64,000 bases of DNA from Aerococcus mictus (GTDB lineage Bacteria > Bacillota > Bacilli > Lactobacillales > Aerococcaceae): assembly GCF_003286595.3 (NCBI RefSeq), contig NZ_CP132985.1, forward strand, positions 434,001 through 498,000, in the 5' to 3' direction. Position 1 is the stretch's first letter, and every line of letters starts with the position of its first letter. A model generated the notes under the pieces. That model was not told the DNA's origin. It searched no databases and worked only from the letters and a program-made list of their open reading frames with translations. Of this stretch, positions 1-64,000 are shown in pieces. Both the position numbers and the translations under genes were made by a program.

Positions 1-521
1 TTTTCTAGCTGACTTTCTAAATTCTTTAATTGGTTTTGCAAATTGACATGTTTTTCATTAAGGGCCGCCATGGTATCCTCAAAGGTGTCGATGGTGGCGT
101 CCTTTTCGCCAATTTCTTGATAATATTGGTCTTCTTCTTCTAAGAAGTTTTGATAGTCATTGAGGTATTGTTCCACTTGACTTGCGGTTTCATTGAGAGA
201 TTGGCGCAAGCCCTCATCTTCCACTTTTTCACTGACTTGTTTTAAGGCAGTTAGCTCCTTGATGGCTTTTTGGGTGGCTTCTTCGCGTAGTTTGAGGTTC
301 TTCCCTGTTTGACTATTTTTGTCTCCCAAGCGACTCAACGAAGAGTCCTGGCTGATATCTGTTTCAAAGTGACTTTGCAGTTCAGATTCCTGAGCTTGAA
401 TCTGATTCAGTTGGCTAGTAATGGTTTCAATATTTTCTAGGGCCGACTGTTCGGCAGGCTGTTTGCCACAGGCGACCAGAGTAAAGACCATGACTAGCAA
501 TAGTCCCAATTTCTTTACCAT
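1..521 (-). CDS. YkyA-like coiled-coil lipoprotein (3' end cut off by window edge)
   Basis: The reading frame starts at 521 and runs off the left edge, so only the N-terminal 173 residues are present. A short positively charged start (MVKKLG) and hydrophobic stretch lead to a lipobox LVAC with Cys18, so the protein should be lipid-anchored on the outer face of the membrane. The rest is highly charged, rich in Glu, Gln, Lys and Leu, and free of proline, as expected for a long coiled coil. This resembles the YkyA putative cell-wall-binding lipoproteins of Bacilli; that assignment is from memory of family layout. The ATG at 521 is preferred over the in-frame ATG at 530 because the AAAAGG ribosome site is too close to the latter. 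An extended -10 lies at 563-568. Confidence 0.6.
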   Translation of the reverse strand, partial: MVKKLGLLLVMVFTLVACGKQPAEQSALENIETITSQLNQIQAQESELQSHFETDISQDSSLSRLGDKNSQTGKNLKLREEATQKAIKELTALKQVSEKVEDEGLRQSLNETASQVEQYLNDYQNFLEEEDQYYQEIGEKDATIDTFEDTMAALNEKHVNLQNQLKNLESQLE

Positions 522-562
522 ATTTCTCATCCTTTTCTTATAAATAAAATAAAACTGTTTTC

Positions 563-568
563 AGTATA
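563..568 (-). promoter_or_regulatory. Extended -10 promoter element of the lipoprotein gene
   Basis: On the minus strand the sequence reads TGTTATACT, a TG-extended -10, 41 nt upstream of the ATG at 521. No convincing -35 is visible, which is tolerable for an extended -10. Confidence 0.4.
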
Positions 569-783
569 ACAAAAAAAGAAAGGCTTTCCTACTCATCTTC
601 ATTTTCCCTTTTCCACCGAGTTTTAGCTCAATTTGCTCTTAGTGAGCGCTTCATAGGCTTCGTGTAAATTCAAAAAGAAAGCTTAACATTTTGATAACAT
701 TGCCCTAGGCTATCGCCCTTGACCGCGCTTTGATTGTATAATAATAGGTAAGTTTAAGGGCTAAAAGAAAGAGGTTAGCATCC

Positions 784-1749
784 ATGTCAAGAAAGAAACG
801 TTTATTAGCTTATGCAGCAACGGTGGTTGCCAGTTTAGCGGGCTATGCTTATCATGCCCTTTACCAAGAAGATCGGAGCGTAAAGAGTCGGCTCTTAGAG
901 GACTTCTACTGGCTGAAAGACCGGCTAAAAAATGCCGATGAGGCTGATTACCGCCAATTCCTAGAAGACCAGTTGAAGACTGCTCGGCAGGGAGATTTAA
1001 GCTATCCCAAGAAACATGGCATGAACATCTCACTCTCAAGCTATCAAAATGGCAAAGCCTATGTGCTCAGCCCAGAAAACTACCGGCCAGATAAGCTAGT
1101 GGTTTATTTCCATGGGGGCCATCGGATTGAAGCAATTTCGCCTAAGGAGTGGCGGTTTTTGGAAAATTTTGCTGAAGATAATCAGCTGCGCCTATTAATC
1201 CCCTATATTGAACCCCTTTCCTACGCTTATTTTGATGAAGAAGTCGACCGTTTAGAGGGCTTACTGGATGAAATTAGTCTGGACTATACCGATGAAGACC
1301 TCTATTTAATGGCTTCAGATACTGGGGCGTTATTTGCCTTACCTATCGCAAGAGATAGCAGTAGTAACCTCATCCTTGAAGGCTTGATTTTACTTTCACC
1401 TTGGGTAACGACGAAACATAGCATCACTAGCAGTCAAGACGAGGAACAAAAAGATTACCTGATGACCTTTTCTGATTACCAAGCCATTGCTAGTTTATGG
1501 CAAGCGAGTGAGGGTAGGATTATTGCCCTAGATGCCAACCAAGCAGGGGCCTTACCAAAGGTCCACCTCTTTATGGGTAAGAAAGATGTCCAATATTTAG
1601 AAGTCTTGGCTTTTTACCGGAAATTAAAGGCAAGGGGATTGGCGGTTGATTTTTATGCTTTTGATTATTTGCCCCACAACTTCCATTTCTTGGCTATTCC
1701 TGAGCAGGATGAAGTCATTGATTTAATTGCCAAAGTCGTCTTGCCTTAA
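784..1749 (+). CDS. Alpha/beta-hydrolase-fold protein with Asp at the nucleophile position
   Basis: The 321-aa protein has an N-terminal basic-hydrophobic segment (residues 1-24, possible signal anchor), then a hormone-sensitive-lipase-like fold. The strand-oxyanion motif VVYFHGG lies at about residues 104-110. The nucleophile elbow, normally G-x-S-x-G, reads A-S-D-T-G at about residues 178-182, so Asp replaces the catalytic Ser. Later motifs fit a catalytic acid (FMGKKDV) and histidine (LPHNFHF) near the C terminus. It may be an esterase relative that uses Asp, as in dehalogenases and epoxide hydrolases, or an inactive homologue; the substrate is unknown. It is a single gene with a TATAAT at 737-742 and ribosome site AAGAGG before ATG 784. 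Confidence 0.6.
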   Translation: MSRKKRLLAYAATVVASLAGYAYHALYQEDRSVKSRLLEDFYWLKDRLKNADEADYRQFLEDQLKTARQGDLSYPKKHGMNISLSSYQNGKAYVLSPENYRPDKLVVYFHGGHRIEAISPKEWRFLENFAEDNQLRLLIPYIEPLSYAYFDEEVDRLEGLLDEISLDYTDEDLYLMASDTGALFALPIARDSSSNLILEGLILLSPWVTTKHSITSSQDEEQKDYLMTFSDYQAIASLWQASEGRIIALDANQAGALPKVHLFMGKKDVQYLEVLAFYRKLKARGLAVDFYAFDYLPHNFHFLAIPEQDEVIDLIAKVVLP

Positions 1750-1782
1750 TACTTTTTTATAGTTATCTATTGGCTTTCTTGT

Positions 1783-1788
1783 TATAAT
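1783..1788 (+). promoter_or_regulatory. Extended -10 promoter before the YugP-like gene
   Basis: TGTTATAAT is a perfect TATAAT with a TG extension, 33 nt before the GTG start at 1821. The -35 is poor. Confidence 0.5.
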
Positions 1789-1820
1789 AGTCAATAAAGA
1801 TCAGAAAGGAAGATGTAAAA

Positions 1821-2528
1821 GTGTTTGGATTTCCTTTATTCTACATGTTTGATCCTACCATTATCTTGTTAATCATCGGTGCCATTATTGCTGGGATTGC
1901 CTCTTGGAATGTCAACCGAACTTTTGATAAATATAGCCGCTATACTAACCGCCGGGGCTTAACTGCTGACCAGGTGGCCCGGATGATGTTGGACCATAAT
2001 CAAATTGGCCATGTGGGTGTGAGTACGGTGCGAGGGAAATTAACGGACTACTACGATCCCCGTGATAAGAATCTTTATCTTTCGGACCAAGTTTCCCAAG
2101 AGAGCTCGATTTCAGCCATTGGTGTTGCTGCCCATGAATGCGGCCATGCCCTGCAGGATGCTGATAACTATGCCTTTATGCGGATCCGGGAAAAAATCGT
2201 TCCCGTGGTTAACTTCGGTTCCAGTCTGTCCATGCCTATCCTCTTACTTGGGGTACTTTTTGGAATGAACCAAACCCTGATTAATATTGGGATTGCTCTA
2301 TTTTCCTTGGCCTTATTATTTCAATTGGTGACTTTACCGGTTGAATTTGATGCTTCTAGACGGGCCGTTCGCTGTCTCGATGAAATGAATATTCTGAGCC
2401 AAGAAGAATTACCCTATGCCAAGTCTACTTTAAGAGCAGCCGCTCTCACTTATGTAGCTGGAACAGTTTCTACCTTGCTCTCCCTCCTGCGGATTATTAT
2501 TCTTTTCGGTGGCAACCGGCGTGACTAA
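1821..2528 (+). CDS. YugP-type membrane zinc metallopeptidase
   Basis: The 235-aa protein belongs to the Zn_peptidase_2 (YugP) family. An N-terminal membrane segment (about residues 7-28) is followed by a soluble stretch carrying the zinc motif AAHECGHAL (HExxH with the intervening CG) at about residues 107-115. Two more hydrophobic segments follow at about residues 136-176, and another near the C terminus at about 208-229. Expected location is the cytoplasmic membrane; physiological substrates in this family are not established. GTG is chosen as start because AGAAAGGAAG precedes it at suitable spacing and no better ATG is available. Length is typical of the family. A bidirectional terminator follows at 2574-2610. 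Confidence 0.85.
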   Translation: MFGFPLFYMFDPTIILLIIGAIIAGIASWNVNRTFDKYSRYTNRRGLTADQVARMMLDHNQIGHVGVSTVRGKLTDYYDPRDKNLYLSDQVSQESSISAIGVAAHECGHALQDADNYAFMRIREKIVPVVNFGSSLSMPILLLGVLFGMNQTLINIGIALFSLALLFQLVTLPVEFDASRRAVRCLDEMNILSQEELPYAKSTLRAAALTYVAGTVSTLLSLLRIIILFGGNRRD

Positions 2529-2573
2529 GTAGAAATTAGAAAGCTATTCTTTCTAAAGAAAATTTTGATACTA

Positions 2574-2610
2574 AAAAAGCGTGACCATTTTGTGGCCACG
2601 CTTTCTTTTT
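2574..2610. terminator. Bidirectional terminator between the convergent YugP-like gene and glnA
   Basis: The hairpin has stem GCGTGaCCA / TGGcCACGC, with A-runs on the left and T-runs on the right, and sits between two convergent genes. Confidence 0.8.
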
Positions 2611-2623
2611 GAAAACGGTTTGA

Positions 2624-3961
2624 TTAGTAAGCTTTTAAGTAACGTTCAACTTCCCATTGGGTGACTTGGGTTTCATATTCATCGTGTTCGATGGTTTTTG
2701 CTGTAATGAAGTTATTGGATAGGTGACTACCGAGAGCATCGAGCACTACTTGATCTTCTTTGAGGAAGTTAACCGCTTCTTTTAAGTTGGAAGGCAGTTG
2801 TTCAATATGAGAATCCCGTAACTCTTTTGAAGTCATGTTGTAAATGTTTCGGTCAATGGGGTCAGGAACAGGGAGCTTGTTTTCAATCCCGTCTAAACCG
2901 GCATAGATGCAAGCTGCCATAACGAGGTAGGGGTTAGCAGAAGGGTCTACTGACCGTAATTCAATCCGAGTCGAATTGCCGCGGGCTGCAGGAATTCTAA
3001 CTAATGGTGACCGGTTTTGGGCGGACCAGGCGATATAGACTGGGGCTTCATAACCAGGTGTTAGGCGTTTGTAGGAGTTAACGATTGGGTTACCTAGAGC
3101 AGTGATGGCTTTGGCGTGTTTTAAGATCCCAGCAACAAATAGGTGGGCAGTTTCGGAAAGGCCGTCAGCGCTATTTTCATCATAGAAGGTATTGCCATTA
3201 TCATCAAAGAGGGACATGTTGCAGTGCATCCCTGAACCAGCGATGCCGTAAACGGGCTTTGGCATGAAGGTGGCATAGAGATTATGCTTGCGGGCGATTG
3301 ACTTAACAATCAATTTGAAAATTTGGACCTTGTCACAAGCATCTACCACATCAGAATACTTAAAGTCAATTTCATGTTGGCCAGGAGCACATTCATGGTG
3401 GCTGGCTTCCACTTCAAAGCCCATTTCTTCTAAGGTAAGGACGATATCGCGGCGGCAATTTTCACCGAGGTCAACGGGAGCCAGGTCGAAGTAACCACCA
3501 TGGTCATTGACTTCAGTCGTTGGTTCGTCACTGTCATTCAATTTAAATAGGAAGAATTCTGCTTCTAAACCGAGGTTGAATTCCTTAAAGCCATCATCAT
3601 TTAGACGTTTGACACAGCGTTTCAGGTTACCGCGGGGGTCACCGATAAAGGGCGTGCCGTCTGTGGAATAAATATCACAGAGCAATAAGCCGATTTTCTT
3701 ATTGTCACCAGCGGTCCAAGGGAAGATTAACCAAGTATTTAAATCGGGAATTAAATACATGTCGGATTCCTCGATACGAACAAAACCGTCGATAGAAGAA
3801 CCGTCAAACATCAGTTTATTATCCAAAACCTTATCTAATTGACTAATCGGCACTTCGACATTTTTTAGGGTGCCGTTGACATCACTAAAGACGAGGCGGA
3901 GAAAGTGGACATTTTCTTTTTTGATATCGGAACGGATTTGCTCTTCGCTAATTTGTTTCAT
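2624..3961 (-). CDS. glnA: Glutamine synthetase type I
   Basis: Cytoplasmic ATP-dependent ligase making glutamine from glutamate and ammonia. At 445 residues it has the length of the Firmicutes GSI-alpha enzymes, which are feedback-inhibited rather than adenylylated. Visible signatures are [10 protein letters not shown] (about residues 52-61), the Glu ligand region LEAEFF, the ATP site [12 protein letters not shown] and the glutamate-binding [15 protein letters not shown]. The usual upstream partner glnR is absent here, so the gene stands alone between two terminator/promoter regions. Two exact GlnR boxes overlap the promoter (4009-4025 and 4028-4044), so repression under nitrogen excess is likely. 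Ribosome site GGAG lies 12 nt before the ATG. Confidence 0.97.
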
Positions 3962-4008
3962 CTTTTTATAACTCCAATCTTCTTAACAGCTTAGTTAATC
4001 GATTTCTA

Positions 4009-4025
4009 TGTAAGAAAATATAACA
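4009..4025 (-). promoter_or_regulatory. GlnR box 1 overlapping the glnA -10
   Basis: The sequence TGTAA-N7-TAACA matches the GlnR/TnrA consensus TGTNA-N7-TNACA exactly. On the minus strand it contains TATATT, the probable -10 of glnA, so a bound repressor would occlude the promoter. Confidence 0.85.
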
Positions 4026-4027
4026 CA

Positions 4028-4044
4028 TGTAAAATAAGATCACA
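4028..4044 (-). promoter_or_regulatory. GlnR box 2 overlapping the glnA -35
   Basis: TGTAA-N7-TCACA is a second exact match to the GlnR consensus, centred 19 bp from box 1. On the minus strand it contains TTGTGA, which lies 17 nt upstream of TATATT and is the likely -35. The pair copies the tandem-operator layout known for Bacillus glnRA. Confidence 0.85.
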
Positions 4045-4264
4045 AGAAAAAATTATTCATAATTTCTAAAGTTTTTCTTATGTCAGGGATAACATCCAGC
4101 TATGGTATTATTAATAAGTAAAAATAATTAAAAAAGCTAATGCCTTTCCCTGGTATTTTGGTTAAAATAAGGAAAACATGCTTGATAGGATAGCAAGTGA
4201 TTTACCTGTCCCCTAACGAGTTTGGGGGTAATGTTTGATTATTTAACCAAATAAAAAGAAAAGA

Positions 4265-4903
4265 GTGAGCGTTGAAATGGAACTAGAATCATTAATTAAA
4301 GCAGTGGCTTCCAAGGCACCTGCCCCAGGCGGTGGGGCGGTTTCCTGTGTCACTGGTAGTTTTGCTTGTGCCTTGGCAAGCATGGCGGCTAAGGTGACTT
4401 TGGATCGGACTGACTTTTCCAAGGATGCCAATACCGCGGCTAACTTATCTGACCTAGCCCATCAAATGGACCGAGACAGCGACAGCTTCTTACATTTTGC
4501 CCGCGAAGACGAAAAGGTCTCTGCCCGGCTCTTTGCGGCTTACAAGCAAAAAGCAAGTAGTGAGGATGAAAAACAAGCCCGTAGCGAACAAATCCAAGTG
4601 ACCTTGATCCAAGCGACTCACTTACCCCTGCAAGTTATCGCCTTAGTGGTAGATGATTTGGCCCTACTAGAAAACGTCGCTCGCCTCGTTAAGCCAAGCA
4701 TCTTAGCTGACGTTGAGGTGGCAAGGGACCACTTGTTGACCGCCTTTAAGGGCTCTAACCATAATGTCGAAAACAATTTGACCTTAATTAAAGACCAGGC
4801 CAGTGCCCAATTTTTGGCTAAAAAACAAAGTGCTCTCTTAGACCGGATTGAAAAGCTGGACCAAGCCCTACTTAAAGAAATTGAAAAACGTAAGGGACAA
4901 TAA
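4265..4903 (+). CDS. Cyclodeaminase/cyclohydrolase (FTCD C-terminal domain) family protein
   Basis: The 212-aa protein is a stand-alone version of the formiminotransferase-cyclodeaminase C-terminal domain, an all-helical family that acts on 5-formimino- or 5,10-methenyl-tetrahydrofolate. The N-terminal signature SKAPAPGGGAVSC (about residues 16-28) matches the family motif LASKxPxPGGG. No formiminotransferase or histidine-degradation gene lies nearby, so the substrate is open (FchA-like cyclohydrolase or cyclodeaminase). Two starts are possible: GTG 4265 (used) and ATG 4277; neither has a strong ribosome site. The gene diverges from glnA, with about 300 bp between them. Confidence 0.7.
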   Translation: MSVEMELESLIKAVASKAPAPGGGAVSCVTGSFACALASMAAKVTLDRTDFSKDANTAANLSDLAHQMDRDSDSFLHFAREDEKVSARLFAAYKQKASSEDEKQARSEQIQVTLIQATHLPLQVIALVVDDLALLENVARLVKPSILADVEVARDHLLTAFKGSNHNVENNLTLIKDQASAQFLAKKQSALLDRIEKLDQALLKEIEKRKGQ

Positions 4904-4990
4904 GTCAGCTTGCTTGGCTAAATTTGGAGCTTGAGAGCCACTGCATGTCTAATAAAGTGTTAATGCTCGGATAAATTGCAAAAAAAGAGT

Positions 4991-5019
4991 TTGCAAATAA
5001 AGAAAAAGTAGTGTACTAT
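4991..5019 (+). promoter_or_regulatory. Promoter of the M-box/mgtA transcript
   Basis: TTGCAA (4991-4996), a 17-nt spacer and TACTAT (5014-5019), with an overlapping TATACT at 5017-5022, lie just upstream of the M-box. The 512-bp stretch 4904-5415 is filled by this promoter, the riboswitch, its terminator and a small ORF. Confidence 0.5.
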
Positions 5020-5035
5020 ACTATGTGGAAAATTT

Positions 5036-5205
5036 GAATACCGAAGTGTTAGGCAGAGGCTCCTGTATAAACATAAGCTATCGCCCAAAAATGTCGAGAG
5101 ACGCCAATGGGTAAAACAGAGATTGTCGAAATAAGGCTTTCTCCAGGTAGCTAAGAAATTTTTCTTTACGTTATACAGTGCTAAAACTCAGACGAAGCAA
5201 CTCAA
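5036..5205 (+). promoter_or_regulatory. M-box (ykoK) Mg2+ riboswitch
   Basis: The hallmark blocks of the M-box appear in order: GTTAGGCAGAGGCTCCTGTA (from about 5047), GCTATCGCCCAAAAATGTCG (5078-5097), AGAGACGCCAATGGGT (5097-5112) and ATTGTCGAAATAAGGCTTTC (5122-5141). This class binds Mg2+ and folds into a transcription-terminating form when Mg2+ is plentiful. The downstream Mg2+ P-type ATPase and intervening terminator fit that logic. Confidence 0.95.
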
Positions 5206-5226
5206 TCAACTGAGCTTATTAATAAT

Positions 5227-5265
5227 GGAGTCTCTACTTTCTTGGGTAGGGGCTCTTTTTATTTT
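5227..5265 (+). terminator. Expression-platform terminator of the M-box
   Basis: A hairpin GAGTCTCTAC / GTAGGGGCTC with G-U pairs is followed directly by a T-run (from 5256). It is placed right after the M-box and before the mgtA coding region. Confidence 0.85.
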
Positions 5266-5292
5266 GCCAAGGAAAAGATGGAGGTGATGGCT

Positions 5293-5391
5293 ATGGAGGA
5301 AGAGCAAGAACAGATAGCGGAAAGTCGACAGCAAGGGAGTTTATTGCTTAACCTCTTGAGGCCATTACCAGGGTCTCTGATTAAGCTTTAG
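5293..5391 (+). CDS. Small leader ORF (32 aa) between M-box terminator and mgtA
   Basis: ATG 5293 is preceded by GGAGGTGATGG at ideal spacing and opens a 32-codon frame ending in TAG at 5391, 24 nt before mgtA. An in-frame ATG at 5278 would give 37 codons. The predicted peptide has an acidic-polar N terminus (MEEEQEQIAESRQQG) and a hydrophobic-basic C terminus (SLLLNLLRPLPGSLIKL) with two prolines. I do not recognise it. It may be a regulatory leader peptide, by loose analogy to the proline-containing mgtL of enterobacteria, a small MgtA-interacting peptide, or a chance frame. The strong ribosome site argues for translation. Confidence 0.5.
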   Translation: MEEEQEQIAESRQQGSLLLNLLRPLPGSLIKL

Positions 5392-5415
5392 GCTCCCACA
5401 GAAAGGAGCATAACG

Positions 5416-8058
5416 ATGAAAAAATTTGAAAACCAAGGTCGCTACCGGCAATTTGCTGCTTATTCAATAAGCGAACTTTTTAACACCTATAAAATTGATA
5501 ATAACGGCCTTAGCGATGACCAAGTCCAAGCCTTGCGAGAAGAATACGGGGAAAATGTGATCGATTATGGGGACAAAGCTTCTCTAATGGAAGAACTTGT
5601 CCAAGCCTATCTCACCCCCTTTACCCTAATTTTAATTGGTCTAGCTATCATTTCATTCTTTACTGACTATGTCTTTGCAGCGGCAGATAGTCGTGATTGC
5701 ATTAGTTCAGTGATTATTCTAGTCTTGGTCTTTATTTCTGGGACCGTATCCTTTATCCAATCCAAGCAATCCAATGATGCGGCAGAACACTTGAAGGAAA
5801 TGGTTAAAGTGACTGCCAATGTCAAACGCGCGGGCGATTTCAACGAAATTCCTACCGAAGAGATTGTTTGCGGGGACTTGGTTAAATTATCAGCGGGGGA
5901 TCTTATTCCTGCTGATCTACGGATTATTGAAAGTAAGGACCTCTTTGTTTCTCAAGCGGCCATGACTGGAGAATCCTATCCGGTAGAAAAAATGGCCCAA
6001 GCTACTGACCATGCTGAGACCGTGGTCGATGAGGCCAACCTGGCCTTTATGGGCTCGAATGTCATTAGCGGTAGTGCAGTCGGGCTAGTGATTGCCGTCG
6101 GAGAGGAGACCCTCTTTGGGGATATCGCAAAAACCGTGACCACCGAAGAAGAAGTCACTAACTTTGATATCGGCATTAGTAAAATTTCTACCCTGCTTAT
6201 GCGCTTTATGGGAGTAATGGTTCCGGTAGTCTTTCTGATTAATGGCATCCATATGAAGAATTGGCTAGATGCTTTGATCTTTGCGATTTCGGTTGCGGTC
6301 GGTTTGACCCCGGAGATGCTCCCGATGATCGTGACCACTAACCTGGTCAAGGGGTCACAAACCATGGCCAAGGGTGGGACCATTGTGAAAAACTTAAATG
6401 CCATTCAAAGTTTTGGCGCTATGGATGTCTTATGTACCGATAAAACCGGGACACTGACCCAAGATAAAATTGTTTTAGAAATGCATTTGAACTGTGATGG
6501 CGATGAAGACAGTGGGGTACTCCGCCATGCCTACTTGAATTCTTACTACCAAACCGGTTTGAAGAACCTGATGGACGTGGCCATTATTGAAGCTACCCAC
6601 CGGGAACTGGACCTGGATCCTAGCTACTACCACAAGGTCGATGAAATTCCCTTTGACTTTGAACGACGGCGGATGAGTGTCGTTGTCGAAGATAAGGCGG
6701 GAAAACGTCAATTAATTACCAAAGGGGCGGTGGAAGAAATGCTAGCCATTTCCTCCCTAGTCCTCAAACAAGGCCAAGCGATTCCTTTAACGGATGATCT
6801 CCGTCAAGAAATCCGCCAACAAGTCAAAGATCTCAATGAAGACGGTCTAAGGGTCATCGGTATTGCTCAAAAAACCAACCCACCAGCAGTGGATGCTTTT
6901 AGCATTGAAGACGAGTCGGACATGCTTTTGATCGGCTACCTAGCCTTTCTTGACCCACCTAAGGAATCTACCCAACCGGCTCTCAAGGCTCTGGCTGACC
7001 ACCAAGTGGATGTGAAGGTCCTGACAGGTGACAATGAAGAGGTTACCCGGTCGGTGTGTCGTCAAGTGGGAATTTCGGCAGACAGTATTATTAATGGGAT
7101 CGACCTGGAAGCCATGGACGAGGAGGCCTTAGCCCAAGCGGTGGAAGACTACCAAGTCTTCGTCAAAATTTCTCCTCAACAAAAGGCTCAAATCACCCAA
7201 ATTCTCCAAGATAACGGCCATGTGGTTGGTTTTATGGGGGACGGAATTAACGATGCTGCTGCCTTAACGACTTCTGATGTGGGCATTTCTGTTGATACTG
7301 CAGTCGATATTGCCAAGGAATCAGCCGATATCATCCTCTTAGAAAAAGATTTGATGATTTTGGAAAAAGGGGTTGTCTCTGGTCGGGAAATATTTGGGAA
7401 CATTATGAAATATATTAATATTACGACTTCATCAAATTTTGGGAATACTTTTTCCATCTTGATGGCTTCTTTATTCTTACCTTTCTTGCCCATGATGCCG
7501 ACCCAACTTTTAGTCTTGAACCTGATCTATGACATCGCCTGCATTTCCATTCCTTGGGACCGCATGGATGCCTCCTACTTGAAGGAACCTAAGAACTGGG
7601 ACGCTTCGCATGTGAAGAATTTTATGATTTACTTTGGCCCAATTTCTTCCATTTTTGATGTGCTTTCCTTTGTGGCCCTCTACCATTGGATTATTCCCCA
7701 AGTCCTAAACGGAACTTATTGGACCTTGTCGACGGGACAACAAGCCATCTTTGAAGCCCTCTTCCATTCAGGCTGGTTCGTGGTTTCCTTATGGTCACAA
7801 ACCCTGGTTCTTCATATGTTAAGGACTGAAAAACTGCCCTTTATCCAAAGTCGGCCATCCTTTATTTTTACCACGATCACAACTATTGGGATCATCTTTG
7901 GTAGCCTATTGCCACGGACCAAGTTAGGATTTTATCTAGGTCTAGCTCCCTTACCCGGATCTTTTTGGCTCTTACTGGTGGCTATTGTGATTTCTTACTT
8001 GGTCCTAGTGACCTTGGTCAAACATTTCTACGTTAAACACTATGGGAAACTCCTCTAA
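5416..8058 (+). CDS. mgtA: Mg2+-importing P-type ATPase (P3B, MgtA-like)
   Basis: An 880-residue membrane pump importing Mg2+ with ATP hydrolysis. Domain order is typical: N-terminal cytoplasmic segment, two membrane helices (about residues 70-120), actuator domain with the TGES motif (MTGESYPVEK, about residues 188-197), membrane pair, phosphorylation motif DKTGTLT with Asp at about 342, nucleotide domain (KGAVEEM), hinge VLTGDN and GDGINDA at about 609, then six C-terminal helices. Length fits the MgtA/MgtB subfamily rather than shorter Ca2+ or heavy-metal pumps. It is monocistronic and controlled by the M-box upstream. Ribosome site AAAGGAG lies before ATG 5416. Confidence 0.93.
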   Translation: MKKFENQGRYRQFAAYSISELFNTYKIDNNGLSDDQVQALREEYGENVIDYGDKASLMEELVQAYLTPFTLILIGLAIISFFTDYVFAAADSRDCISSVIILVLVFISGTVSFIQSKQSNDAAEHLKEMVKVTANVKRAGDFNEIPTEEIVCGDLVKLSAGDLIPADLRIIESKDLFVSQAAMTGESYPVEKMAQATDHAETVVDEANLAFMGSNVISGSAVGLVIAVGEETLFGDIAKTVTTEEEVTNFDIGISKISTLLMRFMGVMVPVVFLINGIHMKNWLDALIFAISVAVGLTPEMLPMIVTTNLVKGSQTMAKGGTIVKNLNAIQSFGAMDVLCTDKTGTLTQDKIVLEMHLNCDGDEDSGVLRHAYLNSYYQTGLKNLMDVAIIEATHRELDLDPSYYHKVDEIPFDFERRRMSVVVEDKAGKRQLITKGAVEEMLAISSLVLKQGQAIPLTDDLRQEIRQQVKDLNEDGLRVIGIAQKTNPPAVDAFSIEDESDMLLIGYLAFLDPPKESTQPALKALADHQVDVKVLTGDNEEVTRSVCRQVGISADSIINGIDLEAMDEEALAQAVEDYQVFVKISPQQKAQITQILQDNGHVVGFMGDGINDAAALTTSDVGISVDTAVDIAKESADIILLEKDLMILEKGVVSGREIFGNIMKYINITTSSNFGNTFSILMASLFLPFLPMMPTQLLVLNLIYDIACISIPWDRMDASYLKEPKNWDASHVKNFMIYFGPISSIFDVLSFVALYHWIIPQVLNGTYWTLSTGQQAIFEALFHSGWFVVSLWSQTLVLHMLRTEKLPFIQSRPSFIFTTITTIGIIFGSLLPRTKLGFYLGLAPLPGSFWLLLVAIVISYLVLVTLVKHFYVKHYGKLL

Positions 8059-8076
8059 GTTTACCAGGACTTGGAT

Positions 8077-8105
8077 TTGACAATTCGGGTGAAATTACCT
8101 ATACT
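8077..8105 (+). promoter_or_regulatory. Promoter of the tyrS T-box transcript
   Basis: Consensus TTGACA (8077-8082), a 17-nt spacer and TATACT (8100-8105) lie just downstream of mgtA. They are followed by the T-box leader, which fills the 330-bp gap before tyrS. Confidence 0.85.
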
Positions 8106-8111
8106 GATGAG

Positions 8112-8325
8112 GAATATTAAGCAAGACAAGCCCAGTAGTGGTTAACAGTTGACTTGATAGCGAGCTAGTGGTTGGTGGAAACTAGTACCTGTTAATGATG
8201 AATTACACTTGTTAGAGGAATTGCTAGGTGGCGCTACCTTATCGCGCGAGAGTGGCTCTTTTGAGCAACTTGGGTGGTACCACGGTAACAATCGTCCCTG
8301 TCTGTCTGGCAGGGGCTTTTTTTAT
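8112..8325 (+). promoter_or_regulatory. T-box leader with tyrosine specifier
   Basis: The conserved T-box core TGGGTGGTACCACGG is at 8271-8285. In stem I a GAA-containing specifier loop is followed by the triplet TAC at 8204-8206, a tyrosine codon matching the downstream tyrS. A terminator (CCCTGTC / GGCAGGG plus T-run, about 8295-8322) follows and competes with the antiterminator. Uncharged tRNA-Tyr should therefore allow read-through. Confidence 0.93.
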
Positions 8326-8388
8326 TGCTTAATAAGAGAATTGACAGAACTTTAAACAAACTAAAATTAGACAAGAAGGAGTAGTTCC

Positions 8389-9651
8389 ATGAATATTATT
8401 GATGAATTAGAATGGCGTGGCGCAATTAACCAGCAAACCGATGAAGCAGGTTTAAAAGACTATGTTGAAAACCATTCGATCAGTCTCTATTGTGGGGTTG
8501 ACCCTACTGGGGATTCCTTGCATATTGGCCACTTGATTCCTTTTATCATGTTAAAACGTTTCCAATTACAAGGCCATCGTCCGGTGATCTTAATTGGAGG
8601 AGCGACTGGTTCGATTGGTGATCCATCTGGTCGGAGTGAAGAACGGCAACTACAATCCATGGAGGTTGTTAATGAAAATGCCCGTAAGCTGACCGCTCAA
8701 ATGGAAAAACTCTTCCTCAAGGATCCTAATGCCCAATTCCGCCTAGTCAATAACTATGCTTGGACCAAGGACTTGTCCTTACTAGACTTCTTGCGTGACT
8801 ATGGGAAATTATTCAATATCAATACCATGTTGGCTAAGGATGTGGTAGCTTCGCGTCTCGAACACGGGATTTCCTTTACTGAATTTACCTATCAAATCCT
8901 TCAATCCATGGACTTCTTACACTTATACCGGGAAGAAGATGTCCGTTTACAAATTGGTGGGGCTGACCAATGGGGCAATATTACCAGTGGTTTAGATTTG
9001 ATTCGTAAGGTGGAAGGCCCTGAAGCCAAGGCCTTCGGTTTAACCATCCCCCTCATGTTGAAGGCAGATGGCACAAAATTTGGTAAAACCGCTGGTGGGG
9101 CCGTTTGGTTAGATCCTGAAAAAACCTCTCCTTATGAGTTCTACCAATTTTGGGTTAACCAAGATGATGCTGATGTGGTTAAATACTTGAAATATTTCAC
9201 CTTCCTGTCAAAAGAAGAGATTGCTGAATTAGCCGAAAAAGTTGCCACCGAACCTCATAAACGGGAGGCTCAAAAGACTTTAGCCAAGGAAATGACCCTC
9301 TTTGTTCATGGGGAGGAAGGCTTAGCCGATGCCTTAAGTATTACTGAAGCCCTCTTTTCAGGAGACATTAAGAATCTCAGTGCCAAGCAAATTGAACAGG
9401 GCTTTAATAATATGCCTGGAGCCCAAGTACCTAGAGAGACTGCTAACTTAGCGGTATGGCTAGTGGATAACGGAGTAGAGAGCTCCCGGCGACAATCCCG
9501 TGAAGACATTAAAAATGGGGCCATCTATATTAATGGCGAGCGGATCCAAGACATTGATTATGAGATTTCACCTGCTGATGCTATCGAAGATAAATACATT
9601 GTCGTGCGGCGGGGTAAGAAGAAATATTTCTTAATGACTTTTGTTGATTAA
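8389..9651 (+). CDS. tyrS: Tyrosyl-tRNA synthetase
   Basis: A class I synthetase of 420 residues charging tRNA-Tyr. Visible are the HIGH motif in GDSLHIGHLIPF (about residues 43-54), the tyrosine-binding YQILQSMDF and GGADQWGN, the KMSKS-equivalent KFGKTAGG (about 230-237), and a C-terminal S4 RNA-binding domain (about 350-415). Length is standard. It is transcribed alone behind its T-box, with ribosome site AGAAGGAG before the ATG. No clear terminator separates it from metG, which has its own promoter. Confidence 0.97.
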   Translation: MNIIDELEWRGAINQQTDEAGLKDYVENHSISLYCGVDPTGDSLHIGHLIPFIMLKRFQLQGHRPVILIGGATGSIGDPSGRSEERQLQSMEVVNENARKLTAQMEKLFLKDPNAQFRLVNNYAWTKDLSLLDFLRDYGKLFNINTMLAKDVVASRLEHGISFTEFTYQILQSMDFLHLYREEDVRLQIGGADQWGNITSGLDLIRKVEGPEAKAFGLTIPLMLKADGTKFGKTAGGAVWLDPEKTSPYEFYQFWVNQDDADVVKYLKYFTFLSKEEIAELAEKVATEPHKREAQKTLAKEMTLFVHGEEGLADALSITEALFSGDIKNLSAKQIEQGFNNMPGAQVPRETANLAVWLVDNGVESSRRQSREDIKNGAIYINGERIQDIDYEISPADAIEDKYIVVRRGKKKYFLMTFVD

Positions 9652-9718
9652 AAAGGCCCTATACAAAAAACTTGCTCTTACTAGCATAAACTATCCGTTC
9701 TAAAGGCGACCCGCTTTA

Positions 9719-9727
9719 TGCTATACT
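9719..9727 (+). promoter_or_regulatory. Extended -10 promoter of metG
   Basis: TGCTATACT (TG-extended -10; TATACT at 9722-9727) lies 33 nt before the GTG start. A weak -35 TTCTAA sits 18 nt upstream. Confidence 0.5.
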
Positions 9728-9744
9728 GATTTAGAAATAATTAA

Positions 9745-11760
<2,016 letters not shown>

Positions 11761-11768
11761 TGAAGAGG

Positions 11769-11800
11769 AAGAGACTGTGACTAGACCACAGTCTCTTTTC
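11769..11800 (+). terminator. Terminator after metG
   Basis: Stem GAGACTGTG (11771-11779) / CACAGTCTC (11787-11795) is followed by TTTT. Confidence 0.85.
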
Positions 11801-11818
11801 CATGAAAATGAAAATAAT

Positions 11819-11847
11819 CCTGGATAAATAATAGATTCTTATCCAGG
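11819..11847. repeat. Inverted repeat upstream of tatD
   Basis: Perfect 9-bp arms CCTGGATAA / TTATCCAGG around an 11-nt spacer, between the metG terminator and tatD, without a T-run. It may be an operator or an mRNA hairpin 30 nt before the tatD start. Function unknown. Confidence 0.5.
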
Positions 11848-11876
11848 ACCCTGATTGACAAGAGAGGAGTCTAATC

Positions 11877-12671
11877 ATGCTCTTTGATACACATACCCAC
11901 TTTAATACGGCTGACTTTGACGAGGACCAGGACCAAGCCATTGAGCGGGCCCGTCAAGCCGGCGTTTCAGGCATGGGGATTGTTGGTTTTGACCAAGATA
12001 GTATTGAACGGGGCCTACCCTTAGTGGCCAAACACCCGGATATGGTCGGTATTTATGGCTGGCACCCTACTGAAGCAGGCAAATATAATCAAGACATTGA
12101 GAACTTACTCCTAACTGCCCTAGATACTGACAAGGCAGTTGGAGTAGGGGAGATGGGGCTTGACTTCTATTGGGATGAAGATCCCTTGGAAGTTCAAGAA
12201 AAAGTTTTCCGCCGTCAAATTGCCATTGCTAGAGAAGCTCACTTGCCAGTGATTATCCATAACCGGGATGCTTCAGAGGATGTCTACCGGATTCTCAAAG
12301 ATGAAAAGATTTGGGAAATTGGTGGGATTATGCATACCTTTGGAGAAAGTCGAGAAGATGCCAAACGCTTCTTAGATTTAGGCATGCATCTATCTTTTTC
12401 TGGAGTGATGACCTTCAAGAAAACAAAGGAAGTCCGCTACGTGGCAGCAAACTGTCCCGAAGACCGTCTCTTGATTGAAACTGACTCCCCTTACCTGACC
12501 CCAGAGCCCAAGCGGGGTCAACGGAATGAGTCCGCCAATATCTCCTTTGTTAACAATCGTTTGGCTGATCTTAGACAAACTAGCTATGAAGCTATGGCTA
12601 AGATTACCTATGACAATGCTTGTCGCTTATTTGGAATTGAATGGACGGAAGCTGGTTGGAAGAAAATCTAA
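11877..12671 (+). CDS. tatD: TatD-family metal-dependent hydrolase/DNase
   Basis: A 264-residue TIM-barrel amidohydrolase-type enzyme; characterised members are metal-dependent 3'-5' exonucleases. Metal ligands are visible as FDTHTHFN (residues 3-10), the conserved Glu in GEMGLDFYW, HNRDA, HTFGE and the Asp in ETDSPYLTPEP. First gene of a tight operon with rnmV and rsmA, the classic tatD-rnmV-rsmA arrangement of Firmicutes. Ribosome site GAGAGGAG lies before ATG 11877. The stop codon overlaps the next start by one base. Confidence 0.92.
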   Translation: MLFDTHTHFNTADFDEDQDQAIERARQAGVSGMGIVGFDQDSIERGLPLVAKHPDMVGIYGWHPTEAGKYNQDIENLLLTALDTDKAVGVGEMGLDFYWDEDPLEVQEKVFRRQIAIAREAHLPVIIHNRDASEDVYRILKDEKIWEIGGIMHTFGESREDAKRFLDLGMHLSFSGVMTFKKTKEVRYVAANCPEDRLLIETDSPYLTPEPKRGQRNESANISFVNNRLADLRQTSYEAMAKITYDNACRLFGIEWTEAGWKKI

Positions 12672-13252
12672 TGAAAAAACGCTTAAAAGAGGTTATTGTT
12701 GTTGAAGGCAGGGATGATAGCCAACGTTTAAAACAGTTCTACCAGGTGAAAACCATCGAAACCAATGGCTCAGCCATCAACCAAGAAACCATGGATAAAA
12801 TTAAGCAGGCCCAGGACCTATATGGGGTTATTGTCTTTACTGACCCAGATGTTTCCGGGGAAAAAATCCGTCGCACCATTATGCGGGATGTTCCCGAGGC
12901 CCAACACGCCTTCTTGGAAAGGCAGGATGCCAAGCCCAAGCACAAGGGTAGCTTGGGAGTAGAACACGCCTCTTTTGCGGCCATCGACCAGGCCTTGAGT
13001 GCCGTCTATACGGTAACCACTAGTGGTGAAAGTCAACCGCCTTTTACTGCAGCTGAACTGATGGCACTGGGTCTCTTAGGAGGAGAAGACGCAGCGGCTA
13101 GACGGGACTACCTGACCAGACGTTTGAAAATTGGTCATAGTAATGGCAAGCAATTAGCCAAACGTCTGGCCCTATTTCAAATTTCTCAAGCAGCCGTTTT
13201 GGAAGTCGTCGCAGAATATAATCAAAAAAGAGAAGAAGGAGAACAGCTATGA
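12671..13252 (+). CDS. rnmV: Ribonuclease M5 (5S rRNA maturation)
   Basis: A 193-residue Toprim-domain nuclease that matures 5S rRNA precursors with help from ribosomal protein L18. The Toprim signature EVIVVEGRDD with its catalytic Glu is at residues 6-15, followed by the acidic pair VFTDPDVSGEKIR. A longer frame reaches back to 12641, but the ATG at 12671 overlapping the tatD stop (TAATG) gives the family-typical N terminus MKKRLKEVIVVEG and is preferred. It overlaps rsmA by ATGA. Confidence 0.93.
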   Translation: MKKRLKEVIVVEGRDDSQRLKQFYQVKTIETNGSAINQETMDKIKQAQDLYGVIVFTDPDVSGEKIRRTIMRDVPEAQHAFLERQDAKPKHKGSLGVEHASFAAIDQALSAVYTVTTSGESQPPFTAAELMALGLLGGEDAAARRDYLTRRLKIGHSNGKQLAKRLALFQISQAAVLEVVAEYNQKREEGEQL

Positions 13253-14133
13253 CTAAATCCTGGATTGCTACCCCTAGCCGGACCAATGCCATTTTGAACC
13301 GTTACCAGCTCGATGCCAAAAAGAGTTTGGGACAAAACTTCCTTATGGAACCCCAAATCCTAGAAAAAATGGTGGAAGCCGCGGCCATTGACCAAGAAAC
13401 TGATGTTATTGAAATTGGTCCGGGGATTGGAGCCTTAACGGAATTTCTCTGTGAAAGTGCTGGCCGGGTCTTAGCTTTTGAAGTTGATGACCGGCTCTTA
13501 CCGGTCTTAGAAGCGGAACTAGGACACTATGATAATCTGACCGTCCTCCACCAAGATATTTTGGAGGCTGATTTAAAGGCTAGCGTGGCCCAGTATTTTC
13601 CTGATTCAAAACGCCTAGCGGTGGTGGCTAACCTTCCCTACTATATAACGACTCCAATTATCTTTCACTTTTTGGAAAGTGACTTAGAGGTCTCTGACTT
13701 TGCCCTCATGATGCAGTATGAGGTCGCCGAACGTCTGACGGCTCAGGCGGGAACCAAGGCTTATAGCGCCTTAACTATTGTCTTAGATTATTACTGCCAG
13801 AGTGAAATAGCTGTCAAAGTACCAAAGACCGTCTTTAAACCCCGGCCCAAGGTGGATTCCGCTGTCCTTCACCTGAAAAGACGGCAAGTCCCTCCTGTCC
13901 AACCACAAAACGAGGACTTGTTCTTTAAGGTCGTCAAGGGGGCCTTCGCTCACCGGCGCAAGACCCTGTGGAATAATTTGAAAACCCTCTTTGCCGGGCA
14001 ATTTCAAGAGCCAGCTGATTTAGAATCAGCCATTGAAGCCGCGGAAATTGATCCTAGGGTCCGGGCTGAGCAACTGACCATTGAAGATTTCTGTCGCTTA
14101 AGTGATGCTTTGAATGAGGCTGGTTTTAAATAA
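13249..14133 (+). CDS. rsmA: 16S rRNA dimethyladenosine transferase (KsgA/RsmA)
   Basis: A 294-residue SAM-dependent methyltransferase that dimethylates two adjacent adenines near the 3' end of 16S rRNA. Motifs: KKSLGQNFL (about residues 24-32), SAM motif IEIGPGIGALT (about 57-67), FEVDDRL, and the N6-adenine motif NLPYYITTPI (about 127-136). Its start overlaps the rnmV stop (ATGA), implying translational coupling. The stop is followed 12 nt later by structured repeat copy A and then a terminator, so the repeat would lie in the operon's 3' UTR. Confidence 0.96.
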   Translation: MTKSWIATPSRTNAILNRYQLDAKKSLGQNFLMEPQILEKMVEAAAIDQETDVIEIGPGIGALTEFLCESAGRVLAFEVDDRLLPVLEAELGHYDNLTVLHQDILEADLKASVAQYFPDSKRLAVVANLPYYITTPIIFHFLESDLEVSDFALMMQYEVAERLTAQAGTKAYSALTIVLDYYCQSEIAVKVPKTVFKPRPKVDSAVLHLKRRQVPPVQPQNEDLFFKVVKGAFAHRRKTLWNNLKTLFAGQFQEPADLESAIEAAEIDPRVRAEQLTIEDFCRLSDALNEAGFK

Positions 14134-14145
14134 GTGCTTTAAGAA

Positions 14146-14262
14146 GGATGTGAGGACGCCGTCAGAGACTTGAATTGCTGGAGGAAAATACCATAAGCAC
14201 AGAATAACTGTGTGTTGGTATTTTCTGAAGCAACTTCAAGTCTGGCGTCTGAACTCGACTAG
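14146..14262 (+). repeat. Structured repeat copy A (3' of rsmA)
   Basis: A hairpin spans 14155-14249 with outer stem GACGCC / GGCGTC, then AGACTTGAA / TTCAAGTCT, TTGCT / AGCAA, an internal loop GGAG opposite TGA, GAAAATACC / GGTATTTTC, a second loop ATAA opposite GTT, and apical GCACAG / CTGTGT. Flanks GGATGTGAG (left) and CTGAACTCGACTA (right) recur in copy B, 39 kb away on the opposite strand. Strand is given as that of the upstream gene rsmA. Together with the terminator at 14305-14342 and the promoter at 14388-14416 this accounts for the 332-bp gap. Confidence 0.85.
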
Positions 14263-14304
14263 AAAGTGTGAGTGGAGCACATTTGATTAGCTAGTTCGTG
14301 TTTT

Positions 14305-14342
14305 AATAAGTGGCTAGGACATTTGTTCCGGCCACTTTTTTA
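14305..14342 (+). terminator. Terminator downstream of repeat copy A
   Basis: AAGTGGCtaGGA / TCCgGCCACTT hairpin followed by a T-run. It closes the tatD-rnmV-rsmA transcript after repeat A. Confidence 0.8.
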
Positions 14343-14387
14343 TTTAACGGAACCGGAAGTAACCCCATCACCCTAGCGAAGATAATC

Positions 14388-14416
14388 TTTATTTAATGTA
14401 ATGACCATGATAAAAT
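14388..14416 (+). promoter_or_regulatory. Candidate promoter of the ABC-2 exporter operon
   Basis: TTTATT (14388-14393), a 17-nt spacer and TAAAAT (14411-14416), about 50 nt before the TTG start. Weak but the best match in the gap. Confidence 0.35.
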
Positions 14417-14465
14417 GTATAACAATTAAAACTGAAAAGTTATAGAGTAGGAAAGAGATGGTAAT

Positions 14466-15227
14466 TTGCCTAAAGTATTAGAAGTTAGCCACTTAAATAA
14501 AGTTTTCCAAAATAAAAAGGAAAGCTTCCAGGCCGTCAAAGATGTGTCTTTGACCATTGATGAAGGCGAGATTCTCTCGATTATTGGGCCTAATGGAGCG
14601 GGGAAGACAACTCTCTTATCCATGTTGGGTGGCTATTTATTACCCAGTTCAGGCGCAATTCTTGTCAACGGGGTTGATGTCTTGGCCAATCCCCACCATG
14701 GTTTGATTGGAGTCTCTTTTGGGGGTGATTTGGGCTTTTATGATAAGGTCTCAGCCCAAGATAACCTGTTCTTCTTTGCTGATTTGACCAATATTCCTAC
14801 TAGGGACCGTAAGTCTGAAGTCGACCGTGTCCTGGACATCGTTAAGCTAACCGATCAAAAAAATAAGACGGTGGAAAACTATTCCAAGGGGATGAAGCAA
14901 CGCCTCCATATTGCCCGGGCCTTATTGGGCAAACCTGCCTTACTTTTACTCGATGAACCAACTAATGGAATTGATGTGGAAATTTCACAAGACATCCATC
15001 AAACCATTCGGGATTTGGCTAGTCAAGAAGGCTTAGCGGTCCTATTGACCAGCCATATGATGGGCGAAGTGGAGAGCTTAGCTAAACGCATTATCCTTTT
15101 AGGTAGGGGCGAGATCCAGTACCAGGGCAGTGTCAAAGACATTGTTAAATTGTCGGGAGTAGAACATATTGACCGACCAGCTACCCTGGAAGAATCCTAT
15201 CTGGCCTTAGCGCCGCGATTGAGGTGA
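14466..15227 (+). CDS. ABC-2 type exporter, ATP-binding subunit
   Basis: A 253-residue ATPase with Walker A GPNGAGKTT (about residues 39-47), signature NYSKGMKQRLHIARAL (about 139-154), Walker B LLLLDEPTNGID (about 159-170) and an H-loop (TSHMM). KGMKQR instead of SGGQ is typical of the NatA/ABC-2 (drug, Na+ or lipid export) branch. TTG at 14466 is the start; the nearby ATG at 14458 is out of frame. It heads a three-gene operon with two dissimilar permeases. The substrate is unknown. Confidence 0.85.
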   Translation: MPKVLEVSHLNKVFQNKKESFQAVKDVSLTIDEGEILSIIGPNGAGKTTLLSMLGGYLLPSSGAILVNGVDVLANPHHGLIGVSFGGDLGFYDKVSAQDNLFFFADLTNIPTRDRKSEVDRVLDIVKLTDQKNKTVENYSKGMKQRLHIARALLGKPALLLLDEPTNGIDVEISQDIHQTIRDLASQEGLAVLLTSHMMGEVESLAKRIILLGRGEIQYQGSVKDIVKLSGVEHIDRPATLEESYLALAPRLR

Positions 15228-15231
15228 TTAC

Positions 15232-15969
15232 ATGGGTCGCTTTTTACGTCTGTATAGCTTTCACTTAAAAGTCTATATGAAAAATTCTTATTTCTTCTGG
15301 CTGCCTATTACTAGCACCTTAACTTTTTTCTGTTTGCAGTATATTGCCCTTTATGCGTCTGGGAGCGCTAGTGACCCTGATTTGTGGCTAAGGAGTGGGG
15401 TTTTTGGCCTCTGGACTTCGGCCACCACCGCCACAGGTTCGATTGGCTACCAGCGTCACTTAGGGACCTTGCCTTATTTGATTAACACCCAAGTGGGGGA
15501 TGCCTATTCCTTACTAAGTTTATTACTGCCAGCTGCCTCCTTTGGCTTACTGAGTTTTCCCTTAGCTTATCTCTTAGCCCTTGTTTTTAAAACGGGCATC
15601 CAAGTCTTTACTCTGTCCATGCTAGTTCAGGTGCTGATGCTCTTTTTAGGCGCTGTGGTGATGGATTTATTCATTGCTGGCTTTTTTGTTTTAACCCCTA
15701 ATGCAATTATTTATGAAGAATTACTCCACTTACCTGTCATGCTGCTTTCTGGCTTACTGGGGACTTTTGCCCTGGCCAGTCATTGGATCAGCTGGACCCA
15801 GTGGCTGATTCCGATCATCTATCCGATTCAAGCCCTTTTAGGGCGGGGGGACCACTTATCGATAGTGGCTTATGGTTTTTCTTTAGTCTTGTGGTTGGTC
15901 CTGGCAGTCACTTTGGGCTCTTATCTCTTAAGGTCAGCCCGTAAGCAAGGTTTAGGGAGGCGATTTTAA
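15232..15969 (+). CDS. ABC-2 exporter permease subunit 1
   Basis: A 245-residue integral membrane protein with about six hydrophobic segments (roughly residues 19-41, 52-72, 90-115, 120-150, 160-185, 215-238). It follows the ATPase by 4 nt and overlaps the next permease by one base. No residue motif identifies the substrate; assignment rests on topology and operon context. Confidence 0.7.
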   Translation: MGRFLRLYSFHLKVYMKNSYFFWLPITSTLTFFCLQYIALYASGSASDPDLWLRSGVFGLWTSATTATGSIGYQRHLGTLPYLINTQVGDAYSLLSLLLPAASFGLLSFPLAYLLALVFKTGIQVFTLSMLVQVLMLFLGAVVMDLFIAGFFVLTPNAIIYEELLHLPVMLLSGLLGTFALASHWISWTQWLIPIIYPIQALLGRGDHLSIVAYGFSLVLWLVLAVTLGSYLLRSARKQGLGRRF

Positions 15970-16670
15970 TGCGGATTCAAATGAAATCCTTACCCTTTTT
16001 ACAGAATAAGAAATTGATCCTTATCCATTTTCTGATCCTACCGATTATTCAGATCCTCGTTATCCTCCTCCTCAATCAACAGTATGCTAAGGGGCTTAAT
16101 CCCCAAGTGGCTATGGCCTCAGTTTATTTGTCGGCCAATAGCTTCTGCTTATCGACCATGGCTTATCTTTTAGTGGTGGATTATTTAAGCCAAATTTTTC
16201 GGGAAGTCCTGGTCCATAAGCCCTGGTCTTTAAGCTATTGGGGTAGGAAGTTTGCTACTAGTCTCTTGTTAAGTCTAATCATGTTTTTGATCAACGGCGG
16301 CCTCTTACTGATGATTGGCGTGGACAACTTATATTTTTGGCGCTGCCTGGCCGCTTTACCGCTTTCCTTATTATTTAGTGCAGGATTAGGGATTGCCGGT
16401 TATTTATTAAGTGTCCACCGCGATAATATCTATCTCTTTACCAACCTCTTTACCGCCATCCTGCCGCTTATGGCTGGTGTGGTTGCCCCTATTTCTGCTT
16501 ACCCACCTCTCTTTAAGGAGGCTAGCTATGTCTTCCCTTATGGTCAAGTGGTAGAGGGGATTTACCAGGGGGAGACCAGTGTTTTATTCATTTTAGTATA
16601 CATCGCTATCATTTTTGCTTTTAACTACTCCTGCTTAAAGGGGCTAAAAAAACAGCTAATGGCAGGTTAG
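15969..16670 (+). CDS. ABC-2 exporter permease subunit 2
   Basis: A 233-residue integral membrane protein with about six hydrophobic segments, starting with a basic cytoplasmic N terminus (MRIQMKSLPFLQNKKL). Translationally coupled to the preceding permease (TAATG). With the upstream ATPase and permease it would form a heterodimeric exporter. No terminator is obvious before veg, which has its own promoter. Confidence 0.7.
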   Translation: MRIQMKSLPFLQNKKLILIHFLILPIIQILVILLLNQQYAKGLNPQVAMASVYLSANSFCLSTMAYLLVVDYLSQIFREVLVHKPWSLSYWGRKFATSLLLSLIMFLINGGLLLMIGVDNLYFWRCLAALPLSLLFSAGLGIAGYLLSVHRDNIYLFTNLFTAILPLMAGVVAPISAYPPLFKEASYVFPYGQVVEGIYQGETSVLFILVYIAIIFAFNYSCLKGLKKQLMAG

Positions 16671-16794
16671 GAATATGATGAAGTTGTCCTCCAAGTGATT
16701 GGATTTTAGCTGGTGTTTTGAGGAGAAAATCCTCCTTATAAATCCTTTTAGAAAATGCTTTAGAGGCCTTGACAATGAAGCTTTTATTGTGCTA

Positions 16795-16823
16795 TTGTAA
16801 AAAGATTGACTTTGTGTTATAAT
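16795..16823 (+). promoter_or_regulatory. veg promoter
   Basis: TTGTAA (16795-16800), a 17-nt spacer and perfect TATAAT (16818-16823), 22 nt before the veg ATG. A second promoter, TTGACA (about 16769) with TATTGT 18 nt later, lies just upstream, so veg may have tandem promoters. Confidence 0.75.
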
Positions 16824-16845
16824 GGGCTTATCAAGGGGTGATGGC

Positions 16846-17079
16846 ATGCCAAGTAATTTACAAAGTATTAAGGCAGGCTTAGAGGAAAATATTGGTAAAC
16901 CGATCCAAGTAACGCAACAAACAGGGAGAAAACGGATCACTATCCGTAATGGGATCTTAAGTGATACCTTTCCAGCCGTATTTGTTGTTGAACTCGACCA
17001 AGATGAAAATCAGTTTGAGCGCGTATGCTATAGCTATACCGACTTATTAACTGAAAGCATCGAAATTGAGTTTCCCTAA
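16846..17079 (+). CDS. veg: Veg protein
   Basis: A 77-residue basic-to-acidic small cytoplasmic protein matching the Veg family of Firmicutes: N-terminal MPSNLQSIKAGLEENIGKP, the R-K-R-x-T-I-R-N-G core, and the highly conserved C-terminal FVVELDQDENQFERVCYSYT and DLLTES segments. In Bacillus, Veg has been linked to biofilm gene control. A frame extends upstream to 16822, but ATG 16846 has AGGGGTG at proper spacing and gives the family N terminus. A strong terminator follows. Confidence 0.93.
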   Translation: MPSNLQSIKAGLEENIGKPIQVTQQTGRKRITIRNGILSDTFPAVFVVELDQDENQFERVCYSYTDLLTESIEIEFP

Positions 17080-17101
17080 TATTGTGCGTAATTAGTGATT
17101 G

Positions 17102-17156
17102 AGAAGAGGTGTAAGCAGCATGCAAAACCATGCTACTTACACCTCTTTTCTTTATC
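17102..17156 (+). terminator. Terminator after veg
   Basis: Long hairpin: AGAGGTGTAAG / CTTACACCTCT continuing into AGCATG / CATGCT with a 6-nt loop, followed by TTTC TTT. Confidence 0.9.
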
Positions 17157-17237
17157 CCTTGCCTTCTCAGTTGAGGAATCAAGTAGTCATGTTAAAATAA
17201 GAATAATTAGACCAGTAAAAGAGAGGGGTGAAGCAAA

Positions 17238-18110
17238 ATGGCTATTCGAGAAAAAGCTCTGGCTAAGATTAATCTCGCCCAAGATATCTACTATCAAGCA
17301 GAGGATGACTGCTTTTACTTTGATATGGTCATGGCCTCAGTTGACCTGGCTGATTACCTGGCCATTGAGGAAAACGATAGTGGTGAGATTTTTATCCGGT
17401 CTAACCAACATTTTCTGCCCCGGGACCGACGTAACCACGCCTACCAAGCTGCTGTAAAAATGAGGGAACTCGCCGGTCTCGATCGGGGCGTAACTATCTC
17501 TATCCGCAAGTATATTCCGGTTTCAGCCGGACTTGGGGGCGGATCGAGCGACGCAGCGGCGGTCATTCGCGGGCTAAACCGCCTCTGGCATTTGGATTGG
17601 TCCCTTGACCAACTCATGGATATTGCCGTAACCATTGATAGTGATGCTCCCTATTGTTTAAGAGGGGGCTTGTGTCGGATGACCGGTTCGGGCAGCAATT
17701 ATGAACCCTTACCGTCCTTACCTTCAAGCTGGCTGGTCCTAGCTAAACCTGCTTTTTCTATTTCCACCCCAAAGATGTTAGCTGCCTTAAAAGACCATCC
17801 CCAAAAGCTTTCCACCCATGCGGGTCCGGTAACCGAGGCCATTAAGAACGGCGATTATCAACAAGTGATGGCAGAAGTTGGCAATTCCCTAGAGGCCATT
17901 ACTTTTAGCTATTATCCCAAGTTAAAAGCCTTAAAGGAACGGATGCAAAATTTCGGCGCCCAAGGGGTAACCATGACGGGGAGCGGGTCGACCATTATTG
18001 GCTTTACCCGCCAGCAACAACAAGCTAAACGGATTTATAATGGCCTAAAAGGCTTTTGCGAAGAGGTTTATGTGGTAAGAATGAATCAAAATCTCAGAAA
18101 TATTAGTTAA
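17238..18110 (+). CDS. ispE: 4-diphosphocytidyl-2-C-methyl-D-erythritol kinase (IspE/Ipk)
   Basis: A 290-residue GHMP kinase. The substrate motif EKALAKINLAQDIYY is at the N terminus, the ATP motif PVSAGLGGGSSDAAA at about residues 94-108, and the third GHMP motif MTGSGSTIIGF near residue 245. IspE phosphorylates CDP-methylerythritol in the MEP isoprenoid route. Many Lactobacillales keep this gene although they make isoprenoids from mevalonate, so its role here may differ. The veg-ispE-purR order is conserved in Firmicutes; here a zinc transporter sits between ispE and purR. Ribosome site GAGGGGTGA. Confidence 0.85.
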   Translation: MAIREKALAKINLAQDIYYQAEDDCFYFDMVMASVDLADYLAIEENDSGEIFIRSNQHFLPRDRRNHAYQAAVKMRELAGLDRGVTISIRKYIPVSAGLGGGSSDAAAVIRGLNRLWHLDWSLDQLMDIAVTIDSDAPYCLRGGLCRMTGSGSNYEPLPSLPSSWLVLAKPAFSISTPKMLAALKDHPQKLSTHAGPVTEAIKNGDYQQVMAEVGNSLEAITFSYYPKLKALKERMQNFGAQGVTMTGSGSTIIGFTRQQQQAKRIYNGLKGFCEEVYVVRMNQNLRNIS

Positions 18111-18136
18111 GATTGCTTACTTTTATTGGGGCTCAC

Positions 18137-18162
18137 CTGGGGCAAAAGCCCCAGTTTTTTTT
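18137..18162 (+). terminator. Terminator after ispE
   Basis: CTGGGGC / GCCCCAG stem with AAAA loop and a run of eight T. Confidence 0.9.
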
Positions 18163-18184
18163 ATTTTAAATAGGAGAGATTATC

Positions 18185-18213
18185 TTGCGGCTGGCGAGGA
18201 TGTGTGCTATATT
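18185..18213 (+). promoter_or_regulatory. Promoter of the adcACB zinc operon
   Basis: TTGCGG (18185-18190), a 17-nt spacer and TATATT (18208-18213), also TG-extended (TGCTATATT). The Zur-type operator begins immediately after, covering the expected start of transcription. Confidence 0.75.
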
Positions 18214-18234
18214 AAATCGTAAGAGTTACGATTT
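18214..18234 (+). promoter_or_regulatory. Zur-type operator
   Basis: A perfect 9-bp inverted repeat, AAATCGTAA-GAG-TTACGATTT. The Bacillus Zur consensus is AAATCGTAATNATTACGATTT; only the bases flanking the centre differ. It directly abuts the -10. This indicates a Fur-family zinc repressor rather than the MarR-family AdcR that controls this transporter in streptococci. Confidence 0.85.
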
Positions 18235-18250
18235 GTAAGGAGGCTTTATC

Positions 18251-19261
18251 ATGAAAACAATGATTAAAAAGATAGGCTTTTGCTTAAGTCTGCTGGCTTT
18301 ACTGGTTAGTTTTGGTTGTAGCCAAGGCAAAGAAGCGGCAGATAAAAACGGTAAGGGCAAGTTAACTGTGATGACCAGTTTTTATCCCATGCAGCTATTA
18401 ACCCAAGCGGTAGTTGGGGACCAAGCTGATGTCCAGGTGATGATATCAGGAAAGCAAGAGGCCCATCACTTTGAACCCAGTGCCAAGGATATGGCCCGCT
18501 TACAAGAGGCGGATGTCTTTGTTTATAATAGCGATGATATGGAAGCTTGGGTAGAAAGTAGTTTAAATAGTATTGATACTAACCGGGTCAAGGTCGTCGA
18601 GTCCGCTGACAATATTGAACCCATTTCGGGAGCGGTAGAAACGATTGAAGGGGAGGTCCTAACGGCTGAAGATGACCACGATCATGATCATGACCATGAA
18701 GGCGACCATAACCATGAAGAAGGCGGCCTCCATGCCCATGAATATGACCCCCATACCTGGCTTAGTCCTAAAAATGCCATGATTCAGACCCAAGCCATTT
18801 GTGACGCCATGAAAGAAGTTGACCCTGACCAGGCTGAACTGTATCAAAAGAATACCGATGCCTTCCTGGAGAAGTTGGAAGCACTTGACCATGACTATCA
18901 AACTGCCTTTTCTAATCATCCCGATCAATCCTTTGTGACCGCCCATGCCGCTTTCGGGTATTTAGCTGATGAATATAATTTAAAGCAAATTGCTCTAACG
19001 GGAGTGAGTGATGATGCGGAGCCATCGCCACAAGCCATGGCAGGGGTGATTGATTATATTAAACAAAATAATCTGCCGGTGATTTATTTCCAAGAAAACA
19101 CCTCATCCAAACTCGCAGAGACTTTGGCGGCGGAAACTGGGGTTAAGGTTTCCAGTCTCAATGCTCTCGAATCAGCCAGTTCTGACCAGCCGATTTCAGG
19201 CGATACCTATATTAATTTGATGCGGGAAAACCTCGAGCATTTAAAATTAACCATTAATTAG
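18251..19261 (+). CDS. adcA: Zinc-binding lipoprotein of an ABC importer (AdcA/ZnuA)
   Basis: A 336-residue cluster A-I metal-binding protein. Lipobox VSFGC puts the lipid-modified Cys at residue 23. Metal-ligand His are visible in KQEAHHFEPS (about residue 75), DPHTWLSPKNA (about 169) and TAHAAFGYLA (about 230). A His/Asp-rich loop (about 141-163, repeated DH pairs) is typical of zinc- rather than manganese-specific proteins. It captures Zn2+ outside the cell for AdcCB, and is the first gene of the Zur-box operon. Confidence 0.93.
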   Translation: MKTMIKKIGFCLSLLALLVSFGCSQGKEAADKNGKGKLTVMTSFYPMQLLTQAVVGDQADVQVMISGKQEAHHFEPSAKDMARLQEADVFVYNSDDMEAWVESSLNSIDTNRVKVVESADNIEPISGAVETIEGEVLTAEDDHDHDHDHEGDHNHEEGGLHAHEYDPHTWLSPKNAMIQTQAICDAMKEVDPDQAELYQKNTDAFLEKLEALDHDYQTAFSNHPDQSFVTAHAAFGYLADEYNLKQIALTGVSDDAEPSPQAMAGVIDYIKQNNLPVIYFQENTSSKLAETLAAETGVKVSSLNALESASSDQPISGDTYINLMRENLEHLKLTIN

Positions 19262-19274
19262 ATAGGAGGCTAGC

Positions 19275-19985
19275 ATGCATTATATCCAAGTAGAAGACTT
19301 GCGCTTTTCTTATGATAGTGAGCCAGTTCTCAACAATATCAGCTTTACCGTTGACCCTGGGGAATTTGTAATCTTAACCGGGGAGAATGGGGCAGCCAAG
19401 TCCACCCTGTTGAAAAATATCCTGGGTCTACTGCAACCAGACAAGGGAAAAGTGACGATCAGTAAAAACAATATCTATGGAAATAAATTACAAATTGGCT
19501 ATGTCCCCCAGATGGTGGCTAGCTTCAATGCTGGTTTTCCCAGCACAGTTTATGAATTTGTTCTCTCAGGCCGTTACCAACAAGATCGTTGGTTTAAACG
19601 CCTGACTGATGAAGACCATGAACACGTTAAGCGGGCCCTTAACTCAGTAGGCATGTGGGAACAGGCCCAAGAAAAAGTGGGAGAATTATCCGGGGGTCAG
19701 AAGCAACGGATTGTCTTGGCCCGGGTCTTTGCCACGGATCCTGACTTATTTGTCCTGGATGAACCGACTACCGGGATGGATAAGGCCTCACGGGAAGAGT
19801 TTTACACTTTATTGAAACACAATACCCGCCGCCATGGTAAAGCTATCCTCATGGTGACCCACGAGGATATCCATTTACAAGATTATTTCGATAAACACAT
19901 TCATTTAACTAGAGAGGAGGGGTCACCATGGCGCTGTTTCAGTATGACTTCATGGTCCGAGCCTTCATCGCCTGTGGAGCCATAG
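19275..19985 (+). CDS. adcC: Zinc ABC importer ATPase (AdcC)
   Basis: A 236-residue ATPase. Walker A reads GENGAAKST, with Ala in place of the Gly before Lys; this is a known feature of streptococcal AdcC, so not a defect. Other landmarks are [17 protein letters not shown], signature [20 protein letters not shown], Walker [12 protein letters not shown] and the AdcC-like C-terminal SPWRCF. The last 58 nt overlap the start of adcB in another frame, implying tight translational coupling. Confidence 0.93.
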
Positions 19986-20728
19986 CCTGTTTCGCTCCGG
20001 TATTGGGTTTATTGCTTATTTTAAGAAAACAGTCCCTGATGTCGGATACCCTGGCTCATGTTTCCCTGGCCGGGGTGGCTTTAGGTTTCTTATTAGGGGT
20101 GGAACCGATCTATACGACCATCTTAGTGGTGGTGATCGCGGCCATGGCCTTGGAATATCTCCGCCGGGTTTACAAAAACTATTCGGATATTTCCATTGCC
20201 ATGTTGATGTCGGGTGGTATGGCCCTGGCCTTACTATTAATGTCACGGGTCGAATCAGCCAGCAGTATCGAGGCCTACTTGTTTGGGTCGATTGTCACTA
20301 TTTCGCCTGTACAAGTCCGCTTATTAATTGCCTTAGCAGTCATTGTTCTCCTTGCTTATTTCGCCTTTAAGCGGGTCCTCTATGTGGAAGCCTTTGATGA
20401 GAGTATTGCCTATACTTCGGGTTTGCCTACGCGCCTGATTTCTATGGTGCTTTCGATCGTGACTGGGGTAGCCATTTCCATTATGATGCCGATTGCTGGG
20501 ACTTTGTTGGTCTCTTCCATTCTGATCATGCCAGCGGCCATTGCTATGCGCTTGATGAAGAGTTTTGATCGTGTGATTATCCTAGCAATTATCATTGCCT
20601 TAGCGGGTATGTTTTCAGGTCTGCTGATTTCCTATGGCTTAGACACCCCTCCAGGAGCAACGATTGCCTTTATCTTTGTCTGTCTTTTTGCCTTGGAAAG
20701 TATTGTCTTACGCTTGGTAAAAAGATAG
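19928..20728 (+). CDS. adcB: Zinc ABC importer permease (AdcB)
   Basis: A 266-residue integral membrane protein of the ABC-3 family with about eight to nine hydrophobic segments and the conserved start [43 protein letters not shown] (in parts). ATG 19928 has GAGGAGGGG upstream and lies 58 nt inside adcC. With AdcA and AdcC it forms the zinc importer. A terminator follows at 20759-20792. Confidence 0.92.
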
Positions 20729-20758
20729 AGAAAACGGTTTCTATGATGAGTCCAATAA

Positions 20759-20792
20759 TAAAACGCCCATTGTTAAGTGATGGGCGTTTTCC
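20759..20792 (+). terminator. Terminator after adcB
   Basis: AAACGCCCAT / ATGGGCGTTT hairpin followed by TTCC and a T-rich stretch. Confidence 0.85.
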
Positions 20793-20842
20793 TGTTATAT
20801 AAAAACAATTATAGTAAAAAACAGACTTTCGACGGAAATTTC

Positions 20843-20870
20843 TTGAATTTGTTCTGATTTTGCTTATAAT
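20843..20870 (+). promoter_or_regulatory. purR promoter
   Basis: TTGAAT (20843-20848), a 16-nt spacer and perfect TATAAT (20865-20870), 31 nt before the ATG. No PurBox was found in this leader. Confidence 0.75.
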
Positions 20871-20901
20871 GTAATAAGCTAGCAAGTAAAGGAGTACAAG
20901 T

Positions 20902-21714
20902 ATGAAAATGAAGCGTAGTCATCGTTTAGTCGATATGACCCATTATTTGTTGAATAACCCTTATCGAACGATTTCCTTACCCTTCTTTGTTGACCGCTAT
21001 CAAGCAGCCAAGTCATCCATTTCCGAAGATGTCGGCATTATTGCTGAACAATTTAAGTTATCTAATATTGGTATTGTTGAAACTATTGCTGGAGCCAGTG
21101 GTGGTGTCATTTTCCGCCCTAAAGTGGAAAAAGACAAGGCCATGGAGTATATGAATCAATTAACCGCTAAGTTGACTGATAAGCAACGCATTTTACCGGG
21201 CGGTTATTTCTATTTCTCTGACGTTTTAGGCAACCCCTATGATTTACGCCATATTGGTAACATTATCGCTTCCGCTTATTATGGACAGTCTATTGATGTG
21301 ATCATGACCATGGCAACCAAGGGGATTTCCATGGCCCAAGCAGTCGCCAATTTCTTAAATGTTCCCTTTGTCATCGTTCAACGGGAAGCCCAGTTAACGG
21401 AAGGGTCTACTGTTTCAGTAACCTATGTGACGGGAAATGACGAAGTGAAAAAAATGGCCTTGACCAAAAATAATCTCTCGGCCGACCAAAATATTTTAAT
21501 TGTTGATGACTTTATGAATGGGGGCGGTACCATGAATGGGATGCTCAGTTTAGTTGAAGAATTTGACTGCCATACCATCGGAGCGGTGGTCTTTGGCGAA
21601 GCTGATAATCAAAAGAACTATATCGATTATCCCTATAAGTCCCTCATCAAGGTTAAAAAGACAGACGATAATTTAGATGTAGCGGGGATTGAATTAGGGT
21701 CATTGTTTGACTAG
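20902..21714 (+). CDS. purR: Purine operon repressor PurR
   Basis: A 270-residue regulator: N-terminal winged helix (RSHRLVDMTHYLLNNPYRTISLPFF, in parts; SSISEDVGII at about 39-48) fused to a phosphoribosyltransferase-like domain with the PRPP loop ILIVDDFMNGGGT (about 200-212). In Bacillus it represses and in Lactococcus it activates purine genes, sensing PRPP or nucleotides. A matching operator sits upstream of guaC in this window (46215-46227). The ispE-purR neighbourhood is conserved in Firmicutes. Confidence 0.95.
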   Translation: MKMKRSHRLVDMTHYLLNNPYRTISLPFFVDRYQAAKSSISEDVGIIAEQFKLSNIGIVETIAGASGGVIFRPKVEKDKAMEYMNQLTAKLTDKQRILPGGYFYFSDVLGNPYDLRHIGNIIASAYYGQSIDVIMTMATKGISMAQAVANFLNVPFVIVQREAQLTEGSTVSVTYVTGNDEVKKMALTKNNLSADQNILIVDDFMNGGGTMNGMLSLVEEFDCHTIGAVVFGEADNQKNYIDYPYKSLIKVKKTDDNLDVAGIELGSLFD

Positions 21715-21739
21715 GGAGAATAATTAGCAATGTACTGTT

Positions 21740-21797
21740 AGGACAAAGCTTTCTAAAGTTTTATTTAAAACAATTAGAAAGTCTTGTCCCTTTTTTA
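21740..21797 (+). terminator. Terminator after purR
   Basis: Long imperfect hairpin with outer GGACAA / TTGTCC and inner CTTTCTAA / TTAGAAAG arms, followed by TTTTTT. Confidence 0.85.
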
Positions 21798-21816
21798 TTT
21801 TACTTCTAATATAGGG

Positions 21817-21822
21817 TATAAT
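21817..21822 (+). promoter_or_regulatory. -10 of the surface-polysaccharide operon
   Basis: Perfect TATAAT 32 nt before the flippase start; the best -35 at 17-nt spacing is the weak TTTATT at 21794-21799. Confidence 0.5.
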
Positions 21823-21854
21823 AGTGACTTGATGAAGAAAAAGGAGACGAAGTG

Positions 21855-23351
21855 ATGTCAAAGAAGCAACCCTCTTCAGCAAAGAGTGTATTAATAAATT
21901 CTGGAATTTATTCGATCACCTCGATTTTGCAAAAAGCGATTGGATTTATTTTACTTCCTTTATATACTTTATACCTTACTCCTGAAGACTATGGGATTGT
22001 TGGAGTGGTTAATTCATTGACCCAGGTATTAACCTTATTGTTCACTTTTTCTCTAAATAGTGCAGTTCAACGTTATTTTTACCGCTATCGGGAAAATTGG
22101 CCCCAATTACAATCCTTTTACGGGACCATTATGCTCTTTATTATGGGCAATAGCCTCTTTTTAGGGGGCTTAATTATCCTATTTAAGGATATCCTGGTTG
22201 AACCCTTTGTTGATGGGATCGCCTTTTATCCTTATATTTTTATGGGGATCATTACCGTTATTGTTAACCCGATTTATAATATTTATCAAACCTTATTGCA
22301 GACTATGGAACAAGCCAAGGCCTATGCCATTAACAGCTTGCTTAATTTTGCCATGATGGTGGCTTGTAATATTCTCTTTATTGTCGTTTTCCAATGGGGA
22401 GCCACTGGGCAATTATTAAGTTACTTGATCACCGGCTTTACTTTTGGTTTATATGCCTTGATTAGTTTATATCAGCGTGGCATCATCCGCTTTAACTTCC
22501 AATGGAATTACCTGAAAGAGGCGCTTTCCTATTCGATTCCACTCCTGCCGCATTTGATGTCGACCCAAATTGCTGATTTTGTCTCACGACTATTTCTTAA
22601 TAACCAGGTGTCGACTGCCAGTGCGGGTCTCTATACCACAGCCTCACAGTTTATGTTAATTATTGATACCATGCAATATAGTGTCAATTCTGCCTATGTT
22701 CCGTGGTTCTATAGCTTGATGGATCTGGGTGGTCAGCACAAGAAAAAAGCCATTCAATTTGCGGATGTCTTGAGTCGGATTTATTTAATTATTAGTTTGG
22801 GAATGTCCTTATTTATTAAGGAGGTTGTCCAAATTTTTATTGCCGATGGCTATTTACTGGCTTGGACTCTAGTTCCTATCATACTGGTGGCTTATCAAAT
22901 CCGTTCAGTCTACCTCTTCTACGTCAATACACTCTTCTATAATACCAAGGCTACTAGATACATTTTTATTGCTACCCTGTCAGGGAGTTTACTAAGTGTC
23001 TTGTTAACCGCAACACTGACCCAGTACCTAGGACTCTTAACCCCAGCCATCGTGCTTTTGATCCAATGGACCGTAATCGCAATCATTATTTACGTCCTAT
23101 CCAGAAAAATTGAACCCGTCAATTTTAAAATCAAAAATATGTTGCTTTATATTGCTATATTAGTTCTGGTAAGCGCTGTGGGTTTGTTTTATGATATTAC
23201 CCACCCAACTGGACCACTGATTTGGCAAAATCTTCTCTATAAGATTGTTCTCTACCTAGTGACTACTTTCGTACTCGTCTATAGAGAAATCCCTACCATA
23301 AAGGCCTTGTTCACTGATTTTATTGGTAAAAAATTAAACTCAGGAGATTAG
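21855..23351 (+). CDS. Polysaccharide flippase (Wzx-like, MOP superfamily)
   Basis: A 498-residue membrane protein with about 14 hydrophobic segments spread along its length and the Wzx/PST N terminus (SVLINSGIYSITSILQKAIG, then LPLYTLYLTPEDYGIVGVV). It should flip undecaprenyl-linked repeat units across the membrane. It starts the polysaccharide locus and is followed 4 nt later by a GT52-like transferase. ATG 21855 fits the AAGGAG site better than the GTG one codon upstream. Confidence 0.85.
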   Translation: MSKKQPSSAKSVLINSGIYSITSILQKAIGFILLPLYTLYLTPEDYGIVGVVNSLTQVLTLLFTFSLNSAVQRYFYRYRENWPQLQSFYGTIMLFIMGNSLFLGGLIILFKDILVEPFVDGIAFYPYIFMGIITVIVNPIYNIYQTLLQTMEQAKAYAINSLLNFAMMVACNILFIVVFQWGATGQLLSYLITGFTFGLYALISLYQRGIIRFNFQWNYLKEALSYSIPLLPHLMSTQIADFVSRLFLNNQVSTASAGLYTTASQFMLIIDTMQYSVNSAYVPWFYSLMDLGGQHKKKAIQFADVLSRIYLIISLGMSLFIKEVVQIFIADGYLLAWTLVPIILVAYQIRSVYLFYVNTLFYNTKATRYIFIATLSGSLLSVLLTATLTQYLGLLTPAIVLLIQWTVIAIIIYVLSRKIEPVNFKIKNMLLYIAILVLVSAVGLFYDITHPTGPLIWQNLLYKIVLYLVTTFVLVYREIPTIKALFTDFIGKKLNSGD

Positions 23352-23355
23352 ATTA

Positions 23356-24456
23356 ATGAAACATGCAATTGTTGCTTGGACGCCGCTTCATATTATCAAT
23401 AGCCTTAATATCTGGAAGAATTGCTTATCTGGAGAAGAGCTGACCCTCTTTATCTATAACGAATTCGCTAACGCTGATTTATTAATTGATATAAGCAGGA
23501 AGCTAGGCCAGGGCTTAGAAGTGATTAAAATCAACCATCAGAACTTAGGCGGGAAATTGGCGAAAATTTCTCGTCTTTATTGGAATAAGAACTTGATCCC
23601 TCTAGATGATTTTGACCATATTTATTTACCGGGGGATAATTATTTTGGCCGCCTTCTCTATAGCAGCCTCGCTGCTAAAGGTCATGATTTTCACTTGCAT
23701 TATTATGAAGATGGCATGGGGATTTATCTGGGCGCCAAACCCATAGAAATCAAAAATGCCAATGATGCCTTGCAAAAGAAATTGAATAAGCATTCCATTT
23801 TTCATGGCCAATGGGAAAATTGTTATGCCTATCAACCCAATTTGGTTCAGTGGCATGATTTCTCAGGCGAGTTGATAAAAATCCCTGTTCTTGACCAAAA
23901 GAATCCTGCTTTTCCCTTGATCAAGGCAATCTTTTCTCAAGCCTATGATGAAGAAATGAGCCAAGTGACTGAGGGAAGTGTCATTTATTTTGACCAGCCC
24001 TTCAAAAAAGATGGGGCACAAATCGATGAATTGACCTTGTTTAACCACTTAAAAGCCATATGTGATTCCTTAAATATTAGGATCTACGTGAAGTTACACC
24101 CTCGCTCTGAAGCAAATAAATATGGGCGGGTGAATTATTTACAAACTACCATGCCTTGGGAAATCTTTCTCTTGTTTGTAGACCATTCCCACTTGACCTT
24201 AGCCGCAGTGAATTCAACCGCGGTATTTTCACCTTATTTACTCTATCAACAAAGGATGCCGATTATTATGTTGGCCGGCCTGGTTGATCATGCGATTGGT
24301 AAAAGGGTTGATGAGCAGACTAAAAAAATATTAGCCAATAGTTTGTCTATGGCTAAGAATTTTAAGGGAATCTATGGGCCTTTGTTACAGGTACCTGAAA
24401 ACAGCAAGCAGTTAGAAGACTTATTGTATGAGATTAAAATTAAAGGAGATCAATAG
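23356..24456 (+). CDS. GT52 / polysialyltransferase-like glycosyltransferase
   Basis: A 366-residue cytoplasmic protein. N-terminal VAWTPLHIINSLNI, central LHYYEDGMGIYL (about residues 114-125), SVIYFDQPF, VKLHPRSE (about 246-253) and PWEIF resemble bacterial sialyltransferases of GT52 and polysialyltransferases, in which an [E/D]DG segment and an HP motif contribute to catalysis and CMP binding. The co-located CMP-nonulosonate synthetase domain and NeuB support a role in adding a sialic-acid-like sugar. Exact linkage and acceptor cannot be read from sequence. Family assignment is from motif memory, not a search. Confidence 0.6.
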   Translation: MKHAIVAWTPLHIINSLNIWKNCLSGEELTLFIYNEFANADLLIDISRKLGQGLEVIKINHQNLGGKLAKISRLYWNKNLIPLDDFDHIYLPGDNYFGRLLYSSLAAKGHDFHLHYYEDGMGIYLGAKPIEIKNANDALQKKLNKHSIFHGQWENCYAYQPNLVQWHDFSGELIKIPVLDQKNPAFPLIKAIFSQAYDEEMSQVTEGSVIYFDQPFKKDGAQIDELTLFNHLKAICDSLNIRIYVKLHPRSEANKYGRVNYLQTTMPWEIFLLFVDHSHLTLAAVNSTAVFSPYLLYQQRMPIIMLAGLVDHAIGKRVDEQTKKILANSLSMAKNFKGIYGPLLQVPENSKQLEDLLYEIKIKGDQ

Positions 24457-24460
24457 CTCA

Positions 24461-26011
24461 ATGAAAGAATATGCTAATAAAATCTTTTCAATAATTAATA
24501 ATGTTCATTTATTTAAAATAATTACTTTGATTATTAATCTTATATATGCAGTTCCTAGCAGTTTTGATATCGAGAACGTCCCCATGAAAATTGTTTTTGT
24601 CTGGGGGATTTACTTATTGGCTAAGGACTTCTTGACCAGGCGGATAATGTTTAAGCAAAAGTTTTGGCCCTTTTTATTTGCCTTTTTAATCTCTTTTGCG
24701 ATTTCGGTCCTCTTGAATCTGACTTATCAATTCCCTGATTCAGCAATTAACTGGTTCTATGTGGCCCAAACTTTCTTCCTGATCTATGCCTTTAATCCTA
24801 GTGAAGATTACCAAACAAGTAAAAAATGGATGGCAAGATTTAACGACGTCTTTATCGGTATCGTTTGCTTTTTGGGTTTTGTTTCCCTATTGCTCTTTGC
24901 CTTTCACATTCGCTACTGGGTTTTAGATGGTACTGGGATTAATTGGATGCGGCAAGGTTTCACTGAAAATCGCCTATTTGGCCTTTACACCAGTCCTAAC
25001 ATGGGGTCGATTATTGGTGTGTTAAGTGTTGTAGCTAGTTTAATGAATAATATCTTGAAGCGATCAAGTTGGAAGAGTTTCCAGCCTTTCTATGTTTTTA
25101 ACGCCATTATTCAATATTTATATTTTGTCCTAGCTAGTTCGCGGGGCACCACGCTAACCCTCTTAACTGCTGGCTTAGTCATCACCTGCTATACCATTTA
25201 TCGTCTCTTTGTTAGACACCAAGCCAACTTAAAAAGCCTGGGCAAGGTTATCCTAGGGGCAGGGCTGGGGCTCTTTCTTTTTGTCGCTGTGGAACATCAA
25301 GCGGAAAGTATTTTAGCCTATATTCCAGCAACGACCCAAACAGCTGCCCGCTTAGTTACTGGGGAAATCAGTTGGAGTGATTTGAGGCATGGGGAAAGCA
25401 AGGCTGGAGGAAATAAAAGTACGGTTATCGCTCCCGTAAGTATTCAACACGATGAAGGGGACGCTGAAGTTTCAGCAGGGCGCTTTACCATTTGGCAAGC
25501 CGGGGTCAAGGCCGCTGCACAAAATTTCTTGTTCGGTTTAAGTGACATTGACTTATACCGCAATATTAAAGACCAAGAAGCTACCGCCCAGGTTGATATG
25601 ACCAAGCTCACCACCTTGGATAGAAGCGAGATCAAACGTGCTAGAGGAAACATGCATAATACCTATATTGCAGTCTTTACTAAGGCTGGTTTTGTCGGCT
25701 TAATTATTATTGCAGCCTTTGCGCTATTCTATTTAATTTATCATGTAGGCTATCTTATGACAGCAAAGGTTGATTTCAGTGATGCCAACAATCAATTATA
25801 TGCCTTAATCTTAGTTACCATTATCGCCTTGTTGGCTGAAGATATGGTGGAAAATCATATCTTGTTAGCCAACCGCGATACCATTGGCTTAATTTTTTGG
25901 ACCTATGCCGGTTTCCTTAATGTCCACCGTTCTCAATTACAAGCGCAAAAAAGCCAGGCAATCAATAAAGATCTAAAAAGTAAATTTATAAATATTATTT
26001 CGCCTTATTGA
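24461..26011 (+). CDS. Wzy-like polysaccharide polymerase / O-antigen ligase family protein
   Basis: A 516-residue membrane protein with about 11-12 hydrophobic segments and one large external loop between about residues 290 and 390 that ends in GNMHNTYIAVFTKAGFVG. That loop-plus-HN layout is typical of Wzy/WaaL proteins (O-antigen ligase superfamily). GRFTIWQAGVKAAAQNFLFG is another family-like segment. The open frame reaches back to 24428 inside the previous gene, but ATG 24461, after AAAGGAG, is the more likely start. A promoter for the next gene overlaps its stop codon. Confidence 0.75.
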   Translation: MKEYANKIFSIINNVHLFKIITLIINLIYAVPSSFDIENVPMKIVFVWGIYLLAKDFLTRRIMFKQKFWPFLFAFLISFAISVLLNLTYQFPDSAINWFYVAQTFFLIYAFNPSEDYQTSKKWMARFNDVFIGIVCFLGFVSLLLFAFHIRYWVLDGTGINWMRQGFTENRLFGLYTSPNMGSIIGVLSVVASLMNNILKRSSWKSFQPFYVFNAIIQYLYFVLASSRGTTLTLLTAGLVITCYTIYRLFVRHQANLKSLGKVILGAGLGLFLFVAVEHQAESILAYIPATTQTAARLVTGEISWSDLRHGESKAGGNKSTVIAPVSIQHDEGDAEVSAGRFTIWQAGVKAAAQNFLFGLSDIDLYRNIKDQEATAQVDMTKLTTLDRSEIKRARGNMHNTYIAVFTKAGFVGLIIIAAFALFYLIYHVGYLMTAKVDFSDANNQLYALILVTIIALLAEDMVENHILLANRDTIGLIFWTYAGFLNVHRSQLQAQKSQAINKDLKSKFINIISPY

Positions 26012-26036
26012 AGCTAAAGACTAAAAAAATTATAAT
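26008..26036 (+). promoter_or_regulatory. Promoter of polysaccharide deacetylase 1
   Basis: TTGAAG (26008-26013), a 17-nt spacer and perfect TATAAT (26031-26036). The -35 overlaps the stop codon of the preceding gene. Confidence 0.75.
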
Positions 26037-26100
26037 AGTAATAATTTCTTTAGACTAAGCACATATCAGGATCAAACTCTAGGTGAAGAAGGGTAATATA

Positions 26101-27429
26101 ATGAACAAGAAAGCTTTATTTTTAACCAGTATTTTAACGGTTTTGCTCTTAGGCTTGGCTGGAATTTTATACTATAACCACCATATTACGGTGGCCAAAG
26201 TTGAAAAAGAAGTTAATGAAATTTATTTTAATAATAAGCATGACTACATCAATCCAAATTATTCTTTGGAGGATTTAGAGAAGGTTAAATATGATAGTCG
26301 CCACATCTATGGTGACCACGCTAAGGAATTACAAGAGCTCATTGACCGGGCGATTGAAAAGCGAAAGGCCATCCAATTCCTGAATGACTCCGTTCTTGAT
26401 GATAAGCCGATTATTGAAGGCAACCAGGTCAATAAAGATTGGGTCATTGAAGATGGAGTTTCTGCTGAAGAGGTTGATAAGGAAAAAGAACGCTTTAATT
26501 TCGACTATTCAGACAAGTTAGTGGAAGATTTAAAAGCTAACTATGGACTTTTACAGCAGGTAGCCCAATCGAATGAGACGATTGAAAATAAAATTGATCA
26601 TTTGCCAGAGAAGTTTATGATTGAAAGCTTAGATAAAGACATTGATGCTTTTAACCAGGTTGCTAAGGAAATATCCAATTATATCGACCATACCAATAAG
26701 GAAGGTCAAGCTGACCTCTTTAAAAAGCGCTTAATGGACTACGCTTTATCAGTAAAAGAACAGACGGCTAACCAGGATGGCTATAGCAAGTCTTTAGAAA
26801 AATTACTTAAGCAGGATGAATTAGCTAGTGTCTTGACCGGGTCACCAGTGGATTATCGGCCTTTAGTAGCTATTACCTTCGATGATGGTCCGGATGATAA
26901 TGTCGAAAATGCCATGGATATCTGTGAACAATACGGCATCAAGGCGACCTTCTTCTTACAAGGAAATAATACCGAAAAGAAACCGGAATTAGCCCGCGAG
27001 ATCGTTAAACGCGGCCACCATGTGGCAAACCACTCCTATGATCACCCTGATTTTGCTAAATTAACAGATAAGCAAATTTTAGACCAAATTAATCGTACCC
27101 AAGATATCATTAAACAAGCAACGGGAGTAACGCCGACATTATTTAGAACGCCTTATGGCCAAGATAGAGCGCGGACGACTCAATTAGTTGCCCCCTTAAA
27201 ACCTTGTTATTGGAATACCACCTCCAGAGACTGGCAATTAACTGACCCCGATGATATCTATGATATGATCATGAAAAATATGCAACACCATTCTGTTATT
27301 TTACAGCATTCTAGGTATACGGCGACAACCGATGCCTTGAAGAAAGTGATTCCGGAACTGAAGAAGCGGGGCTATGTGTTTGTATTTCCTGAGCAAATCC
27401 CTGACATCAAAACTTGGAATCATAACTAA
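26101..27429 (+). CDS. Membrane-anchored polysaccharide deacetylase 1 (NodB homology)
   Basis: A 442-residue protein with an N-terminal signal anchor (residues 4-24), an extracellular charged helical region of about 220 residues, and a C-terminal CE4/NodB domain. Catalytic motifs: TFDDGPDD (about 258-265) with the general-base Asp and metal Asp, HSYDH (about 310-314) with the metal His pair, FRTPYG (motif 3), DWQ (motif 4) and VILQHS (motif 5, Asp of the usual HD replaced by Ser). It probably removes N- or O-acetyl groups from peptidoglycan or the locus glycan outside the cell. A diverged paralogue lies at 38155-39507. ATG 26101 is chosen over GTG 26083 by ribosome site position. Confidence 0.82.
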   Translation: MNKKALFLTSILTVLLLGLAGILYYNHHITVAKVEKEVNEIYFNNKHDYINPNYSLEDLEKVKYDSRHIYGDHAKELQELIDRAIEKRKAIQFLNDSVLDDKPIIEGNQVNKDWVIEDGVSAEEVDKEKERFNFDYSDKLVEDLKANYGLLQQVAQSNETIENKIDHLPEKFMIESLDKDIDAFNQVAKEISNYIDHTNKEGQADLFKKRLMDYALSVKEQTANQDGYSKSLEKLLKQDELASVLTGSPVDYRPLVAITFDDGPDDNVENAMDICEQYGIKATFFLQGNNTEKKPELAREIVKRGHHVANHSYDHPDFAKLTDKQILDQINRTQDIIKQATGVTPTLFRTPYGQDRARTTQLVAPLKPCYWNTTSRDWQLTDPDDIYDMIMKNMQHHSVILQHSRYTATTDALKKVIPELKKRGYVFVFPEQIPDIKTWNHN

Positions 27430-27451
27430 AGAAAGATGACTTAATTGGAAT

Positions 27452-27490
27452 GTCTGCTTATTTTAATTGGAAAATAAGCAGACATTTTTA
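27452..27490 (+). terminator. Terminator after deacetylase 1
   Basis: Perfect 13-bp stem GTCTGCTTATTTT / AAAATAAGCAGAC (27452-27464, 27471-27483), 6-nt loop, then ATTTTTAT. Confidence 0.9.
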
Positions 27491-27526
27491 TATCTACTGT
27501 ATTGTTTGGATTAGAGAGGGGCTTTT

Positions 27527-29284
27527 ATGTTCAATCTATTTTTATTTATCTTGTCGACCTACGGCTATGTCTCATGCTTAGAGAAGCGATTAGCAGTTTC
27601 GCCTTATCTGTCTTGGATCTTAGTGATTGCTGGTCAAAGTTTGACTATTTTTGTCCTGGCCCTGTTGAACTTACTGCAGCCAGCTATGTATCTTATTTAT
27701 TACTTAGGTTTTATCCTATTAGCTGTTTATCTATTTCAGCAAAGTCGCTCTAGCCAGGGAAGTTTCCTTGATCTTTTCCAAAGAAAATTTTCCTGGATTA
27801 GCCTTATTTTTTTATTAACCTTTTTGATTTGGGTGTTTTTTATGAAGGATATGCCCCTTATTTTTTGGGATAATTTTTCCCATTGGGGATTAATTGTTAA
27901 ATTCTTCTTCAATGAACAGCGCCTAGCCACTGATCTAGACAAGATTATCTACTATAGGTCTTATCCACCAGCAGTTTCCTTATACATCAATTATGTGGTT
28001 AATTTTCTGGGTTATAGCGAAGGTCATATGATTATTGGCAATTTCATGGTCAATTTAGCTGCGCTATACGCCTTTTTCACTCCCTTTAATATCAAGAAAA
28101 ATAAAATCATTGGTTTTCTGGTCCTATTTTTAATCGCAGTCTTTTATTTAATGGATGACCACGTTAAAATGTATAATTTGTTAGTGGATAACTTGCTGGC
28201 TTATCTGACTTTGGCTGGCTTCGCTGGTTTATATCACTATCGGGAGAATAGAAAAACTAGTTCGCTAATTGTTATTCTCCTTGCCGGCTTCTTAGGCCTG
28301 GTTAAGGGCAGCGGGATTTTCTTTGCTGTCTTAGTTATTGCTGTTTACTGCTATTATTTGACTAAGTACGACAAGGCTAAAGCGCCCTTTTCTCTAAAAA
28401 AATATTTACCTGTTTTACTGAGTCTACTTCCCTTTGCTATGTGGAAACTCTATGTAAGGTTAATGTATGATACCTCGCAATTTCGCCATAGTGTCCACTT
28501 TGATTGGAGCCAACTACATCTTAAGGCCAAAATTGTGGCTAAATTTATCCTTCAAAGTTTGGACCCCTGGACGCCGTCAACTTGGGGACTGGTTTTGATA
28601 GTAGTCTTAGTTTTAGTGATGCTTTTAGTGACCGCTAGAGAGAAGAATTTGCAGAAGCGGCTAATGATTTTTTCTGGAATTCTTTTTGCTGTGTTGTTTA
28701 TTTACTATTTGTCTACCATGGCCATGTACTTGACCGCTATGCCAATGGATGAAGCAGTCAAATTGGCTCAATTTGACCGTTATACCCTGACTGGGGTTTT
28801 TGTGGGACTAGGAAGTATTAGTCTAGTGGCGATTAAATATTTTGAGAGTCGAGTCGAGGACAAGAGCGATTATTCACTTTATGGCAAGAAGTTTATCTAT
28901 ACTGGACTTATTGGCATTTACTTGATCAGTCTGGCCTATGACTTAGTCGATGCCGCTATTGAAAAGCGAAGTTTCGTGACTGACTCTATTCCCTATGAAT
29001 ATCAAAAAATGGGCATTGATAACCATAATTTAAACAATAAAAAGATCTTAGTATTGGCCAGTGGTAAGTGGAATACCGATAATGCTGGCAATTTGTACCT
29101 CTACACCCCCAATACTCATCTCTATAAGGGCAATCCAGACGTGGTTAAAAAATATGAGCAAATCCTGGTTTTAGATAATAAGGAACAGACCCAGACTTGG
29201 GTCAAGGAATTAACTGGCCAACAATTAGCTCCGGGTTTCTACGATGTCAAGGATGTTGTCAATGAAAAACTTATTCAAAAATAG
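27527..29284 (+). CDS. Multi-membrane GT-C-like protein 1 (paralogue of 32167-33930)
   Basis: A 585-residue polytopic membrane protein with about 12-13 hydrophobic segments. The first large loop carries DNFSHWG (about residues 114-120) and YYRSYPP, and the C-terminal soluble tail contains TPNTHLYKGNPDVVKKYEQ. An acidic residue in the first extracytoplasmic loop is a feature of GT-C glycosyltransferases that use polyprenyl-linked sugars, so such an enzyme is plausible, but I do not recognise the family. A near-identical architecture recurs at 32167-33930, indicating a duplication within this locus. Ribosome site GAGAGGGG before ATG 27527. Confidence 0.6.
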   Translation: MFNLFLFILSTYGYVSCLEKRLAVSPYLSWILVIAGQSLTIFVLALLNLLQPAMYLIYYLGFILLAVYLFQQSRSSQGSFLDLFQRKFSWISLIFLLTFLIWVFFMKDMPLIFWDNFSHWGLIVKFFFNEQRLATDLDKIIYYRSYPPAVSLYINYVVNFLGYSEGHMIIGNFMVNLAALYAFFTPFNIKKNKIIGFLVLFLIAVFYLMDDHVKMYNLLVDNLLAYLTLAGFAGLYHYRENRKTSSLIVILLAGFLGLVKGSGIFFAVLVIAVYCYYLTKYDKAKAPFSLKKYLPVLLSLLPFAMWKLYVRLMYDTSQFRHSVHFDWSQLHLKAKIVAKFILQSLDPWTPSTWGLVLIVVLVLVMLLVTAREKNLQKRLMIFSGILFAVLFIYYLSTMAMYLTAMPMDEAVKLAQFDRYTLTGVFVGLGSISLVAIKYFESRVEDKSDYSLYGKKFIYTGLIGIYLISLAYDLVDAAIEKRSFVTDSIPYEYQKMGIDNHNLNNKKILVLASGKWNTDNAGNLYLYTPNTHLYKGNPDVVKKYEQILVLDNKEQTQTWVKELTGQQLAPGFYDVKDVVNEKLIQK

Positions 29285-29336
29285 GTCTAAAATATTATTA
29301 AGACCATGATGACGAGTGATTGCTGACTTATTGATA

Positions 29337-29345
29337 TGCTATAAT
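29337..29345 (+). promoter_or_regulatory. Extended -10 promoter of the nonulosonate genes
   Basis: TGCTATAAT (TG-extended perfect -10; TATAAT at 29340-29345), 39 nt before ATG 29384. No good -35. Confidence 0.5.
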
Positions 29346-29383
29346 TAATCCTATAAAGATCGATTATATAAAGGAGTCAAGTG

Positions 29384-31018
29384 ATGAATATATTAGCTGT
29401 TATACCAGCACGTGGAGGCTCTAAAGGAATTCCACGCAAGAACGTGAGAATACTTAATGGGCATCCGTTAATCGCTTATGCCATTATGAATGCTCAAAAT
29501 AGCCAATATCAGATGGATGTCTGTGTCTCAACGGATGATGAAGAAATCGCCCGCGTCGCAGAAACTTACCAAGCTGAAGTGGTATGGCGAGGAGAAAATT
29601 TATCAAGTGATGCAGTCACCTTAGATCCAGTAATTTATGATGCTTATCAGAAGATGGAGGCTAAGAAGGGGGTCCATTATGACCTGATTATTACCCTGCA
29701 AGCGACCTCACCGCTCTTACAAATCAAAACCCTTGACCAAGCCATTGAAAAATTGATCAATGATCCGGCTATTGATACCTTGATCAGTGTGGTGAACCAC
29801 CCGCATTTATCTTGGACAGAGGATGATTCTGGCAAGATTATTCCTAATTACAAGGAGCGACTCAATCGCCAATATTTACCAGCTAACTATTCTGAAACTG
29901 GCGCTTTCCTTATTACCCGTGACCATGCCATAGAAGAAAATTCGCGGATAGGGGAAAATTTAGCTGTTTTTCAGGTGCCAGAAGCGGAGTCAACCGACAT
30001 CGACACAGCTCAGGACTGGTGGGTGGTTGAAAATGAAATGAATAAGAAAAATATTCTTATTCGTGTAGAAGGCTATGCCGAAATTGGTTTAGGACATGTC
30101 TACCGTGGCTTAGCCCTAGCTTACGGCTTGATCCATCATAAGGTCCACTTTGTGACTAGTCAGCAATCGAATCTGGCCCAGGAAAAATTAAAGGCCAGTC
30201 ATTTTCCTTACACGGTAATCAATTCTGAAGAGGAAATTCTTGATCTGATCGACGAATATGATGCTGATATTTTAATTAATGATATTTTAGATACGTCTAT
30301 TGATTATATGCAAATGCTCAAACAACGCGACCTGCGTATCATCAATTTTGAAGATATTGGCCCAGGAGCTGACCTCGCTGATGCGGTCATTAACGATCTA
30401 TACGCTCCTCAGAAGAAAGGAAGCCAATATTATTGGGGAAGCCCCTATTACATCATTCGGGATGAATTCTTAATTAATTCTCCTAGTGATTTTCATGAAG
30501 AAGTGAAGAATATTTTTGTCATTTTTGGTGGGGTGGATCCTAATAACCTGACCCAAAAAGTATTGGAGGCTATTCCCTTTGTCGAAAATGCCAAAGACAT
30601 TCAATTTACTATAGTGGTCGGACCTGGCTATCCTTATTTTGAACAAGTGAAGGCCCAGGCGGAAAGTATGCCATACACTATTGAAGTGATTCAAAATGTC
30701 AAAGTTATGTCTGATTATATGAATAAATCGGACATCGCAGTTTCTTCCCAAGGTCGGACCATGTTAGAGTTAGCGGCTATGGGAGTACCAACGATTCTCT
30801 TGGCTCAAAATGAGCGGGAATTGACCCATGAATTTGGATATTTATCCAATGGCTTTATGAACTTAGGTTTAGGTCAGGCCATCGATAGCCAATCCATTGG
30901 GCGGACTTTGAATTGGTTGATTGAAACACCACAAATTCGTCAACAAATGCACCAACAAATGTTAGCCAATGACTTACGTCATGGTTTAGATCGTGTATTA
31001 AAAATTATTTTAGAGTAA
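29384..31018 (+). CDS. Fusion of CMP-nonulosonate cytidylyltransferase (NeuA/PseF) and PseG-like hydrolase
   Basis: A 544-residue two-domain protein. Residues 1-225 are a CMP-sialic-acid-synthetase-type domain with IPARGGSKGIPRKN (7-20), the LQATSPLL and DIDTAQDW motifs. Residues 230-544 resemble PseG, the UDP-sugar hydrolase of pseudaminic acid synthesis, with GLGHVYRGLALA (His of the active site) and VIFGGVDPNNLT. The first half activates a nonulosonic acid with CTP; the second removes UDP from a precursor or acts as a related transferase. It is immediately followed by neuB (10-nt gap). A hydrolysing epimerase (NeuC) or PseB/C/H is not in the window. ATG 29384 fits the AAAGGAG site better than GTG 29381. 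Confidence 0.82.
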   Translation: MNILAVIPARGGSKGIPRKNVRILNGHPLIAYAIMNAQNSQYQMDVCVSTDDEEIARVAETYQAEVVWRGENLSSDAVTLDPVIYDAYQKMEAKKGVHYDLIITLQATSPLLQIKTLDQAIEKLINDPAIDTLISVVNHPHLSWTEDDSGKIIPNYKERLNRQYLPANYSETGAFLITRDHAIEENSRIGENLAVFQVPEAESTDIDTAQDWWVVENEMNKKNILIRVEGYAEIGLGHVYRGLALAYGLIHHKVHFVTSQQSNLAQEKLKASHFPYTVINSEEEILDLIDEYDADILINDILDTSIDYMQMLKQRDLRIINFEDIGPGADLADAVINDLYAPQKKGSQYYWGSPYYIIRDEFLINSPSDFHEEVKNIFVIFGGVDPNNLTQKVLEAIPFVENAKDIQFTIVVGPGYPYFEQVKAQAESMPYTIEVIQNVKVMSDYMNKSDIAVSSQGRTMLELAAMGVPTILLAQNERELTHEFGYLSNGFMNLGLGQAIDSQSIGRTLNWLIETPQIRQQMHQQMLANDLRHGLDRVLKIILE

Positions 31019-31028
31019 GGAGATTAAA

Positions 31029-32093
31029 ATGGGGATTCATGAAGTATTAAAAGAACAGGGTTACTATGTAATCGGAGAAATCGGAGTCAATTACTATGAT
31101 ATTGCCAAAGAAAACGGCACGACTCCAATGGAAGCAGCTAAGTTAATGATTGATAAGGCAAAAGAGTCAGGGATGGATGCGGTCAAGTTTCAAACCTATA
31201 AGGCCGAAACCATTGCCTCAAAATTCTCACCTTCCTATTGGGATACCAGTGAAGAAGCGACAACCTCACAATATGAGCTTTTCAAAAAATTTGATTCTTT
31301 TGGCTATGATGAATATAAGGAGTTAGCTGACTACTGTAAACAAGTAGGGATTGAATTCTTCTCAACGGCTTTTGACTTTGAGTCAGCGGATTACCTATAT
31401 GACCTGATGGATATTTATAAAATTTCTTCATCAGATTTATCCAACCTGCCTTTTATTAAATACCAAGCAGAAAAAGGAAAAACTATCCTCTTATCAACCG
31501 GTGCCTCAAGCATGGATGAAATTCATCAAGCCGTTGAAACCATTGAATCCACTGGCAATAAGGATATTGTCATTATGCACTGTGTCTTAGAGTACCCAAC
31601 CCCCTTTGAAGACGCTAACCTAAACGTTATTTCCAGTCTGATTAAGGAATTTCCTGACTATGTGATCGGCTACTCTGACCATACCCGTCCTGATCCACAA
31701 ATGGATGTCGTCAAAACGGCTGTGGCCTTAGGGGCTAAAGTTATCGAGAAACACTATACTTTAGACAAAACCTTGCCAGGTAATGACCATTACCATGCCA
31801 TGGACCCTGAAGACATGAAAATCTTGAAAGAAGGCCTCGAATTCCAAATGAAGGTAAGAGGGCAAGCGGTTGCTGACTTAGAGGCTCAAGCAGCGGCTCG
31901 GAAAAACGCACGACGTTCTATCGTTCTTACCCAAGATGTCAAGGCAGGTACAGCCTTAACTGAAGACATGCTAACCTTTAAACGCCCTGGTACAGGAATT
32001 GCCCCTGGAAAGGTGAAGGAAATTATTGGAAGAAAGGTTAACCAAGATCTTGCTGAAGATACGACTTTAATGGAAGATATGTTAGAAAAATAG
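31029..32093 (+). CDS. neuB: N-acylneuraminate / nonulosonate synthase (NeuB family)
   Basis: A 354-residue enzyme that condenses phosphoenolpyruvate with an N-acyl amino sugar to give a nine-carbon nonulosonic acid. N-terminal TIM barrel with GEIGVNY (about residues 17-23), DAVKFQTYKAETI (about 50-62), STGASSMDEI and IEKHYTLDKTLPGNDH (metal/PEP-binding, about 237-252), followed by a C-terminal SAF (antifreeze-like) domain (about 285-350). It forms an operon with the upstream fusion gene. Motifs do not decide between sialic, legionaminic and pseudaminic acid. Confidence 0.9.
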   Translation: MGIHEVLKEQGYYVIGEIGVNYYDIAKENGTTPMEAAKLMIDKAKESGMDAVKFQTYKAETIASKFSPSYWDTSEEATTSQYELFKKFDSFGYDEYKELADYCKQVGIEFFSTAFDFESADYLYDLMDIYKISSSDLSNLPFIKYQAEKGKTILLSTGASSMDEIHQAVETIESTGNKDIVIMHCVLEYPTPFEDANLNVISSLIKEFPDYVIGYSDHTRPDPQMDVVKTAVALGAKVIEKHYTLDKTLPGNDHYHAMDPEDMKILKEGLEFQMKVRGQAVADLEAQAAARKNARRSIVLTQDVKAGTALTEDMLTFKRPGTGIAPGKVKEIIGRKVNQDLAEDTTLMEDMLEK

Positions 32094-32110
32094 TATACAT
32101 GGTGATTGAT

Positions 32111-32153
32111 AACCTAGGGTTTATGCTAAGGCATGACTTTAGGTTTTTTGTTA
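32111..32153 (+). terminator. Probable terminator after neuB
   Basis: AACCTA / TAGGTT outer stem enclosing TATGC / GCATG, followed by TTTTTT. Confidence 0.6.
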
Positions 32154-32166
32154 ATAGAGGAAAAGT

Positions 32167-33930
32167 ATGGTTCAATTCATTTTATTTACACTATCAACTT
32201 TTGGTTATGTTGCTGGCTCCATCCGATTTTTAAAGCTTAATAAATATTTTTCCTGGATTTTGGTCATGATCTCCCAAAGTCTTTTCTTATATTTAGCGGC
32301 CTTGGCGAACTTATTGCTGCCTGCTTTGTGGGTGACTTATTTATTAGGCTTTTTCTTGCTCATTTTGATAAGCATTGATTATTGGAAAAATTCTCGTGGA
32401 AAGGGAAATTTTATAAGGCTATTTTTTTCACAGGTCAGACAAGGGATTGCCTTTCCTGAAATTATTGTCTTAGCGACGATTTTAGGTTGGTTTCTTGTTA
32501 TGAAGGGAATGCCCCTGATTCATTTTGATAATTATTCGCATTGGGGCTTGGTGGTCAAATACTTGTTTACGGAGCTCCATTTACCGACAGATATTGACCA
32601 GCTGATTTATTATCGGTCCTATCCACCAGCTACTTCCCTTTATATTAGTTATTTTATTTATTTCTGTGGCTATAGCCAAGCCAAGATGATCATGGGTTTC
32701 TTTCTCTTTAATATGGCTTGTCTTTATTCTTTTTTTGGCATTCTGACCAAACCTGCCAATCGATTAAATGCGGCCTTAATTGCTTTATTGTGGGGAATGT
32801 TTTTTATCTTAGACAATTCAGTCAAGATGAATAATTTATTAGTCGACAATCTCTTGGCCTATTTAACCCTAGCGGCTGGTATTTATGCTTTTCGCTATCG
32901 AAAACACTTAGGCTATTTAATCACCGGGACGTTATTGTTTATAAGTATGATCAACCTGACTAAGGATAGCGGTTTATTCTTCAGCTTGCTTATTGTTTTA
33001 TATGTGACTTACTTAATCATTAGTAATCAAACTTTAGCCAGAAAGGACAAGCTCAAGGCCTTTGCTATTCTACTTCCTGGCGCCTTTTTATCGAAGCTAA
33101 CTTGGTCCTTCTATGTAAAATTGAATTATGACCTATCGGGCTTTAAGCATAGTAGCCATTTTAACCAAGAGAGCCTTGAATTAGTCAAGCACATTGGAAA
33201 AAGCTATTTAATCAAGCTATTAGATCCATTAATTCCTGCAACTGCTGGGATTATATTAGCCTTTACTCTCTTAGTGATTCTTAGCTTATCTTGTCTCTTG
33301 ACTAAAAAACACCTCCTTACCATGAAAAACCTGTGTTTAGCCATGGGGCTTACTTATATCATTTATTTCCTGGGAGTCTTTTTTATGTACGTGACCTCCA
33401 TGCCCAAAGATGAAGCCCTGCGCCTCGCTCAATTTGACCGTTATGCCATGACCATCGCCTATGTCTTACTCGGAACAGTTTTTTTAGTTGGGGTTTACTA
33501 TTTTGATAAGGTTTTTCAAAGGGGAGCGAGTGACTCGCATTTCATCAATATAGTGACTTTATTCATAATGGTGATTTACCTGGCGGGACTGGGCTCTGAT
33601 TGGTTAATTGCTGAACACGAGACCATTGCCTTTAAAGAACGCTCGATCCCATACCAGTATGAAAAACTTGGCTTAGAGCAGATGACCTTAAACGATTCAC
33701 GAATCCTTGTTTTTACCTCCGGAGGCTGGAAAACAGATTTTGCCGGTCGTTATTATTTATATACGCCAAACACCAAAATTTATAACGGGGACCCAGCCAT
33801 GCTGAAAGATTATGATAAAGTATTGGTTCTTGATGAACTCCCGCAAACCAAAAAGTGGGAGAAAGAACTAACTAATAAAGAATGGCCTGTTGGTTTGTAT
33901 ACAGTTGATCGTTTTCTTAATGGTAATTAA
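32167..33930 (+). CDS. Multi-membrane GT-C-like protein 2 (paralogue of 27527-29284)
   Basis: A 587-residue polytopic protein sharing the layout of the 27.5-kb gene: first-loop DNYSHWG (about residues 120-126), YYRSYPPATSLYI, KMNNLLVDNLLAYLTLA, MPKDEALRLAQFDRY and the tail with YTPNTKIYNGDP. The shared conserved loop residues argue for retained catalytic function and a common substrate type, for example a polyprenyl-linked sugar. The two copies flank the neuA-pseG/neuB pair. The exact role is unknown. Confidence 0.6.
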   Translation: MVQFILFTLSTFGYVAGSIRFLKLNKYFSWILVMISQSLFLYLAALANLLLPALWVTYLLGFFLLILISIDYWKNSRGKGNFIRLFFSQVRQGIAFPEIIVLATILGWFLVMKGMPLIHFDNYSHWGLVVKYLFTELHLPTDIDQLIYYRSYPPATSLYISYFIYFCGYSQAKMIMGFFLFNMACLYSFFGILTKPANRLNAALIALLWGMFFILDNSVKMNNLLVDNLLAYLTLAAGIYAFRYRKHLGYLITGTLLFISMINLTKDSGLFFSLLIVLYVTYLIISNQTLARKDKLKAFAILLPGAFLSKLTWSFYVKLNYDLSGFKHSSHFNQESLELVKHIGKSYLIKLLDPLIPATAGIILAFTLLVILSLSCLLTKKHLLTMKNLCLAMGLTYIIYFLGVFFMYVTSMPKDEALRLAQFDRYAMTIAYVLLGTVFLVGVYYFDKVFQRGASDSHFINIVTLFIMVIYLAGLGSDWLIAEHETIAFKERSIPYQYEKLGLEQMTLNDSRILVFTSGGWKTDFAGRYYLYTPNTKIYNGDPAMLKDYDKVLVLDELPQTKKWEKELTNKEWPVGLYTVDRFLNGN

Positions 33931-33994
33931 CTTTTAAAGTTATTGTAAGAATCAGTCAAATTCCTATAAAATCAGCTTTTCCCTTGATCAGATA

Positions 33995-34003
33995 TGATAT
34001 AAT
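33995..34003 (+). promoter_or_regulatory. Extended -10 promoter before the GT2 genes
   Basis: TGATATAAT (TG-extended; TATAAT at 33998-34003), 44 nt before ATG 34048. Confidence 0.45.
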
Positions 34004-34047
34004 TCATCTGTTACTAAAGCGTCAGGAAATGGAGTAATAGAAAAATT

Positions 34048-35004
34048 ATGTTATTAAGTGTAATTATTCCAGCTTATAATGTCGAAAGTACCTTGCAACG
34101 TGCGGTCGATAGTGTCTTAAGACAAAGCATGAAGGATTTTGAAGTGATCATTGTGGATGATGGTTCTACTGATGGAACAGGTCCACTTTGTGACGCTATC
34201 CAGTTACAAGACCAACGGATAAGGGTTATTCACCAAGCCAACGGGGGCTTATCTGCAGCCCGAAATACAGGCATTGATCAAGCCCAAGGGGATTATTTGG
34301 CCTTTCTTGATTCTGATGATGAATATGTTAATGATATTTTTTCCTTATTTTATCGGGCCTATCAAGAATACCAAATGGACTTATTCATATTTAATTTTGA
34401 ACGGGTTTCTGGTGACCAAGTTACCCCTAAGAATGCCATCCGTCAGCAAATATTTAAGAGCCAGGAAGCGGTAAGGGTCCTCCACCAATATAATGGTTTA
34501 GATTTCTATGCTTGGAATAAGATCTGGCACCATTCCCTCTTTGATGAGATGAGATACCCTCTGGATACCCTCTATGAAGATATGTATGTGAGTTATCTGG
34601 GGGCAAAGCAGGCCAACTGTGTGATTACTACAGATAAGGTTGGCTTAAGATATTACGACAATCCTCTAGGGATCACTGCCCAAGCCTTTTCTCCGGGACA
34701 GTTTGATAATGTCACTGAAAGGGTAAAGATCCTTGATGATGTACTCATTCATTTCCCTGAATTAGCTCAGGGGGCAGCTCGACGTTTATTTGATAGTTTT
34801 ATAATCGTGGCTTACCAACTTTCCCAGTGCGAAGATAAGGAAATGAAGAAAAAATACCAGGGTCGCTTACTTGAGATCCTGAAGCAATACCAGCCCTATT
34901 TTAAGGATAATGAGGAAATTTCCTGGCAAAAACGACTGGCCTGGTCGCTCTATCAAGTATCACCAAGTCTGTATCGCCATTTATATCGGATGTATTTAAG
35001 TTAA
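34048..35004 (+). CDS. GT2 glycosyltransferase a
   Basis: A 318-residue cytoplasmic/membrane-associated family 2 transferase. GT-A motifs: LSVIIPAYNVESTLQRAVDS at the N terminus, VIIVDDGSTDGTG (about residues 34-46), NGGLSAARNTG and LAFLDSDDEY (DxD-like metal site, about 88-97). The C-terminal part lacks strong membrane helices. It is a paralogue of 35843-36802 (same length, same C-terminal ISWQKRLAW-type ending). The sugar donor cannot be read. First of three consecutive GT2 genes. Confidence 0.85.
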   Translation: MLLSVIIPAYNVESTLQRAVDSVLRQSMKDFEVIIVDDGSTDGTGPLCDAIQLQDQRIRVIHQANGGLSAARNTGIDQAQGDYLAFLDSDDEYVNDIFSLFYRAYQEYQMDLFIFNFERVSGDQVTPKNAIRQQIFKSQEAVRVLHQYNGLDFYAWNKIWHHSLFDEMRYPLDTLYEDMYVSYLGAKQANCVITTDKVGLRYYDNPLGITAQAFSPGQFDNVTERVKILDDVLIHFPELAQGAARRLFDSFIIVAYQLSQCEDKEMKKKYQGRLLEILKQYQPYFKDNEEISWQKRLAWSLYQVSPSLYRHLYRMYLS

Positions 35005-35019
35005 GGGAGGAAGAAAGCA

Positions 35020-35835
35020 GTGAATTTTACAGTGCTGATGTCTTTATATCATAAGGAAAACCCGACTTATTTACGGCAATGCTTGGATAGCTTGGTCAAG
35101 CAAAGCCTGCCAGCTGAAGAAATATTAATTATTAAAGACGGCCCCTTAACTGAGGAACTTGACGCTATCCTCAACGACTTTCAAAAGCAATATCCCAAGC
35201 AAACCACCATTCAAGCTTATCCCGAAAACCGCGGCCTGGGTTTGGCCTTACAAGATGGCGTTCAATTGGCCCGTAATGAATGGATTGCCCGCATGGATAC
35301 TGATGATATTTGCCGGACGGATCGTTTCGAAAAACAAATCAATTATCTTAAAGAACATCCTGAGGTCGAGCTATTGGGAAGCGATGTCTTTGAATTTGAC
35401 CAGTCGCCAAAGGAACCGACTGCCAGAAAAGTCGTGCCCCACAGCTACCAAGATATCCTAGGATATGCTAAGCGGCGTAATCCCTTCAACCATATGACAG
35501 TGATCTATAAAAAATCAGCTGTCCTAAAAGCCGGCAATTATCAGCCGTTAAAAGGCTATGAAGATTATTATTTATGGGTAAGAATGTTAAAAAATGACGT
35601 TAAGGCTGCCAATTTAGCCGATACCCTAGTTTATGCGCGTGCAGACCAGAATATGTTTAAAAGACGGGGCGGCTGGGACTATTTTATCGATGGCAGTAAG
35701 GCCTACCAAAAAATCTACCAGGTTGGCCTGGCCAGTCCACTTGATTGGCTAATTCGCATGGGCGGGCAGGCGGTATTTAATCTAGTCCCTAATTCCCTAC
35801 GCCAAAACCTCTACAAGAAAATACTTAGAAAGTAG
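35020..35835 (+). CDS. GT2 glycosyltransferase b
   Basis: A 271-residue family 2 transferase with FTVLMSLYHKENPTYLRQCL, IKDGPLTEELD, NRGLGLALQDGV and ARMDTDDI (metal site at about residues 89-96). This is the subgroup often seen in capsule loci (WcaA/Cps-type). GTG 35020 is the start, preceded by AGGGAGGAAG; no in-frame ATG is nearer. It sits 15 nt after GT2a and 7 nt before GT2c. Confidence 0.85.
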   Translation: MNFTVLMSLYHKENPTYLRQCLDSLVKQSLPAEEILIIKDGPLTEELDAILNDFQKQYPKQTTIQAYPENRGLGLALQDGVQLARNEWIARMDTDDICRTDRFEKQINYLKEHPEVELLGSDVFEFDQSPKEPTARKVVPHSYQDILGYAKRRNPFNHMTVIYKKSAVLKAGNYQPLKGYEDYYLWVRMLKNDVKAANLADTLVYARADQNMFKRRGGWDYFIDGSKAYQKIYQVGLASPLDWLIRMGGQAVFNLVPNSLRQNLYKKILRK

Positions 35836-35842
35836 GTTTCTG

Positions 35843-36802
35843 ATGTTAATCTCGGTCATTATTCCGGTTTATAAAGTCGAAAAAACACTAGAGAGAGCGG
35901 TAAACAGTGTCTTAGATCAAAGCTATCCGCATTTGGAAATTATTCTGGTGGATGATGGCTCTCCTGACAAGAGTGGGGATATTGCTGACCAGTTAGCTAA
36001 AAAAGACCCCCGTATCCAGGTGATCCACCAAGCTAATAAAGGCTTATCGGGAGCAAGAAATACCGGTATCGCAGTAGCTAGCGGAGACTATCTGGCATTT
36101 TTGGATAGTGATGACTGCTATGAACTTGACCTATTTGAACACTTTATGGCTAGTTATCAGGAAGAAGGTCCCGATTTATTTATTTTTAATGTCAAACGCA
36201 TTGGAGTAAAATCCCAAACGGTAAAAGATTCAAAAGAGATGCTTTTGACCTCTAGCCAAGCAGGGATCGAAGCCATGCTAGATTATTCCGGGATCGATTT
36301 TTATGCTTGGAATAAGGTATACGCCAGACAGCTTTTCCGTGATGTCCGTTTTCCTGAAGGTAAATTGTATGAAGATACAGCAGTATCCTATGCGACTATG
36401 AAAAGGGCGACCAGGATCATGATGACTTCTTATGTAGGGATTAATTATTATGAGAACGAGGAAAGTATTGTGGCTCAGTCATTTAATCCTAAGCAAATGG
36501 ACAATGTGACGGAAAGGGCGCGCATGTTAGATGATGTTCAGGTCAACTTTCCAGACCTTACTGCTAAGGCAGGAGCGCGCCTATTTGATGGCCTCCTATC
36601 TACAGCCTATAAAATGGCCCAAGTCAGTCCCTTCAAGCAAGCAGGAAGTTCTTATCGGGACCTATTAGAAATTGTCAATCACTACCGTCCTTATTTTGAA
36701 GGAAATGAGGAAATTGACTGGAAAAAGCGCTTAGCTTGGCAATTATTCCGCCTAAATCCCAAACTTTATGCTAGAATGTATCAGTGGTACTTAGGAAAGT
36801 AA
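35843..36802 (+). CDS. GT2 glycosyltransferase c
   Basis: A 319-residue family 2 transferase with ISVIIPVYKVEKTLERAVNS, IILVDDGSPDKSG, NKGLSGARNTG and LAFLDSDDCY. Clear paralogue of GT2a (34048-35004): both share DFYAWNK, YEDM/YEDT and QMDNVTERARMLDDVQ-like stretches, indicating duplication around GT2b. Last protein gene before the tRNA-Arg. Confidence 0.85.
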   Translation: MLISVIIPVYKVEKTLERAVNSVLDQSYPHLEIILVDDGSPDKSGDIADQLAKKDPRIQVIHQANKGLSGARNTGIAVASGDYLAFLDSDDCYELDLFEHFMASYQEEGPDLFIFNVKRIGVKSQTVKDSKEMLLTSSQAGIEAMLDYSGIDFYAWNKVYARQLFRDVRFPEGKLYEDTAVSYATMKRATRIMMTSYVGINYYENEESIVAQSFNPKQMDNVTERARMLDDVQVNFPDLTAKAGARLFDGLLSTAYKMAQVSPFKQAGSSYRDLLEIVNHYRPYFEGNEEIDWKKRLAWQLFRLNPKLYARMYQWYLGK

Positions 36803-36839
36803 TTTTCTAAGTAGCCACTCGATATGATTGATTCAATTT

Positions 36840-36912
36840 GCCCTCGTAGCTCAGTGGATAGAGCAATCGTTTCCTAAACGATGTGTCGGAAGTTCGATTC
36901 TTCTCGGGGGTG
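36840..36912 (+). tRNA. tRNA-Arg (anticodon CCT)
   Basis: A full cloverleaf can be drawn: acceptor GCCCTCG / CGGGGGT (G1-U72 wobble), D-arm GCTC...GAGC, anticodon stem ATCGT / ACGAT with loop TTCCTAA (anticodon CCT, reads AGG), T-arm GGAAG-TTCGATT-CTTCT. Discriminator G at 36912. The 3' CCA is not encoded. It lies between two glycosyltransferase genes in an otherwise protein-coding locus. Confidence 0.93.
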
Positions 36913-36974
36913 TTTTATTATAGGCAAAAAGGTCGTTGTTATCTGCTATAGGTAGTTAATAAGGAGATTAGAAC

Positions 36975-38060
36975 GTGTCAACCAGTGATATTACAATTAT
37001 TATTCCTGCTTTAGAACCGAATGAGAAGTTAATAGCACTCTTAGAGTCCATTCGCAGACAAGATTCAGATGATTTTACAATTATTATCGTTAATGATGGC
37101 TCTTCTGCTGACTATGATTCTTATTTTAAGCAAGCGCATGAAGATTTTGGTGCTATTGTCTTAAAACATGAGGAAAACTATGGCAAAGGGCGTGCGCTGA
37201 GAACAGCTTTTGACTATATCCTTCACCATCTGCCTGACTGCCAAGGAGTCATTACTATTGATTCAGATGGACAGCATACCTATGCCGATATGATGAAATG
37301 TATTGGAGCTTTTCAGAAAGCCCCCAGTGCCTTAGTTTTAGGCGTTAGAGATTTTCAAAATGAAGTGCCTTGGAAGAGTCAATTTGGTAATCGCTTAACT
37401 CGCTATATTTTAAAAATGGTTACCGGTATTTCCTTAACCGACACCCAAACGGGGTTAAGGGTGATTCCTAAAACTTATTTAGCCAGACTTTTGGAGATTT
37501 CAGGCGACCGCTTTGAATATGAATTAAAGATGATCATTGATGCCGCTAAGCAAAAAATTCCAATTAAGGAAGTGGCTATTGAGACCATCTACCATGATGA
37601 TAATAAGGGCAGTCATTTTAACCCGATCAAGGATTCTATTGCTATTTATAGCGTCTTTTTAGAATACATGGCTAATCAGACCTATTTTTGGAAATACATC
37701 CTGTCTTCGGTCTCTTCCTTTGTGGTAGATATCCTTTTATTCCATCTCTTTTCTGTACTCTTACCCCACGCCGCAAGTACCCTGACTATTTATTTAGCAA
37801 CAATTATTGCCCGGACCATTTCATCGGTCTTTAACTATACCTTGAATCGTTTTCTCGTTTTCAAGCAAGAATCCAAACAAAGCTTTATCAAATATGTCAG
37901 CTTGGTCATCGTGCAGATGTTCTTATCCGGAGGTTTAGTGTCTCTAATAAGCACCATCATGCAATCTCAAGCCACGACCTTTATTAAGGTATTTGTCGAT
38001 TCCATGCTTTTCTTGTTGAGCTACTTCATTCAAAAACACTTTATCTTTAAAAGTAAATAA
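36975..38060 (+). CDS. GT2 (DPM1-like) glycosyltransferase fused to a GtrA-like membrane domain
   Basis: A 361-residue protein. Residues 1-230 are a dolichyl/polyprenyl-phosphate sugar synthase-like GT2 domain: ITIIIPALEPNEKLIALLES, IIVNDGSSADYD, YGKGRALRTAFDY and TIDSDGQH (metal site, about 95-102), TDTQTGLRVIP. Residues 235-361 contain four hydrophobic segments of a GtrA-type domain (ISSVFNYTLNRFLVFK, QKHFIFKSK). Such fusions make and probably translocate polyprenyl-phosphate sugars for glycan side-branching. GTG start after AAGGAGATTA. A bidirectional terminator follows. Confidence 0.85.
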   Translation: MSTSDITIIIPALEPNEKLIALLESIRRQDSDDFTIIIVNDGSSADYDSYFKQAHEDFGAIVLKHEENYGKGRALRTAFDYILHHLPDCQGVITIDSDGQHTYADMMKCIGAFQKAPSALVLGVRDFQNEVPWKSQFGNRLTRYILKMVTGISLTDTQTGLRVIPKTYLARLLEISGDRFEYELKMIIDAAKQKIPIKEVAIETIYHDDNKGSHFNPIKDSIAIYSVFLEYMANQTYFWKYILSSVSSFVVDILLFHLFSVLLPHAASTLTIYLATIIARTISSVFNYTLNRFLVFKQESKQSFIKYVSLVIVQMFLSGGLVSLISTIMQSQATTFIKVFVDSMLFLLSYFIQKHFIFKSK

Positions 38061-38114
38061 GTTAGTGTGCGACAAGCGCAAGAAGGGGAAAGCGCTGGTA
38101 TACAAGTTTATTAA

Positions 38115-38156
38115 AAAATAACCGCGACCAGGTCCTATTCTGGTCGCGGTTATTTT
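38115..38156. terminator. Bidirectional terminator between the GT2-GtrA gene and deacetylase 2
   Basis: Perfect 17-bp stem (38115-38131 and 38140-38156; core ACCGCGACCAG / CTGGTCGCGGT) with AAAA/TTTT ends. It overlaps the stop codon of the convergent deacetylase gene. Confidence 0.93.
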
Positions 38157-39507
38157 AGTTGTTAATCCAATTCTTGACTTCTGGAATTTGATCAGCAAAG
38201 ACAAAGGTATAACCCTGTTTTTTGAGTTCGGGGATATATTTTTTCATGGCTTCGGCAGTTGCTTTGATGGTGTCATGATGGAGGATAACGGCATGGTTAT
38301 GGGCTTGACTTAAGACTCGTTGGGTGATTTGCTTAGTATCCATGGACTTCCAGTCTTCAGAATCAATATCCCAATAGATACCGGTTAAGTCTGGCCTTAA
38401 GCGAGCAATGCGCTTTCTTTGAGCGCCGTGGGGGTTACGGATATATTTAGGACTGATGCCGGTGGCTTCTTTTATGGCAGCTTCGCCTTGACTAATTTCG
38501 TCAACAACTTCTTTATCTCTTAAATTAGAGAAGTAAGGGTGGTCATAGGTATGGTTGCCAAGTTTGTGACCTTCAGCTAAAATTCGTTGACTCACTTGAG
38601 GGTACTCTTTAACATGGTTGCCTTGTTGGAAGAACATGGCTTTGATCCCATATTGGTCGAGAATATCTAGGATAGCTCCAGTGTTTTCGGAAGGGCCATC
38701 GTCAAAGGTCAGGGCGATCAACTTACGGTGGTCTATCGAACTACCGGTCAGGTATTGGCCCAGCAAGGGTTGGTTTAATAGTTGATTTAAAACATCGTCT
38801 TTGAGAGGCGGATTGGCTTGAATCAGGCTCTTGGCGTAGATTTTTGTTTTATTAGTGATTGCTTGAAGGCTATTCTTGAGACGGGGTTGGCCTTCGATAT
38901 TTATCGCAGTATCTTCGAGAATTTGACTAATTTCGTTAAATTTCTTTAAGTTAGCGTTGATTTGATCAGCTTGAAAACTGGTGGGCAGGTCGTTCAGAAT
39001 TGATTGGAGTTTATCATCTAATTGGACAATTTCTAAGGCGTTTTTATAGTGAATTTTTAATTCATCGGATAGAGCATCACCCACTGAGAAATCAAAGTGG
39101 GGAGCTAGCTTTTTGAGATCAGCCAAGCTAACGCTATTATTTAGAATATCACGAGGATTCACTTTATCACCAACCACAAAAGCCTCTGAATCGTCATGTT
39201 GGTAGATTTGGTCAACAGCTTGGATAGCCGCTTGTTTCTGTTCGACGAGGGCAATTTCTTTAAGAGCTTTTTCTTTCTTCTCGGGCGCTAATTTATTGGC
39301 GTTATCTTTGGCCGCCTGGATCATATCCTCGTCAATCTCAGGGTTTAAATAGGCATGATCGTCATCAATAAAGAGAGCATCCATGGTGATAGTACTTTGG
39401 GCTTGGTGCTTTTTATTGATTAGGTGGTGGCGATAAGAAAATAAGCCTAGGGTTAATAAAATAATACTAAGTAAAGCAAGGATAAGAACTTTCGATTTAG
39501 CTTTCAT
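38155..39507 (-). CDS. Membrane-anchored polysaccharide deacetylase 2 (NodB homology)
   Basis: A 450-residue protein with N-terminal signal anchor (about residues 7-25), a charged helical extracellular region and a C-terminal CE4 domain: ALTFDDGPSEN, NHTYDHPYF (metal His), IRNPHGAQRKR (motif 3, with His where Tyr/Trp is usual), DSEDWK and VILHHDT (motif 5 intact). Paralogue of 26101-27429, so the polysaccharide locus is bracketed by two related deacetylases in opposite orientation. It is monocistronic between two bidirectional terminators. Confidence 0.82.
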   Translation of the reverse strand: MKAKSKVLILALLSIILLTLGLFSYRHHLINKKHQAQSTITMDALFIDDDHAYLNPEIDEDMIQAAKDNANKLAPEKKEKALKEIALVEQKQAAIQAVDQIYQHDDSEAFVVGDKVNPRDILNNSVSLADLKKLAPHFDFSVGDALSDELKIHYKNALEIVQLDDKLQSILNDLPTSFQADQINANLKKFNEISQILEDTAINIEGQPRLKNSLQAITNKTKIYAKSLIQANPPLKDDVLNQLLNQPLLGQYLTGSSIDHRKLIALTFDDGPSENTGAILDILDQYGIKAMFFQQGNHVKEYPQVSQRILAEGHKLGNHTYDHPYFSNLRDKEVVDEISQGEAAIKEATGISPKYIRNPHGAQRKRIARLRPDLTGIYWDIDSEDWKSMDTKQITQRVLSQAHNHAVILHHDTIKATAEAMKKYIPELKKQGYTFVFADQIPEVKNWINN

Positions 39508-39626
39508 GGTACACGATTCCTTTTTAATTAATGCTTTATATTATAAACATATCCCGTTAAAAAATATGAAAAAATTATGAAAAATAAGACAAAAAAATAT
39601 TAAAGAAACTTAAGTGAATGAAACAA

Positions 39627-39665
39627 AAAGGCGAAATTAGATTTCATGTCTAATTTCGCCTTTAA
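39627..39665. terminator. Hairpin terminator after the oligopeptide-binding protein gene
   Basis: Stem AAAGGCGAAATTAGA (39627-39641) / TCTAATTTCGCCTTT (39649-39663). It terminates leftward transcription from 39679 and would also function rightward. Confidence 0.85.
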
Positions 39666-39678
39666 TTCAGTCAGAACA

Positions 39679-41343
39679 TTATTTGTTAGCTTTTTTCTTA
39701 TCCGCTTTGATTGGAATGGTTTGGGAACTCTTTTCGTAGGCCATATTTTTAAAGTCAAAGAGAAAACCTTTGTCTGAGTAAGGCGCTTGGTTGATGACTT
39801 CTTCTCTTGAGAGATAGCTGTAATCGCCTTTAAGAATAGGGCTAGCGATCTGATGTTTTTGGATCAATTGGTCAGCTTGACTTCTGTCTTCATCAGATAA
39901 TTTGCCACTAGCGTTCTGCTTCATTAACTCTTGGAAAGCTTCCAGGTCCTCCCCCCAGGCTTTTTGGTAGTTTGGAGCTGTATAAGGGAGGTAGAGCTCA
40001 CTATTGGAATAATTATCGTAGGCTTGTTGTTGACTGAGATAAAGGTCAAAATCTCCTTTTTGGACCCGCTCCATCAAGACTTTTTCCGACAAGGGGAAGA
40101 TATTAATAACCAGGTGAGGGATTTTGCTTTCCCATTGTTTTTGTAATTCCTTGGCAATTTTTTGCGAGAGGGCGTTATCGTCGGTAACCAAGTCCAGTTC
40201 AATGGCTTCGAATTGATAATCCTCTAAGAGCGTCTGCATACTTTTTTCATTATCAAGAGCAGTTTTTTCATGGACTTGGCCCTCGCTTTGGGGATCTAAG
40301 GAGTAGCTGCTTTGTAAACGAGGCAGAGTTTCAGTTAGGGCCTGCTGGTCGATATTTTGAGCCAGGAGATCTCTTAGGCGCTGGTCATTAAGAATATTCT
40401 TCTTCCCAGATTGATTGATATGGTAGAGGAGATTTTGGCTAAAAGGACGCTTTAATGCGGTCCAATCCTCTTCCGGTGTGCGACTAATCAAAATATCCGT
40501 TAAGCGTTGTTGGTAGGATTTTTTAGCTGTTTCAGTATTTTTGACATATTGGACACTGAGTTTTTCAGTGGGATAGTCCGTCCAATTATGGTATTCTTCG
40601 TTGCGGTCATAGGTCCAAGTATCCCAACCGCTCTCCCAAGCGCTTAAATTGTAGGGGCCATTACTCAAAGTATTGATTGATTTTTGCCCATAGAGGTCAT
40701 AGGTAATTTGACCGATAAAGTTTTTTGGCAGGGGGAAGAGCGCTGGAAAGGCTAGGGCTTGTTTGAGACTGTTATCATCCATGGCAGGATCTTTTAAGGT
40801 GATTTTTAGCCGGTGGTCATCTAGGGCTTGGACATGGAGTTGATCGACACCTACTTCGCCACTTGATACGGCGGAGGCATTATCGATTAGGGCTAACAAT
40901 TTATAGGCATAAAAATTATGGTGCTCAGGATTAACTAATTCTTGCCAGGCATAGACGAAATCGCTGGCAGTTACGGGATCATTATTACTCCATTGGGCTT
41001 CTGGTTTCAAGTGGATGATAACATCCTTGTCATGACGCTCAATCTCTCCGTTACTTACCCCTGGACTGATAGAACCATCTTTTTCTAAGCGGAAGAGACC
41101 TTCGCCCACCATATTCATGGCACTGAGTTCATAAGCCGTTTGCAGCTTATTGGGGTTTAGGGATTTTAATTTATGAGTAGTCGTAAGTCCCAAGGCTTCA
41201 CGGGGATGTTGGGCTTGTGGTTCCACTTTTTCCTCGGACTTTGTCTCTGGTTTTTTAGGATCAGTGAAGCGAATTTGATCACAACCGCCCACAAGAACCA
41301 GTGAGCCTCCTAGAAGGAGTAAGGGAATGATTTTCTTTTGCAT
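39679..41343 (-). CDS. OppA-family oligopeptide-binding lipoprotein
   Basis: A 554-residue cluster C extracellular solute-binding protein (SBP_bac_5). Lipobox LVGGC with Cys21; family segments include RLEKDGSISPGVS, DVIIHLKPEAQWSNNDPVTASDFVYAWQ (in parts) and YDLYGQKSINTLSNGPYNLSAWE. It should bind peptides outside the cell for an Opp-type importer, but no opp permease or ATPase is adjacent, so it is an orphan binding protein, perhaps for nutrition or signalling peptides. The frame opens at 41382 but ATG 41343, after AGAGG, gives the signal peptide. Confidence 0.87.
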   Translation of the reverse strand: MQKKIIPLLLLGGSLVLVGGCDQIRFTDPKKPETKSEEKVEPQAQHPREALGLTTTHKLKSLNPNKLQTAYELSAMNMVGEGLFRLEKDGSISPGVSNGEIERHDKDVIIHLKPEAQWSNNDPVTASDFVYAWQELVNPEHHNFYAYKLLALIDNASAVSSGEVGVDQLHVQALDDHRLKITLKDPAMDDNSLKQALAFPALFPLPKNFIGQITYDLYGQKSINTLSNGPYNLSAWESGWDTWTYDRNEEYHNWTDYPTEKLSVQYVKNTETAKKSYQQRLTDILISRTPEEDWTALKRPFSQNLLYHINQSGKKNILNDQRLRDLLAQNIDQQALTETLPRLQSSYSLDPQSEGQVHEKTALDNEKSMQTLLEDYQFEAIELDLVTDDNALSQKIAKELQKQWESKIPHLVINIFPLSEKVLMERVQKGDFDLYLSQQQAYDNYSNSELYLPYTAPNYQKAWGEDLEAFQELMKQNASGKLSDEDRSQADQLIQKHQIASPILKGDYSYLSREEVINQAPYSDKGFLFDFKNMAYEKSSQTIPIKADKKKANK

Positions 41344-41434
41344 AATATACCTCTTTATTCCATGATGTTCATATTCTAGCATGACTAAGATGCACTCGCA
41401 ATTTCTCCCGGTTTAAGGAAAGCTTAAAAAGCCA

Positions 41435-41465
41435 TAAAAAAGACTGGGTTTTTACTCCCAGCCTT
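41435..41465 (-). terminator. Terminator of the small membrane protein gene
   Basis: On the minus strand GGCTGGGA...CCCAGTC is followed by TTTTTTA. Confidence 0.75.
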
Positions 41466-41751
41466 ATTCCTTATCTTCGAGTTGTTTGACGCGATATTCT
41501 AAGTGGTTGACTTTATTTTCGAGTTCCTTAATTTGCTCAGTTTGGCTTTGAAAGTGGGCTTCTGTCTCATTAGGTGAGAAGATTTCTAAGACGCCCCAAA
41601 CTAAGAGAAAGAGAACGATTAGGCCAATTAATAGGTAGCCCCAATTCAAGTGAGGAGACCCCTTATCTAAGTTCTCCAAGGTTTCATCAATGTTAAGGTT
41701 TTCGATATCATCAATAAATTTTGAACGATTCTTTTTGGGTACTTTATTCAT
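41464..41751 (-). CDS. Small single-pass membrane protein with C-terminal coiled coil
   Basis: A 95-residue protein of unknown function. A charged N terminus (residues 1-36) is followed by one membrane helix (about 38-59, GYLLIGLIVLFLLVWGVLEI) and a C-terminal heptad-like stretch (QTEQIKELENKVNHLEYRVKQLE) that suggests dimerisation. Ribosome site AAAGGAG. It lies downstream of flavodoxin on the same strand, 60 nt away. I recognise no family. Confidence 0.7.
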   Translation of the reverse strand: MNKVPKKNRSKFIDDIENLNIDETLENLDKGSPHLNWGYLLIGLIVLFLLVWGVLEIFSPNETEAHFQSQTEQIKELENKVNHLEYRVKQLEDKE

Positions 41752-41811
41752 AGTGCTCCTTTCCGTTCTTCAATAACTAGTTTGCTGTCTTATTGGCTAG
41801 GGGACATTGAT

Positions 41812-42261
41812 TTAATGTGGTTTTTGCTTAACTAAGTTGACCGCTGCCTGGGCGCCGGCTTCAATGGTTTCAATGTCTTCAGCATTGCAATCAATTTCAA
41901 TTTTAATGGCTGGACAAGCTGCCTGCGCCCCCGTTTGTAGGAATTGGTCATAGAAGTCATCGACGGATTGGCAATAATCCGGGTAATCGTGGTCTCCAGA
42001 GCCTAGGCTGATAAAAACCTTGTCAGTTAAATCTAAATCTTCTAAATCTTCATAAAGGTCGACGACATCATCCGGTAATTCTGAGCCGTAAGTATAGGTG
42101 CCTACAACACAGATATCCACATCGAGAAAGTCTTCGCCAAATAGGTTTAAGGAGGAATCCATATCAACTTCCACCCCTAAATCTTCCAAAGCTTCAGCCA
42201 TAACGTCACAGGCTTCTTCTGTGTTACCAGTCATGCTGGCATAAGCAATTAAGGCTTTCAT
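41812..42261 (-). CDS. Flavodoxin
   Basis: A 149-residue FMN electron carrier. The phosphate-binding loop SMTGNTE is at residues 9-15, the isoalloxazine-flanking GTYTYGSELP at about 54-63 and SLGSGDHDYPDYCQSVDDF at about 85-103. Length is that of short-chain flavodoxins. Strongly acidic as usual. Redox partner unknown. Ribosome site AAAGGAG. Confidence 0.92.
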   Translation of the reverse strand: MKALIAYASMTGNTEEACDVMAEALEDLGVEVDMDSSLNLFGEDFLDVDICVVGTYTYGSELPDDVVDLYEDLEDLDLTDKVFISLGSGDHDYPDYCQSVDDFYDQFLQTGAQAACPAIKIEIDCNAEDIETIEAGAQAAVNLVKQKPH

Positions 42262-42359
42262 TCTTATTCTCCTTTAATTTATTCATTTGACTAATAATCC
42301 CATCAAGTATAGCAAAAACGACTAAACAGCGCTAGTTTAAGCTTATTAAATGAAAGAAA

Positions 42360-42393
42360 AACCAATAACTCCTTGTTAAAAGAGGTTATTGGT
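42360..42393 (-). terminator. Terminator of the GntR-family gene
   Basis: On the minus strand CCAATAACCTC...GGAGTTATTGG is followed by TTTTTC. Confidence 0.8.
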
Positions 42394-42402
42394 TGGTTGA
42401 CA

Positions 42403-43110
42403 TTATTTCATGGCGTAAGGCGAAGCTTGGTCAAAGACCGCTTTTTCTTGGTCATTGAAATATTGATATTGGTGTAGGGTTAATAACTCAATTAAGGTGC
42501 GTGTTTCGTCAAATTCATTACGTTTGGCTAGGAAAATAATATCTTGAATGTAAATAATATTTCTAGCTTGGTAAGCGCAATGCGTTTTGTTATCACCAGC
42601 TTGTAAGTGGTTATGGACTCTTTCCAAAACAGAAGCATAACATTTAATGGCTTCCTCCACTAAGAAGTCATGTTGGGATAAATTGAGCAAGCTCTTAATA
42701 ATCGCGCATTCCCATTGGACACAGTCTAAATAATTATCACTTTCGAAGGCAGCAATTAAATTATTTAAGTTTTGGTCAAGATCAGCTGGCAAGTCTTTGG
42801 CGCTGGCTTTGTGCTTTAAGGCACGGTCCATTAAGCGGAAATAGCAAATTGCAAAATAACGCAAACGGAAAGCGACCAAGTCGACATCCTCTAAACTGGT
42901 TTTGACAAAAAATCCTCGGTAGGGCCGCATTTCTACAATCTCTTCATCTGCTAATATGGGTAGGGCAGCACGGATTGGGCTACGGCTCATATCTAATTTT
43001 TCTGAAATAGCTGCTTCCACAATATGATGATCATTTGGCCAATTGCCTTGGATAATTTGGTCTTTCATATATAGGTAGGCGATTTGCTCAAGCTTTTGTT
43101 GTTTTCCCAT
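42403..43110 (-). CDS. GntR-family (FadR-type) transcriptional regulator
   Basis: A 235-residue protein: N-terminal winged helix (residues 5-70; AAISEKLDMSRSPIRAALPILADEEIVEMRPYRGFFV, in parts, is the GntR recognition-helix and wing) and a helical FCD-like C-terminal domain that normally binds a small acid. No metabolic gene is adjacent to suggest the ligand; the divergent neighbour is map. A palindrome at 43204-43221 in the shared upstream region could be its operator. Ribosome site GGAGATG. Confidence 0.85.
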   Translation of the reverse strand: MGKQQKLEQIAYLYMKDQIIQGNWPNDHHIVEAAISEKLDMSRSPIRAALPILADEEIVEMRPYRGFFVKTSLEDVDLVAFRLRYFAICYFRLMDRALKHKASAKDLPADLDQNLNNLIAAFESDNYLDCVQWECAIIKSLLNLSQHDFLVEEAIKCYASVLERVHNHLQAGDNKTHCAYQARNIIYIQDIIFLAKRNEFDETRTLIELLTLHQYQYFNDQEKAVFDQASPYAMK

Positions 43111-43203
43111 AATTCATCTCCCCATCTATGGTATTCAAAAAAAAGTTTGATTGCAGGATATAAAGTATCAGTAGAAAATATTACTATATTGACATAGCTA
43201 ATC

Positions 43204-43221
43204 ATATCTTGCTTAAGATAT
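43204..43221. promoter_or_regulatory. Palindrome between the gntR-type gene and map, candidate operator
   Basis: ATATCTT-GCTT-AAGATAT has perfect 7-bp arms, in the 266-bp divergent intergenic region. A TTGACA lies at 43189-43194 just to its left. Autoregulation by the adjacent GntR protein is an inference. Confidence 0.4.
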
Positions 43222-43376
43222 TGTATATGATTTGTTTAAAAAAGACCAGAAAAACTTGAAAAAAACTAATTTATTTCATAAATTATTAATAAATCCCTTA
43301 AGGCCGAGAAATAAGCATCTATTTTAAGGCTTTTATTGTATACTTAGCTATGATAATTTATGAAAGGAAGAAATCA

Positions 43377-44192
43377 ATGATTACCATCAAGTCTGAACGC
43401 GAAATTCAAGCTATGGCAGAAGCTGGCCGTTTAGTGGCAAGCATTATGGAAGAATTACGCGATATTATCGAACCTGGTATTTCTACCATGGATATTAATG
43501 ATTTCATTGAAAAACGTACTCGTCAAGCAGGAGCTATTCCTGAAGAAATTGGTTTTGAGGGCTACCCTTATGCATCATGTACCTCAACCAATGATGAAAT
43601 TTGCCACGCCTTCCCTGATAAAAAGACCATTTTAAAAGCTGGCGATATTTGTTCCGTAGATACTGTCCTCTCGCTGGATGGATTTTTTACCGATACTTGC
43701 CATACCTTTAAGATTGGAGAGGTCGACTCTGACGTCCAACACCTCTTAGATGTCACCAAGAAGAGCCTTTACTTGGGAATTGAGCAGGCAGTGGCTGGTA
43801 ACCGGATTGGGGATATCGGTCATGCTATTCAAAGTTATGCAGAAGCAGAAGGCTTTGGTGTTGTTCGTGACTTTGTCGGTCATGGCATCCAACCCACCAT
43901 GCACGAAGATCCGCAAATTCCACATTATGGACGCCCTGGACGTGGTCAACGCCTTCGTGAAGGTATGACGATCTGTATCGAACCCATGATTACCATGGGT
44001 GGCTACCAAGCCAAGGTGGATAGTAACGGTTGGACAGCGCGCACAGTGGATGGTTCCTGGTGTGCCCAATATGAGCATACTCTAGTAGTCACTGCAGATA
44101 AACCCAAGATTTTGACCATGCAAAAAGCAGAAGCTGGTGACGAAGACTTAGGCATCGACTCCTTGCAAATTGATTTTAATCGAGGAAATTAA
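43377..44192 (+). CDS. map: Methionine aminopeptidase type I
   Basis: A 271-residue dinuclear-metal enzyme removing the initiator Met. Metal ligands are visible in SVDTVLSLDGFFTDTCHTF (two Asp), GHGIQPTMHEDP (His), ICIEPMITM (Glu) and QYEHTLVVT (Glu). The C terminus runs about 20 residues beyond the usual core (KAEAGDEDLGIDSLQIDFNRGN). The frame opens at 43350, but ATG 43377, after AAAGGAAG, gives the family N terminus MITIKSEREIQ. Followed by an LCP gene 19 nt later. Confidence 0.94.
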   Translation: MITIKSEREIQAMAEAGRLVASIMEELRDIIEPGISTMDINDFIEKRTRQAGAIPEEIGFEGYPYASCTSTNDEICHAFPDKKTILKAGDICSVDTVLSLDGFFTDTCHTFKIGEVDSDVQHLLDVTKKSLYLGIEQAVAGNRIGDIGHAIQSYAEAEGFGVVRDFVGHGIQPTMHEDPQIPHYGRPGRGQRLREGMTICIEPMITMGGYQAKVDSNGWTARTVDGSWCAQYEHTLVVTADKPKILTMQKAEAGDEDLGIDSLQIDFNRGN

Positions 44193-44211
44193 AAGCTAAG
44201 GAAGTGAAAAT

Positions 44212-45669
44212 ATGAAGCAATCGTCAATTCAAGAAAATCGACGGAGCTACCGCCACCATCAACCGGATGATAATAAGAATAACGGTAAGACAAAGAAAAT
44301 TTTTAAGGGACTGGGCCTGGTTTTAGGAATTATTGTAGTCGTCTTTATTATTCGCTTAGCCTTTAACTTCTTTAATTTTTCCGGGGCCATCTATCAGAAT
44401 GTTGACCGGGAAAATATGCGTGATAGTCGGATATCGCTCAAGGATGGCGACCCGGTAAATATTTTACTCGAGGGGATCGATAATGGCGCTTTAATGTATG
44501 AAAATGTTAAAGATGGTCGTTCAGATGTCATGATGGTGATTACCATCAACCCCAAAGAGGGCAAATCAACCATCCTAAGCCTCCCCCGCGACACCCTGGC
44601 TCCCCAAGGGAAGACTAATGACTTCAATAAATTGAACCATGCTTATATGAATGGGGGTATGGAGGACTCCATTAATTCCATCCAACGTTTCCTTGATGTC
44701 CCTATTGACCATTATGTTGAAGTCAATATGCAAGGGTTCATTGATATTATTGATGGCATGGGCGGTATTGAAATTACGTCACCCATGACTTTTGAACAAG
44801 ATGGAGTCAGCTTTACTGAAGGTGAAACACGGACCTTATCTGGTAAGGAAGCCATGATGTATGTACGGATGCGTAAAATGGATCCTGAGGGGGATATTGG
44901 CCGTCAAAAACGCCAACAACAATTGGTTCAAGCTGTTATTGACCGACTCTTATCCATGGATACGGTCTTTAACTATGAAGAAATTTTAAATACTCTCGGT
45001 GATAATTTGCGGACTGATTTACGGCCCAATGACATGCTGGCCCTCCAACAAAATTATTTACAAGCCCTTAAGAATCCTATCCACTTAGTCTTTGATGACT
45101 GGTTAGATTTGAATTTAACTTTTGGTTGGTATTTAGCGATTGAGGAAGAAGACCGCATCCGCATGTCTAATCGGATTCGGGCCTTACTGGAACTGGAACC
45201 CACCCAGTCGGCCATTGTTTACCCGGTAAGCTTTAATATTCCACCAGTCTATTTCCCTGTTTCGGATTTAAATGGTAATGGCATTCTTGAAGACGAAGAA
45301 ATGGCCATTAAACCGGGCGTTTATGAGAAAGATAAACTCGACCGTTTGATTGAAAAAGAATTTGGAGAAGAAGGGCTAAATTATGAGGCTCAAAATCAAC
45401 CGCAAGTTGACGATGCTTCAGGGGACACGGTGAGACCAAGCGAAAATGGCTTGCCTCAAGCTGAAAGTCAGCAACCTGCCTATCAGCCACAAGCACCGGT
45501 TAGTCCGACTCCCGCCCCCCAGCCTCAAGCTCCCGCACCTCTCCCTCAAGCTCCGGCTCCCCAAGCTCCAGGTCTAGGAGTCAACCGAGCCCAACAACCG
45601 GCAGCAGGAGGGGGAGCAGTGGCACCAGAAAACACAGTGCCCGCTCCCGCAGCTCCGGGAAGCTATTAA
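44212..45669 (+). CDS. LytR-CpsA-Psr (LCP) family glycopolymer transferase
   Basis: A 485-residue protein: cytoplasmic basic N terminus, one membrane helix (about residues 34-56), extracellular LCP domain (about 80-230) with NILLEGIDNG, SDVMMVITINP, SLPRDTLA and MYVRMRKMDPEGDIGRQKRQQQL. These carry the Asp/Arg residues that bind polyprenyl-pyrophosphate. LCP enzymes attach wall teichoic acid or capsule to peptidoglycan, so this could anchor the glycan of the 22-37 kb locus. The C-terminal tail (about 395-485) is low-complexity Pro/Ala/Gln with PQAPAP-like repeats, likely wall-spanning. Confidence 0.88.
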   Translation: MKQSSIQENRRSYRHHQPDDNKNNGKTKKIFKGLGLVLGIIVVVFIIRLAFNFFNFSGAIYQNVDRENMRDSRISLKDGDPVNILLEGIDNGALMYENVKDGRSDVMMVITINPKEGKSTILSLPRDTLAPQGKTNDFNKLNHAYMNGGMEDSINSIQRFLDVPIDHYVEVNMQGFIDIIDGMGGIEITSPMTFEQDGVSFTEGETRTLSGKEAMMYVRMRKMDPEGDIGRQKRQQQLVQAVIDRLLSMDTVFNYEEILNTLGDNLRTDLRPNDMLALQQNYLQALKNPIHLVFDDWLDLNLTFGWYLAIEEEDRIRMSNRIRALLELEPTQSAIVYPVSFNIPPVYFPVSDLNGNGILEDEEMAIKPGVYEKDKLDRLIEKEFGEEGLNYEAQNQPQVDDASGDTVRPSENGLPQAESQQPAYQPQAPVSPTPAPQPQAPAPLPQAPAPQAPGLGVNRAQQPAAGGGAVAPENTVPAPAAPGSY

Positions 45670-45712
45670 TTGCATGAAAAATTGAAAACCGATAAAAGAA
45701 AGGAAGTCGATC

Positions 45713-46216
45713 ATGGGCATTAGAAATGCACTATACGCTGGTAGCTTTGATCCAATGACTAAAGGTCATGTCGATATGATTGAGCGCGCTAGCCGTATTT
45801 TTGATACCCTCTATGTTGCTGTAGCAGTGAACACCACTAAACAAGCCCTCTTTAGCGATGAAGAAAAATTAGCTTTGGCTAAAGAAGCCTTAGCTGGGTT
45901 GGATAATGTGGAAGTTATGCGTCTCACGGGTGGTTTGACCATTGACTTAGCCAAATCTCTGAATTGCTGTGCCCTCATTCGTGGCGTCCGCAATGTCAAA
46001 GACTTTGAGTATGAGACTAACATTGCCTTGATGAATAAACTGCAAGCGGATGATGTCGAAACCTTACTCATGCTGTCGGATGAAAAATACCGCTTCGTCT
46101 CTTCCAGTCTTATCAAAGAAACCGCCTATTTCGGTGGTGATGTCTCTGCCTTAGTGCCTGAATGTGTCAATCAGGCCATTATTGCTAAGTTCAATAAAGA
46201 ACACGGAAAAGATTAA
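45713..46216 (+). CDS. coaD: Phosphopantetheine adenylyltransferase
   Basis: A 167-residue nucleotidyltransferase of coenzyme A synthesis (4'-phosphopantetheine + ATP to dephospho-CoA). The T/HxGH motif appears as GSFDPMTKGHVDMIERA (residues 10-26), with RGVRNVKDFEYE (about 91-102) and the SSSLIKE signature near residue 130. Ribosome site AAAGGAAG. Its stop codon overlaps the start of the PurBox at 46215. Confidence 0.95.
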   Translation: MGIRNALYAGSFDPMTKGHVDMIERASRIFDTLYVAVAVNTTKQALFSDEEKLALAKEALAGLDNVEVMRLTGGLTIDLAKSLNCCALIRGVRNVKDFEYETNIALMNKLQADDVETLLMLSDEKYRFVSSSLIKETAYFGGDVSALVPECVNQAIIAKFNKEHGKD

Positions 46217-46227
46217 TGTTCGGAATT
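46215..46227 (-). promoter_or_regulatory. PurBox (PurR operator) upstream of guaC
   Basis: AATGTTCGGAATT matches the reverse complement of the PurBox consensus AWWWCCGAACWWT at all 13 positions. It lies between coaD and guaC, next to a TATAAT at 46234-46239. guaC is a PurR-regulon gene in Bacillus and purR is encoded at 20902. A clear second inverted box at the usual spacing was not found. Confidence 0.65.
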
Positions 46228-46303
46228 AGCGATTATAATCAAGAGCTATTCCCTTAAATTTCTCTATAAAACGAATATTTTTCCCTAAAATAGCCGATTA
46301 GCC

Positions 46304-46331
46304 TTGATTTTTAATGGCGTGGTGTTACAAT
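46304..46331 (+). promoter_or_regulatory. guaC promoter
   Basis: TTGATT (46304-46309), a 16-nt spacer and TACAAT (46326-46331), 55 nt before the ATG. Confidence 0.6.
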
Positions 46332-46385
46332 GTTAAAGGTTTATTTTAATAGTTTGAATGATTTAGTGAAATTAGGAGAGAATAA

Positions 46386-47354
46386 ATGCAAACTTTTGAT
46401 TATGAGCAAGTCCAGTTAATCCCTGCTAAGTGTATTGTACAGAGCCGGTCGGAATGTGATACGGGTATTCAATTTGGACCTCATAAGTTCAAGATTCCGG
46501 TTGTCCCTGCTAACATGCAAACGGTCCTTAATGAATCCTTAGCCGAAAAATTAGCTGCTAATGGTTATTTCTACATTATGCACCGTTTTGAACCGGAAAA
46601 ACGTTTAGATTTTATCCGTCGTATGAATCAAAAAGGACTTTATACTTCTGTTAGTGTTGGGGTGAAGCCTGAAGAATATGACTTTATCGATGAAGTGAAA
46701 GAGTCTGGTGAAAAAGTAGACTACATCACCATTGATATTGCCCATGGTCACTCCCATACGGTTATTGATATGATTAAATATATCAAGAAACAACTACCTG
46801 ATACCTTTGTCATTGCAGGGAATATTGCCACTCCAGAAGCCGTCCGTGACTTAGAAAATGCCGGTGCTGACGCTACCAAGGTTGGTGTAGGGCCAGGTCG
46901 GGTATGTATTACTAAGATTAAAACGGGGTTTGGGACCGCAGGCTGGCAATTAGCGGCCATTCGCCTATGCGCTAAAGCAGCCCGTAAGCCAATTATTGCT
47001 GACGGGGGTATCCGTACCCATGGTGACATTGCTAAGAGCTTCCGCTTTGGCGCTTCCATGGTGATGATTGGTTCCTTACTCGCAGCCCATGAAGAATCAC
47101 CAGGTGAAGAAGTCATTCAAAATGGACAAAAATATAAGGAATATTTTGGCTCTGCTTCTGAATTTCAAAAGGGCGAATATAAGAATGTTGAAGGCAAGAA
47201 AATTTTAATTGAAAGCCGCGGCAGCATCTTCAAAACCTTGAAAGAAATGCAAGAAGACTTACAAAGTAGTATTTCTTACGCAGGTGGTAGGGATTTAGGT
47301 GCATTACGCACAGTTGACTATGTGGTCATTCCAAGCATCTATAATGGAGATTAA
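46386..47354 (+). CDS. guaC: GMP reductase
   Basis: A 322-residue TIM-barrel enzyme converting GMP to IMP with NADPH (purine salvage). The catalytic loop [21 protein letters not shown] distinguishes it from IMP dehydrogenase by the short form without CBS domains; the conserved Cys and Thr are present. N-terminal [20 protein letters not shown] is typical of the Firmicutes type. A terminator follows. Probable PurR control through the upstream PurBox. Confidence 0.95.
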
Positions 47355-47369
47355 TACGGTATTGAAATT

Positions 47370-47403
47370 GAGGGCTGGAGAAAAACTTCAGCCCTTTTTT
47401 ATT
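47370..47403 (+). terminator. Terminator after guaC
   Basis: AGGGCTG / CAGCCCT stem followed by TTTTTTATT. Confidence 0.9.
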
Positions 47404-47538
47404 GCTTAATCAGCCTAATGATGAGCTTATTACCAGGAGTGATCGCTATTTTGTCAAAAGTACGCGGACCCTATTCTTCTGCTGCACTAGCAATGAGAGG
47501 CACATGAGAAGCTTTATCTTATTAAGGAGGAAAACCTT

Positions 47539-48420
47539 ATGAAAACTGCAATTATTACTGATAGTACAGCGGCCTTACCGGAATCTTTAGCCAAACATCC
47601 AGATGTTTACCAAGTCTATTTACAAATTAATTTAGCTGATGGGTCGACGATGACCGACACCAGCGATAGAGACCAAGTGACTGCCTACTATCACAGTCTG
47701 GCAAGCATGAAAACTTTACCAAGAACCTCCCAGCCCAGCATGGGGGAAGTGGTCCAAGTGATGGATGACTTAGTAGCCAAGGGTTATGATGAGGTTTTAA
47801 TCATGACTTTTCCTTCGGCCTTGAGTGGCACCTTTCAAAATTGTCAAAGCGTGGCCCAAGATTACCAAGACCGTCTATCCGTTTATTTGATGGACACTCG
47901 GCAAACCTCCATTCCCCTAGCCTACTTGGTTGAAGTCGCTTTAAACTTGATCGAGGCTGGGAATTTATCCCTAGCTGAGATTGTTGTCCTTTTGAACCAC
48001 TTGGATGAGGCGATGGTGATCTATGTCATCGTTGGCAATCTCGATAATCTTGTCAAAGGGGGCCGAGCAAGTAAGGGAATGGCCCTCTTAGGCAATTTAT
48101 TGAAGATATTTCCCATTGTCCGAATCGAACGCAATGGTGCCTTGGAAATGGTCGAAAAAGTTCGCACTCAAAAGAAGGCCCTCAAACGGATGGAAGAATT
48201 AATGGAAAAAGAGATGACGGCTTATTCAGAAGGGGTGGAATTAGCTCTTATCACCACTCCAGATAGCCTTTTAGCCGAGGAGTTTGAGCAAATGATTACT
48301 AAGGATGAAAGTCAATATCCTATCCGTCACGCCTTGATTCCCCCTGTAATTGGCACCCACTTGGGCTGTAATAGTGTCGCTTTTTGTGTACTCCCCAAAG
48401 TTGAAAATTTTAAGTTATAA
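47539..48420 (+). CDS. DegV family fatty-acid-binding protein 1
   Basis: A 293-residue DegV-family protein. N-terminal IITDSTAALPESL (residues 5-17) with the conserved Thr/Ser, RTSQPSMGEV (about 63-72), SALSGTFQNCQSVA and NLDNLVKGGRASKG (about 168-182). Family members bind fatty acids and, as FakB, deliver them to the kinase FakA for incorporation into phospholipids. First of two adjacent DegV genes. Ribosome site AAGGAGG. Confidence 0.87.
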   Translation: MKTAIITDSTAALPESLAKHPDVYQVYLQINLADGSTMTDTSDRDQVTAYYHSLASMKTLPRTSQPSMGEVVQVMDDLVAKGYDEVLIMTFPSALSGTFQNCQSVAQDYQDRLSVYLMDTRQTSIPLAYLVEVALNLIEAGNLSLAEIVVLLNHLDEAMVIYVIVGNLDNLVKGGRASKGMALLGNLLKIFPIVRIERNGALEMVEKVRTQKKALKRMEELMEKEMTAYSEGVELALITTPDSLLAEEFEQMITKDESQYPIRHALIPPVIGTHLGCNSVAFCVLPKVENFKL

Positions 48421-48453
48421 TATAAGCAAAGCTTAAATAAGGAGGTTGTTTAA

Positions 48454-49338
48454 ATGAAAGCAGCAATTTTAACCGATTCTACGGCGACACTCAATGATCG
48501 CTTGCTTAATCATCCTGATATTTATTATGTTTCTTTACAGCTCCATTTTTCCTCAGGGGAGACTTTTATTGAGACTGAAGACCGTAGCATCTTACCGGAA
48601 TTTTATCATCGCTTGAAAAATGCCAAAGAGCTACCTAAGACTTCTCAACCCCGCCCCCAAGACTTCTATGCCATTTATGAAGAATTAGTGGATAAAGGTT
48701 ATGATACCGTCTTCTTTATTCCCTTGAGTGCTGTGTTAAGTGGTACTAGCCAGACCGGACAATCGGTAGCTAGTGAATTTGAAGACCAAATTAAAACTTA
48801 TGTGATTGATACTGGTCGGGCAGCAACGCCTCTCCGTTACCTGGTGAGTCAGGCTTTAGATTTAGTGGAAGCTGGGGCTGAGCCTGAAGAAGTGGTGGCT
48901 AAGATTAAATGGTTAAATGCACACACGACCATCTGGGCTTTAGTAGGCGATATTAATAACTTAGTTAAGGGTGGCCGGGCTTCACGGGCTCAGGGCTTAC
49001 TCGGGTCCTTATTAAAAATCGTTCCTTTGATTGAATTTGACCAAGAAGGAAATATTTCCGTCTTAGCCAAGGTGAGAACCAAACGTAAGGCCTTAATGAA
49101 GCTAGCTGATGCCTTTATCGAGGAAGCTAAGAAATACTCTCAGGGCTACAAAGGCACCATTGCCCATGCTGATGATGAATCAGGGGCCAAAGAGCTGGCA
49201 GATTTAATCCGCGAGAAATTACCAGATATTGAAATCGAATTTGATTGGTTAACCCCAGTAGTGGGGACTCACGGAGGCACAGGTACCCTAGCCACAGCCG
49301 TATTGCCTAGTTTAAAGAATTATTTACTCACTAAATAA
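48454..49338 (+). CDS. DegV family fatty-acid-binding protein 2
   Basis: A 294-residue DegV-family protein, tandem paralogue of the preceding gene: ILTDSTATLNDRL, KTSQPRPQDF, SAVLSGTSQTGQSVA and DINNLVKGGRASRAQG. FakA was not seen in the window. Two copies may bind different acyl chains, as shown for FakB1/FakB2 in staphylococci. Gap of 33 nt with AAGGAGG; terminator downstream. Confidence 0.87.
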   Translation: MKAAILTDSTATLNDRLLNHPDIYYVSLQLHFSSGETFIETEDRSILPEFYHRLKNAKELPKTSQPRPQDFYAIYEELVDKGYDTVFFIPLSAVLSGTSQTGQSVASEFEDQIKTYVIDTGRAATPLRYLVSQALDLVEAGAEPEEVVAKIKWLNAHTTIWALVGDINNLVKGGRASRAQGLLGSLLKIVPLIEFDQEGNISVLAKVRTKRKALMKLADAFIEEAKKYSQGYKGTIAHADDESGAKELADLIREKLPDIEIEFDWLTPVVGTHGGTGTLATAVLPSLKNYLLTK

Positions 49339-49350
49339 GCATCAATTATC

Positions 49351-49388
49351 AAGTCTCTTAATCATCAAGTTGGGAGACTTTTTTTATT
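49351..49388 (+). terminator. Terminator after the DegV pair
   Basis: AAGTCTC / GAGACTT stem followed by a run of seven T. Confidence 0.8.
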
Positions 49389-49481
49389 AGACTGGTTATT
49401 GAGAAGGTAATTTGGCAAAGGATTTTAAGATCTCTTTGAAGATATCTTAGTGGATAACTGTTAAAATAGGGCTTAACACGC

Positions 49482-49487
49482 TATAAT
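49482..49487 (+). promoter_or_regulatory. -10 before the Nudix gene
   Basis: Perfect TATAAT 24 nt before ATG 49512; possible -35 TGTTAA 17 nt upstream. Confidence 0.45.
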
Positions 49488-49511
49488 AAGTAAGACAGAA
49501 GGGGTGGAAGG

Positions 49512-49973
49512 ATGCAATTAACCAGTTTAGTCTATTTGGAGCGTGATGAGCGCTTTTTAATGTTACACCGTATCAAGAAGGCACATGATATCAACCAGGG
49601 TAAATGGGTTGGCATTGGGGGAAAGTTCGAACTAGGAGAAACTCCCATAGAATGTGCTAAGCGGGAAGTAAAAGAAGAGACCGGCTGGGAACTTGAAGCA
49701 GCAGAATTTCGCGGTGTCGTCACCTTTATCTATGCCGAAGATGAGCCGATGTATATTTTTGTTTATACGGGAACCCTAGCTAGTGATGAGGTCAGGGAGA
49801 ATGATGAAGGGGTTATGGCTTGGATCCCTAAAGATGAAGTTTTAGACCTCCCGCTGTGGGAAGGCGACCGCTTATTCTTAGAGCCCTTAATGACTAGCGA
49901 TGAGCTGTTTGATATTAAGGTAGTATACGATGAAAACAGCCAGCTACTGGCTTATGAGGATAACCGTCAATAG
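49512..49973 (+). CDS. Nudix hydrolase (MutT/8-oxo-dGTPase-like)
   Basis: A 153-residue hydrolase with a complete Nudix box, GKFELGETPIECAKREVKEE followed by TGW (about residues 37-59). The N terminus LTSLVYLERDERFLMLHR is typical of MutT/NUDT1-like 8-oxo-dGTP diphosphatases in Firmicutes, but the substrate is not provable from sequence. It starts an operon with the CpsB-like gene 14 nt downstream. Confidence 0.87.
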   Translation: MQLTSLVYLERDERFLMLHRIKKAHDINQGKWVGIGGKFELGETPIECAKREVKEETGWELEAAEFRGVVTFIYAEDEPMYIFVYTGTLASDEVRENDEGVMAWIPKDEVLDLPLWEGDRLFLEPLMTSDELFDIKVVYDENSQLLAYEDNRQ

Positions 49974-49987
49974 AAGGAGAATGCTAG

Positions 49988-50737
49988 ATGTTAGTGGATA
50001 TGGCCTGTCACATTGCCAAAGTGGATCATACAGACTCTAATAAAGAGCAATTAGCCATGGCTAATACCATTTGGCAAAGTGGTGTGACCCATGTCCTAGC
50101 CACTGCTTCTTATCCGACTGATCCAGCAGCTACTGGGGGGGACTTAGTACAGGCCGCCGAAGCTTTTCAAGAGGACTTAGACCGGCGAGGGATTGCCTTA
50201 ATGGTCTACCCAGGTCAGATTATTGACTTAGCCCAGGCGATTTCCTGGGATGACTTATCCCAAGATATTCTCTATGCTGATCTCAACCAGCGTTATGTTC
50301 TAGTTAAATTAAATCAAGAGGATCCCCAGCGCTACTTTGAACCCTTACTTTTCGAATGGTTGAAGCATGATATCCGCCCAGTCTTAGTCCAAATTGAGGA
50401 AAACCAGGCCCTCATGCGCGATATTGACCAAGTTTATCAGTGGGTTGACCAGGGTTGCTACACGGCCTTGACGGCGGGAAATCTACTAGGCCGCCAGGGC
50501 AAGCAAGTAAAGAAACAGTGCCATTACTTATTGGAAGCCGGTTTGGCCCACTTGCTGGGGAGTTTTTCCACTAGTAGTGATGACTACCAATTACGCCAAG
50601 CTTATACTGCTTTGGAAAACCGTTATGGACAGAGCGTTAGCTTTGATATCCAGCAGAATGCAAGGGCTTTGATTAATGGGGATCCTTTAATCGACCATTT
50701 TCAAATTAAAAAGAAAAAACGTTTCTGGTTCTTCTAG
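49988..50737 (+). CDS. CpsB/YwqE-like PHP protein lacking catalytic metal ligands (pseudophosphatase)
   Basis: A 249-residue protein in the position and size of the CpsB tyrosine phosphatase of CpsB-C-D modules. Family motifs align but are eroded: DIHSH is DMACH (first His lost), STSHR is ATASY (His lost), GAEIY is PGQII (Glu to Gln), AHIER is VQIEE (His and Arg lost) and ASDMH is GSFST (Asp and His lost). Only one N-terminal His remains. It is unlikely to be an active Mn-dependent phosphatase and may instead be a regulatory scaffold for CpsC/CpsD. The tail is basic-aromatic (KKKKRFWFF). Frame is intact, so this is not a decayed gene. Confidence 0.65.
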   Translation: MLVDMACHIAKVDHTDSNKEQLAMANTIWQSGVTHVLATASYPTDPAATGGDLVQAAEAFQEDLDRRGIALMVYPGQIIDLAQAISWDDLSQDILYADLNQRYVLVKLNQEDPQRYFEPLLFEWLKHDIRPVLVQIEENQALMRDIDQVYQWVDQGCYTALTAGNLLGRQGKQVKKQCHYLLEAGLAHLLGSFSTSSDDYQLRQAYTALENRYGQSVSFDIQQNARALINGDPLIDHFQIKKKKRFWFF

Positions 50738-50750
50738 AAAGTTAAAACAG

Positions 50751-50776
50751 GCCTTTCCTTAATCAATTAGAAAGGC
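50751..50776. repeat. Hairpin between the CpsB-like gene and cpsC
   Basis: GCCTTTC (50751-50757) / GAAAGGC (50770-50776) with a 12-nt loop, followed by only a loosely T-rich sequence. Possible partial terminator or mRNA processing hairpin within the operon. Confidence 0.4.
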
Positions 50777-50818
50777 TGCTATGATTATTTTAAAGAAATG
50801 AGGATGTGACACTTAACC

Positions 50819-51547
50819 ATGAAGCAGTACAAAGGACGATCATTGGCTTCTTTTTTCCGGGGGCTTAAGCGGCAGTGGCTGTTTATCTTCTTAGGGGTCC
50901 TGCTTGGGATTGTGGTGGCCAGTGCTTATAATTTCTTATGGGCAGAGGCAGAATACGCCTCACAAACTCAAATCGTGGTCACCCCTAAGGACAGTGATAA
51001 GGACAAGGCGGACGAAAAGAAAGCGGGTTTAAAAACCTACGACGACTTGCTTCATACGCCACTTATCTTACAACCAGTGGCCCAAGCCCATCAAAGAGAC
51101 GTTGAAACTTTGAGTGAGAATACTCATTTAGAAGCCGATCAAAAATCGGCAGTCTTCAATGTGATTGTGACAGACGGTAATGCTAGTCAAGCGAAAAGCT
51201 TGGCCTCCGATATTAGTAAAGAATTTATCCAACAACTTCCCCAAGTCCTCGATGTTGAAAAAGTGACCTTATTAAGCCCAGCCAGCTATAATGAGAAACC
51301 GGTTAGTCCCAATTACTGGTTGAATCTCCTCTTAGGAGCTGTACTCGGGGGCTTAGTCAGTCTAGTCATTCAAGCGATTCGGGTGCTTAACGATGATACG
51401 GTACGGAGTCAAGCTGTGGTTGAAGAAATGGGTTGGTCCTTAATTGGCGTCTTACCGCAAATGAGTGAGGAGTCCATTGAGGTGACCCGCTTTAAACGTC
51501 GTTACAGAAGCCAGGATGACAATGATGAGACCAAACGGCGAATTTAG
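50819..51547 (+). CDS. cpsC: Tyrosine-kinase modulator / chain-length regulator (CpsC-like)
   Basis: A 242-residue Wzz-family membrane protein: first membrane helix at about residues 18-40 (FLGVLLGIVVASAYNFLW), an extracellular loop, second helix at about 164-185 (LLLGAVLGGLVSLVIQ), then a cytoplasmic tail that in Gram-positive pairs activates the separate kinase. It is directly upstream of cpsD (18-nt gap). No strong ribosome site: GAGG lies about 15 nt before the ATG. Confidence 0.88.
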   Translation: MKQYKGRSLASFFRGLKRQWLFIFLGVLLGIVVASAYNFLWAEAEYASQTQIVVTPKDSDKDKADEKKAGLKTYDDLLHTPLILQPVAQAHQRDVETLSENTHLEADQKSAVFNVIVTDGNASQAKSLASDISKEFIQQLPQVLDVEKVTLLSPASYNEKPVSPNYWLNLLLGAVLGGLVSLVIQAIRVLNDDTVRSQAVVEEMGWSLIGVLPQMSEESIEVTRFKRRYRSQDDNDETKRRI

Positions 51548-51565
51548 TAAAGGTGATCAAGTCTT

Positions 51566-52321
51566 ATGTTTAATTTCAAACAACGAAAAATTGACAAGAA
51601 AAATAAGGAACAACGGCGTGGCGTGAGTTTAATCACGGCTGCCGATCCTAATCATGTGATTTCAGAACAGTTTCGCACGATTCGTACCAATATCCAATTT
51701 GCTATTGATGCTTATCATTTGAAGACGCTAATGTTTACCTCATCAGGCCCCTGGGAAGGAAAATCCACCATTGCAGCCAATGTGGCGACGACCATGGCGC
51801 ATTTGGATGGGGTACGCGTTTTGATGATTGATTGCGATTTACGTAAGCCTACAGTGCATAAAACCTTCGATATCCATAGCCGCAAGGGGTTGACCACTTA
51901 TCTTACTGACCGCGATGTCGATTACATGGATGTCGCCCAATATGTGGCTGAAGTGAACACCTATGTGATACCAGCTGGTCCTATCCCGCCTAACCCGGCC
52001 GAGCTCTTGAGTTCTCAACGGATGAGTGACTTATTGGAGGACGTGACGGCTGTCTTTGACTTGGTTATTATTGATGCTCCCCCACTCTTACCAGTGACTG
52101 ATGCCCAAATTATTGCCAGCCGAACAGATGCCAGTGTCTTCGTCTTACGGGAGGGTGTGGCTAGTTATCAAGATATTCAAAAATCCAAGCGCCTCTTGGA
52201 AAGCGTTGATGCTAATGTGATTGGGGCCATCTATAATGGAGCAGATGGCCAAGGAATGAATGCCTACTATGGCTATGGTTACCGTGATGAAGATATTGAT
52301 AGTGAGGATTTACAGTCCTAG
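51566..52321 (+). CDS. cpsD: Bacterial tyrosine kinase (CpsD-like)
   Basis: A 251-residue BY-kinase: ISEQFRTIRTNIQF (about residues 32-45), Walker A SSGPWEGKST (about 58-67), Walker A' VLMIDCDLRKP (about 90-100), Walker B LVIIDAPP, and a C-terminal Tyr cluster NAYYGYGY (about 233-240) for autophosphorylation. With CpsC it would regulate surface polysaccharide length or export. Unlike classic capsule loci, no glycosyltransferase follows it here; the polysaccharide locus is 14 kb away. Confidence 0.92.
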   Translation: MFNFKQRKIDKKNKEQRRGVSLITAADPNHVISEQFRTIRTNIQFAIDAYHLKTLMFTSSGPWEGKSTIAANVATTMAHLDGVRVLMIDCDLRKPTVHKTFDIHSRKGLTTYLTDRDVDYMDVAQYVAEVNTYVIPAGPIPPNPAELLSSQRMSDLLEDVTAVFDLVIIDAPPLLPVTDAQIIASRTDASVFVLREGVASYQDIQKSKRLLESVDANVIGAIYNGADGQGMNAYYGYGYRDEDIDSEDLQS

Positions 52322-52350
52322 CTCTTATTCAATTGGGAGAGATCGATAAG

Positions 52351-52512
52351 ATGAATAAATTAGCTTTAACTTTACTGAGCTTAGCTGGACTGCAGCTTTG
52401 GGACTGGCGTCATTCCCAAGTTAAGGCTCCCTGCCTAAGTGACCAAGAAAAAATGGACTATAGTAAAGGCGAAGAATCTAGTAAGAAAAATTTAATCAAT
52501 GGAGGTAGATAA
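52351..52512 (+). CDS. Small protein with N-terminal hydrophobic segment (53 aa), unknown
   Basis: ATG 52351, after GGGAGAGATC, opens a 53-codon frame ending at TAA 52512, one base before the GTG of the next gene. The peptide has a hydrophobic start (MNKLALTLLSLAGLQLW) that could be a signal or anchor, then a charged hydrophilic tail (DQEKMDYSKGEESSKKN). The tight fit between cpsD and the next gene and the translational-coupling geometry favour a real gene. No family recognised. Confidence 0.5.
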   Translation: MNKLALTLLSLAGLQLWDWRHSQVKAPCLSDQEKMDYSKGEESSKKNLINGGR

Positions 52513-52513
52513 C

Positions 52514-52981
52514 GTGGCTAAACCGATACATGCTGCTTTGACTTATGCGCAGAACGAAGAATTAAAACGCTTGAATACCCAATATGCCAAGAATGATGTC
52601 AGCCAAGTGTTAAAAACAATCCAAGAATTTATCAATAACTATCAAGAATACTTTATGGATGGGCAAATAAATATGTTCGCTATTGAGGCCCAACCTAATT
52701 TACGGAACCATACCGCTCGTACGGCCTTTGTCATGATTAATTTAACCGGCAAGACCATTACGGAAATGAATGCGCATTTAGAATTTAAAATTGATGACTT
52801 TGACCTCCAGTTCGAGCCAGTGGACTGGGAAATTCCAAGTGATTTTCTAGGGAGTTGGGCGCCTAACTATGCCATTATGGTAGTCGACGACATCCCTATG
52901 CAAGGGCAACCAACCAAGGCGAGCTATCTTCTTGATGACATTGAACTATCGGTAAGCAATGTTACAGTAGTCAATGCCTAA
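52514..52981 (+). CDS. Uncharacterised 155-aa protein downstream of cpsD
   Basis: GTG 52514 is chosen because GGAGG sits 8 nt upstream; an in-frame ATG at 52499 lacks a ribosome site. No signal peptide. An N-terminal helical half (AALTYAQNEELKRLNTQYAK...) is followed by a beta-rich half (TARTAFVMINLTGKTITEMNAHLEFK, in parts; SNVTVVNA at the end). The second half superficially resembles SLAP-type or immunoglobulin-like sandwich domains, but I cannot assign it. Last gene of the kinase cluster, ended by the terminator at 53017-53056. Confidence 0.75.
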   Translation: MAKPIHAALTYAQNEELKRLNTQYAKNDVSQVLKTIQEFINNYQEYFMDGQINMFAIEAQPNLRNHTARTAFVMINLTGKTITEMNAHLEFKIDDFDLQFEPVDWEIPSDFLGSWAPNYAIMVVDDIPMQGQPTKASYLLDDIELSVSNVTVVNA

Positions 52982-53016
52982 GCTAGGATTTAAGTTGGAG
53001 AAAATTATAAATAATA

Positions 53017-53056
53017 GAAAAAACGGAGTAGCCAGATTGTGGGCAACTCCGTTTTT
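53017..53056. terminator. Terminator at the right end of the kinase cluster
   Basis: AAAAACGGAGT / ACTCCGTTTTT stem with inner GCC / GGC, A- and T-runs on both sides. It can end the 155-aa gene (rightward) and the proBA transcript (leftward) after the repeat array. Confidence 0.88.
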
Positions 53057-53070
53057 GTTTGTATAATTTT

Positions 53071-53117
53071 TTCAACGCTGGATAGCTTTCGTCCTTTGAT
53101 GTGACTGTCGCACTCTT
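53071..53117 (-). repeat. Structured repeat fragment F
   Basis: On the minus strand GAGTGCGACAGTCACA is followed by CAAAGGACGAAA, nearly the same as the 5' arm of copy C (56694-56800). The 3' arm is missing. Leftmost unit of the array between the terminator and proA. Confidence 0.6.
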
Positions 53118-53232
53118 TAGTCGAGTTCAGACGCCAGCCTTGAAGTCACTTCAGAAAATTCCAACGCACAGTTCCCTGTGCTTATGGTATTTTCTTCCAG
53201 TGATTCAAGTCTTTGACGGCGTCCTCACATCC
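53118..53232 (-). repeat. Structured repeat copy B
   Basis: Hairpin 53130-53223. On the minus strand: GACGCC / GGCGTC outer stem, AGACTTGAA / TTCAAGGCT, TCACT / AGTGA, loop GGAA opposite TGA, GAAAATACC / GGAATTTTC, loop ATAA opposite GTT, GCACAG / CTGTGC. Compared with copy A, TTGCT / AGCAA has become TCACT / AGTGA: two base pairs changed on both sides. Confidence 0.85.
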
Positions 53233-53235
53233 TTT

Positions 53236-53352
53236 TAGTCGAGTTCGGAAGGGTGAGGGGATGTCCTTTCAGAAAAGTTGAACGACCAGCTTTGCTGGCC
53301 TTATCATCTTTTCCTCCAAGGAATCTCCCTCCCTGATCCTTCCTCAAATCCT
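53236..53352 (-). repeat. Structured repeat copy D
   Basis: Hairpin 53247-53343. On the minus strand: GGAAGG / CCTTCC outer stem, AGGGAGAT / ATCCCCT, CCTT / AAGG, loop GGAG opposite TGA, GAAAAG / CTTTTC, loop ATAA opposite GTT, GGCCAGC / GCTGGTC. Almost all helix sequences differ from A and B, yet both loops are identical. The right flank repeats GAACTCGACTA of A and B. Confidence 0.8.
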
Positions 53353-53356
53353 TACC

Positions 53357-53473
53357 AAACCTGCTCCGAGTGCAGATCGATCTCCACTTCACTAAAGTGC
53401 AAGAAATTCTTTTTAAGAATTTTTGCGCTTTAGTTCCAGTGTTATCGATCTTTAGTGCACTCTTCGCACTCTG
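53357..53473 (-). repeat. Structured repeat copy E
   Basis: Hairpin 53368-53462, starting 11 nt beyond the proA stop. On the minus strand: GAGTGCA / TGCACTC outer stem, bulge CTAAA, GATCGAT / ATCGATC, CACT / AGTG, loop GGAA opposite TGA, CTAAAGCGCAA / TTGCACTTTAG, apical AATTCTT / AAGAATT. The first internal loop is conserved; the ATAA/GTT loop is replaced by a longer apical helix. With F, B and D it fills the 492-bp gap 52982-53473. Confidence 0.8.
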
Positions 53474-54730
53474 TTATTCTCTGATTTGGCCTTGGCCGAA
53501 GATGGTGTATTTATAGGAGGTGAGTGCTTCCAAGCCCATGGGGCCGCGGGCGTGGAGTTTTTGGGTGGAAATTCCAATTTCGCCGCCAAAGCCAAAGACC
53601 TCACCATCGGTAAAGCGGGTCGACGCATTAACGTAGACACAGGCCGAGTCCACGTCATCCATAAAGCGGTTAGCGATGGCATAATCATTGGTTACAATGG
53701 CTTCGGAATGGTGACTAGAGTGTTCAGCAATATGGTCAACGGCCTCTTGGTAACCCTTAACTACCTTAATGGCAATTTCATAGTCCAAGTATTCCTCGTC
53801 ATAGTCGGCTGCAGTGGCTGGAATAACGCCATCGATATAGTCAGCGGTGACTTGGTCACCATGGATTTTAACCTGGTGGTCCTTCAGTGCCTGACCAGCT
53901 AGGGGGAGAAAATCTTTGGCAATAGCTTGGTCGACCAGGAGAGTTTCTAGGGCATTGCAGACAGAAACTCTTTGGGTTTTCCCGTTGATTAGGATGTTTA
54001 AAGCCATATCAAAATCGCAGGCTTCATGGATATAGAGATGACAGTTTCCTACTCCGGTTTCAATGGTTGGAATCGTGGCCGTTTGGACAACTCTTTGGAT
54101 GAGATTCTTACTTCCGCGGGGGATTAGGCAATCGATGGAATCATTCATGGTCATCATTTCCCCTGCTAAGTCATGGCTGGGGTTGTCGATAAACTGGATG
54201 GCAGCTTTAGGTAAGTCGACGGCTTCAAGGCCTTCTTGTAAGGCATGGACGATGGCTTGGTTGGTTTGAATGGTTTCCTTACCCCCACGCAGAATCACGG
54301 CATTCCCTGTTTTAAAGCAAAGTCCAGCGGCATCCGAACTGACATTGGGACGGGATTCATAAATAATACCGATGACCCCTAGAGGCACCCGGCGTTTACC
54401 GATCCTTAGGCCATTTTCATTGACCCACATGTCATCGACATGGTTAATGGGGTCGTCTAATTGGGCGACTTTTTCTAGACCTTGGGCCATAGCTTCAATG
54501 CGGTCTGGATTTAAGGTCATCCGTTCCACAAAAGCAGCTTTCAGTCCTTGTTCTTGGGCTTTTTGGCACTCTGCCTGGTTGGTTGAGAGAATATTTTCTG
54601 AGGCATTTCTTAGGGTTTGGGCCATTTGGATAAGGGCTTGGTCTTTTTTAGTCCGGGGTAAATTGCTGAGTTGACGGGCTGCCACTTTGGCATCTTGGCC
54701 CATTTGCACTAAATCAGCTGAATTAATCAT
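53474..54730 (-). CDS. proA: Gamma-glutamyl phosphate reductase
   Basis: A 418-residue NADPH-dependent dehydrogenase, second step of proline synthesis. Signatures include IGIIYESRPNVSSDAAGLCFKTGNAVILRGGKE (in parts; about residues 117-150), the catalytic Cys region QRVSVCNALETLLVD (about 252-266) and DVDSACVYVNASTRFTDGEVFGFGGEIGIST near the C terminus. Second gene of the proBA operon, 24 nt after proB. Its stop is followed by the E-D-B-F repeat array, then a terminator. Confidence 0.96.
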   Translation of the reverse strand: MINSADLVQMGQDAKVAARQLSNLPRTKKDQALIQMAQTLRNASENILSTNQAECQKAQEQGLKAAFVERMTLNPDRIEAMAQGLEKVAQLDDPINHVDDMWVNENGLRIGKRRVPLGVIGIIYESRPNVSSDAAGLCFKTGNAVILRGGKETIQTNQAIVHALQEGLEAVDLPKAAIQFIDNPSHDLAGEMMTMNDSIDCLIPRGSKNLIQRVVQTATIPTIETGVGNCHLYIHEACDFDMALNILINGKTQRVSVCNALETLLVDQAIAKDFLPLAGQALKDHQVKIHGDQVTADYIDGVIPATAADYDEEYLDYEIAIKVVKGYQEAVDHIAEHSSHHSEAIVTNDYAIANRFMDDVDSACVYVNASTRFTDGEVFGFGGEIGISTQKLHARGPMGLEALTSYKYTIFGQGQIRE

Positions 54731-54754
54731 GATTTTTCACTCCTTGGATAAATG

Positions 54755-55567
54755 TTATGATTCGTTTTTAGGAATAAAGGCAGTGCCAATATCAGCCCCT
54801 GCTAAGAGGTCAAAGATTTGGCTAGGCTCTTCGGAAGACATAATGACTAAGCGACGACCTTCTTTTAGGGTTTTAGCAGCTGCCTTCAGCTTACTATGCA
54901 TACCGCCTGTAGAGAAGGTCGAGCCCTTATCACCTGCCATGGCCAGATAGTCATCGTTGACTTCATGGATGATGGAGAAGCGTTGGGCTTGGGGGTCACT
55001 GTTCGGATTAGCATCATAAAAGCCGTCCACGTCGGTTAATAAGATAAGCAGGTCAGCTTCAACAATGGAGGCCACCAAGGCAGAGAGGTTATCATTATCT
55101 CCAAAACGTACTTTATGGTCCATTTCATCGACGGCAATGGCGTCATTTTCATTAACGATAGGGATAATTTGGTGTTTGAGTAAACTGGCAAAATTATTTT
55201 TCAAATTGGCTAGAGAATCATGGAAATCAATCACGTCTCTAGTCATGAGGATTTGGGCGACTGATTTATGATAATAAGAGAAAAAGCGGGCGTAGGTATT
55301 CATTAGAGCCACTTGACCGACCGCGGCAACGGCTTGTTGGTCGGGAATATTTTTGGGGCGCTTGGGGAGATTCAGTTGGGCACAGCCCACACCCATGGCT
55401 CCCGAAGAGACTAAGATGACTTCTTTTCCACTTTGGGCAAGGGAAGAGATCACATAAGCTAGGCGGTCAATGCGTTGGTAGCGGATATTGTTGGTCGACG
55501 TCATCAGGGAATTGGTACCCACTTTGATAACAATTCGCTTGGCGTCTTTAAGAGAATCACGATGCAA
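54755..55567 (-). CDS. proB: Glutamate 5-kinase (short form without PUA domain)
   Basis: A 270-residue amino-acid kinase, first step of proline synthesis. Motifs: IVIKVGTNSL (residues 11-20), LVSSGAMGVGCAQL (about 51-64), NENDAI (about 138-143) and LSALVASIVEADLLILLTDVDGFYDANP. It ends after the kinase domain, lacking the C-terminal PUA domain of the E. coli enzyme, as in other Lactobacillales. The start is TTG at 55567, with GTAGG 8-11 nt upstream. A TG-extended TACAAT lies shortly upstream; no T-box is seen. Confidence 0.94.
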   Translation of the reverse strand: MHRDSLKDAKRIVIKVGTNSLMTSTNNIRYQRIDRLAYVISSLAQSGKEVILVSSGAMGVGCAQLNLPKRPKNIPDQQAVAAVGQVALMNTYARFFSYYHKSVAQILMTRDVIDFHDSLANLKNNFASLLKHQIIPIVNENDAIAVDEMDHKVRFGDNDNLSALVASIVEADLLILLTDVDGFYDANPNSDPQAQRFSIIHEVNDDYLAMAGDKGSTFSTGGMHSKLKAAAKTLKEGRRLVIMSSEEPSQIFDLLAGADIGTAFIPKNES

Positions 55568-55687
55568 GATCTTTACCTACTTTCTTAACTCATTGCCAAT
55601 AATTGTAGCATAATTTCCTACAATTAGCCGCTAATATTTAGCCGGCATGGTGGTATACTAGGCATAATTAAAAAGGGAGGGTAAAAA

Positions 55688-56629
55688 ATGAAAGATTGGT
55701 TAAAAAATCACCCTAAAGCCTATATTTTGGGACTTATTTTACTTTATGCAATCATCCTACTTGGAGTAGATATTTATTATCCCAGTTTCAAAGCCACCAA
55801 CGAAGCCCAGCAGGAGGAAAAAGTTAGTCCAGACGATGAATTGGCCCAATTGAATCAAAAATTAACTGAGAAAGAGATAGGAGTGGCTGATTTAAAAGAC
55901 CAACGTATGCAGGGTGTGACCCTAGCAGATGTCCAAGCCCACCATCCCCAATACTCACTCACAGAGCTTATCCAAGCTATTCCGACCGAAGACCAGCCAG
56001 GTGATTGGCGGCTAAAAGTGGTTAATCCGCTTTTTCCCTTGACTGAACCAGTGGATATTCAGACCGCCACTGCCTCCAATGGTCAGCTTTATGATGAGCG
56101 TATCGAAGACCCTCTCAATCATTTAATGGAAGCCGCTCAAAAAGCCGGCTATCCCTTGACTATCGTTTCCGCTTATCGGGATGTCGATAGCCAGGAAAAG
56201 AACCGGCAAAGCATGATTCAGATGTATCAGGCAGGGGGCGCAAGTTTAGAGGAAGCTAAGGCTAAAACTGATGCCTACGTGGCCCCAACCCATGCCTCAG
56301 AACACAGCACTGGTTTAGCCCTAGACCTCTTGGGGACCGATTGGGTTCAAGCTAAGCGGGGGCTGGAAACGGACTATGCTAAAGAGGCTTCAGCCCAATG
56401 GCTTAGGGACCATGCTCAAGACTATGGCTTTATCCTCCGCTACTTAGAAGACAAGGAAGCTGTCACGGGTTATAATTTTGAGCCATGGCATTACCGCTAT
56501 GTAGGGGTTCCCACTGCCCAATATATTAAGCGTTACCAGCTCACTTTAGAAGAATATTTAGTCTTATTAGCCGCTCGTCAGGGGCAAAAACTCACTTACC
56601 AAGTGGATCCATCCTTGCCTACTGATTAA
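55688..56629 (+). CDS. Membrane-anchored D,D-carboxypeptidase (VanY/M15B)
   Basis: A 313-residue protein with an N-terminal signal anchor (about residues 12-31), a Glu/Gln-rich linker, and a LAS-type peptidase domain. Zinc and catalytic residues are visible: TIVSAYRDVDSQ (about 157-168), SEHSTGLALDLLG (His...Asp, about 203-215), and FEPWHYRYVG (catalytic Glu and zinc His, about 264-273). It should trim the terminal D-Ala from peptidoglycan stem peptides. It is divergent from proBA, with a TATACT about 30 nt upstream, and is followed by a terminator. Confidence 0.9.
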   Translation: MKDWLKNHPKAYILGLILLYAIILLGVDIYYPSFKATNEAQQEEKVSPDDELAQLNQKLTEKEIGVADLKDQRMQGVTLADVQAHHPQYSLTELIQAIPTEDQPGDWRLKVVNPLFPLTEPVDIQTATASNGQLYDERIEDPLNHLMEAAQKAGYPLTIVSAYRDVDSQEKNRQSMIQMYQAGGASLEEAKAKTDAYVAPTHASEHSTGLALDLLGTDWVQAKRGLETDYAKEASAQWLRDHAQDYGFILRYLEDKEAVTGYNFEPWHYRYVGVPTAQYIKRYQLTLEEYLVLLAARQGQKLTYQVDPSLPTD

Positions 56630-56661
56630 GGAGTCTGGGACAAAACTCTCAGACTCTTTTC
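56630..56661 (+). terminator. Terminator after the carboxypeptidase gene
   Basis: GAGTCTGgga / tctCAGACTC stem followed by TTTTC. Confidence 0.8.
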
Positions 56662-56683
56662 AAAATACGAACAATCTAATCAA

Positions 56684-56800
56684 AACGTGTTCCAGTCACA
56701 GGACGAACGTCCGCTTCAAAAACTGATAACGCTCAGTTTCACTGAGCTTATCTCAATTTTCTCCAGCGATTTCGTCCTTTGTGTGACTGTCACACTCTCA
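56684..56800 (-). repeat. Structured repeat copy C
   Basis: Hairpin 56694-56788. On the minus strand: AGTCACA / TGTGACT outer stem, bulge CAAA, GGACGAA / TTCGTCC, CGCT / AGCG, loop GGAG opposite TGA, AAAA / TTTT, loop ATAA opposite GTT, GCTCAG / CTGAGC. The flank GAGTGTGAC touches the stop codon of the HAD gene. Helices differ from A, B, D and E but loops match. Confidence 0.82.
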
Positions 56801-57976
56801 CTGATTAATAGCTTGGCTGAGATAGGCCTGGTCTTGACCAAAGGGGATGGTTTCTTGGGAAGGGCGCAAAGCTCCCGTATTATTGTCCCGGCCCTGGATA
56901 AAATACACCTGCTTAGGCTTGGCGTATTCTTTTTGGGCCTGGCTGACAAAATCTTGGGTCTTATCATTTAATAAACGGTTGAAGAGTACCCGGGTGGTGG
57001 AGGGAGAGAAGGCTTGAAACATCTGATAGTCCCCCATACTATCGCCAAAGACCGCCAAAGGTTCTCTATCTTGGTGTCTGGGTTGGATGAGCTCTTGAAT
57101 GGCTTGGACCTTACCTGCTGCCTTAGTAATCGGTGCATGACTTTCTAATTGGGCTTGGTAGCTGCCGGCCTCATCCTGTTTATAGGACATGCCGATAATC
57201 TCGGGCGGGTCAATCGGGTAGAAATATTTGACAGCCGTTTCCACCAGACTTTGGGGACTAGCGCTCACAATATAAGTGGCGATCCCAGCCGTATGCAAGC
57301 TCTGGTAGAGCTTAATCAATTCATTGGGAATGCGCAGCCCCTGGCTAAAGTGGGTGCTAAGACACTGTCTTGGGTCTCCTGACAAGGAGTAGGTCCAAGT
57401 GAAGTCTTTAATTGGAGCCCTTAAGCCATAAGCCAGGGCTTTTTTACCGAGGTCGACAAAGTCGGCTTCAGTGAAGTTTTGATAGAGAAAACTTGGACAG
57501 GAAGCGCCTGCTTGCTTAGGGAAGCGCTGGTTATAAGCCAAGTAAAAGGTTCGTATCTTACAGAAAAAATTGAAGAGTAAGGGATCAGCCTCAAGCCGGT
57601 CTTCTAGAGATTTTTGGCTTCTCTGATAGTTGTCTCGTTGGGGATAGAGCTTTTGGTAGTCAGCGATAATATCATCGATGAGCTCTTGAAAGCTGATTTG
57701 AGGTGCTTGGTCACTTATAGCTTGGTCGAGAGCCGCTTTATTTTGCTTTAAGCAGTTCTCCATTTCAGTAGGGGTTAATTGATAGGCTAAGTGGGCAGCG
57801 GTGTAGACCATGGTGTGGTCTTCAATATCGTTAAAGATGCTGGTATGGTCAAAGTCAAAAACAACATAGTTTTTTTGAGCTAGGGGAGTATCCCTTTGCT
57901 GTTGATGATTTTTAATCAACTGGTCAAGTCTTTGGTAGAGCTGAGGTTCCCAATTTTGGGAGGCAAGGTGAGGCAT
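56798..57976 (-). CDS. HAD-superfamily phosphatase
   Basis: A 392-residue phosphatase. Motif I is FDFDHTSIF (about residues 39-47, two catalytic Asp), motif II TYIVSASPQSLVE (about 248-260), and motif III/IV FGDSMGDYQMF (about 321-331) after a Lys-containing stretch. The large helical cap (about 60-220) and overall size resemble phosphoserine- or phosphorylcholine-phosphatase-like HAD proteins; substrate unknown. No signal peptide. The stop codon overlaps the edge of repeat copy C. Ribosome site AAAGGAG. Confidence 0.8.
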   Translation of the reverse strand: MPHLASQNWEPQLYQRLDQLIKNHQQQRDTPLAQKNYVVFDFDHTSIFNDIEDHTMVYTAAHLAYQLTPTEMENCLKQNKAALDQAISDQAPQISFQELIDDIIADYQKLYPQRDNYQRSQKSLEDRLEADPLLFNFFCKIRTFYLAYNQRFPKQAGASCPSFLYQNFTEADFVDLGKKALAYGLRAPIKDFTWTYSLSGDPRQCLSTHFSQGLRIPNELIKLYQSLHTAGIATYIVSASPQSLVETAVKYFYPIDPPEIIGMSYKQDEAGSYQAQLESHAPITKAAGKVQAIQELIQPRHQDREPLAVFGDSMGDYQMFQAFSPSTTRVLFNRLLNDKTQDFVSQAQKEYAKPKQVYFIQGRDNNTGALRPSQETIPFGQDQAYLSQAINQ

Positions 57977-58147
57977 GAGGAGTCTCCTTTCAAGGTGAAA
58001 AGTTAGGACACAAGGTCCCTTTGCTTAAGCCTATCATACACTAGTTAGGCAAGGGAACCTAGCTTTAAGGGAAAAAGATTAATGGTATAATAAATCTGTA
58101 AACTTGACTGAAGAAAGGGTAAAGACTAAGCATGATCGATTATTTCG

Positions 58148-58171
58148 ACATAGCTTTGCAGTCAGCTATGT
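58148..58171. promoter_or_regulatory. Inverted repeat abutting a promoter (candidate operator)
   Basis: ACATAGCT (58148-58155) and AGCTATGT (58164-58171) form perfect 8-bp arms with an 8-nt spacer. The right arm runs into the TG-extended -10 at 58169-58177. This placement over the -35 region is typical of a repressor site. Confidence 0.55.
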
Positions 58172-58177
58172 TATAAT
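58169..58177 (+). promoter_or_regulatory. Extended -10 promoter of the 182-aa gene
   Basis: TGTTATAAT, TATAAT at 58172-58177, 32 nt before ATG 58209. Confidence 0.55.
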
Positions 58178-58208
58178 TAAAGTAATCGACTTTGAAGGGG
58201 GCTCTATC

Positions 58209-58757
58209 ATGCGAATTGATGAACTATATACGAAACTCAATGAACTAGGTTTTATCGAAAATTATTATGTCGTCAATAAGAAGCATAATGATGAACCAGA
58301 AACGGAACGTGTGCTCAAAATCTATGATGATGAATTTAAATTAGCTGAGATCTATATTGATAAACCTTACATGTTAAGAACCAGCTATGGTGGTTTTGAT
58401 GCCAGAAATCCTTTAGAAAAGCAAGCCCTACTCAAAATCTTAGTTGAATTCGCCTCTACACCAGTTAACCGGCGACAGAGTGAATTATATTTTGCCTATT
58501 ATAATGATTTAAATAATATTTCTCATTATATTAAACGTTTGAGCAATGGCCGGTTAACCGATGAAATGATTCCGATGGCTTACTTTCGCACCCTAAACGA
58601 TGAACAACTCAATGCTTATCTTTTTAACACGGCTGAGTTTGACGACTTCCCTAAGGATTATCAACCCCGTTTTACACCGGATTCTTTTGTTAAAGTACGC
58701 CCTTATGAAGAAATGATTGAACATTTAGAGGGACGTTATCCCCATGACGATGAATAG
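58209..58757 (+). CDS. Uncharacterised cytoplasmic protein (182 aa)
   Basis: A soluble, acidic 182-residue protein with no signal peptide or membrane segment. The frame opens upstream, but ATG 58209, after GAAGGGGG, is the clear start (MRIDELYTKLNELGF). Segments rich in Tyr/Asn (ELYFAYYNDLNNISHYIKRL) and a PYxxM-type ending (VRPYEEMIEHLEGRYP) are seen; I recognise no catalytic motif. It may be a phage- or Lactobacillales-specific family. Transcribed from an extended -10 promoter with a candidate operator; the TPR gene follows 105 nt later. Confidence 0.75.
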   Translation: MRIDELYTKLNELGFIENYYVVNKKHNDEPETERVLKIYDDEFKLAEIYIDKPYMLRTSYGGFDARNPLEKQALLKILVEFASTPVNRRQSELYFAYYNDLNNISHYIKRLSNGRLTDEMIPMAYFRTLNDEQLNAYLFNTAEFDDFPKDYQPRFTPDSFVKVRPYEEMIEHLEGRYPHDDE

Positions 58758-58862
58758 GGAATAATGACCACATTAAATTCTAAGCTAGAGCATGACAGAA
58801 CCGACAATAAGGAAATAAAACAGTGATAAACGCTGAAAATGGGAAAAATTGAGGAGATTAGT

Positions 58863-59921
58863 ATGGACGAACAACAGCAAAGTCTGTTAAATGATTTAAG
58901 TAAAAACTTTACGGGAAACTTTAAAGACGATATGACCTATATTGTTAGCAAGGTCAAGGATCATTTCCGTGATTTACAAGAGGATGAGGAATTACGTCAG
59001 CGAATTGAGAAAGTCCTTCTAGATGCTTATCCTGAAGAAGAGGAACCAATTTTACGTTTATGGACAGATTTGACAGATCGTTCTGATGATGATTTCATCC
59101 AACATATGAAGGAATTAATTGATGAAGGGAAGGCCACTGATGCCCAGTTTGAAATGAATCTCTTTATCAATGCCATGGAAGCTGACTTTATTGAGTATAA
59201 GCCTAAACCTAATGTAAAATATTATTCGATTAATGACTGGATCGACTTATTTATTTTCACTTGGTATGAACCTCAAACACTCGAATTGCGTCCAACCAAA
59301 CGCGATTATTCCAAAATCTATAATTCCTACGCTGAAGTGCTGATGGCTGCCAATGAATGGCAGGAGGCCGCTGAAGCCTACAAGCAAGCCCTGCTTTGGA
59401 ACCCCTATAATGCTAAAACTATTTTTAATCTGGCAGGGGTTTACCAATTGATGGAACAATACGGGATGAGCTTTGCGACGATTTTGAATGGTTTTCGTTA
59501 CGCCGTAAGACGGGAAGACTTCTCCCGGGGTTATGCCTATCTGGCTTATTTCTATGAGAAAAAAGATGACCTAAAAACTGCGACTCAGTTATACTACCTG
59601 AGTTTAGCTTGGTCGGATAACTCCCGGGCCCAAGAACGTTTGGCGGTTATCGAAGAGGAAATGGGCTACTTGGAGCCGGCCCTTGAAGGTGAAGCCCTTC
59701 AAAAATTTAAGAAAGATTACCGTATTAACAACTATCCGAATGCAGAAATGTTGAATGGACTCAAGGCCGCAGCCAGTCGGGCCATGGCCCTACATTCCTA
59801 TGAAACCGCCTATGTTTATTATGGCCTCTACATGGACTTGGTTGACTCACCTGAAGACTATATTGTGAAGATGATTCGGGAACTGGATTACCGTTTGAAA
59901 GGTAACCAGGACTGTGAATAG
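58863..59921 (+). CDS. Tetratricopeptide-repeat protein
   Basis: A 352-residue soluble, acidic, helical protein. TPR-like units lie at about residues 155-270 (SYAEVLMAANEWQEAAEAYKQALLWNPYNAK, in parts, is a good TPR; then FNLAGVYQLMEQYGMSF and YAYLAYFYEKKDDLKTATQLY). Such repeats mediate protein interaction; partner unknown. ATG 58863 (MDEQQQSLLN) with GAGGAG 6 nt upstream is preferred over the frame opening at 58839. A bidirectional terminator separates it from the convergent AraC gene. Confidence 0.8.
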   Translation: MDEQQQSLLNDLSKNFTGNFKDDMTYIVSKVKDHFRDLQEDEELRQRIEKVLLDAYPEEEEPILRLWTDLTDRSDDDFIQHMKELIDEGKATDAQFEMNLFINAMEADFIEYKPKPNVKYYSINDWIDLFIFTWYEPQTLELRPTKRDYSKIYNSYAEVLMAANEWQEAAEAYKQALLWNPYNAKTIFNLAGVYQLMEQYGMSFATILNGFRYAVRREDFSRGYAYLAYFYEKKDDLKTATQLYYLSLAWSDNSRAQERLAVIEEEMGYLEPALEGEALQKFKKDYRINNYPNAEMLNGLKAAASRAMALHSYETAYVYYGLYMDLVDSPEDYIVKMIRELDYRLKGNQDCE

Positions 59922-59957
59922 TCCCATGTAGCCAGTGAACATCAATTGATAGAGAAT

Positions 59958-60022
59958 AAAAAGTGCTTCAGACTAGTCTGATTTCCCTATAGGGAAGATC
60001 GACTGGCCTGAAGCACTTTTCT
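59958..60022. terminator. Bidirectional terminator between the TPR and AraC-type genes
   Basis: Outer stem AAAAGTGCTTCAG / CTGAAGCACTTTT with an internal TTCCC / GGGAA hairpin, A- and T-runs on both ends. Confidence 0.85.
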
Positions 60023-60057
60023 TTTGACTTAAGAGAGAGGCATTGAAGCCTAGTTTC

Positions 60058-60888
60058 TTAATGTTTACGAAGATCGTGGGGTGGGTAGTGGTAGTGTTTT
60101 TTGAATGCGCGGTAGAAGGAAGAATAGTCATTAAAACCCACCTTTTGCCAGGTGTTTTGGATCGATTCACCTTGGCTAATTAAGTCCTGGGCCCGTTCTA
60201 ATCGTTTGTTGATGATGTATTGGTGGAGGGTGGAATGGTAAAATTCTTCAAATAAACGATTGAGGGTGGAGCTACTATAAGCAAAGCGCTTGGAAATGAG
60301 CGATAAGGGCAAGTCTTCAGCCAGGTGACTGTCAATAAATTGCGCAATGGCGGTGGCTAATTCATAGCGTTGGTCACGAATATGGGGGTGGAGGTGTTTT
60401 TGCTCAAATAAGTGACAGCAGTCCACCAGTAATTGACAGGTTAAGGCAAAAAGTCGCTTTTGTTGGAGCTGGGTCTTGGCATAGGATTGGGTTTGATTCA
60501 TTTCAGTAAGTACCTGGTTGAGGTATTTCCAATCATGACGGTCAACACTTAAAATCTGCATTTTAGCAAAGAGTTGATTAATTTCAGGAGTAGCGATAAA
60601 GCTATCGCTGACCGCTTCCAAGTAGGGGTCACCAATAGCCAGAAGAAAGCCCAGATGTTCCTGGTCCTTGTCGATCTTATCAGTCTTAAAGTTGACCCGG
60701 ATATTGGCAGGGAGGGAAACGACCTGCTGGCTTTGGAGAGTTAGGCTTTGGTTGGGCGTTTGGAGGTCTAAAGCTTTTTGGCTAAAGAGCATCTCCTGAC
60801 GGTGATAAAGGGAACGATTATAGGTCAGCAAATTGTCTTTTTTTAAAGCGGTGACTTTGATCCGGTAGGGAACTGATAAGAGTGACAT
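60058..60888 (-). CDS. AraC-family transcriptional regulator
   Basis: A 276-residue protein with a variable N-terminal sensor half and a C-terminal double helix-turn-helix (about residues 178-276): LPLSLISKRFAYSSSTLNRLFEEFYHSTLHQYIINKRLERAQDLI (in parts) and the second-HTH signature VGFNDYSSFYRAFKKHYHYPPHDLR. The N-terminal part has LPANIRVNF and a cupin-like pattern, but the ligand is not evident. dapA lies upstream on the same strand, separated by a terminator. Ribosome site AAAGGAG. Confidence 0.9.
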   Translation of the reverse strand: MSLLSVPYRIKVTALKKDNLLTYNRSLYHRQEMLFSQKALDLQTPNQSLTLQSQQVVSLPANIRVNFKTDKIDKDQEHLGFLLAIGDPYLEAVSDSFIATPEINQLFAKMQILSVDRHDWKYLNQVLTEMNQTQSYAKTQLQQKRLFALTCQLLVDCCHLFEQKHLHPHIRDQRYELATAIAQFIDSHLAEDLPLSLISKRFAYSSSTLNRLFEEFYHSTLHQYIINKRLERAQDLISQGESIQNTWQKVGFNDYSSFYRAFKKHYHYPPHDLRKH

Positions 60889-60963
60889 AAAGAGAGACTC
60901 CTTTTTGTGTTCTATTATTAATAAAGTATTTTAATATAAATACCGAGTCAAGTAAATCGATAA

Positions 60964-60997
60964 TAAAAGGGCTGAGACTTTTGCCTCAGCCCTTTCG
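60964..60997 (-). terminator. Terminator after dapA
   Basis: On the minus strand AAAGGGCTGAG / CTCAGCCCTTT followed by TATTA; the T-run is TTTT. Confidence 0.88.
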
Positions 60998-61012
60998 TAT
61001 AATTTGAAGGCA

Positions 61013-61900
61013 TTAAATGATGCCTAGGGAATGCATTTCAGCTTTAATTTTTTCGACTAATTCACTATCCGGAGCCGTTAAAGGTAGGCGGGTAGGCCCC
61101 ACATTAAAACCAAGTAAGGCTACCGCTGCCTTGATTGGAATAGGGTTAGGTTCAGCAAAGAGTAAGTCAATCAGTGGTTTGTAGTCGGCTTGAATCTTTC
61201 TTGCAGTCTTGAAGTCACTCTTTAGTGCCGCATGGGTCATTTGGTTGACTGCTTTTGGCGCAATATTGGCTAAAACAGAAATAACCCCTTTTGCCCCTAA
61301 ACTCATTAATGGCACGATAGTATCATCATTGCCTGAATAGAAATCGATGGATTGACCGACAGCATGTAAGTTATCGACAGAATGGTTAAAGTTACCGGTA
61401 GCATCTTTTAAGGCCACAATATTATCCACCTTAGCTAATTCTTTGAGGCTTTCTGGTTGAATAGTCATTCCCGTTCTTCCTGGTACGTCATAGAGGATCA
61501 CAGGAATATCCACAGCCCCAGCGATGGCGTGGTAGTGTTCAATGAGGCCTTGTTGGCTGGTTTTTAAGTAGTAGGGGGTGACGGAAAGAATAGCATCCGC
61601 ACCGACTGCTTCACAATCTTTGGTTAATTGGACGCCGTGGCGGGTATCATTGGAGCCCGCACCGGCAATGACAGGAACGCGTCCATTAACATAATCTACC
61701 GCAAACTTAATGACTTCAACTTGTTCTTCGTCGGTTTGAGTGGAAGCTTCACCAGTTGTGCCGTCGATAATGAGGGCGTCAGTACCAGCGTCAATTTGAA
61801 AGTCGATTAATTCTTTGAATACATCAAAATTAACCTTTTTTTCTGCCGTATCCTCATAGGGTGTCACCAAAGCAACGCCTGAACCAGTATAAATTGACAT
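61013..61900 (-). CDS. dapA: 4-hydroxy-tetrahydrodipicolinate synthase
   Basis: A 295-residue class I aldolase of lysine/diaminopimelate synthesis (pyruvate + aspartate semialdehyde). GTTGEASTQTDEEQ (about residues 47-60), ILYDVPGRTGM (catalytic Tyr, about 134-144) and VALKDATGN (Schiff-base Lys, about 160-168) are intact. Diaminopimelate or lysine is needed for the peptidoglycan stem peptide. It is a lone gene here; no lysine riboswitch was seen in its short leader. Ribosome site GGAGGGG. Confidence 0.95.
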   Translation of the reverse strand: MSIYTGSGVALVTPYEDTAEKKVNFDVFKELIDFQIDAGTDALIIDGTTGEASTQTDEEQVEVIKFAVDYVNGRVPVIAGAGSNDTRHGVQLTKDCEAVGADAILSVTPYYLKTSQQGLIEHYHAIAGAVDIPVILYDVPGRTGMTIQPESLKELAKVDNIVALKDATGNFNHSVDNLHAVGQSIDFYSGNDDTIVPLMSLGAKGVISVLANIAPKAVNQMTHAALKSDFKTARKIQADYKPLIDLLFAEPNPIPIKAAVALLGFNVGPTRLPLTAPDSELVEKIKAEMHSLGII

Positions 61901-61995
61901 ATCTAACCCCTCCGTTTAATAATTATAAATATTGAATTGTGTGGAATATTATTAACAATTAATTTAGCACGCTAGCAGGCCTTTGTCAATTGTCT

Positions 61996-63153
61996 TTATG
62001 AGTAGATATAGGTACGCGGAACCCGTTCGCTAATGCCACAAGTAATTTCATAGGCAATGGTATGGTTATATAAGGCCAGGTCCCAGGCCGAAATGTGGTT
62101 GCCTTGGTCATCGCTACCAATCAAGGTGACTTTTTCGTGGAGGGGGAGTTCTTTAGGGAGAGCGACCATGCATTGGTCCATACATACCCGCCCCACAATT
62201 GGGCACTTGTAACCAGCGATCAAGACTTCAAAGCCAGAGGAAGACCTTGGTAGCCCGTCAGCATAGCCAATCGGAAGGGTCCCAATCCATTGATCCGATT
62301 CAGTGGTATAGGTCGCTCCATAGCTAATCGATTCGCCAGCATGTAATTTTTTGACATAGACTAATTCACTTTCCAGGGTAAAGGCCGGTTTTAGCGGCAT
62401 ATCATCTGGAAGGGCAAAATCGGGGCCGGCGGGGCTTTCCCCATATAAACCAATCCCTAGGCGAACGATGTCCATGGTTTTTTCTGGGTACCAGAGGGCC
62501 AGAGCCGTATTGGACCGGTGAATGAGAGGTTTCTTATTAAGGTGAGAAAAATCTAAGGCCTGGATAAAGTCTTCAAAACGTTGGGATTGCTTAGCAACAT
62601 AGTCTTGATCCTTGACTTGATCGCTATCAGCCGTTGCATAGTGGGTAAAAATTCCGTCTAATTCAAAAGCTTCTTGGTGGTCACTGATATAGTCGATAAT
62701 TTCCTGGCCCGACTGACTATCCCGTAAACCAATCCGACCCATTCCTGAATCCACCTTTAAATGCAGTTTTAAAGGGGGAAATTCTTGGTCTGTTGGGCGT
62801 TGGGCGTAAGCTGCTTTTAACCAATCCAAAGACGAGATGGTCAGACTGATATCGTGTTGGGCATGAAGCCAAGCGTCTTCAACCTCGGTAATCCCTAAAA
62901 TGAGGATAGGAGCCTGGATACCGGCTTCTCTAAGGGCCAGAGCTTCATCAGTGACAGCGACACAGAAGCCCTCTGCCCCGGCTTCAGTGAGGGCTTTAGC
63001 AATAGGAATAGAGCCGTGACCATAGGCATCTGCTTTAATGACTGCATATGTCTTGGCTTTAGGGCTAAAGGCATGTTTAAATAGTAGGTAGTTATCAACA
63101 ATATTTGGAATTGAAACAACAACCCGAGTAGGGCGATGTTCGCCACAAATCAT
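61996..63153 (-). CDS. alr: Alanine racemase
   Basis: A 385-residue PLP enzyme making D-alanine for peptidoglycan and teichoic acid. PLP-binding Lys40 lies in YAVIKADAYGHG; the second catalytic Tyr in ISYGATYTTESD (about 270-281). Fold-type III barrel plus C-terminal beta domain; length standard. Divergent from the tyrosine phosphatase gene, with 95 bp between. Ribosome site AAAGGAG before ATG 63153. Confidence 0.96.
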   Translation of the reverse strand: MICGEHRPTRVVVSIPNIVDNYLLFKHAFSPKAKTYAVIKADAYGHGSIPIAKALTEAGAEGFCVAVTDEALALREAGIQAPILILGITEVEDAWLHAQHDISLTISSLDWLKAAYAQRPTDQEFPPLKLHLKVDSGMGRIGLRDSQSGQEIIDYISDHQEAFELDGIFTHYATADSDQVKDQDYVAKQSQRFEDFIQALDFSHLNKKPLIHRSNTALALWYPEKTMDIVRLGIGLYGESPAGPDFALPDDMPLKPAFTLESELVYVKKLHAGESISYGATYTTESDQWIGTLPIGYADGLPRSSSGFEVLIAGYKCPIVGRVCMDQCMVALPKELPLHEKVTLIGSDDQGNHISAWDLALYNHTIAYEITCGISERVPRTYIYS

Positions 63154-63248
63154 AAAAATTCTCCTTTCAAGGACTTTTCATCGTAGCTATATTTTAGCAT
63201 AAATCGGGTCAGGAGCATTAGATTTGTCGAGGCGTAGAGGGAGGCTAT

Positions 63249-63716
63249 ATGATTAGAATTTGTTTTGTATGTTTGGGTAATATTTGTCGCTCACCCATGG
63301 CAGAGGCCTTGATGCGTGAAGCAGTCAAAAAGAACCATTGGGAAAGAGAGGTTCAGGTGGAATCAGCAGCTATTTCTGACTGGGAAATAGGTAATGGTGT
63401 CCACCCAGGCAGCCGTCAAATCTTGGAGCGGGAAGGGATTCCATGGGAGGACTTGATTTCCTCCCCCTTAACTGAAGATATCATTCAAGAGGCAGATTTA
63501 TTAATCGGGATGGATGACCAAAATATTGCCGATATCAAAGGTCTAGGCGCTGACCCCCAAAAAGTCTTCCGCCTCATGGATTTCACCGACCAAGGTGGCA
63601 TTATTGATGACCCCTGGTATACCGGTGAATTTGAATTAACTTTCGAGAAAGTCAGTCAAGGTATCCAAGGGCTCTGTGACTATCTCAAGGAGAATTACCC
63701 CCAGCAATTAAATTAA
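63249..63716 (+). CDS. Low-molecular-weight protein tyrosine phosphatase
   Basis: A 155-residue phosphatase with P-loop VCLGNICRS (Cys8-x5-Arg14) and the general-acid Asp in IDDPWYTGEF (about residues 119-128). It is intact and could dephosphorylate the BY-kinase CpsD at 51566, where the local CpsB-like protein has lost its metal ligands; that link is an inference. Ribosome site GAGGGAGG. A terminator follows. Confidence 0.93.
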   Translation: MIRICFVCLGNICRSPMAEALMREAVKKNHWEREVQVESAAISDWEIGNGVHPGSRQILEREGIPWEDLISSPLTEDIIQEADLLIGMDDQNIADIKGLGADPQKVFRLMDFTDQGGIIDDPWYTGEFELTFEKVSQGIQGLCDYLKENYPQQLN

Positions 63717-63744
63717 CCATTTTGAGAATATGTTTTAGAGCGAT

Positions 63745-63787
63745 AAAAAGGCTCCCCCTCGAGTGATCGAGCAGGAGCCTTTTTATT
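63745..63787. terminator. Bidirectional terminator between the phosphatase gene and metK
   Basis: AAAAAGGCTCC / GGAGCCTTTTT stem with inner CGA / TCG. Confidence 0.9.
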
Positions 63788-63810
63788 TTGGCATAAGTAT
63801 TCAATGTATT

Positions 63811-64000
63811 TTATTGGACAGCTTTTAATAGGGCTTGGACCCGGTCAGTCTTCTCCCAAGGGAAGTAGCCCTTATCGCTAGGACGACCAAAGTGGCCGTA
63901 GGTAGCGGTTGGTTGGTAGATGGGCCGGCGCAAATCTAAGCTATTGATAATACCAGAAGGTGATAGTGGGAAGATTTCGCGAATAGCTTCTAATAAGCGG
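63811..64000 (-). CDS. metK: S-adenosylmethionine synthetase, C-terminal fragment (window edge)
   Basis: Only the last 63 codons are inside the window; the stop TAA is at 63811-63813. The translation contains [20 protein letters not shown] and [20 protein letters not shown], the conserved C terminus of MetK, which makes SAM from methionine and ATP. It continues beyond the right edge. Confidence 0.93.

Follow-up and report, generated by a model that had tools for sequence, protein, structure and literature searches.

Hairpin repeats of Aerococcus mictus and other Lactobacillales, a family that probably consists of small mobile DNA palindromes

Hairpin elements in the analyzed window

The DNA analyzed in this study is a stretch of 64,000 nt of Aerococcus mictus (contig NZ_CP132985.1, positions 434,001 to 498,000; hereafter the window). 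It carries five copies of a long hairpin element, named A to E, which were read at the places reported in an initial annotation and were found again by a covariance model (Table 1). This model, R1, was built from 17 sequences, five from the window and 12 from relatives, and its E-values are rough; it returned exactly five matches in the window and no other up to an E-value of 1. The places had thus been given correctly, whereas the length of about 95 nt had been set too short, the true core comprising about 117 nt.

Element A, on the plus strand, starts 11 nt past the stop codon of a ksgA-like gene (Pfam RrnaAD). It is followed by the remnant of a second element, in which the hairpin is gone and both ends, AAAGTGTGAG and TGGAGCACATTTGATTAG, are retained, and by a linker with a terminator-like hairpin that corresponds to the 3′ module of complete units; a similar module is present in other genera. 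On the minus strand, element E starts 1 nt past the stop codon of a proA-like gene and forms a single tandem array with D and B, behind which lie 31 nt from the 5′ end of a C-type element. The HAD-like gene upstream of element C (Pfam HAD) ends in a TGA stop codon whose last base is the first base of the element (1-nt overlap). Together with its linker, of which the linker-terminator module again has similar counterparts in other genera, C makes up a complete unit (56630-56799), and the direct repeat at its two sides coincides with the ends of two convergent genes. Compared as inverted repeats, A and B match over 66 nt (88%) and 59 nt (93%).

Table 1. Hairpin elements and associated features in the window.
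Feature	Position	Strand	Basis and remarks
Element A (A/B subfamily)	14145-14261	+	R1, E 1e-27
Remnant of a second element	14264-14290	+	By eye; end letters as in alignment A3
Linker with GTTCGTGTTTTAATA and terminator-like hairpin (14309-14341)	14291-14341	+	By eye
Terminator-like hairpin	53020-53056	.	By eye; between the E-D-B array and the convergent gene
3′-truncated C-type piece ending the E-D-B array	53086-53116	-	By eye
Element B, in tandem after D	53118-53233	-	R1, E 2e-26
Element D, in tandem after E	53236-53352	-	R1, E 1e-23
Element E	53356-53472	-	R1, E 8e-24
Direct repeat of 9 nt, ACTGATTAA, left of the C unit	56621-56629	.	One copy at the G001 site
Linker with GTTCGTATTTTGAAAAG and terminator-like hairpin (56630-56656)	56630-56681	-	By eye
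Element C, hairpin	56682-56798	-	R1, E 8e-27
Direct repeat of 9 nt, ACTGATTAA, right of the C unit	56800-56808	.	G001 comparison

The window also contains two short palindromes without a match to the family model (59959-60020 and 17101-17150, with arms 81% and 91% complementary) and an M-box (ykoK) riboswitch (5038-5206) upstream of an ORF of 880 amino acids.

Common fold, fixed loops and the level at which pairing is kept

Thermodynamic folding of both strands gave the same long hairpin for all five copies, as had been proposed from inspection by eye, with D being the least clear case. The ten folds (five copies, both strands) had z-scores from −2.6 to −7.9 compared to dinucleotide shuffles; the weakest were found for D (−2.6 and −4.1), for which 3 of 200 and 1 of 200 shuffles folded equally well. 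Oriented so that GGAR lies in the 5′ arm, the element has the end motif AGRRTGYGA, an outer helix of 7–8 pairs and a 5′ bulge of 4–5 nt, followed by a helix of 7–9 pairs, a helix of 5 pairs, TGGAR opposite TGA and a helix of up to 9 pairs. On top, there is another internal loop, which in A to D consists of AUAA opposite GUU, and then the apical hairpin, while the 3′ end of the element reads, for example, GAACYCRACTA or GGAGCANGTTT.

The internal loop with GGAR opposite TGA is present in all five copies, in agreement with the initial annotation. Among the 47 least redundant of 150 model-aligned copies, the bases G, G and A of GGAR and G and A of TGA are invariant and the T of TGA is found in 81%; the mean frequency of a column's commonest base is 0.73 where the column is unpaired and 0.57 where it is paired. 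The second loop, AUAA opposite GUU, had been described correctly for A to D; in E it is AAAA opposite CTT, and the wider family keeps AA (0.83 and 0.81) and little else. Similarly, the lower 5′ bulge, described as rich in C and A, is conserved in position but not in its letters (0.47–0.70).

The compensatory case noted between A and B, TTGCT/AGCAA versus TCACT/AGTGA, is correct, and the covariation of the helices extends to nearly the whole stem. In the 17 sequences of window and relatives, 33 of 35 pairs are altered on both sides and few pair changes are one-sided. Of the cells, 89.7% are paired, a value that none of 500 shuffles reaches (shuffled value 58.0%); cells changed on both sides number 204 compared to 67.4 in shuffles, and sliding the partner by one column lowers pairing from 89.7% to 44–45%. 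With 29 sequences from seven genera and two families, 38 of 41 pairs are altered on both sides. While nearly every pair changes in this way, TGGAR/TGA and the 5′ end AGRGTGYGA stay fixed. About a dozen subfamilies can be distinguished, which differ in their stems and have some parts in common; two chimaeric elements (L016, L028) combine the base of one subfamily with the top of another.

The covariation had initially been taken to suggest selection on RNA structure, which is not supported as the cause. Selection on an RNA strand would be expected to permit G·U pairs and not A·C. In alignment A6, which comprises 150 of 185 matches and is also the basis of the array, strict-nesting and tag counts given below, G·T was found 91 times and A·C 73 times among 5438 paired cells, and two MAFFT alignments gave ratios of 25:31 and 15:16 for their main helices. 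The outermost helix of the second MAFFT alignment (four pairs, 116 cells), with 16 G·T versus 5 A·C, leans to RNA. As a control, nine tRNAs from the fetched sequences had a ratio of 15:0; this control is small, and ARAGORN favours G·U, as does the covariance model. Since G·T exceeds A·C only slightly, stem pairing seems, on balance, to be maintained in DNA, through selection or through mismatch repair of hairpins, in elements that are better read as mobile DNA. Repair alone would not leave the constant loop untouched.

Distribution, nesting and position at gene ends

Genomic copies are numerous, with at least 147 in G003 (147 of 150 scored candidates match), 92 in G027, 75 in G014, 58 in G011 and 41 in G026. 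In a first sample of relatives, 22 of 60 genomes gave a match at E ≤ 0.01; at the same threshold, no match was obtained in four of 15 members of the genus (G005, G006, G009, G013). In the Lactobacillales as a whole, matches at E ≤ 1e-5 were obtained in 68 of 295 genomes and in 31 of 75 genera; this search scored 12 candidates per genome and applied stricter filters. An exact-pattern scan of genome contigs, in which records close to the window may be omitted, gave nine matches in other organisms, which were taken as chance. Near-identical copies occur at different, unrelated sites with differing flanks (12 in G166; eight in G026, six of one type and two of another). The loci inspected had been selected as dense or best-scoring and are not a random sample.

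Presence and absence differ between close relatives. The nearest of the genomes compared, G001, is colinear with the window (92–95% identity in most blocks, 87.5% in one block of 5.2 kb) and has no element at the sites of A and C. Element E is common to both, while in G001 a single other element replaces B and D. At C, the unit is flanked by two copies of ACTGATTAA, of which one is present at the G001 site, whereas for A the alignment with G001 could not be extended through the flanks as far as the junction. Between Aerococcus tenax (CP127381.1) and G001, a two-element insert after a stop codon differs in presence. Ahead of a sensor kinase gene, in its leader, G001 has a complete unit of hairpin and terminator that is absent from A. 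tenax. A C element with an intact apex in A. tenax houses two other elements in G001, B at the apex and F within the TGA loop. The two genomes also differ in the presence of another repeat of about 230–340 nt (start near GAGCATTCGTTC; L031 3465-3732 and L066 13258-13603). CP127381.1 (L031, L111-L114) is a record of 592 kb labelled plasmid with ppc, rsmG, mnmG, a parB-like gene and serS; these genes are usual on a chromosome, so the record may be a chromosome piece or a misassembly.

Such nesting was counted in a set of 75 elements, consisting of the five of the window and the 70 best of 87 matches in stretches of G001 and in A. tenax (the 17 lowest-scoring were omitted). Twelve elements sit in another element's apex and share its orientation (a motif rule gave 13, one of which was removed by eye as tandem), including one (L078) in which the host is a chimaera of two subfamilies, and seven lie in the TGA loop of another in opposite orientation. 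The rule sought apex and TGA-loop cases only and hence cannot show that stems are spared; moreover, the counts are copies and not independent events, and with several of them in one repeated composite the events are fewer. This composite of C, F and B is found repeatedly, at two loci followed by D as C(F,B)-D, which indicates that nested elements still spread, via transposition or recombination. A strict structural test on the joined flanks classified 4 of 150 copies as nested; hosts with two inserts or altered loops fail this test.

A distinct hairpin of 48 nt, found via its exact 17-base core ACGCATACTATATCTGT, is located between the 5-pair helix and GGAR of a host element in all 17 exact-core copies. 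The copies lie at loci L031, L064, L066, L069, L071, L075, L077-L081, L111 and L112, in hosts of several subfamilies, and the exact core does not occur in the window.

With respect to genes, 105 arrays were evaluated, a number in which nested copies count as arrays and some starts lie behind elements outside alignment A6. Upstream, the closest gene end is a stop codon on the same strand for 79 arrays, the start of a divergent gene for 21 and absent for five. Among the 79 stop-preceded arrays, 31 begin −4 to +4 nt from the stop codon, and in the 75-element set six arrays supply their own first one or two bases to finish it. A convergent gene lies opposite 54 of the arrays; no array among them has its end −4 to +29 nt from the stop codon of that gene, and one overlaps it. 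Elsewhere, one copy is located in a 5′ leader and one array begins 4 nt after an apparent tRNA 3′ end.

Many arrays close, as judged by eye, with a 3′-truncated element piece before a terminator. In G166 and G026, a near-identical unit runs through the linker with TTCG and the terminator and stops there. Complete units of this kind, about 170 nt long and with their own terminator, lie inside host inverted repeats in other genera. For analysis of their flanks, 39 units were taken and one (L037) was dropped, its terminator having been missed by the pattern. Flanks with at least 7 complementary bases were found in 15 of the remaining 38 units; shuffling gave 3.0, and none of 2000 shuffles reached the observed number. 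Direct repeats were at chance level. Ten of the 15 strong pairings include at least two G or C; the other five pair mainly an A-tract with a T-tract, a complementarity common at terminators. Pairing was weak in further units, extending over at most three bases in 8 of 38 and over four in 7 of 38. The complementary flanks thus place the units within inverted repeats of the host, for which terminator hairpins are the simplest reading. For the 75 elements, taken without a defined unit end, flank pairing was not distinguishable from shuffles. Insertion ends vary from the 9-nt direct repeat at C to the complementary flanks in G166, G026 and others; neither of the two was seen in pair 3 of the A. 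tenax/G001 comparison. At lysS, where G166 carries the element, no empty host hairpin was found, as G045 carries a different terminator-like hairpin with internal loops (L157).

Known families, candidate mobilizers and interpretation

The initial annotation had not recognized a described RNA motif, and no Rfam 15 family matched the element at gathering score. At this score, the window contains an M-box and tRNA only, and relaxed thresholds (12 loci; window 53050-53500) gave only unrelated weak matches. No description of the element was found in the published literature covered, outside of which lie most subscription journals and bioRxiv.

Profiles of three possible mobilizers were searched in 20 genomes each. 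The Y1 transposase (PF01797) of RAYT/IS200 type is present in nine, including G027, but was rejected as mobilizer because it is missing from G001, G002, G003, G011 and G014, five of the richest genomes. Reverse transcriptase (PF00078) is present in ten, including G001, G002, G003, G027 and G166; its absence from the carriers G004, G007, G011, G012, G014, G015, G084 and G088 argues against a group IIC intron or another reverse transcriptase in this role. IS110 (PF01548), found in six, is absent from G001-G003, G007, G011, G012, G014, G015, G027, G166 and others and was likewise dismissed. No recombinase or transposase family was detected in ten ORFs of the window and ten neighbor ORFs at seven loci of relatives.

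The element itself also differs from known mobile palindromes. It is 117 nt long and not 20–40 bp like REPs, and within 12 nt of the ends of 150 copies the REP tags GTAG and CGTC were found 0 and 4 times, below the 20.8 and 17.4 in shuffles. An integron attC-like site was rejected because the R″ (RYYYAAC) and R′ (GTTRRRY) 7-mers were found in none of the 150 copies on either strand (first and last 30 nt). With MITEs it shares that the copies are short, interspersed and near-identical; a direct repeat that might be a target duplication was seen at C (9 nt), and in the 38 units direct repeats were at chance level.

We favour, with a probability of about 0.6, the reading that the family consists of small non-autonomous mobile DNA palindromes, which would move as folded DNA into the tips of hairpins and into terminators. 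The kind of element, a mobile DNA hairpin targeting hairpin tips and terminators, is held more firmly than the mechanism, a structure-specific enzyme acting on folded DNA. By this mechanism, the element would move as single-stranded folded or cruciform DNA, the enzyme would read the fixed loop, and the element would be joined into the tips of other hairpins, chiefly terminators; bringing along its own terminator, it would do little harm to the host gene. Against this reading stands that neither a mobilizing enzyme nor an autonomous copy was found with the Y1, reverse transcriptase and IS110 profiles and in the Pfam analysis of the 20 ORFs; the enzyme may since have been lost from the genomes. 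The variable insertion ends, the partly A-tract/T-tract flanks, the lack of an empty host hairpin at lysS and the incomplete alignment at A likewise speak against it. It is possible, but to be proposed only tentatively, that the family represents a bacterial transposition system of a new type. The hairpin, which has no genes, would be recognized through the folded shape of its DNA, with the GGAR/TGA loop and the place of the bulge fixed and the stem sequence free, and an enzyme of a kind not yet linked to such elements would join it into DNA hairpin tips, chiefly those of terminators and of its own relatives.

Placement at stop codons and the single orientation could also reflect a function in the 3′-UTR. 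A structured RNA located there, whether regulatory, stabilizing or terminating, with selection on the RNA fold and spread as a by-product, would be in line with the sense orientation at stop codons, the complete units with their own terminator, the invariant GGA and GA of the loop and the G·T excess in the outermost helix. We consider it rather improbable in view of the main helices, in which G·T and A·C differ little compared to the tRNAs, of the differences in presence between close relatives, and of the copies in a 5′ leader and behind an apparent tRNA. Another alternative does without a dedicated enzyme: template switching in replication and hairpin repair would perfect the palindromes, and recombination between repeats would move them. 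The small number of one-sided pair changes, the chimaeric elements and the lack of a candidate enzyme from the three profile searches fit this proposal, as does the composite C(F,B)-D, which could spread through recombination between repeats. Repair should erase the asymmetric loop too, yet this loop is the most constant part across genera; together with near-identical copies at unrelated sites with differing flanks and with the nesting in loops, the only places the rule looked at, this makes the proposal unlikely.

High copy number, palindromic structure, location 3′ of genes and conservation of structure more than sequence, as well as Y1 genes in some carriers such as G027 with its 92 copies, would suit a REP with a Y1 transposase (RAYT/IS200) as its mobilizer, or a site similar to the attC of integrons. 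With PF01797 absent from five of the richest genomes, REP tags rarer than in shuffles and attC 7-mers lacking in all 150 copies, this is very improbable.

Small mobile repeats such as the MITEs bcr1 of Bacillus cereus and the MIRUs of mycobacteria are known from bacteria, the latter occurring at gene ends in one orientation. In the present family, stems differ between subfamilies and the loop is fixed. The family can further be likened to the double-hairpin elements of Allomyces mtDNA, which are reportedly selfish and nested organelle hairpins. The best functional analogy for mobile hairpins of the kind favoured here is provided by the short palindromic repeats of Volvox organelles, which are described as selfish hairpins of many classes with about 50 nt on average, often inserted inside one another and forming larger composites at several places (PMC2670323). 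The many hairpin classes, the nesting and the recurring composites are shared with the present family (PMC2670323); unlike the Volvox repeats as described there, it is bacterial and has a 117-nt core, a fixed internal loop, terminator-bearing units and sense orientation at gene ends.

REP/BIME sequences with RAYT are high-copy extragenic palindromes, mostly downstream of genes and possibly non-autonomous mobile DNA, of which the REPs have 20–40 bp with GTAG or CGTC tags (PMC2817692, PMC3733652). Many extragenic copies downstream of genes are thus a common feature, whereas the length of 117 nt, the lack of a tag and the lack of a Y1 gene in five of the richest genomes set the element apart from REPs. 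Insertion into or beside hairpins, including terminators, is likewise reported for IS elements, which target REP palindromes (PMC1525189), and for group IIC introns, which insert at terminators or attC hairpins (PMC7923331). These encode or need a transposase or reverse transcriptase, for which the present element is too short, and reverse transcriptase and IS110 are absent from several rich genomes. Further papers used for comparison were a stem-loop survey (PMC2267715) and RepRanger (PMC12306157).

If the family is mobile in the way favoured here, it would link two open problems, namely how palindromes without genes spread in bacteria without a known transposase and whether folded DNA, as opposed to sequence, can serve as a signal in transposition. 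As the stems vary freely and one loop is fixed, a candidate for the recognition signal is already marked. In many genera, the 3′ ends of genes are also reshaped by the elements, with terminators and long hairpins being added directly after stop codons.
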